A stretch of DNA of 64,000 bases. Source: Stentor roeselii. Lineage: Eukaryota; Ciliophora; Heterotrichea; Heterotrichida; Stentoridae. The DNA is taken from positions 31,277-95,276 of the forward strand of contig RSEH01000184.1 of assembly GCA_006503475.1 (NCBI GenBank), written 5' to 3'. Below the pieces are notes generated by a model, which saw only the letters and a program-made list of their open reading frames with translations, searched no databases and was not told the DNA's origin. Below, one piece after another: positions 1-64,000 of this stretch (its first letter is position 1; every line of letters starts with the position of its first letter). Position numbers and translations under genes: made by a program.

Positions 1-3000
1 GATCGGTTATTTGAGGTGTCTGCCCCGGCTCACCGTTGAAACCGAAGCCTGTATGTCGCCGAAGAAGAGGCGCTTGGATGTTTTCTTCGTCGCTTTCACT
101 GTTGTTTGAACTATGCTCTTCGGATTTTAAGTTACTTGTTTGGACACTTGACTCTTGGTATTTGTCTTTTGGAAGTAGTAACTTTTTTAGCTTTTTTGTG
201 TACTCGAATAACGGCTGGATTATTAGAATGGAGAAGATCACTAGAATTCCTATGAAGTAGATCAGTGGAGTTCTCAGGAGCTTTAGAGTACTACCCCGTC
301 CATCGAAATTATCAAAAAAGTTCTTAATAGGAAACCACTGAGTAATCATCAAGTCATTCACAAAATAAAGCCCAATAGACAAAAAGCTAATAAGCATCGA
401 AAACCAGTACCAGCTCATGCTAAAGCTAAAAACCCTTAAATTAACAATAATAACAACAGTAGTAAAAACAAAATCACTCAATTCCCACATTCCCATAATT
501 TTTCCATCCTCTTCGGTCGAATAATAACAAATCGAATAAGCACTGACCACAAGTATAACAAACCCTTCAAAAACCGCGATAAAAATCCACCTCCAAAAAA
601 AATACGATGTAAACAATTTCCCTTTAATCCCCAATTTATAAAACGCAGGATTATCTTCAAGCAATCCAAAATTCTTATCCTTATCAAAAATAGCATAAAT
701 CATAATAGGCATACTAGCAAAAGAAACATTAAAAAGTTGATAACTCCACATATTATACAAGATCTGTCCAGAAAAAGCACTAAAAATTCCATAAAACATC
801 AAAGGAAAAGTGACCAATATATTTTTATAAAAGTTATAACAGATCAAATTCGCATTTTTTCTATAACTTTCATGACCATGTAAAAACATCAGTCTTTTCA
901 AGTAACTGAACTGTCCAATCGCGTAGTCAGAAGCCCAAACAGCTTGATTTCCTTCAAGTCCTGCGATGCCGATTCCTACGTGGGCTGCGAGGATCATGTT
1001 GACGTCGTTTGCACCGTCGCCGATGCTTAGTGTTCTTGAATTTGGCTCTTTTTCTTTTGTTAGTCGCACAAGGTCTGCCTTTTGTTGAGGACTTACTCGG
1101 CAAGCGATGATCACGTGGGCTGAAGCCATTAAAGTCGCTAAGGATAACTCGTTTGGACTTTGAAGTATGTGAAGCAAAGAGTCTCCTGATATTATTAAAG
1201 CCATTTTTGTTGGGTGGTTCTCGACTGCTTCTTCTAATTGGTTCTTTACTTCATCGGATGTCAACTTGTCGATTGTCACACGGCCGATTTTATTTGTTAG
1301 TAATTTGCATGCGAAGGCAACGTTTACTGCTGTTTCGATTTTATCGCCTGTTATCATCCAGATCTTTACTCCTGCTTTTCGGATAAATTCGATCGTTTCA
1401 GGCACCGAATCCTGCAATTTATCTTCAATCCCCGTGACCCCAATTAAATCCAAATCCTTTTCAATACTATCCGCAGCTTTTTCCATTTCATATTCACGAT
1501 TTAAAATATTTTCCATAGCATTTTGATAAACCATCTGCCACTCCTCATATTCTTCAACAGTGAGTTGTTTACAAGCAAGTACAAGAGTCCTCAATCCCTG
1601 ACAAGCATAACTTTCAAGGGCCTGTTCACAACTCACAAGATAATCAATTCCCGATTTCAAAATCGGAATGATTTTCGAGTCAGCTCCCTTACAATAAAGC
1701 CAGATCTGCCCATCAGGACGTTTAACAATAACCGTCATTCTTTTCCTATTACTCGAAAATTCAATAATTTTCAAAGTTTTAAAAACCTGTCTCAAGCCAT
1801 GCAAGTCGATAACAATTTCATCAGCTGACCTGCTTACAAGTTCAACCCCGAAGTACTTCGCAGCACTGACCAAGGCAAGTTCATCAGTTGAGCTCGCTTT
1901 ATACCCCCGGCCCTGTTCAGAATTTTCAGTCATCACGGTATGACAAAGACTAAGTGCAAGTAAAAATTCAAGATTTTCCTCAGATTTTCCATCAAAACTT
2001 CCATCAACAAAGTCAACATTTTCTACTTTTTCTTGAATCATTCTTGAATCCGAACCATATGACACGTCCTTGATAGTCATTTTCCTGAACTCCATCTTAT
2101 TGCATGTAAGAGTCCCTGTCTTATCAGAAAACACGTGAGTCACTTGCCCGAGTTCTTCATTTAAATTCGAAGAATTTACTCGTGCAGGGATGTCACTCGG
2201 CTCATAGTAAAGCTTCAAGTCCCAAGCGATGAAAATCGCTTGGATAAACTTGACGACTTCTAAAGTAACAATAAGTGAAATTGGGACAAAGTTAGTGAAA
2301 ATCAGCATCCATGAGAAAAACATCAGAACAAATAAAAGAATTCCTTGTTGATCAAGTTCGTCTAACTCGAGGTACTCTTCAGTGTCGTCTTCAGCGTCAT
2401 GAAACCAGATCAAGTAGCAAGTCGCGCAGAACAGGCAAAGAAAGACCTGAACTAAAAAGATTTTAATAATCTCGTCATTCATCCTAGACTCCAAATGAGA
2501 AAACTTGTTACTAGCCTTCGCCGAGTTCAGCATGATTTTACTTTCATGTCCAGTATAAACAACGACTCCTATAATAAAATCCGTATTCCTCAAACTGCTA
2601 CTTCTTAATAAAAAGTTCTCAGCAGCGACAGGAACAACTTCTTCACCAAGAACAACTTTTCCTTTGAACTGATAAATCATGGAGTTAGGTTCTTCACAAA
2701 TGAACTTAGCCATGAAGGCCGAAGGGTCTTGTAAAGCGATTCGACTAAATTTAGGATTAGTTACCTTGTGTTTTAAATTCGTCTCTCCATCTAAATTCTT
2801 CGTTTCAATGTAGCAGAGGCCACTCGGGTCTGAACTTGCCAAAACGACGAGGTCAGCAGGGAAGTACTCGTTATTCAAAACTTTAACCAAGTCGCCTACT
2901 TGCACTTTATGCCACTTCACTGGTGTCCAGTCGTCTTTCCATACAAGTGACTTTCGAGTGTTTTCCACTCTGTCTGACTTTCGCTTGTTCAAGTCTTCCA

Positions 3001-3283
3001 GCAGGTCTTTCCCTGCACTCACTGTTAAGACGAAGAACAAAGGAAGAAGAATGTTAGGAACGCCATCTGAGACTGAAATTGCAGGAATCACTTGAAGAAC
3101 TGCGATGATTAAAAAGTAAACGTTTGCCAACTTCTGGAACTGGTACCAAAGGTTTTTAGGTAAAAATGTTAAAAAATTGTATTTACAAGTTGTGATTCGG
3201 TTACTGCTGAAGTGAACTGTGGTCGAAGCTGGGACTGAGAATTCTCGGAAGTTTTCTTTGAGTCTTGAAGTCCTTGAAGCCAT
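1..3283 (-). CDS. P4-type ATPase, phospholipid flippase (partial, C-terminus beyond the window)
   Basis: The frame is open from the ATG at 3281-3283 to the left edge, about 1094 codons, so the 3' end lies outside the window. The order is that of P-type ATPases: two N-terminal membrane helices, actuator domain, then the phosphorylation motif DKTGTLT (Asp near residue 387), nucleotide-binding domain, TGDKIETA, hinge GDGANDVN (near residue 756) and a C-terminal membrane bundle. The helix before the phosphorylation site reads PISLIVTLEVVK, the P4 signature, in place of the PEGLP-type motif of cation pumps. Family members move phosphatidylserine or phosphatidylethanolamine to the cytosolic leaflet with a CDC50 partner; none is visible here. 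The start lies in GGTAATAAATGG, like other starts in the window. Lipid specificity cannot be read from the sequence. Confidence 0.93.
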   Translation of the reverse strand, partial: MASRTSRLKENFREFSVPASTTVHFSSNRITTCKYNFLTFLPKNLWYQFQKLANVYFLIIAVLQVIPAISVSDGVPNILLPLFFVLTVSAGKDLLEDLNKRKSDRVENTRKSLVWKDDWTPVKWHKVQVGDLVKVLNNEYFPADLVVLASSDPSGLCYIETKNLDGETNLKHKVTNPKFSRIALQDPSAFMAKFICEEPNSMIYQFKGKVVLGEEVVPVAAENFLLRSSSLRNTDFIIGVVVYTGHESKIMLNSAKASNKFSHLESRMNDEIIKIFLVQVFLCLFCATCYLIWFHDAEDDTEEYLELDELDQQGILLFVLMFFSWMLIFTNFVPISLIVTLEVVKFIQAIFIAWDLKLYYEPSDIPARVNSSNLNEELGQVTHVFSDKTGTLTCNKMEFRKMTIKDVSYGSDSRMIQEKVENVDFVDGSFDGKSEENLEFLLALSLCHTVMTENSEQGRGYKASSTDELALVSAAKYFGVELVSRSADEIVIDLHGLRQVFKTLKIIEFSSNRKRMTVIVKRPDGQIWLYCKGADSKIIPILKSGIDYLVSCEQALESYACQGLRTLVLACKQLTVEEYEEWQMVYQNAMENILNREYEMEKAADSIEKDLDLIGVTGIEDKLQDSVPETIEFIRKAGVKIWMITGDKIETAVNVAFACKLLTNKIGRVTIDKLTSDEVKNQLEEAVENHPTKMALIISGDSLLHILQSPNELSLATLMASAHVIIACRVSPQQKADLVRLTKEKEPNSRTLSIGDGANDVNMILAAHVGIGIAGLEGNQAVWASDYAIGQFSYLKRLMFLHGHESYRKNANLICYNFYKNILVTFPLMFYGIFSAFSGQILYNMWSYQLFNVSFASMPIMIYAIFDKDKNFGLLEDNPAFYKLGIKGKLFTSYFFWRWIFIAVFEGFVILVVSAYSICYYSTEEDGKIMGMWELSDFVFTTVVIIVNLRVFSFSMSWYWFSMLISFLSIGLYFVNDLMITQWFPIKNFFDNFDGRGSTLKLLRTPLIYFIGILVIFSILIIQPLFEYTKKLKKLLLPKDKYQESSVQTSNLKSEEHSSNNSESDEENIQAPLLRRHTGFGFNGEPGQTPQITD

Positions 3284-3343
3284 TTATTACCGTTTTACGC
3301 TAAACTTATTTGCAAGTTTGAAGGATTTCAGATTTTTTAGTTA

Positions 3344-3766
3344 TTAAGGTAACTCAGGTTTATTCACAGTCAAACCAGCCCAACCACTTATCTGCTCTTC
3401 GCGTTTTTTGCACTTTTCTGTTGTTTTGTTTGAGGTTCGATTGAAAACTCTTCTTATTTTCACTGTCGCGCTTTTCTTTGGGTGGTATTGAAAAAACCTT
3501 TTTGGAATTTCAGATTTTTTTACAGTTTCGAAGCTGGTTGTTTGGAACTTTGGAAAATCCTTAAAAGGATTTGCTACTGGGTAATGCTTTCTTACTACGA
3601 AGTTAGATGTGGTCATTACCTCGATTTTTTGTTGAGATGAGTAAAAAAGTAAGTCGTTTCCTTGTAATTTTCTTTTAAGTAAAAATTGAGATAAGGGACG
3701 GATACATGAATTTTCACCTCTTTCAAGACCTCGGCTGAAACTTAGAGATGAGAGTTTTGTTGTCAT
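3344..3766 (-). CDS. Small basic protein of unknown function
   Basis: 140 aa, rich in Lys, Arg, Ser and Thr, with no membrane segment and no domain I recognise. The reading frame is intact from the ATG at 3764-3766. The start faces the VTA1-like gene with only 16 bp between the two ATGs, the same head-to-head arrangement seen at well-supported genes here, which argues that it is real. It ends 60 bp from the flippase start. The function is unknown. Confidence 0.6.
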   Translation of the reverse strand: MTTKLSSLSFSRGLERGENSCIRPLSQFLLKRKLQGNDLLFYSSQQKIEVMTTSNFVVRKHYPVANPFKDFPKFQTTSFETVKKSEIPKRFFQYHPKKSATVKIRRVFNRTSNKTTEKCKKREEQISGWAGLTVNKPELP

Positions 3767-3782
3767 ATTCTAGACGAATATA
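3767..3782. promoter_or_regulatory. 16-bp shared 5' region of two divergent genes
   Basis: The whole space between the two start codons is ATTCTAGACGAATATA. With the flanking starts it forms an imperfect inverted repeat (CATATTC...GAATATAATG), so each gene sees a similar A/T start element. Any core promoter further upstream must lie inside the coding sequence of the neighbour. This is inferred from spacing only. Confidence 0.5.
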
Positions 3783-5003
3783 ATGGAAAATTTGCCTGAG
3801 AGCTTAAATATGATCAAGCCTTTTCTGGTTCGGGCTGAGGAAATGAAGGTTGCGGATACGGTGATTTCTTATTATTGTTATAGGTATGCTGTTCAACTTG
3901 CTATGGATGTCAGAAAGCAAAACCCTACCATTCAAGAAATCACGAATTACTTAGGAAACATGCTGAATGTAATGGAAGCCAAGAAAAAAGATATGGGAGA
4001 AATTCCAGAGCCCAAAGTTCACTTCGAAAAATTCATCACCATGCTTTTCATCTCAGCTGACAACGACGATCGCAAAACAGGATCAACAAAGAAAACCGCT
4101 CAGAAGTTCCTGATACTTTCTTATTTCATTGAAGCTTTCAACGTTTTCGAAGAAATTCCTCCAGATTGGGAAGAAAAGAGAATCTATTGCAAGTGGAAGA
4201 CTGCTGACATATTAAAAGCTTTAAAAAATGGAGAAAAACCTTTGCCTGGAGGGCCTGGAGAAAGAGATGGGGTGAATAAAGAAGAGAGAAAAAATGAACC
4301 TCCAACTAGTTTTCAAACGTCTTTTCCGGTTTCAGCTCCTAGTGATTATTCTTATACACCGAGTCAAAACAGTTATTTTCCACCAACTGCGGGACTTACT
4401 GATACTGGAAATCAGAAACCTTGGCCTACTGCAGGACCGTCTGGAGGAGTTACGGATACTGGAAATCAGAAACCTTGGCCTACTGCAGGACCGTCTGGAG
4501 GAGTTACTGATACTGGAAATCAGAAACCTTGGCCTACTGCAGGACCGTCTGGAGGAGTTACGGATACTGGAAATCAGAAACCTTGGCCTACTGCAGGACC
4601 GTCTGGAGGAGTTACGGATACTGGAAATCAGAAACCTTGGCCTAATGCAGGACCATCTGGACAGCAGGGACTACCAAATAATACGTTTTACCCTGAAAAT
4701 CCTACTAATACAGGATTTCCAGCAAACCCTATAAACCCAGTTAAGCCAACAAAACCCGCAGAGCCTGTCAGCAGGACACAAGAACCTCCACCCTTGCGTC
4801 CTCAGGTTGTCCAGCCAGAGCGCAGGGTTGAGCCTCAGGCCAGAGGAGGTCGAGTCACTCAGACTCCAGAACAGCGAAAAATGATTGAACAAGCTAAAAA
4901 GTTTGGATTAAACGGAGTACAGGAACTTGAATATAAAAACATTTCTCAAGCTGTTGCAGCCTTCCAGCAAGCTATCAAAGCTCTTGAAAATTACAATAAT
5001 TAG
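3783..5003 (+). CDS. VTA1/LIP5-like ESCRT-III/Vps4 regulator with repeat linker
   Basis: 406 aa. Residues 1-150 resemble the N-terminal MIT-like helical domain of VTA1/LIP5: a start of the form MIKPFLVRAEEMK, then YYCYRYAVQLAM, and a predicted three-helix pair. The last 40 residues (ISQAVAAFQQAIKALENY) match the C-terminal VTA1 helices that bind and activate the Vps4 ATPase. Between them lies a Pro/Gly-rich linker holding five copies of an 18-residue unit (see the repeat entry). Linkers are normal in this family, but not such regular ones. The expected role is ESCRT disassembly and multivesicular body formation in the cytosol. The assignment rests on both ends of the protein and the overall architecture. 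Confidence 0.85.
   Translation: MENLPESLNMIKPFLVRAEEMKVADTVISYYCYRYAVQLAMDVRKQNPTIQEITNYLGNMLNVMEAKKKDMGEIPEPKVHFEKFITMLFISADNDDRKTGSTKKTAQKFLILSYFIEAFNVFEEIPPDWEEKRIYCKWKTADILKALKNGEKPLPGGPGERDGVNKEERKNEPPTSFQTSFPVSAPSDYSYTPSQNSYFPPTAGLTDTGNQKPWPTAGPSGGVTDTGNQKPWPTAGPSGGVTDTGNQKPWPTAGPSGGVTDTGNQKPWPTAGPSGGVTDTGNQKPWPNAGPSGQQGLPNNTFYPENPTNTGFPANPINPVKPTKPAEPVSRTQEPPPLRPQVVQPERRVEPQARGGRVTQTPEQRKMIEQAKKFGLNGVQELEYKNISQAVAAFQQAIKALENYNN
4392..4661 (+). repeat. Five 54-bp in-frame coding repeats
   Basis: Five units of 54 bp, each encoding 18 residues containing DTGNQKPWPTAGPSGG, lie in the linker of the VTA1-like gene. The copies are nearly identical at DNA level including third codon positions (ACT/ACG and ACT/AAT are among the few differences), so they arose recently or are kept uniform by recombination. 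Confidence 0.95.
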
Positions 5004-5280
5004 CTTTACTAATCATTTACTTCAGAAAGGTCAAAATGTAGATTATTTAAAATTACTAAAATTCAGGAAATTATTTTATTATATAACAAAATTCTGAAGA
5101 TGTGAAAGTAAACTATTCTCCAAGCAATTAACTAACTTCTCTAATAAAAATCCCGATTCACATCAAAACCCTGAAATCATAATCAACCAAGAAAGCAAAT
5201 CTAAAAACCAGAAAATAAATATTCGCTAAAACTAAACCACAATAAACTAAACCTTGAAAAATAAGCAAACCTTAATCCTT

Positions 5281-6726
5281 CTACTGAACCACGACTTGTA
5301 TAAACTCATTAAAGTCAATCTCCCCATCATTATTCTTATCAGCGAGTTTCACAATCTGTTTCCAGACCTCTTCACTATATTTAAAATCCTTATCAAGAAC
5401 AGCTCTAAACTCATCAGGAGAAATTTTCCCATTTCCATCAGTATCAAACTTCATAAACGCCATTCTCAAATTAGTGACATTAGCAACGACCGAGTTCGAA
5501 ACAGTAGCCTTAATAAATTCCGAGTAATCAACAAACCCGCTATTATCCGAGTCGATTTCCTTCATAATCCTTTCAACTTCACTAAGATCCCAATGGTCAC
5601 CCATGACTTTCAAGTAATAACTTTCCAATTCTTCTCGACTGATTTTTCCATCACCATTCAAATCAATTTGTTTGAAGAGTTCTTTCAGTTCTTTAGTCTG
5701 TTGAACAGTGAGACATTGAGAAGTGATGTAAATTCTAACAGCTTCTTGAAGTTTATTCCCTTTATGGAACTTTCTTAAGGACTCCAGCACTTCAGCGGAA
5801 TTTGAACAATTGGAAAGCGAGTTACTACTGAGCCAAACATGTGAAAGTGCCTGATCAGCTGAAAGTCGCAAGGCAGCTGGTTGAATTAATTGTTTGATAA
5901 AATCCTGGGCTTCAGAAGAGACCATTGAAAGGCTACTTTCAAGGTGTTCATATTTCAGTTCTCTTACTTTCTGAGTGATACTCGCTTCGTCAGACTGGTC
6001 AAAAGGAGGTTTTCCAGTGAGTAATAAAAAAGCAATGATTCCACAGCTCCACATGTCACAACGACTGTCGTAATCCTTATCAAGTACTTCAGGAGCTGCA
6101 TAGTAAAAAGTCCCAACTGGTTCTTTTAATCTCTGATCTTCACAGAAAAAAGAAGCGACTCCAAAGTCAATAAGTTTGATACTCGACATGTCTTCAGCGT
6201 ACTCAAATAAAATATTTTCAGGTTTGATATCTCGATGAACAATACGGTTTGAATGCAGGTAGTTCACTGCAGATATCAATTGTCGAATGATGTTTTTAGC
6301 GTCTTGCTCTGTGAAAGTACTTTGTTTTACTATTTGTGAGTATAACTCGCCCCCTTCGCATTTTTCCATAATTATGTAAAAACGCTTGGGGTCGTCGAAA
6401 TATTCGTAAATTTGGATTATGTTCGGATGGTCTAGCTTTTTAAGGATCTCAATCTCCGACTGAAGTTTTGATAGCTCTTTTTTTGAAGGGTATGTCGATT
6501 TTCGGAAAATCTTCACTGCTCGTTGGTGACCTGTGAGCTTGTGAGTCACTAAACGCACCTCACCGAAGGCACCCGAACCTAAAGATTTACCCATTTTGTA
6601 AATGTCTGTCACTTTGCTTGAACTTGCTTGTACGAAGGTCTGAGCTGTTATTTTTAAGGTTGTTGCTAGTTTTGGCTCACTTTCACGGACTGTCTTTTTT
6701 AAGTCTTTTCCATTGCAGCTCCCCAT
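5281..6726 (-). CDS. Calcium-dependent protein kinase (CDPK) with four EF-hands
   Basis: 481 aa, the usual CDPK length. An N-terminal MGSCNGKD suggests N-myristoylation plus palmitoylation. The kinase domain spans about residues 43-300: glycine loop GSGAFGEV near 50, Lys in AVKIF near 72, HRDIKPEN near 165, DFG near 187, GTFYYAAPEVL. After an autoinhibitory junction come four EF-hands at about 350-481, with loops DLNGDGKISREE, DSDNSGFVDYSE, DTDGNGKISPDE and DKNNDGEIDFNE, all with canonical calcium ligands. The enzyme should be a calcium-activated Ser/Thr kinase at membranes. All catalytic residues are present. The start is the only Met giving the myristoyl Gly at position 2. Confidence 0.95.
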   Translation of the reverse strand: MGSCNGKDLKKTVRESEPKLATTLKITAQTFVQASSSKVTDIYKMGKSLGSGAFGEVRLVTHKLTGHQRAVKIFRKSTYPSKKELSKLQSEIEILKKLDHPNIIQIYEYFDDPKRFYIIMEKCEGGELYSQIVKQSTFTEQDAKNIIRQLISAVNYLHSNRIVHRDIKPENILFEYAEDMSSIKLIDFGVASFFCEDQRLKEPVGTFYYAAPEVLDKDYDSRCDMWSCGIIAFLLLTGKPPFDQSDEASITQKVRELKYEHLESSLSMVSSEAQDFIKQLIQPAALRLSADQALSHVWLSSNSLSNCSNSAEVLESLRKFHKGNKLQEAVRIYITSQCLTVQQTKELKELFKQIDLNGDGKISREELESYYLKVMGDHWDLSEVERIMKEIDSDNSGFVDYSEFIKATVSNSVVANVTNLRMAFMKFDTDGNGKISPDEFRAVLDKDFKYSEEVWKQIVKLADKNNDGEIDFNEFIQVVVQ

Positions 6727-6946
6727 TAAATTATGAAAAAGTTTTTGCAGGATTGGAAGATTATTACTGGGAAGATCTTTGAGATATTTAGAGAGTTTTT
6801 ATTAGGATTGATTATTTTATATAAGTTTGAGATAAGAGAAAGAGATTTGATAATTGATAATTAAATATGAATTAAGATAGTTTTAACTAAAGTTAATTTC
6901 AATCTTCAAGTTTAATAAAACCTGAAGAAATTAATTATCCATTCAA

Positions 6947-8410
6947 CTAATCATCAGAGAATTCTGATTCTTTTGCATTTCTTCCAACACTCTTCAAAAA
7001 TCTAATTCTTTGATACCGTCCTGAATACCCTTTCTGTTGAACCCTTTCAGTTTTAACCACTTCTCTTTTTTCCCTCTGCGCATCTTTTTTCCTTTTCCAC
7101 TCTTCAATCTGAACCTTTGCTGCCTTGACCTTATCCGGTTTACTTTTATAATTTTTTGCCAGGTCATAATCAGGGATCCTATCATTCTGTTCAATTCCAA
7201 AATGCGGAATAAGCCCTTTCAGCTTAGCCGAATAAATTTCAGGTCTATGAAAGTTAAGATATTCGAAAAACTTGAGTCTTTTATCATCAACAGGCAGTTG
7301 ACTCCATCGGGTGTTATTTTCTTTATCAAAACTCTTATCAAAAAATCTATCTGAAATCTTTTCCAACGCTTCTAAAAAGTGATTTTCTGCCATATTTCTA
7401 GAAAATTCAGCAGTTTGAATAAAGACCTGCCTTAAAAAAACACTCATTATTTTCGTTTTTTCTTTTGAATCTTCCTTTAAAATCTGGAAATCCTTGCAGA
7501 ACTGAATGAATTTTCCTAGAGTTAAAACTTCTGTGTTTGATTTTATTGAGTCAAATGTCGGGGTCTTGCCGATGAGGAACTGTTGTTTTGAGTAAAACTT
7601 GAAAATCTGAGTGATTCCTTCAATACATTTATTTTCAAAGTTTTCTTCTCGGATCTCGTAATTCGGGAGTTCTTTGAGTTTTGACTTGAGGTTGACGAGA
7701 AGGTCTTTAACTGAAGATTTTTCATGATCTGGCAGTTTTTGTGCCCTGATCTCTTCGAACTCGCTGATAGTTTTCAACAATTTACTTCGAAGGTCTTCAA
7801 AAGAATGACAAGCTTCATACCAAGCGAAAGTCAATGCCCGGAAGTCAGAAAATGCGAAGTCATATTCAGGTGAGAAGATTTTTTTCATTTCTTTTCCAAA
7901 TGTTTTTAACTCATCTTCAGTGACTTGAAGTTTGCACTTGTTCATCAAATCTTTTAACATTTCTTTTGGATTGGATCTTGTGATGTGCTCAGTGATCCAG
8001 TCTGTGTGAAGATCGACTCGATACATGAATTCGTTAAAACTCACTTTGTTGAATTCGAGAACACTTAACTTTGAATGATCTTTTAAAGGTGAAAGGACTA
8101 AATCTTCGTTTTCTTCGGGCTTTTGAATGTTTTTAGATAACTTTGAGAGCTTTTCTAATGTTAAGGTTTTAAGGACTTGAAGAATTTGAGAAATTTTTAA
8201 GGAAGTTAAGGATTCTGGAAAGTGGCTGATGATGTTTTTGTAGTGAACTTTGTACTTTTTTTCTACTTGGTTTAGCATTTGTTTTAGATGGTCTCGGGTT
8301 ATGGTCCCGGTCTCGAGTTTGTATTCGAGAAACATTTCTTCTAGACCTTTGATCATTCCTCGATCGATGTCTTTGAGGATGTTTTCGAGGTATTTTTTCT
8401 TTTTATCCAT
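6947..8410 (-). CDS. Uncharacterised 487-aa helical protein with basic tail
   Basis: 487 aa, Lys/Glu-rich, mostly predicted helix with short coiled-coil stretches. A Lys/Arg-rich segment (about 425-475) is followed by an acidic end (EFSDD). The first 60 residues (DIDRGMIKGLEEMFLEYK and onward) look weakly EF-hand-like in layout, but I see no calcium loop. No membrane segment and no family I recognise. The start is ATG at 8408-8410, in CCTAAATGG. Telomere-like repeats lie 30-53 bp upstream. The function is unknown. Confidence 0.75.
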   Translation of the reverse strand: MDKKKKYLENILKDIDRGMIKGLEEMFLEYKLETGTITRDHLKQMLNQVEKKYKVHYKNIISHFPESLTSLKISQILQVLKTLTLEKLSKLSKNIQKPEENEDLVLSPLKDHSKLSVLEFNKVSFNEFMYRVDLHTDWITEHITRSNPKEMLKDLMNKCKLQVTEDELKTFGKEMKKIFSPEYDFAFSDFRALTFAWYEACHSFEDLRSKLLKTISEFEEIRAQKLPDHEKSSVKDLLVNLKSKLKELPNYEIREENFENKCIEGITQIFKFYSKQQFLIGKTPTFDSIKSNTEVLTLGKFIQFCKDFQILKEDSKEKTKIMSVFLRQVFIQTAEFSRNMAENHFLEALEKISDRFFDKSFDKENNTRWSQLPVDDKRLKFFEYLNFHRPEIYSAKLKGLIPHFGIEQNDRIPDYDLAKNYKSKPDKVKAAKVQIEEWKRKKDAQREKREVVKTERVQQKGYSGRYQRIRFLKSVGRNAKESEFSDD

Positions 8411-8440
8411 TTAGGGTTTATTAACTTGGGTTCGTGAGAA

Positions 8441-8463
8441 GGTGTTAAGGTGTTAGGGTGTTA
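8441..8463. repeat. Telomere-like short repeat (TGTTAGGG-type)
   Basis: The segment reads GGTGTTAAGG then TGTTAGGGTGTTA: nearly three units of TGTTAGGG, one with A for G. The complement CCCTAACA is the unit I recall for heterotrich macronuclear telomeres. Here it is internal, 30 bp upstream of a start codon. Confidence 0.6.
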
Positions 8464-8509
8464 TTAATTGGATTTGGGAAGTGCTTGAATGGTTGAATAT
8501 TTTAATTTT

Positions 8510-8673
8510 TTATTGAGTTTTGAATTATTTTTCAATGATTGGAAGGTTAGGATTAGGTGAACTGTTTTAGGTGATTGATGAAGATAAATTTTAGATTTAT
8601 TGAGTTTAGAAGTCTTTTTCAATGATAGGAAGGTTAGGATTAGATGCAAAGTTTTAGGTGTTTGATGAAGATA
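8510..8673. repeat. 77-bp imperfect direct repeat
   Basis: Two copies, 8510-8586 and 8597-8673, share TTATTGAGTTT, TTTTTCAATGAT, GGAAGGTTAGGATTAG and TTGATGAAGATA at matching positions. They are non-coding. Confidence 0.75.
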
Positions 8674-8889
8674 CTTACTTTCAAAAGAAACAAGAATTAA
8701 TTTTACTTCAGAAAAATGGAATATATAAAATCCCAGGTATGCCTTTATATTCTTCTTTGTAAAAAGATATCTAAAAGCAACCTGAAAATATAAAATTCCT
8801 TAAAATCAATAAAATTTTTATTGTCTTGTGATATTTAGACTACATCAAACATTGAAGAAATTCTATAAATGCCCTGATTTTATAAAATA

Positions 8890-9417
8890 ATGGACAACAC
8901 TGAGAGCAAGCCGTTCACAGAAAGACATAAAAATGCTGAGTTTTTTACCAGAAAGCCTACTAAGAAAAATTCCCCAAAAAAAGCAAAAAGCTTCCCTCAA
9001 GATTCAGTTATCCCTTCATTTAAAACATACCGCAAAAGCAAAAGTATTTGCTCAATATCATCTGTCAGAAATTCAAGCAAAATCTTATTTTCTGACTTTT
9101 GGTCAAATAGGATGAAGGCCGAAGTAAGATACCTCGAAAGAAAAATCCTTCCTGAGACTATCAACTTGAATTCTTGCAGAGCTTCTCAAGGTAAATCAGG
9201 ATTTTTACCAAAGATTCACAAAAACAACGAAAAAGTCTGGAAAATGTATTCAATCGCCTGCTTTAATAAGAAAAAAATCATTAAAGACGTTCCTGAGATC
9301 GAAAAAATTATTGACCAGTGTAATGTTGTTAGGAAGGGTGCTCGAAGATTGAGCTTTGAATTGTCTACTTTGAGTAGAATCGCTACTGAAGAGTCACAGA
9401 AACTTTCAAGATTTTGA
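8890..9417 (+). CDS. Member 1 of an unknown three-gene tandem family (FSDFWS-RMKAEVR motif)
   Basis: 175 aa, basic, soluble. It shares two blocks with the genes at 10929 and 12675: a central FSDFWSNRMKAEVRYLERK (about 69-87) and a C-terminal block IEKIID-C-x3-RKGARRLSFELS (about 138-158). The N-terminus is low-complexity Lys/Ser with KSKSICSISS. Between the blocks the three proteins diverge. It ends in TGA. The start is ATG at 8890 in AAAATAATGG. No known domain recognised; the conserved aromatic/basic helix suggests a protein-binding motif, which is inference. Confidence 0.8.
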   Translation: MDNTESKPFTERHKNAEFFTRKPTKKNSPKKAKSFPQDSVIPSFKTYRKSKSICSISSVRNSSKILFSDFWSNRMKAEVRYLERKILPETINLNSCRASQGKSGFLPKIHKNNEKVWKMYSIACFNKKKIIKDVPEIEKIIDQCNVVRKGARRLSFELSTLSRIATEESQKLSRF

Positions 9418-10928
9418 GAAAGTAGATTATTTAATTTTTCTGGTGGTTTATGAATTTGTCTGTATTTCGGGAAAATTGTAGAATTTCAGATTTTTATTGA
9501 AAAATTTTTATTTAATGGGTTTTGATTTTAGTAAAGATTTAGGTCAAGTTTATTTTCTTTGGGTTTTAAGCAGTGGGATATTTATCGATATGAGTGAAAG
9601 TAGATTTTATTTAAGAGGAAGAGTTTAGATAATTTTACGCTAATTTTTTTGAATATTTAAGAATTTTTTTCAAGTTTCTAATTTTTAGATTTATTATCAA
9701 GGTTATACAATTCGTATTATTGGGCTTGGTCATAATTTTGTTTAATTATGAAGTATTAGATTACTATTATACCACTATCGAGTAGGACGACTGTAAATAC
9801 AATTTTTGAATGATATCTTTCGAAATTGATATTTTAGATATTAGCAGAAATAATTATCAAATAAACAAGTTAATATAGATTATATTTCACTAGTTGCTAG
9901 ATAATTCATAAAATTTAACAAAAACTATGATGTTTGCAAGATTTTGTGAATACTGAGCAAGAATTAAAATTTTAACGAAATTTATAGATTAAATTGATAT
10001 AATTTAAAGGTATGGATAAGATATGACATAGTACTTGGTTTTTTAGCTAAGCAAGTGCATTAATATATGGAACTTCTGATTTGCCAAACCTGATCTAGTT
10101 TGATTGAATCAATTTAAATGACAAGATCTTCGAATTTAATGTATTTTAGCATATAAAATGTTTTTGAGTTCCATTATCGTCAATTCCTTTATGTTTTATA
10201 CAGAATAAGTAGTTTAAAAACTATATACTTTATTCGATTGATTAGATAATTAAATGCGGATTTGCTCATAGACTACCTGTATAAATACTTACTTAATATA
10301 CACATAAATTTGATAAAAAGGACAGATTAATTTAATATACACAGCTATCAAATTATATAAATTTTATATTTTGTCAAAAGTATCTCAAGTGATATGTTAA
10401 AATTTCTCAAACACTATAGAAACTTATAAAAGTCTAATTAAGCTAAAAGTAAGAAAATTATTCGATTTTATACCTCTCATAAAATTTAGATTTTCTAAAA
10501 ATTTAGTCATCTTCAAAATATACAATACTCTTAAAGCACGATACCATCTCAAATAATTTTAAAAGTTCAGTCTCTGATTCAATATCTACTTAACAATCCA
10601 AAAAACTCTTAGAAATCTAAAAGTAAAATTAAACATTTTTATATACTTTACAACATTTAAAGAAAATTTTTAATATAGACTGAGATAAAAACGACAATAA
10701 TAACTATTTGATTATCAATCTTCCAGATAATACAAAACTATAAAAATCTCTAAGATAGCCACTTAAAAAACTACCAGAATTTTTGAGATTTTTCTAAAAC
10801 CTCAATTTATTCTCTCTTTTCTAACATGACACCCTCTCAAATACCAATTCACTAAATCCTTGAACCAAATCTTCAATCCTTTTTTAAAAATTCATCAAAT
10901 AAAGCAGTGATTTTAGATATAATAAACA
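9418..10928. other. 1.5-kb AT-rich intergenic region
   Basis: Very AT-rich, with no open frame of note, no tRNA and no structured repeat that I could see. It separates members 1 and 2 of the tandem family and may be spacer left by the duplication. Confidence 0.6.
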
Positions 10929-11465
10929 ATGGCTTCCTTAAAGCAACCAGGCTCACCAAATCACTCACAAAAAGAGCTCTCAATCCTCAAAAAGACTGAA
11001 CTCGACAGGTCCTACCACAAGAAACAAACATACCCCAAAACTCTAACCAAGCGATCACCCAACTGCTTTCGATCCACTAAAAGCACCTGCTCTCTAACAT
11101 CAACAAAAACTCGAAATCAAATTTCATTTTCCGACTTCTGGTCTAATCGAATGAAAGCTGAAGTAAGAAATCTTGAGAAACAAATGATGCCCTATTCAAT
11201 TTGCGCCAAAACATCAAGAAACCCTCGACAAGAATTTGAATTTTTTCCAGAAATTCATAGAAATGTGTTGAAAAGTAAAGAATTTTATAAGAATTCTTCT
11301 CGGATTTCACAAAAACCACTTGAATTGGTTCCAGCTTTAGAAAAAATTATTGGTGATTGTGAAGTTTTCAGGAAAAAAGCAAGGAGATTAAGTCTTGAAA
11401 TTTCAATTTCAAATAAGGTACTTCATGAAGAGTATCAAAAGTTTTATAGAAGCCGAGTGCTTTAA
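10929..11465 (+). CDS. Member 2 of the unknown tandem family
   Basis: 178 aa, basic. It carries the same blocks as its neighbours: ISFSDFWSNRMKAEVRNLEK (about 65-84) and VPALEKIIGDCEVFRKKARR followed by LSLEIS (about 135-160), plus an N-terminal Ser/Thr-Lys region (STKSTCSLTS). It is closer to member 3 than to member 1 in the second block (PALE-, K[EF]FY-). Same strand, spacing 1.5 kb and 1.2 kb to its paralogues. The function is unknown. Confidence 0.8.
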   Translation: MASLKQPGSPNHSQKELSILKKTELDRSYHKKQTYPKTLTKRSPNCFRSTKSTCSLTSTKTRNQISFSDFWSNRMKAEVRNLEKQMMPYSICAKTSRNPRQEFEFFPEIHRNVLKSKEFYKNSSRISQKPLELVPALEKIIGDCEVFRKKARRLSLEISISNKVLHEEYQKFYRSRVL

Positions 11466-12674
11466 AGTCTGCAATTTTCCAGTAATTCTTAAAGAATAAG
11501 AAGTTTAGTAAATGATTTGAGTTTATTATTGAAGAGATAAATATTGATTTTAGAGAGAACTTTAGTAATTATTAAATTTTAATTTTTAGATTTATGAGAT
11601 GTTTTAGTTCTTTTTATGGATTTAGATTAAGGAGATTTTAATTGGTAGGTTTAGATAGCAAGTAGAAATAAGCAAAAATTTTTTAGGTGTAAGGTTTATA
11701 AATGTATATATTTTATGAAAATAACCTTGATTGATATTATTTTAGGGAGATTTTAAGTAATTAGAGTGATGAACAAGGGAGGATTATAATTTGAATAACC
11801 AAAAGAATTAATCTTTTAGAGTAATAATTAAATTTTCTTTTGGCTTTATATAATATGATACGCTACTAATATTATGAGAATAGTACTCAATCATTTCTAT
11901 TTCAATACCCAAATCATCTCTACCTCAGGAAAAATCTCTTTCAAGACATCCAGGTCGATATAAAAAATTTAATAAAATTTAATTTTTTTTCCGAAATCTT
12001 GATTCTGATTATATTTTAGCATAGCTTTAAGTAAAAATCATCAAATTAAGAAAGGAAATTCTTCCGGATCGAATAAAATACTTATTCAATTTTTAATATC
12101 AATCGATAATTTAAAAAATCTTCGCTTGCTTAGGGATTGTGTAAATATCCATCCTTCTGAATTAGATTATTTGCATAGATTTGTTTGATTTCAAGAATGG
12201 ATTTCTAAAAATAAATATAAAAGTCACTGGGTGATTACTTAGAAAATGTCTGACGTCAAAAATTTAAAAATGCATAAATTATCCCCTTCTTCAGGTAATC
12301 ATACAGTTCTCATCCTGCAGGTATCCCAAAGCATATCCTTAATAAATGCTTAAATTTTGATATGACGATAAATAATCAAACACAAACTTCAACAAAGGAT
12401 ATTTAAGTGTTTCTAATATCCTTATTTAATATTTGAGCCAGAACATTCATAAACTTCAAAACAATCTTAAGTTATCTAAGCCTATGATAGAACTGAATCA
12501 CTTTTATCTTAAAACATTTAAGAATCTAAGAAAAATGAAAAGGGATTTATACAAAAGATTATTTGAATTAATTGAGTAAAAACCCTGCTATCAATTTATC
12601 GTTCCAATATACTTCCAAAGTTAAACTTTAATCAAACATGAAGCATTTGAACATCAAAATTTACATTTAATAAA
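11466..12674. other. 1.2-kb AT-rich intergenic region
   Basis: Nothing recognisable: no reading frame, RNA gene or clear repeat. It separates members 2 and 3 of the tandem family. Confidence 0.55.
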
Positions 12675-13220
12675 ATGATGGTTAATTTAAAGCAAATCAG
12701 CCCACCTCAAAAACCATATAAAGAACTTTCAAGTCATCTAATTAAGAAACTCGAAAGATCTTCCACAAAAACTCAGACCTTTCATTCTGCACTTATACAA
12801 AAATCATCTCGTATCTTCAAAACAAGCAAAAGTACTTCTTCACACTGTAATTTAAAAGCTCTTCACAAAATTTCATTTTCTGATTTCTGGTCAGGAAGAA
12901 TGAAAGCTGAAGTAAGACACCTTGAAAAAAAATTGAATCCATTTCCATTATCTCCAGCATTACCCAAAGACCCCCAAACCATCGTAAAATATCCAAAAAC
13001 TTCCAGAACCTATTTGAAAAGTAACAAATTTTACTTAAAATCTTCAGAAATTTCTTCAAAACCTTTAAAATTAATCCCAGCTCTAGAAAGACTAATAGTC
13101 GACTGCGACCTAATCCGTAAAAAAACTCGAAGGCTAAGCGTTGAACTCTCGAATTCAAAAGATTTCTTAAAAAAAGAACTGAAAATTTCTAATTTTCTGA
13201 AAAGTAAATTCATAAACTAA
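12675..13220 (+). CDS. Member 3 of the unknown tandem family
   Basis: 181 aa, basic. It has ISFSDFWSGRMKAEVRHLEK (about 66-85) and IPALERLIVDCDLIRKKTRR followed by LSVELS (about 138-163). Two Met codons lie at the start (12675 and 12678); the first fits the TTTAATAAAATG context, the second would shorten the protein by one residue. It ends 4 bp before the end of the GDPD gene on the other strand. Confidence 0.8.
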   Translation: MMVNLKQISPPQKPYKELSSHLIKKLERSSTKTQTFHSALIQKSSRIFKTSKSTSSHCNLKALHKISFSDFWSGRMKAEVRHLEKKLNPFPLSPALPKDPQTIVKYPKTSRTYLKSNKFYLKSSEISSKPLKLIPALERLIVDCDLIRKKTRRLSVELSNSKDFLKKELKISNFLKSKFIN

Positions 13221-13224
13221 TTCA

Positions 13225-14232
13225 TTATTCTAGTTTAATTGAATGACTCAAAGTGAAGTAAATATTAGTTGAATCAGGAAACTCGTCGAAAATTCCATCG
13301 AGTTTAGCATTGAGGATAAATTGATAAGTTTCTTGGCGGCTCCATCCCGCGATGGGGACATCATCGCGAATGACCCAAGGGTGAATAGCCAAGTTTCCAT
13401 TATGAGCCTGGGAAACAAATTGAGTAGCAGAGCCGTCAGGATTAAAGACCATCTGGAAAGTCGGTCCTACCCCGTTGACGATGTCTTGATAGTCACTTAT
13501 ATTGTAAATTAAATGATTTTGCTGAACTAGGTAGACCAGGGGCAGGTCAGTGTTTTTAGACATGTACTCAAGACTTGCAAGTTCAAAGCACTGCAAAATC
13601 ACAGGACAAATAGATGAAGCTCCTTTAATCGTATCGATTTTTCTATCTTTTAACACCTGAAGTAACATGTTTTCAACAGGAAATCCTAAAGAATTGTAAT
13701 AAGCCGGGTTTTTTAACTCGATGTAAGCACCGAGAAGGGTTTGATTGTTTAAAATTCTTTGTTGGTTTATTTGAATTGCCCAGTCCAGCGCTTCATTTAT
13801 CGTGATTTTTTTGAATAAGTAGTTAAAAGTCTCAGGGCGGAAGGGAAGTCTTTGCTTGGCTCGGAGTTCTTTCAACTGGTAAAGGTAAAAGTCTTCGGAA
13901 AACCACCCTGTCTCTGTTGTGTTTCCGTCGTAACCTTGAATCGTCTTCGTGGTAAGCAAGTCTGCGAATTGAGGTAAAAGCGCGACGTTTGTCGTGTCGT
14001 TTAAAAGGCCCTCGTGGTTGATCAGAAGCTGATGGTCTCGGGTAGGCACCAGGTCAGGTTCGATGAAGTCAGCTCCCATATAAGCCGCAACGTCATAAGC
14101 CTGCAAAGTATGCTCAGGCAAATATCCACAAGCTCCTCGATGTGCAATGATCAGCGGCCTCTGACTGTTGTAAAAGTAAGGAGCTAGGCTGATCTTTCCT
14201 AAACAAAAACCCACAACTAAAAAAATCCACAT
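13225..14232 (-). CDS. Secreted glycerophosphodiester phosphodiesterase (GDPD)
   Basis: 335 aa. Residues 1-18 form a signal peptide (MWIFLVVGFCLGKISLA). The GDPD core follows at once: AHRGACGYLPEHTLQAY with His31, then FIEPDLVPTRDHQLLINHE with Glu58, Asp60 and His73, matching the HRG...PENT and ExD...HD motifs that hold the metal and catalytic residues. The enzyme splits deacylated phospholipids to glycerol-3-phosphate and an alcohol. A signal peptide suggests action in food vacuoles, lysosomes or outside the cell. Its neighbours 14759-16143 are also secretory. Five degraded copies of its 5' end lie directly upstream. Confidence 0.92.
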   Translation of the reverse strand: MWIFLVVGFCLGKISLAPYFYNSQRPLIIAHRGACGYLPEHTLQAYDVAAYMGADFIEPDLVPTRDHQLLINHEGLLNDTTNVALLPQFADLLTTKTIQGYDGNTTETGWFSEDFYLYQLKELRAKQRLPFRPETFNYLFKKITINEALDWAIQINQQRILNNQTLLGAYIELKNPAYYNSLGFPVENMLLQVLKDRKIDTIKGASSICPVILQCFELASLEYMSKNTDLPLVYLVQQNHLIYNISDYQDIVNGVGPTFQMVFNPDGSATQFVSQAHNGNLAIHPWVIRDDVPIAGWSRQETYQFILNAKLDGIFDEFPDSTNIYFTLSHSIKLE

Positions 14233-14775
14233 TTTTATTTAGATTTAACACCCTAAGTGGCATTGGGTTGTTGGAAAATAAGGAGGAAGGTTGATCTTTT
14301 CCAAATAAAAATCAATATTTTATTTAGGTTTAACACCCTAAGCGAACTTGGACTGTTGTAAAATAACGAGCCAGTACTGATCTTTTCCAAATAAAAACCC
14401 ACAACTAAAAAAATCAACATATTTATTCAGGTTTAACACCCTATACCCTTAGTGACCTCTGACTGTTGTAAAATAACGAGCCAGGCTGATCTTTTCCAAA
14501 TAAAAACCCAAAACTAAAAAAATCAACATATTTATTCATCTTTAACACCCTAACACCCTGAGCAGCCTCTGACTATTATAAAAGTAAAGAACCAGGCTGA
14601 TCTTTATGAAATAAAAACCCAAACTAAAAAAATCAACATATTTATTCATCTTTAACACCCTAACACCCTGAGCAGCCTCTGACTATTATAAAAGTAAAGA
14701 ACCAGGTTGATCTTTCAAACAATAACCCAAAAAAAAAAATCCATATATTTATTCATCTTTAACACCCTAACACCC
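14233..14775. repeat. Tandem array of duplicated GDPD 5' ends with telomere-like motifs
   Basis: Five degraded copies, about 86-120 bp each, of the segment that spans the GDPD signal-peptide codons and the region before them. In each the order (minus strand) is: telomere-like TAACACCC complement, ATAAATATG-type start, codons for MLIFLV-LGF..., then ISLARYF-like codons. One copy (ATG complement near 14428 downward boundary, about 14455-14550) would still encode a 26-residue leader peptide; others are frameshifted. Copies nearest the HIT-like gene carry two telomere-like units (14543-14559, 14663-14679, 14760-14775); those near GDPD carry one (14246-14256, 14331-14342). Confidence 0.85.
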
Positions 14776-15262
14776 ACTTCGGAGCAAAGCTTTGGCTCAA
14801 GTAATTAAAATAAAACTGCGGGTTCGCCAAAGACACATCAAAACCTCTGCAAATCATGCAATTCAAATACAAATGTGAGTAAGTCGTAAAAGGAGGATTA
14901 TCAAAAAACACAACTCGTCCTTCAACAACATCCTCTTCATTTAAAATCTGATGACAAACCTGCACCATATGCGTCACCAAAGAACAATTCATCTCTTCAG
15001 AGTAAACATTTTTAATATGCTCACGAGTGACAACATAAAAATGCTTTTCACATAAAGGTTCTTTACTTTTAAAAGCCACTAAACTTTCACTTTCAAAAGA
15101 ATCAATAAGCCTAGTTCTAACAGTTCCATTCACAACAGCGCATAAGTCACAAAGGTCTTTAGGAGAAGAGTCAAAGACTTCATGTCCAACTGAACTAATG
15201 AAATAAAGAATCACGCCCCATACAAGTGCTAAAAAGGCCTGTGAAAGTGAGATGGCAGCCAT
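14759..15262 (-). CDS. HIT-like protein with N-terminal membrane segment and no catalytic histidine triad
   Basis: 167 aa. Residues 5-25 are hydrophobic (signal peptide or anchor). The body follows the HIT fold in order: DLCDLC (38-41, the usual zinc Cys pair), VAFKSKEPLCEKHFYVVTRE (like the FRDI-P-A-HYLVVPK strand), HIKNV, then PPFTTYSHLYLNCMI in place of the PPF-S--HLHLHV motif. His130 is kept, but the next two His are Tyr132 and Asn134, so nucleotide hydrolysis is unlikely. The last five codons and stop are built from a telomere-like repeat (GTG TTA GGG TGT TAA). The start is 5 bp from the start of the nuclease gene on the other strand. HIT membership is by pattern. Confidence 0.65.
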   Translation of the reverse strand: MAAISLSQAFLALVWGVILYFISSVGHEVFDSSPKDLCDLCAVVNGTVRTRLIDSFESESLVAFKSKEPLCEKHFYVVTREHIKNVYSEEMNCSLVTHMVQVCHQILNEEDVVEGRVVFFDNPPFTTYSHLYLNCMICRGFDVSLANPQFYFNYLSQSFAPKWVLGC

Positions 15263-15267
15263 TTATA
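15263..15267. promoter_or_regulatory. 5-bp gap between two divergent start codons
   Basis: CAT-TTATA-ATG: the minus gene reads CATTATAAATGG and the plus gene CATTTATAATG. There is no room for separate promoters, so the upstream signals of each gene must lie in the other's signal-peptide codons. Confidence 0.6.
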
Positions 15268-16143
15268 ATGTTGATTTTTTACCTGCTCGTTCAAAGTGCC
15301 CAGGCCTGGTGGTGCAACGGTCACATGACAGTTGCAATGGTGGCACAGCTGGACCTTCAAGCGAACCATCCTGAAATTTACTCAACGGCTCAAGAGATCC
15401 TGGCCCCTATGAGTGGAGCTTTAACTCACGGAGTCGCTAACACCTTCGTCGAGTCAGCTTGTTGGCCTGATGTGATAAAGCAATACAATTTCAATGAGTT
15501 CACCAATGCGCACTTTATTGACAGGCCTTATAATCCTCAAGGAATGATGAACGCTTCTGGGGCTGAGGAAAATGTTGTCTTTGCTATCAATAATTTAGTT
15601 GTTACTTTGAAGGCTCAGACTGTTCAGACTGCGCCATTGGAAACTTCTATGTGCTTGAGGTTCTTGATACATTTTTTAGGGGATATTCATCAGCCTCTTC
15701 ATTGTGTCAGTCTTTGGAATAAGGTCTTTCCTAGTGGAGACCAGGGAGGGAACTTGTTTCCTATTCAGTTTACGGAGGATATCACTGAATTGCATGCCTT
15801 GTGGGACTCTTGCATTGGAGTTTATGATAATGATTTGAGCTTACCACTTAATGATAGCTCTTGGGATGTCCTTCAGATTTGGGCTCAATCGGCTATGAAT
15901 AATTATACAAGAGAGGATCTGAAAAATGAACTGATGGTCACTGATTTTAATAAGATCAGCATTGAAAGCTTCATGCTTGCTAAGGCTTATGCTTATGAAG
16001 GAATTCAAATGGGAGGAACACCCAGTCAAGAATACCTTGAAACTCGATGGGCAGTAGTTCAGAGACAATTAGCTTTAGCAGGTTACCGACTTTCAGATCT
16101 GCTTTACAGAACTTTATCGAAACAAGTAAGTCTGAATGATTAG
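15268..16143 (+). CDS. Secreted S1/P1-type zinc nuclease
   Basis: 291 aa. A signal peptide MLIFYLLVQSAQA ends before WWCNGHMTVAMVAQ; in this family the mature N-terminal Trp and the following His bind zinc. Further zinc motifs: HFIDRP, FLIHFLGDIHQPLHC, and GDQGGNLFPIQF...ELHALWDS, the standard HxxxD pattern. The length fits the family. These enzymes degrade single-stranded DNA and RNA at acid pH, so a food-vacuole or secreted role is likely in a phagotroph. I place the start at 15268 because it gives a clean signal peptide and fits the start context; a longer frame to 15226 begins with GTG and runs into the neighbouring gene. Confidence 0.93.
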   Translation: MLIFYLLVQSAQAWWCNGHMTVAMVAQLDLQANHPEIYSTAQEILAPMSGALTHGVANTFVESACWPDVIKQYNFNEFTNAHFIDRPYNPQGMMNASGAEENVVFAINNLVVTLKAQTVQTAPLETSMCLRFLIHFLGDIHQPLHCVSLWNKVFPSGDQGGNLFPIQFTEDITELHALWDSCIGVYDNDLSLPLNDSSWDVLQIWAQSAMNNYTREDLKNELMVTDFNKISIESFMLAKAYAYEGIQMGGTPSQEYLETRWAVVQRQLALAGYRLSDLLYRTLSKQVSLND

Positions 16144-16151
16144 TTATTAAT

Positions 16152-16382
16152 TTAAGCCGATGGAAACCTAAAAACAAGATGAAGAGTGGATTCTTTCTGT
16201 ATTCCATAGTCACGAAGTAGTCTAGAATCTTCGAGTTGTTTTCCAGCAAATATAATCCTCAAATGTTGAGGATACAGTCCTTCTTCTTCAAAAATCCTTT
16301 CTTTAAGTTCCAGTATCGATTGAGTCGGGCAGACATCAACAAAAAACCTTTCACCAGTAATGCACTGTATAAATACAATCAT
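16152..16382 (-). CDS. 76-residue ubiquitin-like protein without C-terminal diglycine
   Basis: Exactly 76 aa and collinear with ubiquitin without gaps. Kept by position: Ile44, Ala46, Gly47, Lys48, Gln49, Leu50, Glu51, Asp52, Tyr59, and the run [10 protein letters not shown] (61-70) including Lys63 and the Val70 patch. Lys27 is present; Lys6, 11, 29 and 33 are replaced (Gln, Glu, Arg, Glu). The tail reads RFPSA in place of RLRGG, so the protein cannot be activated and conjugated in the normal way, and no extension follows the stop. It could act as a ubiquitin mimic or a free Ubl. The start faces the PG-repeat gene with 36 bp between ATGs. Confidence 0.85.
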
Positions 16383-16418
16383 TCTTTATAATCCCAATCT
16401 CTCTATAATAACAGTTAA
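16383..16418. promoter_or_regulatory. 36-bp shared 5' region of Ubl and PG-repeat genes
   Basis: The gap contains TTTATAATCC and CTATAATAAC, A/T boxes facing both ways. A bidirectional promoter is inferred from spacing. Confidence 0.4.
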
Positions 16419-17738
16419 ATGAACCAGGCAAAAGACTCTGAACTAAACCTAAATCTCGCTCATTCAATTCCAGTTCATAAGAAATCAAAGTCTGCCCTTC
16501 CCCAGGCAGTGCAACTATCAGCCTTCGGGTCAAGCACACGAAAAGTATCAAAATTCGACATAATCGATCCTTTGAACTTCAAAATGACAACTCCAGGTCC
16601 TGGCAACTACACCTTATCCGACCAGTTCTCTCATAGATCTCAGTATTCAATGACAAATCACAGCGAAATCGAATGTCAGTACTTAACTCAAAAGCACTTC
16701 CAAGACCCATCAGCTAAAATTTCATTCAAAAAAAAAACTCACTCAACAAGTTCTGATTTGAACACAACTCGTCCAAAAGAACCTCAAATTTCATTTCCTA
16801 AGTCATCAGCTGAGCGAGGTCTATGGGACTCAAACAATTACTACCATCCTTACAAGCTTCCCGATAAAAAAAATCCAGGTCCAGGAGCTTATGAAAAACA
16901 TTATCAGCCCATAAAAGGTGAAGTTTTTTCCTGGATCTTCAAGTCACAAAAGGAAAAATTCGACGAGTTTGTCCCTCGAGGTGTGGGTCCAGGTAGCTAC
17001 TCAGCTGAAAGTCCTCGAAAACTGCCTGACTGGAAGCACTTCGGTTCGAAAGCCCAAAGAAATTGCAAGATAAAACTCGATGATTCAGTAATTCTCGCCC
17101 CTTCTCCAGATGCTTACACGCCTTACGTGCCGGGGGTGAATCACAGTTCGACTTACGTGTTTAATTCAGGATCAAAGCGAGGATGTCAGACTTTTCCTCC
17201 AGAGTCAGTGGGTCCAGGTGCTTACATATTAGAAAAAGGTCAGAGCCTTTTGAAACCTGTCACTTTTTCCAAGACTGAAAGAGAAAAATTCGAGTATTTT
17301 AAAGGAAAAGAAGGAGTCGGCCCTGCTCATTACGTGAACAGTAAAAATCATGAACCTTCAAGTAGAAGTTGTTCATTTGAACTTTATAGTGAAAGGTTCT
17401 ACCCTGTTGATAAGACTGGAGTTTTTTTAATTCCTGAAGATGAAGATGAGAGGGATGATGTGATTGTCAATGAAAAAGTCTTTGTGAGGAAAAGAAATAA
17501 AGTTCCTTTTAACTCGAGTGTTGAAAGATATGCGAAAACTCATGAAACTTGGATTAAGAAGAAAGTTGCTCCTGATCCTGGAGTTTATGATGTAAAAGAT
17601 TTGAGGAAAATCGGGTTTCATTCTAATCAGGCTTCAAGGTTTCAGTCTCCAGATAAGAAGGTACCTGGACCTGGGGAGTATGAATTGGCTCAAAGTCTTT
17701 TGAAACCTGTTAAGGATTCGTTTAAAAGTAGCTTTTAA
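16419..17738 (+). CDS. PG-rich (SHIPPO/STPGR) repeat protein, probable ciliary or cortical microtubule protein
   Basis: 439 aa, Lys/Ser/Pro-rich, no membrane segment. It has spaced PGPGxY-type units: TTPGPGNYTLSD, KNPGPGAYEKHY, GVGPGSYSAE, SVGPGAYILEK, GVGPAHYV, APDPGVYDVKD and KVPGPGEYELA, the sperm-tail PG-rich repeat pattern. Family members bind axonemal microtubules as inner or surface proteins. A role in cilia or cortical microtubules is expected for a ciliate; exact position unknown. Confidence 0.85.
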   Translation: MNQAKDSELNLNLAHSIPVHKKSKSALPQAVQLSAFGSSTRKVSKFDIIDPLNFKMTTPGPGNYTLSDQFSHRSQYSMTNHSEIECQYLTQKHFQDPSAKISFKKKTHSTSSDLNTTRPKEPQISFPKSSAERGLWDSNNYYHPYKLPDKKNPGPGAYEKHYQPIKGEVFSWIFKSQKEKFDEFVPRGVGPGSYSAESPRKLPDWKHFGSKAQRNCKIKLDDSVILAPSPDAYTPYVPGVNHSSTYVFNSGSKRGCQTFPPESVGPGAYILEKGQSLLKPVTFSKTEREKFEYFKGKEGVGPAHYVNSKNHEPSSRSCSFELYSERFYPVDKTGVFLIPEDEDERDDVIVNEKVFVRKRNKVPFNSSVERYAKTHETWIKKKVAPDPGVYDVKDLRKIGFHSNQASRFQSPDKKVPGPGEYELAQSLLKPVKDSFKSSF

Positions 17739-17752
17739 TGTATTTCTTGTAA

Positions 17753-18400
17753 ATGAATAAATTTTTTAAAGACTTTGGAAAAAAACTTGATTCTTTTGGA
17801 TATTCGAAATTTTACTTGGGGATCAACTCAGTTGAAAACTCGATGAGCATGACTTCGACTTATGTGGTTTCTTCACTTCCGATTGTTGCTGGAGGGATAA
17901 TATCATTATTCGGAGCTTCAACCCAATCCATTCCATTATATTTACCAGATATCGCGTTGTATTCATTTTTATACTCAGGTGTTCATTCCGTATTCCTAGC
18001 TTCATTACACTCTGGTTTCGGTCTGATCCTGCACACAGAGACCCTGATGGACAAGAAGTCATTTACGAATTTCCAACTAATATATCCTTACATATTTCCA
18101 TTCCTATCAGCTCCTTTGATATACACTTACTGGTCATGTCCCTTTACTCAATTCAAGAGTTTATTTTCAATAGCAGGAGTATCCTCACTGTACCTCGGCA
18201 TTCTATTATTCGACTATTTCTACGTGAACTACAAGAAAACCCTTCCCCAATGGTACTTTAACTTAAAACTCAAAACAACTGGCGTCGCTTTATTAGGCCT
18301 GTCCTTTCTTTTCATTGCACTTCTCTCCAACCCTGAAGTCTTCACCATTCCCAGCAAGAACTTCCCTCTAACCCTAGAAGAAATCAGAGCTTTAACCTAG
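17753..18400 (+). CDS. Multi-pass membrane protein, TMEM69/DUF3429-like
   Basis: 215 aa with about five hydrophobic helices. The pattern (SSLPIVAGGIISLFGAST, then YSFLYSGVHSVFLASLHSGF, later QWYFNLKLKTTGVALLGLSF) resembles the DUF3429/TMEM69 family, where a small-residue helix and a Trp-Tyr motif recur. The function of that family is unknown; in animals it is assigned to mitochondria. The start is 14 bp after the preceding stop, in TTGTAAATGA. The family call is by eye. Confidence 0.55.
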   Translation: MNKFFKDFGKKLDSFGYSKFYLGINSVENSMSMTSTYVVSSLPIVAGGIISLFGASTQSIPLYLPDIALYSFLYSGVHSVFLASLHSGFGLILHTETLMDKKSFTNFQLIYPYIFPFLSAPLIYTYWSCPFTQFKSLFSIAGVSSLYLGILLFDYFYVNYKKTLPQWYFNLKLKTTGVALLGLSFLFIALLSNPEVFTIPSKNFPLTLEEIRALT

Positions 18401-18415
18401 ATAAGTATTAATAAA

Positions 18416-18961
18416 ATGCAAGAAGACAAACAAGTCTCACAAAATCAATCAATCCGAGTCATTATCAGAAAAAAGGCTCTCAAAATTCCTATTTTTCTTC
18501 ATAATCCTCGCAAAGCAAATCGAAACGAAACTGACACATTTCGCGATGTTCTGAAATCTCAACAGCCTTCCAAGGGCAAGGTCATTGACATCAGGTCGAA
18601 GAATGCAGTGCCTAAACTTCATATTTTGAATGTTTCTACTTACAACTTCAGTCAAACTCCTACTCCTAGTAAAGACTTGAAGACTTCTTACTTCAGCCAA
18701 ACTTATGACACCCCTGGGACTGCCAAACACACTTCTCATACTTTAAGCGCTGATTATCGAGATCAGGTCAGGACTGCTTATTCGAATACGAAAAAAACTT
18801 TGAATTCTGGACCTTGCTCTAAAGTTGGAAGCCTGGTGAAGGTTTTTAAAGAGAAAATTACTATGAAAGACTTGAATTTGAACCTTCCTGAGATTATTAA
18901 GAGTAAAAAAATGAAGAAAAGAATCAGGTATAAACCGAATTTTGTTGAGTCTCTGTTTTAA
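18416..18961 (+). CDS. Uncharacterised basic protein
   Basis: 181 aa, Lys/Ser/Thr-rich, no membrane segment. A central stretch with repeated Tyr-Phe-Ser-Gln-Thr words (YNFSQTPTPS, SYFSQTYDTP) is likely disordered. The start ATG at 18416 follows ATTAATAAA, 15 bp after the previous stop on the same strand. No family recognised. Confidence 0.7.
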   Translation: MQEDKQVSQNQSIRVIIRKKALKIPIFLHNPRKANRNETDTFRDVLKSQQPSKGKVIDIRSKNAVPKLHILNVSTYNFSQTPTPSKDLKTSYFSQTYDTPGTAKHTSHTLSADYRDQVRTAYSNTKKTLNSGPCSKVGSLVKVFKEKITMKDLNLNLPEIIKSKKMKKRIRYKPNFVESLF

Positions 18962-19772
18962 GGATAGTAAATAGGAGTCATTTGATTGTATTTAAGGATG
19001 TTTGAGGATTTGAGTTATTTTTGGGAAAAGTCTGGAATATGACTTAGGTTTTAGATGGCTTGAAAAATAGGTGAAAATATTGGAAAATAAGAAAATGTTG
19101 AGGAATATGGTCTTTAGAGTGATTGAAGAAATTTGAAAAAGATGAGTTTTAAGACTTTTGAAGGCATGGTGGGAAAATAGAAGGTTATCAATAGGATAAT
19201 GTTTTAGAGTATTTTTTGTTGATTCATTTTTTGTGCAAGATTTTTAGAAGACCTCAGAAAAATGATCATTAAAAGAAATACAAAAGGTTTCTAAAGATTT
19301 ATCAGTCTTTAAAAAAGTGTAAAAAAAGGTAAATAAAAGCTTGAAGTTAAATCCTCAGACTTCTTTATTTGAGGATTAGTTTTACTTTAGTGATGCTCTG
19401 GTAAGACTAAGAATTATTTAAATTGAGCAAATAATTGATTGAAAGAAGCTTTTAGAAAACTTTGAAATAAAGGCTAAGTTTTGTTTGAAGGAGAAAATTA
19501 TTTAGAAATAATGAAGAACCTTAATGTTTGTCTCATTCTAAAATATCAGAGTTTTTTTCCCAGCGATAATGACCCACTTTAGAATACTTTAGTCAACTAA
19601 AGGAGAAAATGACAAGATAAAGTTTAATACCTTTAGATGAAGGTGAAAGGTAAAGAATATCGAAATTGCATTCTTAGCTTTAAAAAGGTTTAAAAGGCTC
19701 GTGGCTACAAAATAACTTGTTTTTTATTCAATATATTCAAATAAAGAGTGAGCGACTAACTCTTTTTATTTA
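18962..19772. other. 811-bp spacer between convergent genes
   Basis: Purine-rich on the plus strand and poor in C, with no frame or RNA gene recognised. It lies between two 3' ends, so it needs no promoter, yet it is one of the longer spacers. Confidence 0.5.
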
Positions 19773-21581
19773 TTATAGCTCGTTTTCGGTTTTGTTATAA
19801 GGAATTAAAGGAAGCTTCAGTATTTTAACTTCCTGCTTCATGATCTCAAAAACATTTTTCGCATAAAAGTCCTGAACATCCAAAGGTTCATGTCTAAATG
19901 TGTGAAACTCTTCATCCACATATGAAGTATCCAAAAAAGTCGGAGCTCCAACAGACGTTTCAACAACAGCTCTTAAAGAGCTATCATTTCTATTGCACTT
20001 AAACACAATTTCAAATTTTCCAGTCTTCCTCGCCAAGAACTTATCAACCATATCAAAAACTTGAAATTTTTCATCATAAGAAAAATCAGAGTCCGCAGTT
20101 CTTTTCGGACAAACTTTATCAATTTTATCAAAATTTTTAATGAAATTACAAAAATCACTGTAAAGTTGACTTTCCTTAATTTCAATCATTTTTCTCAATC
20201 TCGAAGTTTTATGAACATCGCAATAAGGCCCAATCAAATCAAAGCCGCTATGATTTCTTGTATACAAAAACTTCTCCCTCGAGCAAAGTGGATGGAAAAA
20301 AGTGCGACATTTAGGTGACAAGCATTTAATGCAAGCTCCTTTGTTAGTCATACAAATCGAGCAAGTTTCAAGAAATTTTCTTTTTTCAATGATTTTTAAG
20401 TCAATATTTTCCATTTCAAGTTTATTTTTGATACAACTTGGGTCAATGTGAGTAGCGCAAAAAACATGAACCCAAAGATTATCAGATTTCGAAAAGTTTA
20501 AATGTGAGAGAAAGTTGAAATGTTTTGAATAATGAGTAGTTGTCGGCTTTAACACCCCTGAAAGAACAGGGCACAATGCACAAGTCTTGATAAGTTCAAG
20601 TGAAACAGAGTCCCTCGCCCTGCACATATGGCAAATCCAATCATCTTTCCCAGTCAAACTAATTCCATAGCACTGCATATGTACCTTAACCAAACAATTT
20701 TTACATTTAACAATAAGATCATCGTCTTCATAGTCAAACTCCTGACAAATCTCACAAATATCGTCACCATCATCAGGCTTCTCAGGTTTCACATGATTTT
20801 CCATAAATGCAATGAAATCCTTCGAAGTCTTCTTAACATGCACAGAGCGACAGTCAGCAGTGAGAAGTTCTTTTTCATTAAACTTGTACTTCGAAAAACC
20901 AAGAGAAAGCTTTCCTGGAACTAGTTCTTTAAACAACTTCAAATTTCTAAGTCTCCAAAAATTATAATCTTTTGATAAAGTCTTCGCTGTCGCTGTAAGC
21001 CAGTTTTTTTCTTTTTTCACTTTAGTGACTTTCACAGGTTTAGGGTGAATCAAAGGAAACTTGTAAATTTTCGGATGATTAAAGTACTGAGAATTGATCA
21101 ATGCCCAAAAAATATGCCCATGACTTGAATTTGCAGCTTTTATTTCACCTCGTTGTTCTTTATAGTCCTCAAGTTTTGATTCTTCAGTTTGAATGTTGTT
21201 TGCGATTTTCTTTAAAAAAGCGGAATAATTGAAAGCTTTTTCCTTACTCGGCTCTTTTTTATCCTTTTTGATTTGAGTGTGTGAAGGACATTTCAAGTCT
21301 TCAAATGAAAGTTTGTTGCTGTGTCGTTGATGGCAAAAGAAGTGGAAAACGTTCTGGCATTGGTCTTCTTGGCAAAGGATATTCAGACCATTACATCCGC
21401 AATAAATGCAGGATTTTTCTTCGAGGCAAGACGAGTGGTACTTCCCGTTTGATGAGAGTTTTCCTTGGTAGCCGAGGATTTTGTCGCATAAGACGCACTT
21501 GGATGCGTTGATTATCAGAGTTGTTTCTGTGAAGAGGGACTCGTATGTACTGCTATTGTCGCTGCTTATTAGATCGGACAT
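19773..21581 (-). CDS. PHD zinc-finger protein with PHD-knuckle-ePHD module (BRPF/JADE-like)
   Basis: 602 aa. Residues 20-105 hold a Cys/His-rich finger (CVLCDK, CIYCGC, CQNVFHFFCH, KCPSH). Around 275-460 lies a classic PZP module: first PHD (CEICQEFDYEDDDLIVKCKN, CLVKVHMQCYGI, WICHMC), knuckle (CALCPVLSGVLKPT), WVHVFCA-H, and the extended PHD (CSICMTNKGACIKC, FFHPLCSR, GPYCDVH). In BRPF and JADE proteins this unit reads the unmodified histone H3 tail and DNA within acetyltransferase complexes. No bromodomain or PWWP is present. A nuclear chromatin role is likely. Confidence 0.9.
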   Translation of the reverse strand: MSDLISSDNSSTYESLFTETTLIINASKCVLCDKILGYQGKLSSNGKYHSSCLEEKSCIYCGCNGLNILCQEDQCQNVFHFFCHQRHSNKLSFEDLKCPSHTQIKKDKKEPSKEKAFNYSAFLKKIANNIQTEESKLEDYKEQRGEIKAANSSHGHIFWALINSQYFNHPKIYKFPLIHPKPVKVTKVKKEKNWLTATAKTLSKDYNFWRLRNLKLFKELVPGKLSLGFSKYKFNEKELLTADCRSVHVKKTSKDFIAFMENHVKPEKPDDGDDICEICQEFDYEDDDLIVKCKNCLVKVHMQCYGISLTGKDDWICHMCRARDSVSLELIKTCALCPVLSGVLKPTTTHYSKHFNFLSHLNFSKSDNLWVHVFCATHIDPSCIKNKLEMENIDLKIIEKRKFLETCSICMTNKGACIKCLSPKCRTFFHPLCSREKFLYTRNHSGFDLIGPYCDVHKTSRLRKMIEIKESQLYSDFCNFIKNFDKIDKVCPKRTADSDFSYDEKFQVFDMVDKFLARKTGKFEIVFKCNRNDSSLRAVVETSVGAPTFLDTSYVDEEFHTFRHEPLDVQDFYAKNVFEIMKQEVKILKLPLIPYNKTENEL

Positions 21582-22963
21582 ATGATTAATTATTGAAGAT
21601 TAAGGTCAAGGATTTTATAAACTACGGAATTATTATAAGATTTGAAATTAAAGGATTAGGTGAAGGAATTTATTTGTTATGATTTAAAGGTGATTTTATT
21701 TCGTTGATTTTTTTTGTGATTTAGGATTTCTTAATAGACTTTTCGAAAAATTATTTAGAGATTTGAATAATTTTTGATGGGAATAGGATTGGAAAATGAT
21801 TAGAGTAAAATTTTAGAGATATTGGTTTATTATGGATTTAGAGTTTTTAGGGAAATAGGAAAAAGTTAGGAAGTTGATTTTTTATGAGGTTGGGATATAG
21901 TAGCAGCTAAATAATCAGGAATTTAGTTCCAACTCAACAATTAGGAAGAATTTTTATAATAAGTGGTGCTTGAACCAAAGAATTCAAATATGATTGTATA
22001 GTTTACATTTGAGTGAGGAAGAAATATCAGAGTTCTTTATCTCAAATAAAAACTAAAAATTCATCTGCAATGATGTACGGAATCTCACTCAAATTAATAA
22101 TAGGATACTTTCAAATTCTTAATTAAATTAATCAAGATAAATCAAGGGCAAGCGAATAGAAATTAGCGAAGAATTGTAAATATTGATATTTCTTGACTTG
22201 GGCTCTGAAATCTAAATTTTCAGGGTGATTCGCAGGACAAAGACACAAGAAAGAAGAAGGAAATCTAGTATTGTTATTGAGCAGGTTAATTGGTGATTAT
22301 ACTTCAGGATAATAATGGCCTGCAAACTGGTTCACCTCTTTATCAATTATGATTATAGTGCTTTTTAAATTTTTTGATAATAGTGATATAATTTCTTATT
22401 TTTCCACAAAATAAAAACATTTAATCCTTTACATATCCAGGCCTGGTTTCCTGGATTAAATGACTCTACTATAAGGAAAATATTCAAAATAATAATTACA
22501 ATAATTGGTATGAAATGACATCATGATAACACATTCTCTGAATAATATAAAAGGACATCTATCTATATTTAAAGGGGGAAATTGTATGATTCTAATAATT
22601 TATGATAATTATTTACTTTAGATTGCACAATATTTCATATTTACTTGATTTTAAGTCAAAATCTTATAATAATTAGTTCAATACTTTATTATTTTAGAAC
22701 TGATAATTCCCTTCTTTTATTCTATAAGATTTATCTAGGGAATAGTATTTTTAATTTAATTAAAGTCTTTAGAGAAGTGAAAAATTATTACCCTTATAAT
22801 TTAATTTATAATGATATGTATAAACATCATTTAAAAATTGAAAGAAATCTTGATTGGTTATAGCATCAATCGATCATTCTTTTCGAAAAATAATGTATCT
22901 CATTTTAGTACATAAACCAATATAAGTCCTAAATATTTTATTATTAAAATTCTTATCTACTTT
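21582..22963. other. 1.4-kb AT-rich intergenic region
   Basis: No gene I can support. A 72-codon frame at 22645-22863 looks like chance (no start context, no composition of a real gene). There is a small hairpin at about 22437-22456 (TCCAGG...CCTGGA). Confidence 0.5.
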
Positions 22964-23704
22964 TTATAAGTTCTTCTTGAAATTATTTACCCACCTACTT
23001 TCCTGAAAGTTTTTAAAGCTAAAGTACCCAGTTTTCCATTTTGAATAAATTATTTTATACAAGTTGTATCCCCAATAAAAATAAAGAGCTTGTATAAAGT
23101 AATTAATGTAAACCAATATCTTAGATGATTTCCAATAATATATATAGTGAAAGATAAGTATGATTCTCATGATTATTTTAGTGCATAAAAAGCTAAAAGC
23201 ATAAATAATATCCATAATAATAGCGAATTTTGTATTTTGCTGATTATAAGATTTCAAAATTTCTCTTATCATTGAAAAGCAAGCTGATTGTTCAACAGCA
23301 AAATACTCGAAAGTAGATTCCATCAAACCCGCCTCCAAATAAAAAGTAGCTGAAATAATAGCAATTCCAATAATATGATGAAAAATCATATCCATCTCTC
23401 TTTTCTTTTGCCAAAAAAAGATCCAAAATCCATCTGCTAAGTAAAAACTGATTTCAATCAAATTGATTAAAGCCACCCTTTCAAGGTTAATTCCTTGATT
23501 AGAGTAAAATAGATAAAGTTGATAAGAAACTAAAGGAAATATTAGCAAGGCGTTGATTAATCTTACAACTTTTCGAACCAACATTCCATAATCTAAGATT
23601 TCTGGATTTTTTGTAAGTGTAAATGAAGTCAGAAAGAATATAGAAATCCAGACGAGTGATAACTCTGAAATTGTTTGTATCGAGGGTTTTCTCAAAGCTT
23701 CCAT
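22964..23704 (-). CDS. TLC-domain multi-pass membrane protein
   Basis: 246 aa with about six to seven membrane helices. The centre has MDMIFHHIIGIAIIS, the His-His helix of TLC (TRAM-LAG1-CLN8) proteins, preceded by ISFYLADGFWIFFW and followed by a short acidic turn (EAGLMESTFEYFAVE). TLC proteins include ceramide synthases and lipid-sensing proteins of the ER; the substrate cannot be told. It lacks a homeobox and the long lumenal loops of ceramide synthase. Codon use is very AT-rich. The start is in GGTGAATAAATGG. Confidence 0.75.
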   Translation of the reverse strand: MEALRKPSIQTISELSLVWISIFFLTSFTLTKNPEILDYGMLVRKVVRLINALLIFPLVSYQLYLFYSNQGINLERVALINLIEISFYLADGFWIFFWQKKREMDMIFHHIIGIAIISATFYLEAGLMESTFEYFAVEQSACFSMIREILKSYNQQNTKFAIIMDIIYAFSFLCTKIIMRIILIFHYIYYWKSSKILVYINYFIQALYFYWGYNLYKIIYSKWKTGYFSFKNFQESRWVNNFKKNL

Positions 23705-24698
23705 TTATTCACCAGCATATTTTTTAGATGATTTTTTTGAATTTTGGGTTTGATCAGTTTTTGATTAATTATTTCTAATAGCGAACTCAGATAATTTATA
23801 AGTTTCATTTAAGTTTGTCGTGTCTTTGACGCCAGTGGAGCCTGGGAAATGATTTTCAGAAGTAAAATTCTGAGGGAAGTTTAATTAGTATATGACTAAA
23901 AATTCATTTTTATTTTCCTCTACAGATATAAAAAGGTAATTGATTGAAATTGAAGCTGAAGATATTCAAAACAATACTGATTTTTGGTTTTAGTAATATC
24001 TAATCAGTGAAATTATGATTCACAAGAATTTTTCTTAAAAAAATTGAGATTAATCATTTTATAATAGTTAAATTTTGAGTAAAATGCTAATTTTTCTGAA
24101 TTTAAGTCTTGGGTTGTAATTATCTTTTATATTTGATTAAATTTCTCAGAAGTACTCAATACTTATACTGAACCAAACTACATGCAAAAACCTATTTAAA
24201 TAATAAAATGGCTGATTTATTATCCTAAAGTAATATACGACTGTCATAATAGTATATAAAAATCAATTTTAATAGCTAAACAAATAAAACATAAGCACTT
24301 TAATGAAACTCAAAAATATTCCTGCATCAAGTTAAATCAAATCTCTAAAATCGTTACACATTTCAATGAAACTAAAAATATCCCTCCATCCAATTTAAAC
24401 AAATCTTTAAAATCATTACACATTTCAATAAAACTAAAAATATTTTCATCCAATTTAAACAAATCTCTAAAATCGTTACACATTTCAATGAAACTAAAAA
24501 TATTTTCATCCAATTTAAACAAATCTCTAAAATCATTACACATTTCAATGAACCTGAAAATATTCCTTCATCCAAGTTAAATAAAATCTCTAAAATCATT
24601 AATACTTTTAACCAAACTTAAAAATATTAAAGCCTTTAGACCCATTTCCTATCACTTAAACCCACATCATCACTAACCCTCATGTATAAACTTCTAAA
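23705..24698. other. Intergenic region with 60-bp tandem repeats
   Basis: 994 bp between a gene start and a gene end. The right third is the 24.3-24.6 kb repeat array, listed separately. The rest shows nothing I recognise. Confidence 0.5.
24298..24605. repeat. Five tandem copies of a 60-62 bp unit
   Basis: Units begin TTTCAATGAAACT at about 24298, 24361, 24423, 24483 and 24543, each with CAATTTAAACAAATCTCTAA and ATCATTACACA. The three middle copies are nearly identical. The minus strand is open over the inner copies only because the unit is a multiple of three. It lies just past the 3' end of the Rpt2 gene. Confidence 0.9.
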
Positions 24699-26021
24699 CT
24701 AAAGATAAAGTCCTTCAGGAATATTCCCCTTCTTCTTATAAAGTGTTTTTTCCTTACTCTTGACAAAATCATCCTGAGTGACCTGCATCCTTCTCTCCCT
24801 CAAAGCAAGCATTCCAGCTTCCGAGCACATAGCTTTGATATCAGCTCCACTAAGTTCATCCTTCGCCATAATAAACTGTTCCAAGTCAACATCAGGTGCC
24901 AGAGACATTTTCGCCGTATGTACCTGAAAAATCTTCCTCTTAGTCTTAATATCCGGTAAAGTAAATTCAATCTTTCTATCAATTCTCCCTGGCCTGATCA
25001 GTGCCGGGTCCAAAGTCTCAATTCTATTAGTCGCTAAAATAACTTTCACATCAGACCTGCTATCAAATCCATCAAGTTGATTCAAAAGTTCAAGCATAGT
25101 CCTCTGAACTTCCCTTTCCCCTCCAGAGTTACTATCATATCTTTTCGTGCCAACAGCATCAATCTCATCAATAAAAACAATACTCGGAGCATGTTCTTCA
25201 GCGACTCTAAAAAGTTCCCTTACCAGTTTCGGTCCTTCCCCGAGGTACTTCTGAATAAGTTCAGACCCAGTGACTCTTAAAAAAGTGGCAGAGGTTTGAT
25301 TAGCGACAGCTTTTGCAAGAAGAGTTTTTCCAGTTCCAGGTTCTCCATAAAGAATAACACCTTTAGGAGGTTTAATGCCGATATCTTCATAAAGCTCTGG
25401 ATGTGTCAAGGGCAATTCGACAGCTTCCTTAATTTCTTGAATCTGAGCCTCGAGACCTCCGATATCGGCGTAGCTTTCAAGTGGAGCCTTTTCGACTTTC
25501 ATGACGCTTACTAAGGGGTCGACCTCGTCTTGCAAGATGCCGACAACGCTGAGACTTTTGTTGTGAAGCAAGACACTTGAACCGGGCTCCAGTTGGTCTT
25601 TGTCGACGATGGAAAGAACTGCGACGTAGTACTCAGGGCCGACTGAAGTGGAGACTATTGCGTGGTTGTCGTCGATGAACTCTTCTAATGTTCCCACCAC
25701 AAGAGGTGACCCGCGAAGCTCGTCGACTTTTTCACGTTCTTCTTCTTTGCGCTCTGCTTGAGGCCTCAAGGCTTCTTGGTTTTTTATGAACTCTTGCTCG
25801 AGAAGCATGTAGTCTTTTATACGGTCTTGACGTAATAGCTTTAGACGGCATTTCGTACTTGGAGTCACTGTTGGAAGCTTCACTGTCGTCTCACCTCCTC
25901 GACGCTTCTTTTTCTTACCAACTCGGACTGGCATTCGCTGCTCTTGACGACGCTTCTTCATTTCTTCTTTACGGTTCTCGTTGCCTTGAGAGTCTCCGTG
26001 GCCGCCTGGAAGGTTTCCCAT
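24699..26021 (-). CDS. RPT2: 26S proteasome AAA-ATPase subunit 4 (Rpt2/PSMC1)
   Basis: 440 aa, full length. N-terminus [10 protein letters not shown] (myristoylation site, as in other Rpt2), basic KKKKRR segment, OB domain, then Walker [14 protein letters not shown], Walker [12 protein letters not shown], second region of homology with [17 protein letters not shown], and the C-terminal HbYX-type end GLYL that opens the 20S gate. The start of the frame and the whole body match Rpt2 rather than other Rpt subunits ([20 protein letters not shown]). It unfolds and feeds ubiquitinated proteins into the proteasome. Confidence 0.97.
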
Positions 26022-26352
26022 TTTTATTTGAGTTGGAATTAGAATCTGGTAGATCTACTCAGAAGGTGCAAGAGATGATTTTTTATTTTAGTGATATTTT
26101 TAAATAGTTAGGAATAATTAGAATTCTCTTTGAAGTATTGGGGAGATGGATTTTTATTTTGTTAAGGGTGATTTTTGGGATTTTATGGTGTGAAGATAGA
26201 TTATTTTGGATAATTTAATGTTGGACTTTGATAGATATTTTGAATAAATTGATTTATCGATTTGAGGTAATACTTCCTTACTCATAAAATACTCACATGA
26301 AACTCTTTAATCCTCAATGTTTTTCAAAAATCCTGACATAAAATAGATAAAT
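26022..26352. other. 331-bp divergent intergenic region
   Basis: It serves the 5' ends of Rpt2 and of the unknown gene at 26353. AT-rich; I see no specific element beyond the start contexts CAAATAAAAATGG and AGATAAATATG. Confidence 0.4.
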
Positions 26353-26922
26353 ATGAATTCCAATCATAACTTAAGTGACATTGAAAAAATCCTTCAAACC
26401 CAGACGTGGAAAAAAAGCCACCTGCCAGTCCTAAGCAATAAAAAGCGTTGCCTTAAACTTCGTTCAATAACCGAAAATGAGAAACCTCGAAAACAAGATC
26501 GTCTCTCGACTCATCCTTGCGAATCAAAAGAGTCCGACACTGAAAAGGACGAAAAAGTCGAATGTCCTTTCACAAGACCTGAAAGTAAAAAAAGCCTGAG
26601 TTCTTTAGCAATTCCATTTGAAATCATGTCTAAAGCGTTGAATTCTGTTTCAGTAAAAACCAAAAGTTTTGACTTTCAAGTGCCTTTACTACCAAAAAGG
26701 AAATTTGGTATGTCTTCAAAAGACTTGCATTCAACTCCAAAGTTTGAATGTGTCCGTCTTGGCTTCCCTGAAGAAGAAATAACGAGAATGAAAAGAGAAT
26801 CAGGAAGAATTAGTCAGAATTCTCAAAGAACCACAAGAAAAAAATTTTTATTTTCCCAGGATTTGTTTATGTTGTCCAGGGACAATGGAGGAAAAATGTT
26901 TTTAGGAGGGTTATTTAATTAA
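26353..26922 (+). CDS. Uncharacterised 189-aa protein
   Basis: 189 aa, Lys/Arg/Ser-rich and likely disordered, with no membrane segment or known domain. The frame is intact with a good start context. It ends 31 bp from the end of the DYRK gene on the other strand. Confidence 0.7.
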   Translation: MNSNHNLSDIEKILQTQTWKKSHLPVLSNKKRCLKLRSITENEKPRKQDRLSTHPCESKESDTEKDEKVECPFTRPESKKSLSSLAIPFEIMSKALNSVSVKTKSFDFQVPLLPKRKFGMSSKDLHSTPKFECVRLGFPEEEITRMKRESGRISQNSQRTTRKKFLFSQDLFMLSRDNGGKMFLGGLFN

Positions 26923-26953
26923 TTATGGTTAGATTGTATATTAAAGAGCAGAA

Positions 26954-28345
26954 CTAGTAAATCATTGTTGTTCGCTTTCCTGTTATCCATGGATGCTGGA
27001 GAATATCATCAGGAGTTATTCTTTCTGAAGGGTCCCAAGTGAGACAGTCTGATTATTTATTACCCTCTAAAAGTTCAACGAACTTCGCATCATGAGTCCT
27101 TACTTTTTCACTAATCTTTCTACTTCCTGGGTACCTTATCTTTCCTTCAGAGTTGACTTTATTTAAAATTTCATCTTTTTCATTGAAAAATTCATTTGCT
27201 CTCGTCGCTTTTTCCATCACATCCTTCGGAGGATACCCAAGATACTGTACAATAAAAGCAAGTTGTTCCTGTTCATTTTCTCCAGGAAATAAAGGATATC
27301 CTAAAAACATTTCAGCTAAAATCAAGCCAAAGCTCCAAACATCAATAGAACAGTCATAAGGTACTCCAAGAATCACTTCAGGTGCTCTATAAAACCTGCT
27401 TTGTATATAAGTATAAATCCTTTCATCAGTGAAACAAGCAGATCCAAAGTCAATTACCTTTAAAATGCTACTTCCTCGACTACAAATCAAAATATTTTCA
27501 GGTTTCAAGTCACAATGAATAATTGAATGTTTTTTTAAAAAAGCTAAACAACTCGCGATTTGCACCGCATAAATTTTTATCAACGGCAGAGGAAGTCCTG
27601 TAAAATTGTTAGACTTGCAGAGTTCATACAAGTTACAATACAAAATCTGAAACTTTAAACAAACATGTTCTCGAAATTTAAAGTTTTCTTGAAGATGAAC
27701 AGCAGAAGCTGAATCATTGTAATCATGAGAATTGATATATCTCAAAATTTTCAACTCGAAAAGTGCTTGTTTGTGAAACCTTCTTTTATTTTTCACTATT
27801 TTTATAGCGCAGACCTGCCCAGACTTATGATCAAGACATTTAACTACCTGCCCGAAACTGCCTTTTCCCAGGATTTCTATAATTTCAAAGCGATATGCAA
27901 GATGATCACCTGGAAGAAGTTTGTAGTTTCCAGATTCATCATCAAAGCCGTAGTTCTTCGCTGAAAAATTCACTGGAAGTCGTTTTTCACTTTGACCCAG
28001 GTAATAAATGAGTGAATACTCTAGCACCTCTGATTGCTCGTAAGTTGTTAAAATGTTGCAACAATGTTTCAAAGCTATTGATGGAGTTATTGGAAAGGTT
28101 AGGGACTTCTGCTCGTTTTTTAGTTGAGGAGTTGGACGGTTAGTTGAGTGCTTAATTGAATAGGCTTCTCTTTGGCTGGGGTTCAACTTGATTGAAGGAA
28201 GAACTTCTCGTTTGGGGTTTTGGGATAAGGTGTTGTTCGAAGGGTATAAATCGCCTTCCTGACCTAAGGAACCTCGTTTCATGTGAAGCTGAAATTTGGA
28301 CTTGTTGTTGAAGGAAAGTTCATATTTCCATAAATTATCCGTCAT
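26954..28345 (-). CDS. DYRK-family dual-specificity protein kinase, two exons
   Basis: Exon 1 is 28345-27064 and exon 2 is 27048-26954, joined over a 15-nt intron; 458 aa. Kinase domain about 145-450: GKGSFGQV, AIKIVKN, HCDLKPENIL (the HCD variant of DYRK/CLK/HIPK), DFGSACF, and YTYIQSRFYRAPEVILG, with the YxY activation loop that DYRKs autophosphorylate. The second exon supplies the C-terminal lobe end LTWDPSERITPDDILQHPW, which completes the domain and proves the splice. The first 140 residues are Ser/Asn-rich. All catalytic residues are present. Confidence 0.93.
27049..27063 (-). other. 15-nt intron (DYRK kinase)
   Basis: The minus strand reads GTAATAAATAATCAG between exons. Unspliced, the frame stops at once (TAA inside the intron). 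Removing exactly 15 nt restores the conserved kinase end. GT-AG, GTA start, CAG end. Confidence 0.93.
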
Positions 28346-28395
28346 TTATAATACTTTGAAAATTCAGAGTTTTCAATCTTTCTATCCTTAAACTA

Positions 28396-28923
28396 TTATT
28401 CCTCAGAAGCTACTTCTTCTAGATCATCACTCGCAGCTTCCTGCGACTCTTCAGCAACTTCTTCTTCTTCTACTTCTTCTTCTTCTTCTTCAGGAGGTTC
28501 TTCTTGACTCTTCTTATATTCAGCATATAGTTTATCCCAGTTATGATACCCTTCATCATAATTCACATACTTGATGGCATTCATGGTAGTATCCATATAA
28601 CTCTGCCCAAAAGCGATACCAGGAAAAGGAAATTCAGTCCAAACAAGGTACCAGATGATAAGACTAGCGACTCCACCAACAACAGCTCCGAAGCTTCTCC
28701 AATGTCCAGGTCGTTGATGCAGCATATGCATTGAATGGTCTTCATAGTCGAGTTGCTCTGGTCCAAAGTCGTACCCGTGATGAATTTTCCACATTCCAAC
28801 TATTTTTAAGGGCGCGTTTCCATATTCGTACTTCACAAAGTCCAGGTTGTTTTCGGGACGCTTGTCGAAGCGTAGTCTGCCCGGCACACTTACACTTGTC
28901 GGGATTCGCAGCATTCTGAACAT
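28396..28923 (-). CDS. Single-pass membrane protein with acidic tail, unknown
   Basis: 175 aa. A basic N-terminus (MFRMLRIPTSVSVPGRLRFD) could target mitochondria. One hydrophobic helix lies at about 78-97 (SFGAVVGGVASLIIWYLVW), then a Tyr-rich segment and a tail of about 35 residues that is mostly Glu. The layout, with an aromatic tract after one helix, is like accessory subunits of respiratory complexes, but I recognise no specific family; this is inference. The start is in GGTATAAAAATG. Confidence 0.65.
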   Translation of the reverse strand: MFRMLRIPTSVSVPGRLRFDKRPENNLDFVKYEYGNAPLKIVGMWKIHHGYDFGPEQLDYEDHSMHMLHQRPGHWRSFGAVVGGVASLIIWYLVWTEFPFPGIAFGQSYMDTTMNAIKYVNYDEGYHNWDKLYAEYKKSQEEPPEEEEEEVEEEEVAEESQEAASDDLEEVASEE

Positions 28924-28961
28924 TTTTATACCAAGCCATTGGATTTAAGAATATGACTAGC

Positions 28962-29342
28962 TTAAGAGGTTTGTCTTCTCGCTGCTTCTAATTGTATCTG
29001 CAGGTCAAGCTTGTCTTTTACTGTGGTTAGACTTTCTAGAAGGTCACTGTAGGACTTTGAGGCTGAGATTTGACTGGTAACATATGTCCTGAGTGTTATT
29101 TACTGAGAAAGTGTTGAAAGTCGTAAGAATAAACTAGAAGCCCAGTTATCCCCCTTGACAAGGTTTCCATCCAAGTCAAATTTAACCTGCATCCGTTTAC
29201 TAGCCGAGTCAAGTTGATTATAAAACTGCTCCGAATGATTAACATGTCCCATCTTAACCGCAACATCTCTAAGAGTCTCTAAAGCTTCTTTATAAACAGA
29301 AAGAAAGCTTTTACCCTTCAAGTATTTCTCTTCAGAAAGCAT
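28962..29342 (-). CDS. Small helical protein of unknown function, two exons
   Basis: Exon 1 is 29342-29104, exon 2 is 29088-28962, giving 121 aa with a 15-nt intron. Without splicing the frame ends at the intron's TAA after 80 aa. The second exon continues a helical, heptad-like pattern (SYSDLLESLTTVKDKLDLQI), supporting the join. No known family; all-helical and soluble. It faces the transporter gene with 22 bp between ATGs. Confidence 0.7.
29089..29103 (-). other. 15-nt intron (121-aa helical protein)
   Basis: The minus strand reads GTAAATAACACTCAG. Same length, GTA start and CAG end as the kinase intron. The support is extension of the open frame by about 40 helical residues, weaker than for a conserved domain. 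Confidence 0.8.
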
Positions 29343-29364
29343 TTTTATTGACTAGAATAAATAG
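29343..29364. promoter_or_regulatory. 22-bp shared 5' region
   Basis: The gap between the divergent ATGs contains TTTATTGACTAGAATAAATA, with A/T boxes (TTTATT and AATAAAT) facing each start. Confidence 0.45.
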
Positions 29365-30999
29365 ATGAGGAACTCGCTATACTCAATCACATTAGACGAA
29401 GCTCTATTCACAGTAGGAGGACACGGAAGGTACCAAAAGCAGCTGCTTCTTGTAGTGTGCGGACTATGGCTCAGTCAGTCTTTATTCCTAATGAACTTGC
29501 CCTTCCTTCTAAGCCACCCAGACAACGAATGCGAAAAAGACGACTGTTGTTCCCAGTACTCCTCTAAAACCCAAACAAATCCATCAAGACCCGCTTATGA
29601 ATGGCAGTTGATATGCAGTTCAAGTCAAAAGTCCTCAATAATTTCTTTGATTTACTTCAGCTGTTTAGGCCTCGGGACTTTTTTCATGTCTTTCATCGCG
29701 AATCGTTTAAGCCGTAAAAATTTGATTATTTTTTGCATGATTCTCGGGTCATTGGCTGAGTTTTTCTCTGTTTTTTGTACTTCAGATGAAGGGTTCATGG
29801 CAGTTTCTGTGATTTCAGGAGTGTGTCTTGGAAGTGCGATAGTGACTTCTTTTGTCTACATCCATGAGTTCATTGTTGGTGACGTCAGAGGCTTGTACAC
29901 TGCACTTATCTTCGCCTCTTGGGGACTGGGAACGACTTTGATGAGTCTTTTGCAGTCGATTATCACTGACTGGACCACTCGGACTATGGTTGTTGCTTGT
30001 TTTAATGTTTTATGGGTTCCACTTCTGTGCAGGTTTCATGAGTCGCCCAGGTTCTTAGCTGCTAATCAAGGAAAATTCGCGGAAGCGAGGGTCGTGCTTA
30101 ATCATATCGCAAAGTGCAACGGCAGTAAAGAGTTCATTGAAATGCTGGAAGGTGAAAAAGTCATCGGGTATCAAGAGTCTGGCTCTTTGACGACACCGTC
30201 GTCGCCTGGTCATTCTGCGAAGTACTCGTTTGTTCCGATTACTAATGGAATTGTTGGAGTCTCTGAAAGTCAAACTGATGATGTTAAAAAATACGGGTTT
30301 TTTGAGTTGGTTACTTTAAAATCTACTCGAGCGGTTTTTTTTGTTTTGGCGTTTTTGTGGTTTAATGTATCCGCTGGGTATTATGTTGTGGTTTTTAGTG
30401 TACCTCATTTAGTTGTTGATACGTTTTGGACTGAAGCTTTTGTTGCTTTCGGTGAAACTTTGAGTTGTCTTGTTGTTACTGTTTTGATGAATAAATTGGG
30501 AAGGCAGCTAAGCCTCGTAGTCCATTTCGCTGTTGCAGGTACCTGCTGCATCTTAAGTTTAGCCTTTATATCAAAGCATTACCCAAACGACACAATGATG
30601 AAAATCAACAAGCTTTTCAGAATAATTCTAGTATCAGTAGCGAGATTCGCATTAGTATCTGCTCGACTTACCAGTTTCATGTTCACAATAGAGTACTTCG
30701 CAACAAACATCAGAAGTATCGCAATAGGATCACTGATTCTAATGACTCTACTCGGAGCAATTATCTGTCCTTTCATAATTCTTCTCGGGGAAACTCTCGG
30801 CATTCACGGTTTATTTTTTATGAGTTTATTTCTAATAGTCAGCAGTTTCTGCTCATGTCTCCTTCCAGAAACCCTCGGAAAAACAATGGAAGACTACGTG
30901 GAAGAAGAAAAAGAAACAATGCACAGTCCGAGAAACAAGAGTTCAACAGAACTACCAAGTCAAAGATTCCATCATTTTAACGAAGAGGCGAGTACCTGA
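29365..30999 (+). CDS. MFS transporter, SLC22 (organic ion transporter)-like
   Basis: 544 aa with about twelve membrane helices. The layout is that of SLC22: a short N-terminus, helix 1, a Cys-rich outer loop (CEKDDCCSQY) ending in YEWQLICSSSQKSS, which parallels the EWDLVC...QS element, then helix 2 and a basic NRLSRKNL loop, and a long central cytosolic loop. Helices 7-12 end in LLPETLGKTMEDYVEE, the PETLG-type motif typical of SLC22 and sugar porters. The likely function is uptake or efflux of organic ions at the cell or vacuole membrane; the substrate is unknown. Stops TGA and TAA are adjacent. Confidence 0.88.
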   Translation: MRNSLYSITLDEALFTVGGHGRYQKQLLLVVCGLWLSQSLFLMNLPFLLSHPDNECEKDDCCSQYSSKTQTNPSRPAYEWQLICSSSQKSSIISLIYFSCLGLGTFFMSFIANRLSRKNLIIFCMILGSLAEFFSVFCTSDEGFMAVSVISGVCLGSAIVTSFVYIHEFIVGDVRGLYTALIFASWGLGTTLMSLLQSIITDWTTRTMVVACFNVLWVPLLCRFHESPRFLAANQGKFAEARVVLNHIAKCNGSKEFIEMLEGEKVIGYQESGSLTTPSSPGHSAKYSFVPITNGIVGVSESQTDDVKKYGFFELVTLKSTRAVFFVLAFLWFNVSAGYYVVVFSVPHLVVDTFWTEAFVAFGETLSCLVVTVLMNKLGRQLSLVVHFAVAGTCCILSLAFISKHYPNDTMMKINKLFRIILVSVARFALVSARLTSFMFTIEYFATNIRSIAIGSLILMTLLGAIICPFIILLGETLGIHGLFFMSLFLIVSSFCSCLLPETLGKTMEDYVEEEKETMHSPRNKSSTELPSQRFHHFNEEAST

Positions 31000-31029
31000 T
31001 AATTTAACCTAAAATACAAAAACTAATTT

Positions 31030-32439
31030 TCACTTCAACTTCCTAATTCGTCCCCTGATAAGCTTGGCAGGTTGAAAAACCATTTCCTTGACATCAGAAA
31101 ATCCTGAAGAAAAGTTAAAACGTGCAGAGTCTTCATCTTCTAAAAACTCAGTCGTAAACATCGAGCCAGTCTGTCTTTTGCGGGTTGAGTTCCAAGCGCT
31201 TTGATTGCGATTGACCATGATTTTTTTAATAATCAAGGGCAAAGGCGTGTTCTCATCACTAACTTCACTGAAATTTCTAAGTCTTTCCCCGACGTTTGAC
31301 GTACTTGCCCTGTTGACTACCTTGAGCTTCTGAACAGGTGTAAAAGAAGTTCCATCTTTAAAGACTTCCAGTTCTTTCAACTGCTCCAGGCGAGGGTCGA
31401 CCCAAGCCTTGAAGGTCTTCCATTGTTCCTCGTAAAACTTAATTGACTCTGGATGCGTGATTTTTTTAAAGAAATTTTTTTCACTTATCACAAACAACTT
31501 CCCTGTCTGCGAGAGACAAGTGCAAGAAAACCATCGACTAGGTGACTTGTCTAAAAGTTCCTCAATTCCAAAAAGCTCACCTGGCTGTCTTGTTACAATT
31601 TGAAGATCTTTCGCTCGAAAAGTGCTATTTTTATAAGATTTATTCGAATTTTTTCCTGAAACCAATAAAGAGTTACCAGTTTGCACTGAAAACTTCTGAG
31701 TGAACTTAAATTCCCCTTCTTTGATAATGTAAACTGAATTCGCAGGGTCACCTTCTGAATAAACCAAAGCACCTCGACGAAATCTGATTTCTTTAAAGTA
31801 AAAAGTGACGTTGTAAAGAGCGACGCGGCTCCAAGTTTTAAAAATTTGAAGAGTTCTTAAAAAGTCCATCTTTTCGTTGATTTGCTTTTCTTGGGTGCCT
31901 TCGAGGCCGAAGTAGTCGTTTTTGCTGAGAGAGAGTAAAGTGCAGTTTTCACTGCAAATCGCGGAGTAGTACCTCGGCTTTTCATTGATCAGCGCCGCCT
32001 GGCCGAAGCTTTGTCCAGGGTGAAGCTGCATGATTTCTACTTCAGGCCCTGCTTCTCGCAGCTTTTTCGCACGGGGCTGGCCGATGTCCAGAGTTTTGCG
32101 AATCATTCGGTGGATCTCGTCATCTCCGGTTTCGTCCATTTCTACGTATGAGTTGCTTTGAACCTTTACTGTCCCTCGGACTATCAAAAAAAAAGCGTCA
32201 GCGCACTCGCCTGTTGTGAATACTGAACTTTCAGCGGAGTAGTGAATTATTGTTAACACTTTTGCGATGTCGAAGAGGATCTCGCTGTTACTTTGTCTTT
32301 CTACTATGTCTTGAAAAAACTTGAAGGAACAGGCATAACGCACTATATTGTCTAGATCGCCTTGTTTACGGAGCGAACAAGGCACCTCCAAGCTAGCAAT
32401 CACGCTGTTCAAACTCAAAGACCTTCTCTCAACTGCCAT
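31030..32439 (-). CDS. Cyclic-nucleotide-binding-domain protein (two cNMP domains)
   Basis: 469 aa from the ATG at 32437-32439. Two cNMP folds: the first about 55-195 (FFLIVRGTVKV..., GQSFGQAALINEKPRYYSAI), the second about 220-345 (FRRGALVYSEGDPANSVYII, GELFGIEELLDKSPSRWFS). Both phosphate-cassette regions lack the full FGE-AL...R-AT pattern (SFGQAAL-RYYS, LFGIEELL-RWFS), so cAMP/cGMP binding is uncertain. No kinase domain or dimerisation motif. An upstream in-frame start would add 40 residues but overlap the neighbouring gene by 112 bp and breaks the start-context rule, so I prefer 32439. Confidence 0.85.
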   Translation of the reverse strand: MAVERRSLSLNSVIASLEVPCSLRKQGDLDNIVRYACSFKFFQDIVERQSNSEILFDIAKVLTIIHYSAESSVFTTGECADAFFLIVRGTVKVQSNSYVEMDETGDDEIHRMIRKTLDIGQPRAKKLREAGPEVEIMQLHPGQSFGQAALINEKPRYYSAICSENCTLLSLSKNDYFGLEGTQEKQINEKMDFLRTLQIFKTWSRVALYNVTFYFKEIRFRRGALVYSEGDPANSVYIIKEGEFKFTQKFSVQTGNSLLVSGKNSNKSYKNSTFRAKDLQIVTRQPGELFGIEELLDKSPSRWFSCTCLSQTGKLFVISEKNFFKKITHPESIKFYEEQWKTFKAWVDPRLEQLKELEVFKDGTSFTPVQKLKVVNRASTSNVGERLRNFSEVSDENTPLPLIIKKIMVNRNQSAWNSTRKRQTGSMFTTEFLEDEDSARFNFSSGFSDVKEMVFQPAKLIRGRIRKLK

Positions 32440-32447
32440 TAAAGTAA
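32440..32447. promoter_or_regulatory. 8-bp gap between divergent start codons
   Basis: CAT-TAAAGTAA-ATG. As at 15263-15267, no separate promoters fit between the genes. Confidence 0.5.
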
Positions 32448-34883
32448 ATGTTAAACGAATCTGAAACCTGGACTGTTCACCGGCGGGTCTCTCCTGACCC
32501 TCTACGCGGAAAGACAGAAAAACTGGAAATGATGCAAGAAAACCTAAAAATCGCTGCAACTACGATCGACGCCTTAAGACTTGAAAGAGAAAAACTCAAA
32601 GATTCTCTTCGGGTCGCATTGGAAAGCACGGGCTTCAAGGAAAGCGAAAAAATAAACCAAAAAGACTTCGGCTCTAATCATTGGAAGGCTCAAGTTCTAG
32701 ACCGTGAAAGAAAAATTGAAGAACTTCAGCTTCTGCTCAATCAAAATCGTGTTGATCGCATGGATTGGAAGGAATTACGGGAAAGTCATGCCAAGGCACA
32801 GGCTGAATTGATTGAAAAGGATAAAATCATTGCTGGACTTGAAAGGATGGAAAGGGCTGAAAGGATGGAAAGACTTGAAAGAAAGGGAAATTTTGAATCT
32901 AATGAGATTGTGTTTAAATTGAAAGCTGAACTTGCACAGAGGACTAAAGATTTGGAAATTCTTAATCAGCATCTCAAGGATTTGGTTGAAGAGAAGGAGC
33001 AGTGGACCAAGTTGTATGATGTCCTGGCCCAGCTTGCTCCAGAGTATTTAAGAACAAAAAGCGTAAAAGAAGCAACCCACAAAAGCGACTGGCAAAGATT
33101 TCTCGAAATAATCATAAACCTCGCCCAAACCGCCGAAAAGGAAAAAAAGTTCCATCAAGAAATGCAAGAAACAGGAAAAAGGTTTAAAATCGAATCAAAT
33201 AAAATAGAAAGTGCTTTTTTCATAGAACTAAAAGAAACAACAGATTCATTTCTCGAGCGAATTCACAAAAATTCCGACTGGCATCAATTCTTCAAAAACC
33301 GTCTGATTTGTTCAAAACGATTCAAATCAATGATGGAGAGTCATGAATACCCAGAAGCCCTTTTAAGAGTTCTTCGTCTTTTCATAGATTTTTTAGACCA
33401 GCTATCTGAAAACCAGCAGTTTTACAAATGGAAACTTCAAAATAATGACTCGCCTTCGCCCCGTACATCCGCAGTAAGTCAAAGGCCCAGAAAGATCCAC
33501 GAAGATCATTTCTACGAAGACCGTTCGAAAGGAATGTCGCCTTATCGAAGTGAAAACAGCTTCAAACAGACCTGCTGGACCCAAACTTCTTCAAATAAAA
33601 GCCCGATGGTAGTGAATGAACTGAGTCATTCCACGTCGAATAAAGGCCTGCAGACCTCCCTCGACAAGCCCCTTGGAGGGTTTTTAAGTCCAAGACTGAT
33701 GAACAAAGGTATTCAATACGATAAATCCTTCAACCGCCCAGTCCACGACGAAGAAAGTTACAAAAAAAGCATAAAAGTCCATCATCCAACTTCGAGACCT
33801 TCTCACTTAAAAAACGTCGACACCTCCACAGACAGGCCTAATATTCTAATTGACTCCAGATCTGACAAGGGCAAAGAAGAAGGCTACATCAAACTCTTCG
33901 ATGAAAGTCAGCAACTTCTCAGCATTATCGATAAACAAAACTCACGACTTGCTAGAATAAACAACCAAATCTCTCAACTTGTTCCTAACAAAGTTGAAAT
34001 GATCGTCGAAAGAGACGAGCCTTCAGAGTCATCAAATTTCAATGAAAAATTCGAAAGTTCTGCGAAATATCACAGAAGTCAAAAGTCAGGAACCAGGACA
34101 ATTGAATATGAAAATGGGACTTTTAACAATCCTGACATAAGAGTATCAGGTAGTTCAGTCCATTCTTCAGAAAGGCAGAAAATTTCAAAGTATCAAGTTA
34201 AAGACTCTCAAAAGTTCGAAGTCTTGAAAAAGGACCAAAGGTCAGAAAAGGACTTTTCAGATCTAAAGAACTTCAGAGACGTGAAAGACCAGAGAAGTAT
34301 GAAGACTGGAAAAGACTTAAGAGAAGAGTCGAAAGAAAAGCAGTCAAGATTTAAAGGCAGGTCTCCTGACCACCCGAAGGCAGGGACGCAAGTCGTCCGA
34401 TACGATCAGTTCGTCTCTGAAAGTCGTTTAAAAAATCGCAATCCTCCCAAAGCTCACCCGCCGATGGACCATCCAGCAGATGACAGTCGAGGCCAGTACT
34501 CCAGCATTGAACACAGCTCACAAGAAAGAAGCTTAAGCAACCGTCATAGAAGAGACCATCGCTTGGAAAACGATTCAGATGAAGGCAAAAATTCAAGGTT
34601 TTCTAGTCCGAGACTTGAAAGAAAACCTTCAGGTCTTGACTCTTCTGCTCTTCGCATTCCGAATAAGGATGACTCTAAACTTAATGACTCGAAATTCAAT
34701 GAAAGTCCTGGAAGAAGGTACCTCAGTCCTCAGAATGTGAATAGGGGAAGTAGTCGATCACCTGACCCGGGGTCTGATAGGTTCGGAGAGTATGCAAGGC
34801 CCATGCTGCATAAAGAGGAAAAATGGAATAGCGTCGCACAGTACTTTGACAGTAAGGCAGAGGAGAGTAGTAGTAGATCATAG
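32448..34883 (+). CDS. Coiled-coil protein with long disordered tail
   Basis: 811 aa. Coiled coil at about residues 20-200 (Lys/Glu/Leu heptads, with MERAERMERLERK), a helical segment to about 350, then some 450 residues rich in Ser, Arg, Lys and Asp that are probably disordered. One short helix occurs near 490-515 (QQLLSIIDKQNSRLARI). No family recognised; the make-up suits a cytoskeletal or basal-body scaffold, which is inference. Confidence 0.8.
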   Translation: MLNESETWTVHRRVSPDPLRGKTEKLEMMQENLKIAATTIDALRLEREKLKDSLRVALESTGFKESEKINQKDFGSNHWKAQVLDRERKIEELQLLLNQNRVDRMDWKELRESHAKAQAELIEKDKIIAGLERMERAERMERLERKGNFESNEIVFKLKAELAQRTKDLEILNQHLKDLVEEKEQWTKLYDVLAQLAPEYLRTKSVKEATHKSDWQRFLEIIINLAQTAEKEKKFHQEMQETGKRFKIESNKIESAFFIELKETTDSFLERIHKNSDWHQFFKNRLICSKRFKSMMESHEYPEALLRVLRLFIDFLDQLSENQQFYKWKLQNNDSPSPRTSAVSQRPRKIHEDHFYEDRSKGMSPYRSENSFKQTCWTQTSSNKSPMVVNELSHSTSNKGLQTSLDKPLGGFLSPRLMNKGIQYDKSFNRPVHDEESYKKSIKVHHPTSRPSHLKNVDTSTDRPNILIDSRSDKGKEEGYIKLFDESQQLLSIIDKQNSRLARINNQISQLVPNKVEMIVERDEPSESSNFNEKFESSAKYHRSQKSGTRTIEYENGTFNNPDIRVSGSSVHSSERQKISKYQVKDSQKFEVLKKDQRSEKDFSDLKNFRDVKDQRSMKTGKDLREESKEKQSRFKGRSPDHPKAGTQVVRYDQFVSESRLKNRNPPKAHPPMDHPADDSRGQYSSIEHSSQERSLSNRHRRDHRLENDSDEGKNSRFSSPRLERKPSGLDSSALRIPNKDDSKLNDSKFNESPGRRYLSPQNVNRGSSRSPDPGSDRFGEYARPMLHKEEKWNSVAQYFDSKAEESSSRS

Positions 34884-35094
34884 ATAGTACTTAGAATGTT
34901 TTGAGACAAATGAATCATGGCTGGAAGTCTTGAAATTAATCTCTAAATGAAAAGAAGGAAAAAAAACCAGATAAAATTGAAGCATATTGCAAAGAAGTCA
35001 ATTAAAGTAATCATAAAGTTCAAAGTTTTATGAGAATCATAACAAAAATACTATTTCCATCGATAAAATCGCCAGGTGGAAAAGATGGCTATAA

Positions 35095-36315
35095 ATGTTA
35101 GGAGGCAACAAATTCGCTTCAGTCCAGCTGGCACCACCAGACCCTATCCTGGGAATGTCAGTGGCCTTCAGAAACGACCCGTCTCCGGATAAGGTGGACA
35201 TGGGAGTAGGAGCTTATAGAACCAATGAAGGTAAACCTCTGATCTTTCAAGCCGTTCATGAAGCGGAAAGAAGAATCCTGGAGGACCCGAGTGTGAATCA
35301 TGAGTACCTACCGATTGAGGGGTTTGATGTTTATAATAGACTTGCACGTGACTTGATCCTCGGAGCGGACTGTCCAGCGACGGCTGAAGGTAGAGTGGTC
35401 ACTCTGCAGACCCTATCAGGTACAGGATCATTAAGAGTAGGTGCAGAGTGCTGCAAGGCATTCTTAAACCCTCCAGCAGCATACGTGAGTCGTCCGACCT
35501 GGGGTAACCACAACACAATCTTCGAAAGATCCGGCATTCCCGTCAAGAGCTACGCGTATTGGAAAGAAGCGACTCGAGGCCTTGACTTAGAAGGGATGCT
35601 CGCTGACTTGGCCGGTGCACCTGCAGGTTCAGTGATCGTCCTTCACGCTTGCGCTCATAACCCGACAGGAGTCGACCCGACCAACGAGCAGTGGGACCAA
35701 ATCGCTGACTTCTTGGCAACAAAGGAACTTGTTGTTTACTTTGACAGCGCTTATCAAGGATTCGCTACTGGAGACTTGGATGCAGACGCTTATGCTATCA
35801 GAAGCTTTATTCGCAGAGGATTCCAATGCTTTGTCTCTCAGAGCTTCGCGAAGAATACTGGACTTTATGGGGAAAGAATCGGAGCTTTGCATATTGTCAC
35901 TGCTGATAGGGAAACTGCGGAAAAAGTACTTAGTCAGGTGAAAATCATTGTCAGGGCTAGTTATTCAAACCCGGCTAAACATGGAGCTTTGGTTGTTGCA
36001 AGGATTCTTGGAGACCCTGCACTTAAGGAAAGCTGGCTTAATGAATTGAAAGTCGTCAGTCAGAGGATCAAGGATATGAGGACTCGACTTGTTCAGGAAC
36101 TTACGAACTTGAATGTGCCTGGAGATTGGAGCCATGTTACTAGTCAGATTGGAATGTTTAGCTTCACTGGACTTACACCTGCGCAGTGTGAAAATATGAT
36201 CAATAAGTGGCACTGCTATATGCTAAAAAATGGAAGGATTTCTATGACTGGCATTAATACTGGAAATGTTGAGTATGTCGCAAGAGCCATCAAGGATTCA
36301 GTAGAAAATCATTAA
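35095..36315 (+). CDS. Aspartate aminotransferase
   Basis: 406 aa, full length. GVGAYRTNEGKP, HACAHNPTGVDPT, YFDSAYQGFATGD, and the PLP lysine in SQSFAKNTGLYGERIGAL are all as in eukaryotic cytosolic or mitochondrial AAT. The C-terminal Arg motif GRISMTGINTGNVEYVARAI is present. It converts aspartate and 2-oxoglutarate to oxaloacetate and glutamate. I see no clear transit peptide. I choose the ATG at 35095 (CTATAAATGTTAGG); the ATG at 35084 is in another frame. Confidence 0.97.
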   Translation: MLGGNKFASVQLAPPDPILGMSVAFRNDPSPDKVDMGVGAYRTNEGKPLIFQAVHEAERRILEDPSVNHEYLPIEGFDVYNRLARDLILGADCPATAEGRVVTLQTLSGTGSLRVGAECCKAFLNPPAAYVSRPTWGNHNTIFERSGIPVKSYAYWKEATRGLDLEGMLADLAGAPAGSVIVLHACAHNPTGVDPTNEQWDQIADFLATKELVVYFDSAYQGFATGDLDADAYAIRSFIRRGFQCFVSQSFAKNTGLYGERIGALHIVTADRETAEKVLSQVKIIVRASYSNPAKHGALVVARILGDPALKESWLNELKVVSQRIKDMRTRLVQELTNLNVPGDWSHVTSQIGMFSFTGLTPAQCENMINKWHCYMLKNGRISMTGINTGNVEYVARAIKDSVENH

Positions 36316-36457
36316 TTAATTAGACAGAAACTAGGGTAAAATTAAGAAACTATATTTTTTCCTTGAACCATCCTGCAATCGATCAAGGTAAATAAATCTT
36401 CTCTATTTAACTTCTAATCTATCCCTAGAAATACCCTGTTCAATATAAATAATTTCC

Positions 36458-37162
36458 ATGGATTTAATTACTCTTACTAGTATTTTTCCCAGTATCCAAA
36501 AGCAATACCTCGAGGAATTCCTAAGATCCCATCCAAACCCTCAAGAAGGTATCGAAGGTCTATTCAATTTGCAAGACAAGTTAGACGCTCTCGGCTCTGA
36601 CAACCGTAAACTTTTAAAATGCATTATTCCGAACTGCCAAACCCAAAACTGCATATTTTTTCACAACTTCAAAGAACGAAGAAGAAATCTCCTCGAACAT
36701 AAATACGAGCCTCGTCCTTGTTTTGCAATTTTCACAGATGGTTCTTGGGACTTCTCTAAAAAATGTCCAAAGGGCGATTCCTGTAAATATTCTCACAATT
36801 TTTCAGAAATTCAACTACACCCTGAGTTCAGATCAGTTCAAAGTCAACCTTATGACCGAAAGCCGAACATGGAGAGACCTTTCAACAATTTCAGATCACG
36901 TAAAATGAATGACTTGAGGACTGAAATCCAAGAAATCGATGAATACATGACTGAAAAAAGGATTCAATTGAATGAGGTTCAGGAGCAAATCTCAACTTTG
37001 ACGAAATTAGCGAATTGTTACAAGTGTGAAAGGAATTTAATTGAGTATGCTTTGGCTTGTGGACATTTGTTTTGTGAGAAGTGCAAAGCTGTGATGAACA
37101 ACTCGTGCTCGATTTGCTCGAAAAGGTTTGATTTTAGCTCTGCGGTTAAATTGGCTCCGTAA
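36458..37162 (+). CDS. CUE-CCCH-RING zinc-finger protein
   Basis: 234 aa. Residues 5-35 match a CUE-like fold (LTSIFPSIQKQYLEEFLRSH, ubiquitin-binding). Next come two CCCH fingers (CIIPNCQTQNCIFFH and CFAIFTDGSWDFSKKCPKGD with CKYSH), a short coiled coil (residues 155-185), and a C-terminal RING (CYKCERNL, CGHLFCEKC, CSICSKRF). The combination suggests an RNA-binding E3 ligase. The start is an ATG 12 bp downstream of CAATATAAAT; it ends 9 bp before the next gene's ATG. Confidence 0.85.
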   Translation: MDLITLTSIFPSIQKQYLEEFLRSHPNPQEGIEGLFNLQDKLDALGSDNRKLLKCIIPNCQTQNCIFFHNFKERRRNLLEHKYEPRPCFAIFTDGSWDFSKKCPKGDSCKYSHNFSEIQLHPEFRSVQSQPYDRKPNMERPFNNFRSRKMNDLRTEIQEIDEYMTEKRIQLNEVQEQISTLTKLANCYKCERNLIEYALACGHLFCEKCKAVMNNSCSICSKRFDFSSAVKLAP

Positions 37163-37171
37163 TAAGTAATA

Positions 37172-39304
37172 ATGGAAGGGAAGGGATTGAAATTTGATGA
37201 ATTGATTAGGAAGAAACAGCTTTATCAAGGAAGTGGGGAGAAGGGTTTAGAGTTTTTGCAAATGGTTTGTGAAAGCTGTAGAGTTTATCCTGTTGAAGGC
37301 AAGATGGTGGAGATGGGATTTCGGAGTATTTTTGAGGTTTTTAATCAAATGCCACCATCGAGAGAAGGTATTTGTGTTGTTGATTCTATTGTAGCGATTT
37401 TTATTGAAAGGACGGCGAATCTTCAACAAATTTCAAGGGTTAGTAAATTTTTGAAAGTCAACTTGAAAAATAGTGACCCGAGGGTCTTAGAGATTTCTTA
37501 TTATGCACTGTTTAATAAAATTTCGCAGTTCTTGTATCAGGAACTTCAAAGGATACAAAATGAACTTGTAGATGATGATTTGAAAGAATTTTATAGTTTA
37601 TTGAAAATTTTGAGACTTATTTTTAGAGCTGAATCATTGTCTTATAATTTAGAAAATTTCAAAGATGTGATTCAAATCCACATAAAAGCTTTATTTTCAC
37701 TTTATAAAACAAGGAAACCTGAAATATTTTCTGATAAAAAAATGTTAAAAATCACTCAAAAAATGAAAAATTTTATAAATCTTGAAAATTATCCTTTTGT
37801 TGAAAATATTTCTAAAATATCAGATTTTTTCAAGATGACTTCAATAGAAAATGATGGAAATCAAGAAATTTTTACCAAAACCTATAAAATTAAAAGATCA
37901 AGTAATTTCAATTACTACCGAAATTGCGTTGAAAATGAAATCCGGATCAACAATTCTTTAAAAAACGAATTATCTAAAAATCCAGAAGTTTCCATCTTAC
38001 CGATGATCGAACACAAAATAAAAGAATCAAACGAAAGCATCGAGATAAAACTTCTTTTCGAAAGAAAACCTCGAGATTTATCTTCACTCGTTCAAACAGT
38101 TCAAAACGGATCAGCCTTGAACAGCATGACACTTCATGAAATTTTCAAAAAGCTTCTCTCAGCTTTAGAATTCATTCACTCAGCAGACATTGTCCATCGA
38201 GACCTGAAACCAGAAAATATTTTAATCGGTAAAAACGATTCAGATGTTTTTATTATTGACTTCGGGATTAGTCTTGATAAAAAGGGCTTTGAAAAATATA
38301 AAGAAATTAAAGGAACTGATGCTTATATTGCACCTGAAATCATAGAAATGGGAAAACAGGGGAAACAGGACCTGATTACATTTGAAGATTATAAAAAAGC
38401 TGATATTTTCAGTCTTGGACTTGTTCTTGCAAAACTTATTAGAGTTGGTAACAAGTTTCTTGGACCTCGTTGTAATCGTTTTGAGAATTTTCATGAAATT
38501 CAGGAATATTTGGAAAATATTCAAGAACCGATGTTTGTGAAAAATGTTTTACGAGAAATGCTTAAAAGGAATCCTGATGAAAGGAAATCTATTCAAGAGC
38601 TTTTTTGTAATTATATGGAGGTTGTTACGAAGACCTTTACTCATGAAAGAATGATTTTCATTAAGGAATTAAATGAAAATATCGAGATTTATCCTGAGTC
38701 TGAAATTGAGGATTTAAATGTTGAAGAATTGATGAGTAAATTGAACGGCTTTCGCGGAAATGAGTTGGTTTATGCTTTTATCTTGATTTTAAGGAAATTA
38801 CGAAATACTGATGACTTCGAGTTTGAAAGTTTAACAGAAACTCTTTTTTCAAAGAAATTTGATTTCAAGGATAAAATTTTAAACCTTTTTGATAATTTGT
38901 TCTCTCAAAAACTCCTCAAAATAAAAAATCCTTCGTTGAACTTAAAACTAAAAAAGTCTCTTTTTTTATTTAATCAAGGTATGTTCTTGATGACAAAAGA
39001 TATTATTTCTATTAATATTAACACATTTTTGATTACATCAGCTTCTTATTTTCAAAACTGTGATGCTCTTGAAAAAATCAAGCTTCTGAGGGAAGTTGTT
39101 GAAGTCATTCAATCTTTTGAAGATGAGGCTGGTGAAAGAAGTGAAATCAAGAATTTCTATCTTAATGAGGTAAAAATTTTACTAAAAGAATCAAAGAATT
39201 TTTCAGTTGAATTTAATGAACTTCGATTTCTTATTGAATCTAATAAGACACATGGTGAAATTGATTGGAAAGATTTGTGTTTAATAATTCAACAATTTAG
39301 CTAA
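37172..39304 (+). CDS. Protein kinase with long helical N- and C-terminal regions
   Basis: 710 aa. About 1-215 is helical (ARM-like in appearance). Kinase domain at about 230-480: Arg/Lys-rich N-lobe without a clear glycine loop, HRDLKPENILIG near 343, DFG near 362, GTDAYIAPEI, ADIFSLGLVLAKLI, RNPDERKSI. The HRD, DFG and APE motifs are intact, so it is probably active, but the glycine loop and the VAIK-type lysine are hard to place (residues 235-265). A helical region of 230 residues follows. It resembles IRE1-type kinase layout in the HRD-DFG block only; no RNase domain is evident. Confidence 0.85.
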   Translation: MEGKGLKFDELIRKKQLYQGSGEKGLEFLQMVCESCRVYPVEGKMVEMGFRSIFEVFNQMPPSREGICVVDSIVAIFIERTANLQQISRVSKFLKVNLKNSDPRVLEISYYALFNKISQFLYQELQRIQNELVDDDLKEFYSLLKILRLIFRAESLSYNLENFKDVIQIHIKALFSLYKTRKPEIFSDKKMLKITQKMKNFINLENYPFVENISKISDFFKMTSIENDGNQEIFTKTYKIKRSSNFNYYRNCVENEIRINNSLKNELSKNPEVSILPMIEHKIKESNESIEIKLLFERKPRDLSSLVQTVQNGSALNSMTLHEIFKKLLSALEFIHSADIVHRDLKPENILIGKNDSDVFIIDFGISLDKKGFEKYKEIKGTDAYIAPEIIEMGKQGKQDLITFEDYKKADIFSLGLVLAKLIRVGNKFLGPRCNRFENFHEIQEYLENIQEPMFVKNVLREMLKRNPDERKSIQELFCNYMEVVTKTFTHERMIFIKELNENIEIYPESEIEDLNVEELMSKLNGFRGNELVYAFILILRKLRNTDDFEFESLTETLFSKKFDFKDKILNLFDNLFSQKLLKIKNPSLNLKLKKSLFLFNQGMFLMTKDIISININTFLITSASYFQNCDALEKIKLLREVVEVIQSFEDEAGERSEIKNFYLNEVKILLKESKNFSVEFNELRFLIESNKTHGEIDWKDLCLIIQQFS

Positions 39305-40543
39305 AGTATTCATTGCATTAAAATGAGAGAGTTATTTAAGATAACTAAAATCAGAGTTTTTAAATGTTTGGCTTGTTGATATGAGGGAGATAGATCGTCT
39401 TTCAACTTTCTTGAGAATAAAGTTTGCTTTTGGTGATTAAAAATGGTTTATTTAATTATTTCTATCAGGGATCATGCTCAAGTAGTCGTAAGTAGAGATA
39501 TTTTTTCAACATCGAATATTCCCAGGAGTTTAAACTCAGACTTTGGCACCTCCTGTATCTGAGATCCAGAAGAAATTTGATGATTCTGCAAGATCTTTAC
39601 AATCAATAAACTTCAAATATTATAATTTCTCATCATATTTCTTCTCAAAAGACTTCTACCCCTAATTCTTTGTTCGCGAAGGAATATCTACTAAGGATTT
39701 GAATTGACTTTCATAAGACCTGAACTGATGTAGATATAAGAAAATAACTATTTTATTTTAAAAGCCTGTATCTTATATAAACAAAGAAGAGATGAAAATC
39801 AAATAAAAATATATTGATCAAAGAAAATTATAGATCAGCACTCTGATATTTGAAATAGATCAGGAATTGATATTACGATTGAAATTCAATTAAAGGTTTA
39901 TTGAGCTAAGAGAACTAGAAATATTTTATCGATATATAAACCCAATAACACCCTTGTAAAAAATGTAATCAGTTATTCGAAATTATTAATTTAGATGTTT
40001 CATTTGAAATAATGAAAAACTATAAAAAGTTTGGTATAAACGAAAGAATTGTGTTTACAAGTAAGGTAAAAAATTAATCAGCAACTATTTAAGTAAAATA
40101 GTCAAGAGTTTAAATAGCATCCCTAATTTTAGTATTGATGAATTTAACTTATTATTCTATCTTCTTGATGAAGATACAATTGATCATAATTCTTTATAGT
40201 AAATACAATTATTAATCCAGGCATAAATTTACCTAACTAATAATCTTTTAAGCACCAGATCGTAATTATCGAAACAATTTAAATTTCTATCAGCATCAAA
40301 ATAAATCACTATTTCTTTACCTCTAAAGTTTTTATAAATGTCCCAAACCAAATCTCTCAAAAAAAAACCACCTAAACCCCATAAAATACATAAGATCTCC
40401 TCATAAAAACCTTCTACTCTCTAAAAATAAAAATCTAAACTCTCCCTTTGAATTTCTTCGACTTCAATTAAAAAACCCCATTCTTTTTCTCGTCAATATC
40501 AAGTTAGAATATTCCACGTACCATTCTGACAATATGGATATAA
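39305..40543. other. 1.2-kb intergenic region
   Basis: AT-rich, with no frame of note, tRNA or repeat that I could see. It provides the 5' flank of the BI-1 gene. Confidence 0.5.
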
Positions 40544-41245
40544 ATGTCTATATTCAGTGAACAATTCGAGGCATCAGATGTGTTCCGCTTTACCAAAATA
40601 AGCGCAAGGACTAAATCCCATCTTTCAGAAGTTTACCAGCTCCTCGCCTGCCTGATCGGAAGTTGTGCAGCCGGAGTGGCTTTGAACATAAAGTACGGGT
40701 ACGGAAATGGAGGAACATCATTTTTAGGCTTTATGCTTTTGATATATGTTTCCTTATCAAGTGAAAAGTCGATTGGAAGACTTTCAGCTTTGCTAGGTTT
40801 CGGGCTTTTGCAAGGTATGTCTTTAGGAGGTCTGATCGAATTATCACTTTTTATTGACCCGAGCATCTTGGTGACTGCCCTTTTGTCAACTTTCGGAGTG
40901 TTCGTCAGCTTCTCATTGGCAGCTCTTTGGTCTGACAGAAGACATTCTTTGTATCTTTCAGGTTTTCTGATGACTGCACTTAACATCTTGTGTTTAATGA
41001 GTTTGGCAGCCTTATTCGGATTTGGAACTTCTCTGTTTTTCAATGTGAACTTGTACCTTGGACTCTTCATTATGGCCGGATTTGTCTTTGTTGATACTCA
41101 GATTATGATCAATAGATGTGAGAATAACGGAGAATTTGATTCTTATAAGGATTCTTTGATGATGTTTATTGACGCTGTTGGAATATTTGTTAGGATTCTG
41201 ATCATTTTGATGAAAAACTCTGATAAGAAAAAAGATAGGGATTAA
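40544..41245 (+). CDS. Bax inhibitor-1 (TMBIM) family membrane protein
   Basis: 233 aa with six to seven membrane helices. Order typical of BI-1: a short cytosolic N-terminus, TM bundle, GLLQGMSLGGLIELSLFIDP, then a C-terminal FVFVDTQIMINRCENNGEFD (the DTQ-I pattern of the family) and DAVGIFVRILIILMKN, ending in a Lys-rich tail. BI-1 acts at the ER as a calcium leak and stress regulator. The start is in GGATATAAATGTC. Confidence 0.9.
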   Translation: MSIFSEQFEASDVFRFTKISARTKSHLSEVYQLLACLIGSCAAGVALNIKYGYGNGGTSFLGFMLLIYVSLSSEKSIGRLSALLGFGLLQGMSLGGLIELSLFIDPSILVTALLSTFGVFVSFSLAALWSDRRHSLYLSGFLMTALNILCLMSLAALFGFGTSLFFNVNLYLGLFIMAGFVFVDTQIMINRCENNGEFDSYKDSLMMFIDAVGIFVRILIILMKNSDKKKDRD

Positions 41246-41379
41246 TAGTTAATTTAGATAGATATTTGATGAATAATTGTGATTTGAATGGAAAGGTCTT
41301 AGAAGATGGTTATTTTAGCATAAATAAATAACTCGCTTAAAACTTATCAATTTTCACTTCCCATTAAATAGTACTTTAT

Positions 41380-43245
41380 ATGGTTAAAGTAAATCCAGAA
41401 AAAACATTGAGACCACCACATGAAAGGCTTAACCGAGAAATGCGCACAGGTACTATAAAGTATTATCATTCAAGTTCAACTCTTGTGGCAACTCGTAAGT
41501 TCTGTTCAAATATAGTCTTCCATCCAGAAGCTCCAGCGCGTCTAGGATGGGATATAATGTTACTAGCAATGATAATTTACCAAGCTCTAACAGTCCCTTA
41601 TTTCATCTGCTTTAACGACGAATACCCTTACTCAATGGTTGTAGTTGACATTCTATTGACTTTTATTTTCATGATCGACATAATTGTCAACTTAAACACA
41701 GGTTTTTACTACAAAGGAACTCTAATAATGAAGCGAAAACTAATCCTAATCCAATACTTCAAACTCTGGTTCTGGATCGATTTTGTCTCAACATTTCCCT
41801 ATGAATGGCTAATGGAAGGTTTTCAAGCAAAATCTCCATCAGACCAGAAGCCTTCAGGAACAAAAGTATTAAAAATTTTAAGAGTTTTCCGATTTTTAAG
41901 AATAATGCGTCTATTAAGACTAGCGAAACTAAAAAAAATCCTAATAAAAATCGAGGATTACATAGCAAGTAACACCCTGGCGAACCTTTTCGTATTTGTG
42001 CGACTTCTATCAATGGTTTTTTTCATTGCTCACTGGACTGCATGTTTTTGGTTTTTCATCGGTTACCAAGACTCCCTAACCCACCCGATATCTTGGGTGG
42101 TCAGTGTTGGGATCCGCGACAAGTCAAACTACGAGCAGTACATCACTTCTCTTTACTGGGCACTCACAACCATCGCCACTGTCGGCTACGGGGACATCAC
42201 GCCCATCACGTTAAACGAGAAGATGTTCACCATGATGACGATGATCATGTCCAGTGGAGTCTTCGCCTACACCGTCGGCAGCATCGGTTCTCTTATCAGC
42301 AAACAAAACGCCTCAGAAAACTCTTACAGGGAACAAGTGGTCGCAGTGAACTCTTATATGAAAAAAAAAGGACTCGCGAAAGACCTGCAGTTGAGAGTTC
42401 GAAGATATTTGGACTATATCTGGGAAATGAAAAAAAAAAAGAAACTCGATGAAAAACAAGTCTTGAACCTTCTTTCAGAGCCTCTTCGAGATGAGATCTA
42501 CTCGCTGATCAACGCGAAAGTGATCAGAGAATGTCCAGGTTTCACTGACTACGAAGACTACTTCATCGCCCAGGTGACCAGAACCCTTGAAAACGAGACC
42601 TACGCGCCTTTTGATACAATTTTTCAAGAAGGCGAAATCAGCTCAAAACTTTACTTCGTCGTCAGCGGACGTATTAAAATTTTCCATTTGAAGACGAGCA
42701 GCGTCTTCAAAGAACTCTCTTCAAGACACTTCTTCGGAGAAATCGCTTTTTTCACTGGAGCGAATCGATGCGCTTCGGCCAGATGTGTTGAATTCGTCGA
42801 CTTGCTCAGTCTTATCAGGCTGAACTTCTTGAGTTTGCTTGAAAAGTTCCCAGAAATGCAAGAAATGACGAAAAGAATGCAGAAGAAATGTGAAGATGGA
42901 GATTATACTTCACTTGGAGTAAAATGTTACATTTGTGAGGAATCTGGTCATGTCGCTATTCACTGCAGGCACTTTTTGATTAATCTTGACCAGGAAGAGT
43001 GTAAACAGAAGTGGATGGAGCAAAGAGATGAGCTGAAATCGGTCAGGATCAACCCACATGTTTTTTCTCCTAATTTTCAGAGGAAGGGGAGGAAAAGAAT
43101 AAGGCAGAGGAAAATTGATGCGCAAAATGTGATTGGAAAGCCGAGGAAGTCGCTTATGGATGCTTTTGATTTGTTTCCTTTAATTGTTGAGTACCCGCAG
43201 AATGGGTCGGGTGTTAGCACGAGAGAAACTCATAAAGAGCACTGA
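41380..43245 (+). CDS. Voltage-gated K+ channel with cyclic-nucleotide domain (EAG/HCN/CNG superfamily) and CCHC zinc knuckle
   Basis: 621 aa. Six membrane helices; S4 has Arg/Lys every third residue (FRFLRIMRLLRLAKLKKI, about 169-186), and the pore reads SLYWALTTIATVGYGDITP near 258-276, with the TVGYGD potassium filter. A C-linker with Lys-rich helices is followed by a cNMP domain (KLYFVVSGRIKIFHL, FGEIAFFTGANRCASARC, about 425-480). After it lies KCYICEESGHVAIHC, a CCHC zinc knuckle (about 514-528), which is unusual in channels. It probably sets membrane potential in cell or ciliary membrane. The start is ATG 41380 in TTTATATGG. Confidence 0.93.
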   Translation: MVKVNPEKTLRPPHERLNREMRTGTIKYYHSSSTLVATRKFCSNIVFHPEAPARLGWDIMLLAMIIYQALTVPYFICFNDEYPYSMVVVDILLTFIFMIDIIVNLNTGFYYKGTLIMKRKLILIQYFKLWFWIDFVSTFPYEWLMEGFQAKSPSDQKPSGTKVLKILRVFRFLRIMRLLRLAKLKKILIKIEDYIASNTLANLFVFVRLLSMVFFIAHWTACFWFFIGYQDSLTHPISWVVSVGIRDKSNYEQYITSLYWALTTIATVGYGDITPITLNEKMFTMMTMIMSSGVFAYTVGSIGSLISKQNASENSYREQVVAVNSYMKKKGLAKDLQLRVRRYLDYIWEMKKKKKLDEKQVLNLLSEPLRDEIYSLINAKVIRECPGFTDYEDYFIAQVTRTLENETYAPFDTIFQEGEISSKLYFVVSGRIKIFHLKTSSVFKELSSRHFFGEIAFFTGANRCASARCVEFVDLLSLIRLNFLSLLEKFPEMQEMTKRMQKKCEDGDYTSLGVKCYICEESGHVAIHCRHFLINLDQEECKQKWMEQRDELKSVRINPHVFSPNFQRKGRKRIRQRKIDAQNVIGKPRKSLMDAFDLFPLIVEYPQNGSGVSTRETHKEH

Positions 43246-43351
43246 TAAAATAGTAGTAAAAGCATCGTATTCAGGTTAGACAGTAATTATGATGATAATT
43301 AGATACTTGGAATAAAGAACTATGTAATTAATCGATTATTTATCTATCCAG

Positions 43352-43570
43352 CTAAAAAGTTGAAATTTTAACTGTGCCTTTTTCGTATTTTCTTGGGTGT
43401 CGCTGATTTATCAGCACTCCTAAAAATTTCAAGGTCTCTTCATCGATGGTTTTTCTGTCAAAAGATGTGCGTCGGTCAAAAGAAGTTGGACTTGTGACAT
43501 CTTCTAGGACCATGTTCTGATCATCTGGTGGAGACTTTGGACATCCCAAACAACTGCAAGAATTTCCCAT
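43352..43570 (-). CDS. 72-aa protein with N-terminal myristoylation/palmitoylation motif
   Basis: MGNSCSCLGC gives a Gly at position 2 and four Cys for acylation. The rest is polar with TSFDRR and SFDRKT repeats (kinase-site-like) and no fold recognised. The frame is intact. It lies near the small GTPase-like gene with a similar N-terminus. The gene is small and called mainly on the N-terminal motif and the intact frame. Confidence 0.6.
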   Translation of the reverse strand: MGNSCSCLGCPKSPPDDQNMVLEDVTSPTSFDRRTSFDRKTIDEETLKFLGVLINQRHPRKYEKGTVKISTF

Positions 43571-43830
43571 ATCAAGTTTCTTTATTATAAGCTAATTCAA
43601 TAAAAGTCAATAATCCAATCATGATCTTATTTCTTGTTAAAAGTTCAAATCTTTGAAAGATCTTAATGATTTCAAGGTTTTTTAACTTTTGGCAAAAGTC
43701 GAAATTTTTCTATTGAGACTGCTTGAATAACGATGAACGAATTATTTTTCCTTCAATTCATTGATTTCATAAAAATTATGAGAAGAATACTTATCCTCTG
43801 AATCCTAAACTGAAGTATTATTTATTCCAG

Positions 43831-44337
43831 TTAGCTGCTGATTAAGTATATCACGAGTTCCCAAAGATCTTTTATTCCAAACCCGTTTGTTACCGATATC
43901 GGCACAAAGAACCCAGAAAGCTGTTTTGCGAGGAGCTTGGCGGATCTGAAATTTTCTCCTTGAGAGATATCGAATTTATTTCCTGCCACAATAATGTTAT
44001 TGCTGAAGCCTTTCACTTTTTCCATGTCAATGTTCAACGATTCAGAATTACTCAAGTCGACAACAAGTATTAAAATGTTCATATCAACGAAATAAGTTGA
44101 CGAAACTAATGCACTGTCCCAGATGTCAATGAACGCAGAGTTCCCGCGGATGTTTACTTTTTTACTATAGCAGAGACAGCTGTTTGTTTGTAGTTTTTCA
44201 GGATTGTCCCACCAGGCTGATTGCAAAATCGAGGTCTTTCCTACTTTTTTCAGTCCTGTGATCAAAACTTTGAACCTGATCGAGTCGAACTTGATGGGCT
44301 CTTCCCCTTCTGGAAGATAAGAACACGAGCATCCCAT
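43831..44337 (-). CDS. Small GTPase-like protein with acylated N-terminus
   Basis: 168 aa. MGCSCSY suggests myristoylation and palmitoylation. G-domain motifs: P-loop GLKKVGKTS near 30, DIWDSA near 72 (in place of DTAGQ), AGNKFDI near 117 (NKxD), SVTNG near 149 (SA-type). The switch-II Gln is missing, so GTP hydrolysis may be slow. Closest in pattern to Ras/Rab/Arf; subclass not clear. Membrane-attached signalling or trafficking is likely. Confidence 0.8.
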   Translation of the reverse strand: MGCSCSYLPEGEEPIKFDSIRFKVLITGLKKVGKTSILQSAWWDNPEKLQTNSCLCYSKKVNIRGNSAFIDIWDSALVSSTYFVDMNILILVVDLSNSESLNIDMEKVKGFSNNIIVAGNKFDISQGENFRSAKLLAKQLSGFFVPISVTNGFGIKDLWELVIYLISS

Positions 44338-44731
44338 GATATTAATTATGTCCTTGGTCTAAAAGGGTGAGTGAATATCTGATTCATTCTGAACATTAAG
44401 AATCAAGTTTTATTCAAAGTCATTATTATTTCGGAGAATCATATTCTTCTTATTAATTTACGAAAAACATTGCAAAATCTTATAATAGTTATTTTTAAAA
44501 TAAACGCAAAAGTTTTGATGATTTTTAAGTGTTTTATTAAAGAGGGAATTAGTTTATTTCACTTCTGATGCACTTAATTTAAACCATTTGAAATAATTCA
44601 AGAAATACTTGGACTATGAGATATTCTGAGAAAGTAAAAATCTTGAACATTTTTATCATTTAAGCCAAAATCCCTTCAATAATTCCGATCAAAATACGAT
44701 TTCCATTCAAATAACCATAAATCCAAATAAA
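44338..44731. other. 394-bp divergent intergenic region
   Basis: AT-rich 5' flank of the GTPase-like gene and of the unknown gene at 44732. No element recognised besides CAAATAAAATG at the plus start. Confidence 0.4.
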
Positions 44732-45175
44732 ATGAACCCAAGTCTTTACCTCTCAAATAGTAACTTCACTCCAATATCGAAAGTGATAAAAGACAATCAA
44801 ATATACAAAGACTACTCCACTCCATTCAGTTCCTTAGGCAGCAGCATCGTTATAAGCGGTAGTTTAAGTGAAAGACTTTCAGGTTACTCCACAAGAGTAA
44901 AAAACAATCTTCCTTATTCAAACGATTCCCTGACAAGTTTGCACAAGACAGTCCCAGAAAAGGAAGCCCGAGGACTGACAGTAAACAATTCGAAACGGAA
45001 TTCGCAAGTTATGAAAGAACCACTTAGATTAAACCATCAAGGCAACTACCCGATTTCGAAGTTTCCTTCATCAACAAGTTTTCACGATTCCAAGTACTTC
45101 AACTATGACTACATCCTGGAGGTTCGCAGAAGAAAGCGATTGAATACTCTGAATCCAAGTAAAACTGAAAGATAG
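44732..45175 (+). CDS. Uncharacterised 147-aa protein
   Basis: 147 aa, Ser/Asn/Lys-rich, no membrane segment or domain recognised. The frame has a good start context. It ends 49 bp before the end of the coiled-coil gene on the other strand. Confidence 0.65.
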   Translation: MNPSLYLSNSNFTPISKVIKDNQIYKDYSTPFSSLGSSIVISGSLSERLSGYSTRVKNNLPYSNDSLTSLHKTVPEKEARGLTVNNSKRNSQVMKEPLRLNHQGNYPISKFPSSTSFHDSKYFNYDYILEVRRRKRLNTLNPSKTER

Positions 45176-45224
45176 TTAATTTTTTCCAATTCATGAAAAT
45201 TTTCATCTAAGTTATTAACGACCA

Positions 45225-47126
45225 TTACAAGTTCCCTTTATAAGACTTCATTTTACGATGGTGGTAACTCCGAGTTCTTGTCGCTGAAGTTAAAACTGGA
45301 AGGACACTTGAGTCTTCTTCGGGTTTGAAGTTCTTGTATGTCTCACTTACCAGGTTTTCCATGTCTTCTTGTTTCCAGGGAATGAAGTTGTTGACACTTT
45401 CCCAACAGTCTTTTACCATTTTTCCTCGGAAATTGATTAAAGTGTTTCTTTCGAATTTCTTGTTTCTGTAGATTAATGGAGTAGGCTTATACATCATAGT
45501 TGTCTTAACTCCTGAAAGCAAAGTGGAATTCCCTCCACATCCAAGGCACTTCTTCTGCACACTTAAAGTCGAAGGTAGTCCCGGATAAGGTTCAGGAGTT
45601 GGATGAGGGCGATTCAAAGCCATATCATTCTGACAATCTTTATCATAATTCGCGACCGTATTCTGTCGATCTTCTTCTTCCTGCGCTTGCAGAGCCTGTT
45701 CAATTTGAGCGTTTTCAACAAGACAAACAACAAGTTTAGTTAAAAAAGTTTGCGCAACTTCGACAGGCTTCAAAGCCTTTTTGAATTCTTCAATAGAACT
45801 TCGATCTTTTATCGAATCTTTGGTTAACTGATTCAGTTCTTTCCTGATGTCTTTATGACTTTTCTCTGACTCGAGAAGAACCTGGTTGAGCAGGGTGTTG
45901 TTTTGGTCGATGATGGCCTTGAAGTAATTTCTATTCGCCTCTTGTTTTTGGTTTACCTCATCTTGAATGATTTTCAGCAGTGAAGACTTTAAATTCAATA
46001 TTTTTTCATTAATCAAATTTTCCACTTGTTTCAAATCAGCTCCAATATTATTATAAATCTGCTGAATTTCCGTTTTTTTCTCTTCCTTTTTCACTTTCGG
46101 GACTTTAACCGGTTTCACTTCAGGTTCATTTTCCTTATGTTCTGTCAGAAGTTTAACTTTCCTTTCTTCGACATGTTTCATGTCATTTAAAATTTTCTCA
46201 GCTTTGATACTTCTAGAGTCAATCGGCTCTCCACTTATTGCAGAATTATTTAAAATTTGAAGAGTCATACTTTCGAACTCTGCCAAACGCTTGCGATGAA
46301 CAGGGTCAAGTGCATAATGCATGTAGTCCGAGACGAGAGTCACTGTTTGAAGTGGTAAAAATTTATCAATGAATCGATCACGATGATAGATTTCATCTTT
46401 CAATTTATTGATCTCTTCACTGACCTTTAAAAACTTTGCCTCCATCAAGATATTCGAAGCTGTGAAATCAGTTTCTTCAAGTTTGTTTGATTTGACTTCG
46501 CGAATGTTGGTAAGCGCTTCAAGTATTTGTTTTCTGATGTTTTCGACTTCTCGTTTGTAGTTTCCTATTTCCAAGTTGTTCGTCTGTGCCTTGTTCATGG
46601 CCTGAACTGACCTTTCTTCAGCTTTCACAGCGAGATCCTGGTAAACTGAATTCATTTCTTTGAATCTTTCATCAAGTTTAGCAATTTCTTCAATGATCAC
46701 TTTTTTGTTTTCCTCGAAGATCTGGTTGATTCTTTCCAGTTCTTTTTCTGTTGTTTTTTCAGTTGTGTGGATGCAGGTCAGGTCTTCTTGGATCTTGTCC
46801 AATGAAAAGTTGATTGATTTGATTTTTTCGTTGATTTGGTTTGAGACTTGTTCGAAGTTTATCACGTCTTTTTTCCGTTGTCCTTCGATTGTCGCGCAGA
46901 GTTCGAATAAACTAGCGATCACTGTTTCTTGAGGCTTGTCGCCTAAAACTGCCACTTCCAGCTCGTGCACTCGTTTTTCTAATTTGTTTGCGTAGTTCTT
47001 CAGTGTTGATACGGTTTCTCGGTCTTCTCGAGCTTTTGATAGAACTGGGTCTAACTGTTGATGAATTAGTTCGCGAGTGCGGATTTCTAAGTCGAACCAT
47101 TCGAGCTCTCGGGTTGATTTTTCCAT
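45225..47126 (-). CDS. Long coiled-coil protein
   Basis: 633 aa. Heptad-rich coiled coil from about 15 to 490 with breaks. A small Cys motif KKCLGCGG near 529 is followed by a Tyr/Lys-rich basic tail (YHHRKMKSYK). No kinase, motor or membrane part. Probably cytoskeletal or ciliary scaffold, by composition only. Confidence 0.8.
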   Translation of the reverse strand: MEKSTRELEWFDLEIRTRELIHQQLDPVLSKAREDRETVSTLKNYANKLEKRVHELEVAVLGDKPQETVIASLFELCATIEGQRKKDVINFEQVSNQINEKIKSINFSLDKIQEDLTCIHTTEKTTEKELERINQIFEENKKVIIEEIAKLDERFKEMNSVYQDLAVKAEERSVQAMNKAQTNNLEIGNYKREVENIRKQILEALTNIREVKSNKLEETDFTASNILMEAKFLKVSEEINKLKDEIYHRDRFIDKFLPLQTVTLVSDYMHYALDPVHRKRLAEFESMTLQILNNSAISGEPIDSRSIKAEKILNDMKHVEERKVKLLTEHKENEPEVKPVKVPKVKKEEKKTEIQQIYNNIGADLKQVENLINEKILNLKSSLLKIIQDEVNQKQEANRNYFKAIIDQNNTLLNQVLLESEKSHKDIRKELNQLTKDSIKDRSSIEEFKKALKPVEVAQTFLTKLVVCLVENAQIEQALQAQEEEDRQNTVANYDKDCQNDMALNRPHPTPEPYPGLPSTLSVQKKCLGCGGNSTLLSGVKTTMMYKPTPLIYRNKKFERNTLINFRGKMVKDCWESVNNFIPWKQEDMENLVSETYKNFKPEEDSSVLPVLTSATRTRSYHHRKMKSYKGNL

Positions 47127-47441
47127 TGATTTATCTACTGGAGGGATTTTGAGTTTTGTTTAGAGGATAAGAGATGGAATGATTGGGTATTTTAATTTTT
47201 TACGATGTTTTAGAGTTTTTGGGTTTTTAGTTATCGTCATGATGGACTTATGAATAAAAAGGATGAATAAATTAAGTGTCGATTTTTATGTTAGAATATT
47301 ATTTCAATGAATGCGAATGCAAAAGACTGAAAATTATTATTTGGTCAGTTTATTAGGAAGTAAAGGCAGTTCTAAGCACTGAAACTCAAAAATCTCTAAA
47401 ACTATTAAATATTTATAATTAGTTTTAGGACTCTGATATAA
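47127..47441. other. 315-bp divergent intergenic region
   Basis: 5' flanks of the coiled-coil gene and the CK1-like gene. AT-rich, with GATATAAATGG at the plus start; nothing else seen. Confidence 0.4.
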
Positions 47442-48578
47442 ATGGAATTAGGAAGCTTGTTCAAAAATCGTTACAAAGTCCAAAAAGAATTATCAAAATC
47501 ATCCTCAGCAAGGGTCTACAAAGTTTTAGACTTAAAACGGTCAAAGACTTTAGCATTAAAGTGCTATTTTTCTGACCAAAAATTCTTCCAATCAGAATTC
47601 GATGCATATTCCGCTCTTCATCAATTAAACCACTTTCCCAAGCTTCATTCATCAGGTTTATCAGGTACAGGAAGTTACATCATGATGAGTCTTCTAAAAG
47701 AGCCAGTAAAGAACTGTATAGAAAGTTCGAATTTTTCATTTTCAGTGATTTTAGATATTTCTTTTCAATTAATTTGTCGTCTTGAAGCCATGCACAGTGT
47801 GAGCTTTGTCCATCGAAACTTGAGTCCTAGCAACTTGATGACAGGTTTTGATGAAGCAAGACTTGTGATATACTTGATCGATTTCGCAAGATGTAAAAAG
47901 TTCAGAGACCCGGCATCGAAAATTCATCATAAGTACTCAGAAGGTCACAGTACATCAGGAAATCTTAGGTTTAGTTCGGTGAATGCTATGAGAGGAATTG
48001 ATTACAGCAGAAGAGATGATATTGAGTCTTGGTTTTACATCACTGCTTATCTTATTACCATGAAGCTGCCCTGGGATAGTGAAGTTAAACATGGATTGAT
48101 TGACAAGGTCTTGAAAACAAAGACTGGAATACCTTGTGAAAAAATTTGTAAAGGCCTGCCAAGTCAATTTATGCAAATTTTTACTTATGTTAAAGCTTTG
48201 AGATTTGAAGAAAACCCTGATTATTGTTTTCTGAAAAAGATGATTTTAGATGCAGAGGCTTGTATCAATTCTCAGTTTCTTTGTAGTTTGAGTTCGAATA
48301 AATCCGTTAATCAGATAGGGTCGAATAAAAATAAACGGAGTGGATCACAGAGCGCTCATGTTACTTTTCTTGATTTTGACTCGCTTCAATGTACTTTGAA
48401 TTTTCAATCAACTAAACTAACAAAGTCATTCAACGGGACACCAAAAAAACAGAGGAAGAGGAAATTGAGGAGCAATGACAGAAATTCTACAATTAAAGGA
48501 GATCTTCCAGAATTTAAAAATAGGCAAAAGATTTTCAATGATAAAATTGAAATTTCTGAATTATCAAGTAGTAATTAG
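47442..48578 (+). CDS. CK1-like pseudokinase
   Basis: 378 aa. Clear casein kinase 1 fold: Lys in LALKCYF near 40, VHRNLSPSNLM near 123-133, IDFARCKKFRD near 146-156, GNLRFSSVNAMRGIDYSRRD (CK1 ARYASINTH-G-EQSRRD block) and DIESWFYITAYL. The catalytic Asp of HRD is Asn126, DFG is DFA (Gly149 to Ala), and the glycine loop reads LSKSSSARVYK without glycines. Catalysis is therefore unlikely. The tail of about 80 residues is basic. It may act as a scaffold or inhibitor of an active CK1. Confidence 0.85.
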   Translation: MELGSLFKNRYKVQKELSKSSSARVYKVLDLKRSKTLALKCYFSDQKFFQSEFDAYSALHQLNHFPKLHSSGLSGTGSYIMMSLLKEPVKNCIESSNFSFSVILDISFQLICRLEAMHSVSFVHRNLSPSNLMTGFDEARLVIYLIDFARCKKFRDPASKIHHKYSEGHSTSGNLRFSSVNAMRGIDYSRRDDIESWFYITAYLITMKLPWDSEVKHGLIDKVLKTKTGIPCEKICKGLPSQFMQIFTYVKALRFEENPDYCFLKKMILDAEACINSQFLCSLSSNKSVNQIGSNKNKRSGSQSAHVTFLDFDSLQCTLNFQSTKLTKSFNGTPKKQRKRKLRSNDRNSTIKGDLPEFKNRQKIFNDKIEISELSSSN

Positions 48579-48744
48579 AGAATTTTTTTATGATTTTTAT
48601 AATTGGGTTACTTAGTTTGGTTATTTGATTTTGAAGTTTAGAATTAGATCATTAACAGCTATTTATTTAATTAATTGCTTAATAAACATTGAATGCTCAA
48701 TCCATATTGAATTACAAGGCAATATCTAAATTATAGATAATAAA

Positions 48745-49875
48745 ATGGAAAATAGTCAGGAAGCGATTCTACTCCATTTCGAAAGGCTTAGAAGCATGAT
48801 TCAAAACTCAATAGAGATAACTCATCAGAACCAATTCAAAAAATACATAGAAGGCTTATCATTTTACCTAAAAAAACTAAATCTTAATCTGGAGATTCAG
48901 ATTGTTATTAATTCTAAGCCATGTGATCAGTGCGGCGAGCACATAAAGGAAAAAAATCAAGACAAAGTAATCAAGTTAAACTGCAATCATATCAGCTGCA
49001 AACCCTCCTGTTTACAGAATTTAGTAAAGAATTCAAATAAAAACCTTGCACTATATTTAAATACAAAATGCAAACTTTGCAACATATATATAAGTGAAGA
49101 TATAATTCTAAATGCCTTTGGAGGAGAAGAAGCTTTCAAGAAGATACTTAATGACTTTGAAGAAGAGAGACCAGCTAAGTTCGTGTGTGGCTTGTGCTTT
49201 TTAAAATATCGAGTAGATGAAAGTATTACTCTTGAATGTGACCACAGATATGACAAGGAATGCTTGTCTATACACGTAAAATTAGCAATTGACGAAGGAA
49301 GGGTAACAGAAGCTGATATCTCATGCCCTGAATGCGCTATGCCGATAGATATACCGATAATCAAATATCTCATTGATCTACGAACTTATGAAAAATTTGA
49401 AAGGTTCAGAAATAGAGCCTTTGCTCCTAAGGATGAAGAAAATATTGTGTTTTATAGGTGCAATGGAAACGATTGCGAGTACTTCGAATTCCTGGATGAG
49501 AAAATTTGGTTTATTAAGTGTCCTTGCTGTGGAATTGAAAAGTGTCCGAAGTGCAGAGATGACCCTCATAAGGGACTCACTTGTAATGCGGACTTCAAAC
49601 TGAAAGAGGATATAAAAAGAAATAATGAATTTTTACAAGCTGCAGCTAGTTTAGGCTATAAAAAGTGCCCTCATTGCAATGTCATATGTGAAAAAATCGA
49701 TGGGTGCAATTTCATGAAGTGCTTCTCTCAAATATGTAGAGGAAAGAATAACTTTTGCTTGAATTGTGGAGTTGGAATCACTGATTCACAGCATTTTTCA
49801 CAGCATTTTTCACATTGTAAAGCTCAAGGGCCATTTGGTGAAATTTGTAATACTTTAGACGGGAATGAAGATTAA
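48745..49875 (+). CDS. RBR-type E3 ubiquitin ligase
   Basis: 376 aa. An extra Cys-rich finger lies at about 58-115 (CDQCGEH...CNHISC...CKLC). RING1 is at about 147-200 (CGLC, LECDHRYDKEC, CPECAMPI), IBR at about 229-285 (YRCNGNDCEYF, KCPCCGIEKCPKC), RING2 at about 310-345 (KCPHCNVICEKIDGCNFMKC, CRGKNNFCLNC). The Cys of DGCNFM matches the active-site Cys that takes ubiquitin from E2; the next usual His is Phe. A 12-nt duplication near the end gives QHFSQHFS. Low GC compared with genes before 48 kb. Confidence 0.9.
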   Translation: MENSQEAILLHFERLRSMIQNSIEITHQNQFKKYIEGLSFYLKKLNLNLEIQIVINSKPCDQCGEHIKEKNQDKVIKLNCNHISCKPSCLQNLVKNSNKNLALYLNTKCKLCNIYISEDIILNAFGGEEAFKKILNDFEEERPAKFVCGLCFLKYRVDESITLECDHRYDKECLSIHVKLAIDEGRVTEADISCPECAMPIDIPIIKYLIDLRTYEKFERFRNRAFAPKDEENIVFYRCNGNDCEYFEFLDEKIWFIKCPCCGIEKCPKCRDDPHKGLTCNADFKLKEDIKRNNEFLQAAASLGYKKCPHCNVICEKIDGCNFMKCFSQICRGKNNFCLNCGVGITDSQHFSQHFSHCKAQGPFGEICNTLDGNED

Positions 49876-50673
49876 GTAATTAGGATCATATTAAATATAC
49901 GTCAACTACCAGAGTATTAGATAATATTTTATGATTAGCAAGGTAAATTATAAATTTCTCTCTTACTAATTATTTTAGATTAATTATATTGTGCATATCA
50001 AAGGTTTAAATAGTCTTAAATTAAAACTTAGTCTTAGAATCTAAAAACTATTATTGTATATTAATATATCATGTGTTCATATAAAAGTTTAAATAGTCTT
50101 AAATTAAAACTTAGTCTTAGAATCTAAAAACTATTATTGTATATCAATGTATTATGTATTTTAAAGTTTTGAATCATCGAAAATTTAAAAACATAATCTT
50201 AGATCAAATAAGGAAAATGAAATTCTAGTATTTATTGTATAATAATAAAAATATTCAAGTATAAAATTTTATCTGTACAGAGACAGTCGAGAAATCTAAT
50301 TTTATTAAACAATAAACAGTAGTGCTTTCCTTAAGTTTAGTTATTGAGTATAAGTAAAGAGTTTCTCTATCAAGATTTAAATATTTAACAGGTATAAAGT
50401 ATTGATTGCATTTTTGAAAGATCCTATCATCAGGGAGTGTAAATTCCTGTTTAAAAGACTTTTATGTGCCTAAGGTGGAATTCCTGGAAATTTTTACAGA
50501 AGAAATGACAGTTATATCAAATTTATGTTGGAATGGGTATAATAGGATGTTTATGTAGTTCTTTGTATGATAGTCATTTCATGTTCTAATTAATCTGATT
50601 GTTTTGTATTAGTTTAATAAATATTCTTGTGGAAGTTTCTATTTGAAATTAAATTTTTTTTGCATTCATATAA
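49876..50673. other. 798-bp intergenic region with a 62-bp direct repeat
   Basis: The repeat at 50004-50148 is listed separately. Otherwise very AT-rich, no gene. Confidence 0.5.
50004..50148. repeat. 62-bp direct repeat
   Basis: Copies at 50004-50065 and 50087-50148, differing at one base in my reading, start GTTTAAATAGTC and end TATATYAAT. Short unrelated spacer between. Non-coding. Confidence 0.85.
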
Positions 50674-51666
50674 ATGTCTTTTCAGAGGCTTGGACTCAAG
50701 AACTATAATCTTCAGTCATATTGGCCAGAAGTAGAAAATATGCTTTGGCTTCATCATTTTGCAAAGATAACTCAGCCCGCTTTTGAAAAGAAAGTGGTTA
50801 ATATTGGCGATTTTGGTTCATCGGAAGGTGCGAATTCTATTAAATTTTTTGGAAATTTTTTTTCAAAATATATGCCTGAAAGGGCGAGTGACTCTCCAGT
50901 AAATCTTTATCATTGTGACTTACCCGGAAATAATTGGAATAACTTCTTCGAAAGTCTTCAATCAAAACCAGATTCATACCTTAAATATGATTTCATCAAC
51001 CCAAGAATTATTGGCAAGTCGTTCTACAAACAATTATTTGAAAATGATTACCTTGATATATGCTACTCTGCATTCAGTCTCCACTACTTATCAAAGAATC
51101 CAGAGCATATGCCAGAAGATTATCATTTCTATCATTCAAAAATTCAAGAACAAGGATTAATAGACATGAAAAATTTAATGCAAATAAGGCTAAAAGAATT
51201 ACGCCCTGGGGGATTTGCATTTATACTTATATGTGCGAAAGTTACGGATATTCCCTCATATACTAATATAACTGATCAAGCTTATTACAACTGCATGCAG
51301 AAAGGATTACTTACAAAAGAGGAATGTCTTCAAATTAGTTGTAATGTTTGCTATCTAAGTGTTGATGAGATCGAAACTGTTATAGATTCTATTACAAACC
51401 AAGCAGAAATTATAGAATATAAGTATTGCAAAAGTATAAGTCCTTATTTCATTGAATATAAGAATCATAAAAACTATGAAAAATTTATAAGCAGTGTTTA
51501 TGAATTTAATAGTGCTTTAAATGAAAGAATGCTTTGGGAGTATCTTGGAAAATTTGGGAAATCTGATTTAATTGATGAAATCAATCAGGAACTTATGAGA
51601 CTTTTTAAAGAATCCAAGATTGCACCATTTTATGATTATGCTGTTCTTGCATTGAAGAAAAAATAA
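50674..51666 (+). CDS. SABATH-type SAM-dependent carboxyl methyltransferase
   Basis: 330 aa, close to the family length (350-380). NIGDFGSSEGANS near 46 is the SAM motif (plant ADLGCSSGPNT), HCDLPGNNWNNFF near 88 matches NDLPGNDFN, and GKSFYKQLFE...ICYSAFSLHYLSKNP near 112-140 matches GSFY-LFP...SLHWLS-P. Plant members methylate carboxyl groups of small acids such as salicylate or jasmonate; protist members exist but substrates are unknown. AT-rich codon use like its neighbours. Start in ATATAAATGTC. Confidence 0.88.
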   Translation: MSFQRLGLKNYNLQSYWPEVENMLWLHHFAKITQPAFEKKVVNIGDFGSSEGANSIKFFGNFFSKYMPERASDSPVNLYHCDLPGNNWNNFFESLQSKPDSYLKYDFINPRIIGKSFYKQLFENDYLDICYSAFSLHYLSKNPEHMPEDYHFYHSKIQEQGLIDMKNLMQIRLKELRPGGFAFILICAKVTDIPSYTNITDQAYYNCMQKGLLTKEECLQISCNVCYLSVDEIETVIDSITNQAEIIEYKYCKSISPYFIEYKNHKNYEKFISSVYEFNSALNERMLWEYLGKFGKSDLIDEINQELMRLFKESKIAPFYDYAVLALKKK

Positions 51667-52869
51667 GTCTTTTAGTTAGTTATTTAGGAAATTAAAGGGT
51701 ATTAGTTGAAATGGTTGGATTGAACATACGTAATTTATTTATCCAATTTATATTTGATTGAAATGAATATATTTCTAATATACAAGATTAGTCTTTATTG
51801 AAATCTGAAATTACATTTACTATACCGCTTGGACTAAATGGATTAATTTTCACTCATTTTATAGCATTAATTAAATCGATAAGTTTATATAATCTTCAAG
51901 TAAACGAATAAATTATAAAAAGTAATTAGCACTCAAAGTTTATAAGGTGCATACCGATATCATAAACGGTAATTGAAATAATTATTTTATTAAGTGTTTA
52001 AATTTTATTTCATCTATGAATATGATATAAATAATATGGTCTAAACATTAATTGTTTACTTAACAAAAAATAATCTCGAGTTATTTATTGAAAATGAAAT
52101 TTTGTCTAGAAAATTTTATTAATTTATTAAGAAACAAGGATTTTTTTTGGCTTGTAATTTATGGCTATAATTCTGAATCTAATGATTGTATAGGTATTGA
52201 GTATAGTTTGACAGCTAAAAAATATTCATTATTAACTTCACTTGATCTAATCTTTAGATGATGAACTAATTTTAATACATTTCCTTTTACGATAATGCTT
52301 GGAACTATTTATATTTTCTGGAATTAATCAAATCATAAATCCTATTAGTTAGTTTTTTACATTTTTTTATAAAATTAATCTGCTGATTTATATAAATCTT
52401 GTAATATCCATCTCCTTGCCTAAACTAGGTAGTAATCAAGGACATCTTCATAAAAGATATTGATCAATCGATCATTAAATTAGCTTAATTACGAATTACT
52501 CAATTCTATATAAACTTTGAATAAGGTACTACTCCGTATTAAATTAATAAAAAATGATTTATGTTAAGTTTTAATCAATTTTTAATTTATCAAGAAAAAT
52601 CTATAAGAACATAAAAATAATTATGATTATGATATTTTTGATTTTATGGGTCACTAACCTCTTCCTCATCACTCTATACTCCAACTACATCTTCCTTGAA
52701 TAGCTTGAGTTTTAATAATAAATTTTAAGTATTATTAGGTATAAAAATCGAATTTATATATGGAAATATTAATTATTTGATAAGAGTATTGTAAGAATGA
52801 CATAATCAAAGTATATAATTGGTTAAATAATTAGAATTTATGATGGATTCTTATACTTAATCTGCTAAC
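51667..52869. other. 1.2-kb AT-rich intergenic region
   Basis: No gene, RNA or clear repeat seen. Among the most AT-rich parts of the window. Confidence 0.5.
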
Positions 52870-54195
52870 TTATTTAGGTAAGTTTAGATAGTTCAATAAA
52901 AATGCCTCCAAATGTACTTCAGAATCAAAGTCAGACGTTAATGTGTCAAGCAGTAACTTAATATTCCTAATATGATCAAATACGTCGCATTCTGCAGATA
53001 TCCCGGAATTATAAAAAAAAATTTCTTTGTCTTCATAATTTCCAACTGTATTCACTAGCAAACTTTCAACTGAGTTGGTAATTCGTTTCACTAAATTATC
53101 AACATTTTTTTCCGATAATCTTCTTTTAATAATTTTATTCTTTATTTTTGGATATTTTTTGTCAATCAATTCTTTTATTTCTTCAGGACTAACAAGATAA
53201 AAAACCATCAAAACCAGAACTTTGAACTCTTTGAAAGCCTCAATAAAAGAATAACAGTTTTGATCTTCAAATGGTAAGCTTAAGAAAATTTGATACGCTT
53301 TTTCATAGTCTTTATTAATCAGATTTCTTACCATTTGAATCAGCTCAGCTTGGCCACTTAATGGAGGCCCTCCACAGTAAATCCCTAGAACTTTAGATCC
53401 TAAGGAAGACCCTGTCATGATTGGAGAGCCCGACATTCCCGATGTAGAAGAAAGTTCAAGCTCTGCTAATCCTGTTTCTGATAACCTTAGCAGGCCTTCC
53501 GAAATAACTTGAGTTTTGAAATTATGGAATCCTTCTTTTATTTTTGAGTCCAGGTCTATGATATCTATGCTTTCAGGTAGCATATAATTGATATCACGAC
53601 TTCCTGTGGGATATCCTGAAATAAGAACATTTTTCAACTCATAATCTCGAACTTCTTCTTTATCAGCAATCGTTAGCACTGGAAAGTCTAAGCATTTATC
53701 AAAGTCAGGTACCTTTGGTTTGTAAAACTGATTAAACTGAAATATTGCCAATACAGCGACGTCATTAGGTAAGCAGTATGGTTTAAAGTGGTTTGAAATT
53801 TGCACTGAACTAAGTTTTGATTGGAATTCAAGTACTGGACTACAGGAAAAACTCGTCACAATATTATCTGAATCATCATAAAAGTAAATGTCAGGATCAA
53901 AAGATACAAACATATCATGGCTTTTCTCTTTTGTTACTAAATTATAGGCCACATGGAAATTTGTTAGCCCGAATGCTATCACTCTTTGATTTCCAATGTG
54001 TATTATTCCTCTAGGTTTACAAAATACGAAGCATGTTCCAGAAGGAAAGACCTTTCCGATTGACCATTTTAAAAGTTCGTCTTCAGCTTTCAAGAGTTTT
54101 GTAACTTTATTAGGATCGAAATGCTCAGCTAAAAATTGTTGTCTTAATGCGACATCAAAGCAGTGAAAAGGCATATGATCATAGAAATCGTCCAT
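52870..54195 (-). CDS. Trypsin-like serine protease-fold protein
   Basis: 441 aa. Catalytic triad pattern in order: His in LTNFHVAYNL near 80, Asp in LPNDVAVLAIF near 143, Ser in LSSTSGMSGSPIM near 256 with GIYCGGPP after it, as in S1-clan intracellular proteases (DegP/viral-type GxSGxP). No signal peptide, so it is probably cytosolic. A C-terminal 170 residues is helical and unrecognised. The triad is complete. Confidence 0.8.
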   Translation of the reverse strand: MDDFYDHMPFHCFDVALRQQFLAEHFDPNKVTKLLKAEDELLKWSIGKVFPSGTCFVFCKPRGIIHIGNQRVIAFGLTNFHVAYNLVTKEKSHDMFVSFDPDIYFYDDSDNIVTSFSCSPVLEFQSKLSSVQISNHFKPYCLPNDVAVLAIFQFNQFYKPKVPDFDKCLDFPVLTIADKEEVRDYELKNVLISGYPTGSRDINYMLPESIDIIDLDSKIKEGFHNFKTQVISEGLLRLSETGLAELELSSTSGMSGSPIMTGSSLGSKVLGIYCGGPPLSGQAELIQMVRNLINKDYEKAYQIFLSLPFEDQNCYSFIEAFKEFKVLVLMVFYLVSPEEIKELIDKKYPKIKNKIIKRRLSEKNVDNLVKRITNSVESLLVNTVGNYEDKEIFFYNSGISAECDVFDHIRNIKLLLDTLTSDFDSEVHLEAFLLNYLNLPK

Positions 54196-55818
54196 AATAT
54201 TATTAAGAATTTAATTTACCAAAGAAATGCTCAAATTTTAGTAAAGTTTTGCCTATTTGGATAAACTAAATCACTCATAAAATAAAACAAGACTAAATAA
54301 ACTGAACTCAAAGAAAACTTCATTAGAAAAATACTTTTTCATATTAAAATTCCTAAACCATAATCCACTAATTAAAAAAGCTGAAGGCTTCCTTTAATTT
54401 CAGAAAAATAAAGGAAATTTTATATTTATTAGGCTAATTGTGGTTGATATCCCAAGTTCAATCCTAAATTCCATTCATAAAGTCTAAAATCAAAATCTTT
54501 GTCAAAAACAATGGAAGAAATAACTCAACAAAGACCTGGAACGTCGCCTTCATCTTCAACCAAATCAAAAACTTCCTAAGAAATCGTGAGATTTCATCAA
54601 CGCGATTACTTTCAGACGACCTCGAAGAAACCGTGACCAACACAATGTCGGACATCTCGACAAAAATCTGCAAGACCACAATGCAGAGCCCTTGCAACTT
54701 CACATTATAACTAGTTGGTATAATTTTTTTCAAATTCTTCACAGAAAAAATGTCTCTGCCTCAAGAAGACGAAGCAAGTTCGATTTGATGCCAGTTTTTT
54801 TTTTTTCAGGTAGAAGAAGTCTTCCATCAAGTCGATCGGCTTGGAACTGGCTCAGCAACATTTAAAGACACAGGAAGGGTTTTAAATAAGTAAAAAGAAC
54901 AAGAATTGGTTTTCAAGGCCACTTAAGAGCAGGAGAGAACTATATGGTCTTGATTCAAGAACCTGACATGTTAAAAGGGGAACTTGAAAGATTCAAAGCA
55001 AACTCAAGAAATTATAAGCTAACTTTTAGAGGAATGCAAGACGTATTTGGAAAAATCCTAAAACTTTCTAAATATTTCGCTGAAAACTTTCTGCCCTCCG
55101 ATTGCTAAGAAAGAGATCAGCGAAGTTAATCCTTATAATCGTATGAGAAACTTCACTGAGTTGGTTGTTTCTACTACTGTCAAGGATCTCACATTGAAAA
55201 GATGAAGGATTTTATATAAGAAGTTTACCTGTCTAAGTCGAAATTTGATTTAAGTGCAATTAGAACATAATAAAGATTGAAACCCTTGGCTTGAGTTGAT
55301 TAAAGAGAGCATATATTCATATTATTAATAAAGTAACTAAGTAAGAACTCTAATATTATCAAACGAGTTTTGGGTGTTTATCAATTACAGCCAGAGTTGA
55401 ATGAAGGTTCGAGTAAACTATGCTGAAAAATTAAAATTTTTGACATTTAAATAGATCTAGAAAATCGAGAGATTTCGCTGTTTTAGAAGCATACATTTAA
55501 ACAACGTTTGAGATAACAAAACATAATAAAGAAAACTGTTCAGATATCATGCCCTTTATATTTGAAAATTCATGTAAATATTAAGTCTTCCGAATTTTGT
55601 TAATATAGAACTTGACAAACTTAATAAAATTTAATAAAAACATATGCTTTGATGAAGAAGTTAAGACCTCAGAAGAATGCATGTGAAACGATAAAAAACT
55701 TTATTTATCTATCATATTCAGATATTAAGCAAGCCTTCTACTAATTATTCAAAATTAAAATCAACAGGAATTAACTTCTCAGTCTTGCTTTGTCCATATT
55801 AAATTTGATGATATATAA
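54196..55818. other. 1.6-kb region with remnant reading frames
   Basis: Apart from the broken frames listed at 54440-55215, it is AT-rich and featureless. Confidence 0.5.
54440..55215 (+). pseudogene. Broken ORF cluster of unknown origin
   Basis: An open stretch of about 90 codons (54440-54715, no start) is followed by an ATG at about 54750 with context AAAAAATG and a frame that meets TGA after 13 codons. Beyond it, pieces with coding-like composition (VEEVFHQVDRLGTGSATFKD, then LKGELERFKANSRNYKLTFR, then IAKKEISEVNPYNRMRNFTE) continue in shifted frames with TAA and TGA stops. There is a run of 12 T at about 54795. This looks like a decayed gene; I cannot name the family. Confidence 0.5.
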
Positions 55819-58800
55819 ATGTTGCTTTTAAGTCTAATCTTTCTTCAGGTTAGTTCAAACATAGTAGAATATAGGTTCAGCATCAACTTTGGGCAAAAAT
55901 TTTGGGATTACTCAGGTAATAACAACCATGGCTCTAACAATTTAGTTGCATCAAAGATAAAGTCAACAGATAGAGGTGTCTATTTGATGGAACAGGACAG
56001 TAGAATAGAAGCCCCATACGAATTGAATTTACCAATCAGCGTCTCTTATTTATCATGGGTGATGCCAAGCGATTCACAATACCGATTACTCTTCAGAACT
56101 AGAAATAATATATATAGATATCATTTAGGAAGAAAATCATCAACTGATTCAGTCTACATACATGTTACAGATAATGGAGTTGCAAATAATTTAGATGGTC
56201 CTGCTAACAGCTTTCCTGCTTCAGTTTGGTCACTTGTAGTCTTAACTTATGATGGAGTAACTTTTAGGGCTTTTATAAATCAAGATCAAAAAGTAGCTCT
56301 GACCAACAGTTTCACGCAATCATCAACTGGATTTCATACAGGTGTTGGGACTTTTTTCTCTACTGAATTTACAGTAGTTAACGCATTTGTCTGGAATTAT
56401 ATAATCACGTCTGAAACTATTAATTACTCTAAATTTATGAGTAGTTCAGGAATAACTTGCATAGTTCCTGGAACTTGCAACTTATGTTCACCTGCGGTCA
56501 TTGATGATGATGGCCTTGGAACCGGCTGTCTACCAACTGTTATGGATCCCTCGAAAGAATCTTATGGGAACTCATGTAGCTCATCATCATATGGATGCTC
56601 TATTACAACTCAGTACTACTGCAGTACTTCAACTAATACTTGTGGATATGACCGAGTGTCTAACACATGTTATCAGCAAATGCTATCTTCTCCATATACA
56701 ATAACTAATGTTTCGTGCACCTGCAACTCAGGTTACATCAGCACCAACGGCCAATGTTGTAACTCTGATTGCAATACTTGCGATATGACAGGAAAATGTC
56801 TAACATGTAAAAGCGCGAATACTTTTATAAGCTCTGGCATATGCTATTGTATGAGTGGTTACTATGGAGTCCCTCCTTTAATCACATCAACCTCTTGCTG
56901 CTCCGTTGGCACAGGATGCTCTAAATGTGAATCAAGCAATCCTTGTACGGCTTGTATTGACCCAAATGCCTACATTTCTGGAAATTCATGCAAGTGCAAC
57001 AATGGATATTATGCAAGCAGCTCAAACACATGCTCAAAATGCAACTCTGGATGTAAACTTTGCTCAGAAAGTGACTTGTGCTTAGAATGTTTGGATATTA
57101 GCATGATCGAAAATAATGAAATTTGCACTTGCAAAGAAGGCTATTATCTTTCAGCATCAACTATTTGTACACCGTGTGGCTCAGGGTGCAAGTCTTGTAT
57201 TATGGAAAATTCATGCATTTTATGTTGGGATAGCATGATGATAAAAAATTCTGGTTTGTGTACCTGTCCTGAAGGATATTACCTTGATTCATCTTATACG
57301 TGTGCCGCTTGCAATATAAGGTGTAAGACATGCTCTTCAACAGATTTGTGTTTGACATGCAGTGATGGTTCATTTTATAGTGTTGATCTAAACACTTGCT
57401 TACCTTGCAACCAGGGTTGTAAAATGTGTGATGAAATTAATTTATGCGACATCTGTTGGGACATCTCAATGATGAAAACAAATGATAATATTTGTAGTTG
57501 TCAAGATGGATTCTATTTTAGTTCAGCTAATATTTGTATAGCCTGTGCCCTGGGTTGTAAGACATGTTCAGAGATCAATAGTTGCTTAACTTGTTTAGAC
57601 CAAAATTCATTAAGTGATGGCATAAGATGCAACTGCATTAATGGTTACTATAAAATATCAGATACAAATTGCGCTCCTTGTGAAGCTGGATGTAAAGAAT
57701 GTATATCTTCAATTGAGTGCACTTCATGCTTTGACGTACTTGCTTCCCCATCAGGCTCATCTTGCGTGTGCTTATCAGGGTATTACCTATTACCATCAAA
57801 TTTATGCTCTCCATGTGGACAGCATTGCTCAAATTGTTCCCCTTCCAATCTTTGCATATCCTGTTTCGATACAACTGCTAAAATCATAAACTTTTCATGT
57901 TCTTGCAGTGAAGGATTTTATATGGACCATGATAGTCATTTATGTCATTCATGTGATGCAGCTTGTACTGATTGTAACAATAGTGAATGTTTTCAGTGTA
58001 TTTCCGACAATACAGAAATTGTAGGACAAAAGTGCCAATGCAAGTCTGGCTATTGGAGTCATAATGAACCAATTCATAAGAATTCCTGTCAGACTTGCTT
58101 TAATGAGTGCAAAAGTTGTATCAGTGAGCTTAAGTGCTTGACTTGCAAAAGCAAAAATGCCTCTCCAAGGGATGATTTAGGTTGCATATGCAATAGAGGA
58201 TTTTGGAACAGTAGCCAACTTGTAATGAAAGACTCCTGCAAAAAGTGTAAACCAACTTGCAAAACGTGTACCAATTTCAAAGAATGCACTAGCTGTCAAG
58301 ACCCAGCTGCTGAGCTTAATTCGGAAGGAGATTGTGTAGTTTTGTGCTGGAAGAACCGAACTGAAGATTGTGTAAATTGCAACAGCCTTTGTGACAAGTG
58401 CGATAAAAACTTAAATTGCTTAAACTGCACCGAAAATTCATCTCAAAAAAACGGTATCTGTTCCTGCATTCAAGGATTCCAAAAACATAGCAGCAAATGT
58501 ATTGAGAAATTCTTTTATTCTAACCTTACAGTAATTACTCATCATAAGCTTCTCTTGACCTTTAACGAGTATTTAATTAGAAAACTAAAAAATTCTGACC
58601 TTGAACTTATCATTGACGGTCAGCCATTCAACTTTTACTTGAAAAATCTGAACTCCTCTTCTTACAGAATTATTGTAGTAGGAGTTGTGCAAGTCAACGA
58701 AACTATCGAGGCTCGACTAATAATCAATACAAGACCCGTGTATAGTGCAAACAATTCAATGCTTTTCAACTACATCTTGTTTGGAAAAATGCGTCCAAAT

Positions 58801-59967
58801 GAAACAAACAGCTTTTCTGAACTATCTTATATGAAACCTTTTATTCAAACTGTGGTTACGACAAGTGCGGGAATGGCCATGATGTCAAATCCTGCTGGGC
58901 TCTGGGGATTGATTAACACGATTCAGCTAATCACCTATATGCCGATAAATGCAGTGCCTTACTCGAGAAGACTCAGAGAAACCTCGACTGCAATGATTGA
59001 CTATAACATCATTCCTAATGTGATGAGTTTCATTTCAGACTCCCATGCAACTTCTGTTCCTGATCAAGAAATTTTGGACTTCGGAATCGAGACTTCTGTC
59101 ATTGTTCTGAATACTGATTCAATCTGGCTTATTTTTGTTCAATGTGTTATACTCTCACTCATCTCAGTGATACTTGCAACTATCTTTAAAAACTCATTGA
59201 AATTGCAGAAATATAAGCAAAAATACAAGTTCAACACACTGATCAGGTTCTGGATCGAGTCTTATCTCGAATTAACTATTTTTGGCTTGATTCAAGCACG
59301 AGCAGTAATAAATATTCAGGAAATTTTGAGTCCAGTTGAGGGGTACTTTTATCTGTGCATGGCTGTTGTTGTTTGTGTAAGATTTATTTAGTTCTTAGCA
59401 TTTTTCAGTCCATTCGCTCTCTTTGTTACAATGAAAAACTCGGCACAGTCTATTCAAGATGATGAATTTTTAATGGTTTATGCTTCTCTTTATGATGAAT
59501 TCTGGAAAGATAGAGGAGTTGTTACAACTCTTTACTATCCGTTGTTCTTGATTAGAAGACTTGCCTATTCAATTATTCAGATCTTCATGAACAGTTACCC
59601 TGCTTATCAAGCTTACATCAATGTTGGTTGCACAGTAGTTGTGCTCTTTTACTTTTTATATTATAAACCTTTTAACGAGAACCTCGTGATGATTTCACAA
59701 TCTTTAGGTGAATTCTGCGTTTTTATTGTGTTTTTGGTTTCCAGCTTTTGCTTGTATACTGATAAGCATTCTCATATTAAAATGATTGATCAAATCTGTA
59801 TTTACTCAATCATAGCTACAATAGCAATTCAGTTCATCATAAATTTTGTTCTGTTTTTAAGAGCTTTGAAAGAGCTTTGGAATAAAATAACCAAAGAAAA
59901 AGCGATAAGGTTCGCTAGAACTGCCCATAGAAAACAATTAGTTTTAGTTTTAGAAGATATTGATTAG
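55819..59967 (+). CDS. Large LamG/Cys-rich membrane protein, two exons
   Basis: Exons 55819-59376 and 59392-59967, 1377 aa. Signal peptide MLLLSLIFLQVSSN, then a LamG/ConA-like domain (about 20-205: VEYRFSINFGQKFWDYSGNN, SLVVLTYDG), then about 680 residues of Cys-rich repeats (EGYYLSASTICTPCGSGCKS-like, each about 45-50 residues with six or more Cys: furin-like/GFR pattern), a beta-rich segment, and a C-terminal group of membrane helices (about 1105-1345). The second exon continues the helices. Such Cys-rich membrane proteins are common in ciliates; role at the surface is likely, ligand unknown. Confidence 0.85.
59377..59391 (+). other. 15-nt intron (LamG/Cys-rich protein)
   Basis: GTAAGATTTATTTAG. 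Removing it joins exon 1 (1186 codons exactly) to exon 2 in frame, extending the membrane region; without removal the frame stops at its TAG. Confidence 0.93.
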
Positions 59968-60704
59968 ATAGTTTATTTATGAAAGATTAATATATTTCTA
60001 TCTATGTTAAACTTGGGTAAAATAATTTCGGATAATTTTTATTATGAGTTCCCTTATTTGGAATAATAGATTAGAGTCATTAGTATAATTATTCAAAATT
60101 TATGACAAACATTAAATTTTCCTTAAACCTAAGATTCAAATCTGCTCTTGTTTCATAATGGGTAAATCGCACGGATTCCTAGTTTTTAAAAATATACAAA
60201 ATTGCCCTAAGGAAGCCGATGTTTTTCAATATTTTCCTTTAAAAAAAATTAAAAATCTTGTATTTTCCAATTGTAGCTAACCGTAACCAGATGAACCTAA
60301 CCTTGAGTAATTTTGAAGTCAAGTAAAGAGTAAGAGGAAGTAAAAAAATACTTAGCTAACCAAATTTTTTTTGAATTTAAAAAAATTATATGTTCTAAGC
60401 TCTAAATTACTCTAAAGATTAAAAAAAATATATAAGTTCAATAAATCTTAAAAAAACTAAAGAAAGGAATTACAAATTGACTTGATCGATTATTATGTTA
60501 AATATATATGTAAATTAGCCTGAAAAATAACAACAATCTGATAAAGCATACCTAAATAAAAAATACAAACAAACATAAATAATCCATCATTTGTAATTTT
60601 GATTTCTTGAATCCTCTCTGGATTATTGTGAGGATAATCTTTTCCAGTACTCATGTTTATAGATAAATAATATTGTTTTCCTTCAAGGCTTTTCGAGTTA
60701 AATG
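59968..60704. other. 737-bp AT-rich intergenic region
   Basis: Nothing recognised: poly-A/T tracts only, no reading frame. Confidence 0.5.
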
Positions 60705-60989
60705 CTATTTATTCAAACCTCTCGGGTCTTGTCCAGCTTTAGCATTTTTTTCTTTTTCAGCTTTTTCTTTTTCTTCTTGTTCTTTTCTTTGTCTATCTTG
60801 TTCTATCTTTCTTTGTCTTTCCTCTTCTAAATTTCTGAGTCTTTCTTGTTCTTCTCATTCTTTTCTTTGCCTTTCTTGTTCTATCTGCCGAAGCCTTTCT
60901 TGTTCTTTTCTTTTTCTCTCTTCTTCTTCTTGACAGACTCAAAAGTTAAACTGATTCTCTAAATTTATCAAGTCATTATTTAATTTCTT
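60705..60989 (-). pseudogene. Glu/Arg/Lys-rich coiled-coil frame with two in-frame TGA codons
   Basis: Read on the minus strand, the frame is open to a TAG at 60705-60707 if two TGA codons are passed. Flanks read FNF-TGA-VCQEEEERKRK and RQRKE-TGA-EEQERLR; after the second the frame gives LEEERQRKIEQDRQRK and ends GQDPRGLNK. Composition is plainly coding (charged heptads). The upstream start is not visible. Under the standard code it is a broken gene; see the finding on TGA codons. Confidence 0.5.
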
Positions 60990-61179
60990 ACTTATAATAA
61001 ATACTTAAACTCACATTTCTAATCAGGCAAATAAGTTTATTCTACTGATTAAAAAGAAGTTCAAATAATTTTTTAGATTTTTTTCGAAGATCAACAATGA
61101 AGATGTTGATAATTCTTAGAATTTTAAAACATAAAACCATCATTCTCAAGTATTTATATATATATTAAAATTAAGTCCA

Positions 61180-62655
61180 TCATTTTCTGGAACTTGAAAT
61201 CGAAATCTCAGACGTGGCCACTTCAGTAAACGAACTCCTTGGAGTTTCAATAATAGCTGTAAACCGAACAAGTGGTAAGTCGTCTGATCAGTCAACTGTT
61301 AAAACGCGAGAAACTGGAAGTAATCTTCAGGCAAAAGCCGAGATTCTGGGAGTGTAACTGGGTATTGATTCTCTGCCACATTCAGTCGTACCTTCCAGAG
61401 ACTGAAAATCGTTAAGAACTCAAGAAGTAGTCGCAGACCCCGGCCTCTAATTCGCAGTGAAAAAGATGATTCTTCAAAAAGCTCTGAAGTGTGAAGTTTT
61501 AAAGGCAAGCATCTCAAACAACCCTTAGAAGTCTCGAGTTAATCAAAAACACCAAGGGCCTCGACGAAGCCCGAGCCAAGGCATTCTGAGGAGCACTCTT
61601 CCTATCCTCAGCAAAAGAAGTCAGCGAAGAGGTCAAAAGTCAATTCACAGCTGGTCGACTTACAGGTATTCCTCTGAACCTCTTCTTACACAGTTCCTTT
61701 AACTCGCTCAGTGACCGACCGATCGTAAGGCCGCGCTGAGGTGTTTCATGGGATCAGAGCCTGAAGATCACTTCTTTTGAATCGCGAACATCAACAAGGC
61801 ACTTGAATTTTTAAGGAAGATCCCGAAAGTCAGTTCAATGTTTTCGTGGAGCTCGGCTGAAATTCATGAAGGAGCGAAGAGCATAAAAGAAACTTCTACA
61901 TGAATCGGCACCTTCTTGGGTAGAAGCAACTTTGCCTTGAGAACTTGAGACATGTGAAAAGTGTGGAAACAGTTTGACCGTGTTTCTGTCACTAGTTCCA
62001 TGAAAAGTCTCATGAGCAGTGGGTTAAAGCCTTGGGACTTGAGCAGTTCGTTGTTTCTCACTCTGATCCGAAATATAGTAAATCGAGTTGTTTTTAATGA
62101 AGTGGTTGAAGAGGTCTTACAGCACAAGACCATGCATTATATGAAGCCATGAATGAGGCATAGATTTGGATATAATGAATAGAGGCTTGAAACTCATCAA
62201 AAATTAAATCAGTCCGAGTGAGAAGTTTAATAATCGGCTTAATGATCGGCATGAGTTGGTCTGGGCTGTGCTTTGGGAACTCATGAATCATAATCGGTCT
62301 TATGCTGGTTGTTATGATGCTTTTGGAACGAAAAGTCTGGAAGACTCGTTGCTCAGATGGATTGAGTCGTAAAACTACTGCCTCTTAGGTTACTACGATT
62401 TTAGGACTTACTCTCAATTTTAGGAATAGGGTACTGCTTGAAAATTTGGTTTGTCTTGCACTGCCGCAGAAAAGGTTTGAAATTATTAAGAATCCTCAGA
62501 CTGTACATGCTGCTTTGTTGATTATTAGAAGGGCTTTGAATTTTTTAAGAATGAGGAGAGGATGAGTTAGAAATATACCTGGAAGGAAAAAGAAATACAT
62601 CATGAGGGCTTGATTGGTAGGGAATTAGTGGCATGCAGTTTTAAGTATGTGAATA
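61180..62655 (+). pseudogene. Broken gene with multiple in-frame TGA codons
   Basis: About 1.5 kb of coding-like sequence, higher in GC than its flanks, in several frames. Longest pieces: LIKNTKGLDEARAKAF-TGA-GALFLSSAKE (61535-61720), FMGSEPEDHFF-TGA-IANINKALEFLRKIPK through WKQFDRVSVTSSMKSLMSS to VVFNEVVEEVLQHK (61745-62150), then LVWAVLWELMNHNRSYAGC (about 62255-62370), RVLLENLVCLALPQKRFEII onward (62427-62650). At least two frameshifts and a few TAA/TAG also occur. No family recognised; the LVWAVLWELM segment is faintly calponin-homology-like. Confidence 0.55.
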
Positions 62656-62784
62656 ATTAGGATTTGGAATATGTCAAATTTTTTCATTTCAAAGAGGTTG
62701 ATTATTATTAATTAATTGAATTGGAAATAAACTTAATTAATATTTATAACAATTAAGATGTTAATTCATATAAAATATCTCTAT

Positions 62785-63232
62785 TCACCCAACCACTTGC
62801 CAATAATTTCGATTTACTAAAAGACCTTCACCGATTCACAGACGGTATCCCTGTGAAAAGCATTCAATCCCAAAGGTCTTATTTGGGACATCGCTTCTCT
62901 CAAGCAGAATTATAGCCAGTTGCTCAAGAGATGCCTCCAAATCGTAACTTAAAGATGATCCATGCGATAAAGGCTGGTAGAAAGGTCTGAATATCAGCCA
63001 CTCCAGTCTATCATGCAAGACCATTTCTGAGTTCAAGTCCGGTGAAAGCTATGCGAAATAATTTCAGTGATCGAGAGACACGAGTTGGAAGGTTTCCATC
63101 GATCAGCGAAGACCTCAGCAGTAGCCCTTGCGTACATACGCAAACTTTAGACCTTCTATACAAAATAGCCTCCTCTCTAAACAAGTTCATGTACCTAGAT
63201 GGCCAGATCTTAAACAGCACGGAAAAGTGATC
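62785..63232 (+). pseudogene. Second broken frame with in-frame TGA codons
   Basis: A frame of about 145 codons runs LFTQPLANNFDLLKDLHRFT to KFMYLDGQILNSTEK, interrupted by one TAG (near 62910) and two TGA (KV-TGA-ISATP near 62990 and EK-TGA-SC at 63228). The pieces are coding-like. Relationship to the preceding broken gene is unknown. Confidence 0.4.
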
Positions 63233-63795
63233 ATGTCTCTGCTGGAAGCAATAATCATCTTGAAGCTTGATTATGAAATCAATGTCTAGTTCTAGGTTAA
63301 ATCGTCACAAGAATTTGATCAAAGAAGTCAGGGATGATATAGGGCAAGGCTGATCCGTATGTCTATCCAAAGAAATGATTCTCTTTTCATGATTCTTGAT
63401 TTATTTTTCATTTGAGATGGATAAGACATTAGATTCAGCTAATTCGATGATCAAACAAGAACTAAGTATTTTTTCAATCTTTTATTGTGAGAAAAGCTAG
63501 GCATTACTATATTATCTTCAAAGATCGAGTATATGATATTTGTAGGACTTAAAATATCTCAATGAGTTAGTTAAAAGAGGAAGAAAATGAAAGAGAAATG
63601 CTCGAAGTTAAAGAAATCTATTAATTACTAACTAAAGAGAGTAGCCTGTTAGGCTATAGCTACACTCAGGGTACCGGCTCAGCCATTTTTTTGTCTCTGA
63701 TTTTTGGGGATCGCAGGTGTAAAACTCTGACCTTTTAGTTTCGAGGTTCAAAATATTCACTATGTAGATGATACAGACTTCTATATCCCTTACCT
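63233..63795. other. AT-rich right flank
   Basis: No gene seen. A small perfect hairpin TAGCC-TGTTA-GGCTA lies at about 63646-63660; its role is unknown. Confidence 0.4.
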
Positions 63796-63945
63796 AAATG
63801 TAGGTTACTCCCTTCGATGTAGGTTACCAACTTCGTTGTAGGTTACCAACTTCGTTGTAGGTTACTATCTTCGTTGTAGGTTACTAAGTCCTTCATTGTA
63901 GGTTACGATCTTCGTTGTAGGTTACAATCTTTTTCGAAGATTACC
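63796..63945. repeat. 19-bp tandem repeat array
   Basis: GTAGGTTAC recurs at 63800, 63819, 63838, 63857, 63876, 63898 and 63917: a 19-bp period with one 22-bp step, unit TTCGTTGTAGGTTACYAAC-like. The last part (63937 on) is degenerate. Non-coding. Confidence 0.9.
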
Positions 63946-64000
63946 TCAATATTGATTACAAAAAAAACAATATTTTCCATCGTTGGAAAATAAGAGTTCT

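Follow-up and report, generated by a model that had tools for sequence, protein, structure and literature searches.

A 76-residue relative of ubiquitin in Stentor roeselii that lacks the GG tail and may act by non-covalent binding

The window analysed here, a stretch of 64,000 nucleotides from the ciliate Stentor roeselii, contains a gene for a 76-residue ubiquitin-like protein (the 76-aa UBL), which follows ubiquitin without a gap from Met1 to residue 76 and ends in FRFPSA. We propose, with moderate confidence drawn from sequence and structure prediction, that this protein is a stand-alone, ubiquitin-derived and non-conjugated molecule that acts by non-covalent binding. In the proposed mechanism, a single-copy nuclear gene would encode a ubiquitin-derived protein whose role as a conjugated tag has been lost, and the Ile44 face that it has kept would dock on ubiquitin-binding domains. 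Since the donor tail is missing, the protein would be unable to tag substrates, and would instead compete with ubiquitin or serve as an adaptor for ubiquitin receptors. The gene structure, the retained Ile44 face and the loss of GG and of K6, K11, K29 and K33 can be read from the sequence, and the ubiquitin fold is a prediction.

The frame lies on the minus strand, with its ATG at 16382-16380 and its TAA at 16154-16152 (Table 1). An earlier note had given a 76-aa open reading frame here without naming a strand, and had described it as ending without any extension; both statements were borne out. The genome search found one copy of the gene, the next best matches being 51% identical. When a splice that would restore GG was looked for, with introns of 12-199 nt and the donor inside the coding sequence, 0 of 114 GT-AG combinations kept residues 1-47 and gave GG after residue 66, which rules out a spliced GG extension. 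Stentor introns measure 15-16 nt and the standard code is used, according to the available part of PMC9505925; no GT-AG stretch of 15 or 16 nt starts inside the coding sequence. The standard code fits this genome. With TGA read as a sense codon, 24 stretches of at least 250 aa are open, of which 21 have at most one TGA (17 have none and the remaining four have it at or near an end) and three have 5-12, and the stops of 40 open reading frames of at least 150 aa under the standard code are TAA in 24, TAG in 11 and TGA in five. These two counts rule out a reassigned TGA.

Table 1. Coordinates of the 76-aa UBL gene, its parts and its neighbours in the window
Feature	Position	Strand	Remarks
Coding sequence of the 76-aa UBL	16152..16382	-	76 aa + TAA; codon use gene-like
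Residues 1-38, diverged half	16269..16382	-	12/38 identical to own ubiquitin, Met1 uncounted
Residues 39-70, conserved half	16173..16268	-	24/32 identical; R42, I44, G47, K48, Q49, K63, H68, V70
Tail FRFPSA in place of LRLRGG (F71 R72 F73 P74 S75 A76)	16155..16172	-	
TAA stop of the 76-aa UBL	16152..16154	-	GG added by none of the splice alternatives tested
In-frame TAA, two codons upstream of the ATG	16386..16388	-	
S1/P1 nuclease, convergent neighbour	15268..16143	+	PF02265, 9.4e-52; stop 8 bases from the UBL stop
SHIPPO-repeat gene, divergent neighbour	16419..17738	+	PF07004, 2.9e-9; 36 bases between both ATGs

The likeness to ubiquitin extends over the whole protein. It is identical at 38 of 76 gapless positions to the ubiquitin of the same genome, and it scores 76.2 bits against PF00240 (cut-off 25.4, E=1.7e-21), far from chance. 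The 60 listed of its 378 PDB matches are ubiquitins, ubiquitin fusions or designs; in NCBIfam the only match is to Rad23, at 28.7 of 207.3 bits and thus far below the cut-off. The earlier note had reported the gapless alignment, the retention of Ile44, Lys48, Lys63, Val70 and the [10 protein letters not shown] run, and the replacement of LRLRGG by FRFPSA, all of which the reading frame and the alignment confirm. A beta-grasp fold like that of ubiquitin is predicted: the AF2 model reaches a pLDDT of 91.5 with 24 rows, its tail being less certain, and the 23 ubiquitin-like rows behind it are bacterial or viral ubiquitins that pull the model towards ubiquitin. From the single sequence, without an alignment, the model is poor (pLDDT 58). 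Of the 50 solved chains that Foldseek listed for the confident model, 48 have a TM of 0.91-0.97 and two a TM of 0.31.

Conservation is unevenly distributed between the two halves given in Table 1 (Fisher p=0.00035 on 12 and 24 identities; 13 in the first half if Met1 is counted), and the excess of residues 39-70 over residues 1-38 is the largest among 75 UBL domains of the genome, although structure may by itself favour conservation of the second half in UBLs. The Ile44 face, which we take to comprise positions 8, 42, 44, 47, 48, 49, 68 and 70, is identical at seven of the eight, L8 being I. A regression on the 74 other UBL domains predicts 4.2 identities there (residual SD 1.5), so the excess is only about 1.8 SD.

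Several lines of evidence suggest that the frame is a real gene. Codon use gives it a score of 0.156 per codon. The remaining five frames score 0.027-0.082, and 19 long open reading frames of the window, some of which may be antisense, score 0.097-0.254. Compared with two ubiquitin copies from the same genome, pS is 0.82 and 0.95 (saturated) and pN is 0.35-0.36; dN/dS against a unit from contig C80 is about 0.23, a value that comes from paralogues with near-saturated silent sites and is not assignable to this branch. Neutral decay from ubiquitin was simulated at four levels with 500 runs each, and 0.8-5.8% of the runs at a level kept the frame intact; about 13-18 identities were left at 0.75-1.0 changes per site, versus the 38 observed, and about 40, close to the observed number, at 0.3 changes per site. 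Together, the simulation and the substitution data favour constraint on the protein, without dating it. Relaxed constraint is a further possibility, as the protein sits on a long branch in both of the trees that were built (0.68 and 0.93 changes per site). The first tree used 42 of 76 rows (those with at least 28/72 identities, the stand-alone proteins and three rows from contig C202), and the repeat used 39 of 76, without the three C202 rows; bootstraps were unsettled. The sole fork of the 76-aa UBL in the first tree (80/52) was with one long C202 row, and in the repeat it stood alone; ubiquitin was nearest by path in both. A recent duplication of one paralogue was rejected, a supported sister being absent from both trees.

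By its sequence the protein belongs to a large radiation of UBLs. In the genome (44.4 Mb in 522 contigs), 104 matches to PF00240 were found, 103 of them over the cut-off. Forty regions and the window were read, followed by five short regions, and 17 loci with weak matches were left out; the 40 regions and the window gave 75 UBL domains at least about 60 residues long. GG stands at the end of 18 of these 75. Among the 25 that close an open reading frame, GG is present in eight and absent from 17, and UBLs without GG are therefore normal in this genome. Judged by sequence, what sets the 76-aa UBL apart is the amount of ubiquitin face that it has kept and not the missing GG. The genome also has its own ubiquitin genes, a polyubiquitin (C354) and a Ub-L40 fusion (C432).

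Eight stand-alone open UBL frames were found in the 40 regions and the window, four with GG and four without. Those with GG are three at C77 and one at C288 that is SUMO-like by eye; those without are the 76-aa UBL, one at C20, and one each at C471 and C23, the last two adjoining other UBL frames and so perhaps being exons. The three on C77 (L047, C77:126000-130000) end in NRGG, NKGG and YRGG and form one supported group (99/99 and 100/100); on their sequence they are possibly extra conjugated modifiers. Some 13-16 kb away on the same contig lies a second E1-like gene (L171, C77:144043-144288 and flanks; compare L170 on C196), which looks like a pseudo-E1: aligned to yeast Uba1, it has Glu at the place of the catalytic Cys600 and L, S and P for N574, Q576 and D591 of the Arg72 pocket, while Tyr586 is kept. 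The C20 protein (L044:1501-1722, minus strand) is Ub/NEDD8-like and stands alone like the 76-aa UBL, stopping exactly before GG (VLQLR); the bases examined show no GT directly behind its final codons. It differs in being identical to ubiquitin at 18/38 and 13/32 positions in the two halves and in having Gln at 72, Arg at 48 and Ala at 63. A cluster on C80 (L041, C80:93500-99900) is degenerate and polyubiquitin-like; the last unit of one of its open reading frames ends in FRRRAG, and one ubiquitin-like match there has an in-frame TAA. Five loci (L059, L068, L058, L045 and L054) are long open reading frames in which several diverged UBL domains follow one another in tandem, with GG missing from most of the junctions, and four others (L050, L061, L070 and L074) begin with a Cys/His-rich region that is B-box-like by eye and end in a UBL domain without the full GG.

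Ubiquitin proper and the conjugated type I UBLs are recognized by a C-terminal GG, either exposed from the start or freed by processing, which the 76-aa UBL lacks. Its UBL domain without GG agrees with the type II UBLs, which are described in the available text of PMC9652315 as having no GG and acting non-covalently; the protein fits this class by sequence, and the kept Ile44 face suggests a non-covalent mode. NEDD8 can be set aside as an identity, since it has Ala at residue 72, where the 76-aa UBL has R72 and where Arg or Ala helps to tell ubiquitin from NEDD8 (PMC3731359, available part). UBL5 is absent among the 60 listed PDB matches (of 378), which likewise speaks against Hub1/UBL5. An orthologue of Hub1/UBL5 is encoded separately as a further stand-alone gene (C383, 97 bits to UBL5), and the 76-aa UBL is thus not Hub1. 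Hub1/UBL5 ends in a double Tyr, and the present protein in FRFPSA.

The tail bears on a further statement of the earlier note, that such a protein could never be activated by E1, which proved overstated. In the accessible part of PMC3731359, variants selected by the ubiquitin E1 always kept Arg72, often took aromatic residues at 71, 73 and 74, and accepted Ser, Asp, Asn or Gln at 75; the library varied residues 71-75 only, Gly76 being constant throughout. The tail of the 76-aa UBL agrees with these rules at F71, R72, F73 and S75; Pro74 is outside the residues that this part of the source names, and Gly76 is replaced by Ala. Variants with Ser75 loaded onto E2, and non-native residues at 74 or 75 blocked transfer from E2 to E3 (PMC3731359). 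The Uba1 of the genome keeps the Arg72 pocket (N574, Q576, Y586 and D591) and the catalytic C600. From its sequence, the protein may therefore dock on E1 or E2 or be charged by them, and it is unlikely to serve as a donor that modifies substrates, given the block expected at the E2-to-E3 step and the Ala in place of Gly76. By analogy, the C-terminal Ala could also be a C-degron, as KLHDC10 accepts tails ending in Ala (PMC11568203, available part).

The same tail invites a reading in which Uba1, and perhaps E2s, can still adenylate the protein or bind it as a thioester, while its onward passage to E3 or substrate fails and the cascade is blocked. The variant UbG76A, which is conjugated slowly and poorly removed, counts in its favour, as do R72, the tolerated residues at 71, 73 and 75 and the intact Uba1 pocket. 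BfUbb of Bacteroides fragilis, which also lacks GG, is an in vitro inhibitor of ubiquitination that becomes covalently bound to human E1 (PMC3352274, available part), but that link was proposed to run through a C-terminal Cys that is absent here, and the selected E1 variants all had Gly76, where the 76-aa UBL has Ala combined with P74 and S75. Such a dead end seems to us quite unlikely. The protein might otherwise be an acceptor only, on which E2s build K48 or K63 chains and which forms the proximal free end of unanchored chains without ever being a donor; this natural counterpart of the laboratory Ub-D77 we regard as unlikely. Three of the seven lysines are retained (K27, K48 and K63), the others being changed (K6Q, K11E, K29R and K33E), though K48 and K63 sit in the half that is conserved anyway. 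Chain building at K48 by Ube2K depends on E51, D58 and Y59, with R54 tested too, and also on N60 of the acceptor (PMC4655369, available part); the 76-aa UBL keeps the first four of these but has G at 60.

A third role, that of an obligate subunit of one complex in the manner of Hub1 or Elongin B, unlinked to general ubiquitin receptors, has in our view a small chance of being right. Half of the protein has changed, which would suit such a role. The small stand-alone UBLs that are known to lack GG act with fixed partners, but it is the Ile44 face, kept here, that general ubiquitin receptors read, and the protein is not Hub1/UBL5, which is encoded separately. That the gene is a decaying duplicate without function is very unlikely: it is a single copy on a long branch, and ubiquitin-like stretches with stops occur elsewhere in the genome (C80, C288 and C16), but its frame is intact, its codon use is gene-like and the Ile44 face is kept.

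The preferred reading, a non-conjugated protein acting by non-covalent binding, can be set beside known systems. With ubiquitin the 76-aa UBL shares 76 gapless positions, the predicted fold, the Ile44 face, K48, K63 and R72, and it differs in its 50% identity, in lacking LRGG and in being a single unit without a fusion partner. Stand-alone UBLs without GG are already known, and so close a double of ubiquitin is unusual. Hub1/UBL5 is the best-known stand-alone case, small and without GG like the present protein but unlike it in sequence, the 76-aa UBL being far closer to ubiquitin. The pTINCR microprotein is likewise small, without GG and non-covalent, a mode suggested here by sequence, and differs in being a UBL by modelling that carries SUMO-interacting motifs (PMC9652315, available part). 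Closest in kind is BfUbb, which is ubiquitin-like throughout, has lost GG and keeps many E1-contact residues; it differs in being bacterial and secreted, with a signal sequence, a C-terminal Cys and 63% identity to human ubiquitin (PMC3352274 and PMC5705921, available parts). Among 86 bacterial, archaeal and viral loci (L079-L164; the best 80 of 252 relatives from genome contigs, plus viral contigs), some of which are short MAG contigs and perhaps contaminants, 76 have a hydrophobic stretch right before the ubiquitin Met1 and eight have GG at 75-76. By sequence, secreted bacterial ubiquitins without GG appear to be widespread beyond BfUbb. The ubiquitins of these loci are identical to the Stentor ubiquitin at 57-72 of 76 positions and to the 76-aa UBL at 31-41, and the FRFPSA tail occurs in 0 of the 86. 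In literature searches on Stentor or ciliate ubiquitin, ciliate polyubiquitin, and UBLs without GG together with Hub1, no title naming such a protein was found among the matches listed.

It is conceivable, if unlikely, that the protein is a dedicated acceptor- or receptor-only eukaryotic ubiquitin, in which evolution preserved the surface that is read (Ile44) and the sites of extension (K48 and K63) while stripping away the tail for donation and most of the remaining chain-forming lysines; if true, the gene would supply a ubiquitin with a free end that adjusts ubiquitin signalling, in a genome where many UBLs gave up conjugation. More generally, natural stand-alone ubiquitins with a binding face and without a donor tail would be ready probes of ubiquitin without conjugation. 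The Stentor genome offers several relatives without GG beside normal ubiquitin, Uba1 and Hub1, and, provided that the 76-aa UBL is expressed, one organism could serve to separate the roles that ubiquitin plays in being read, extended and activated.
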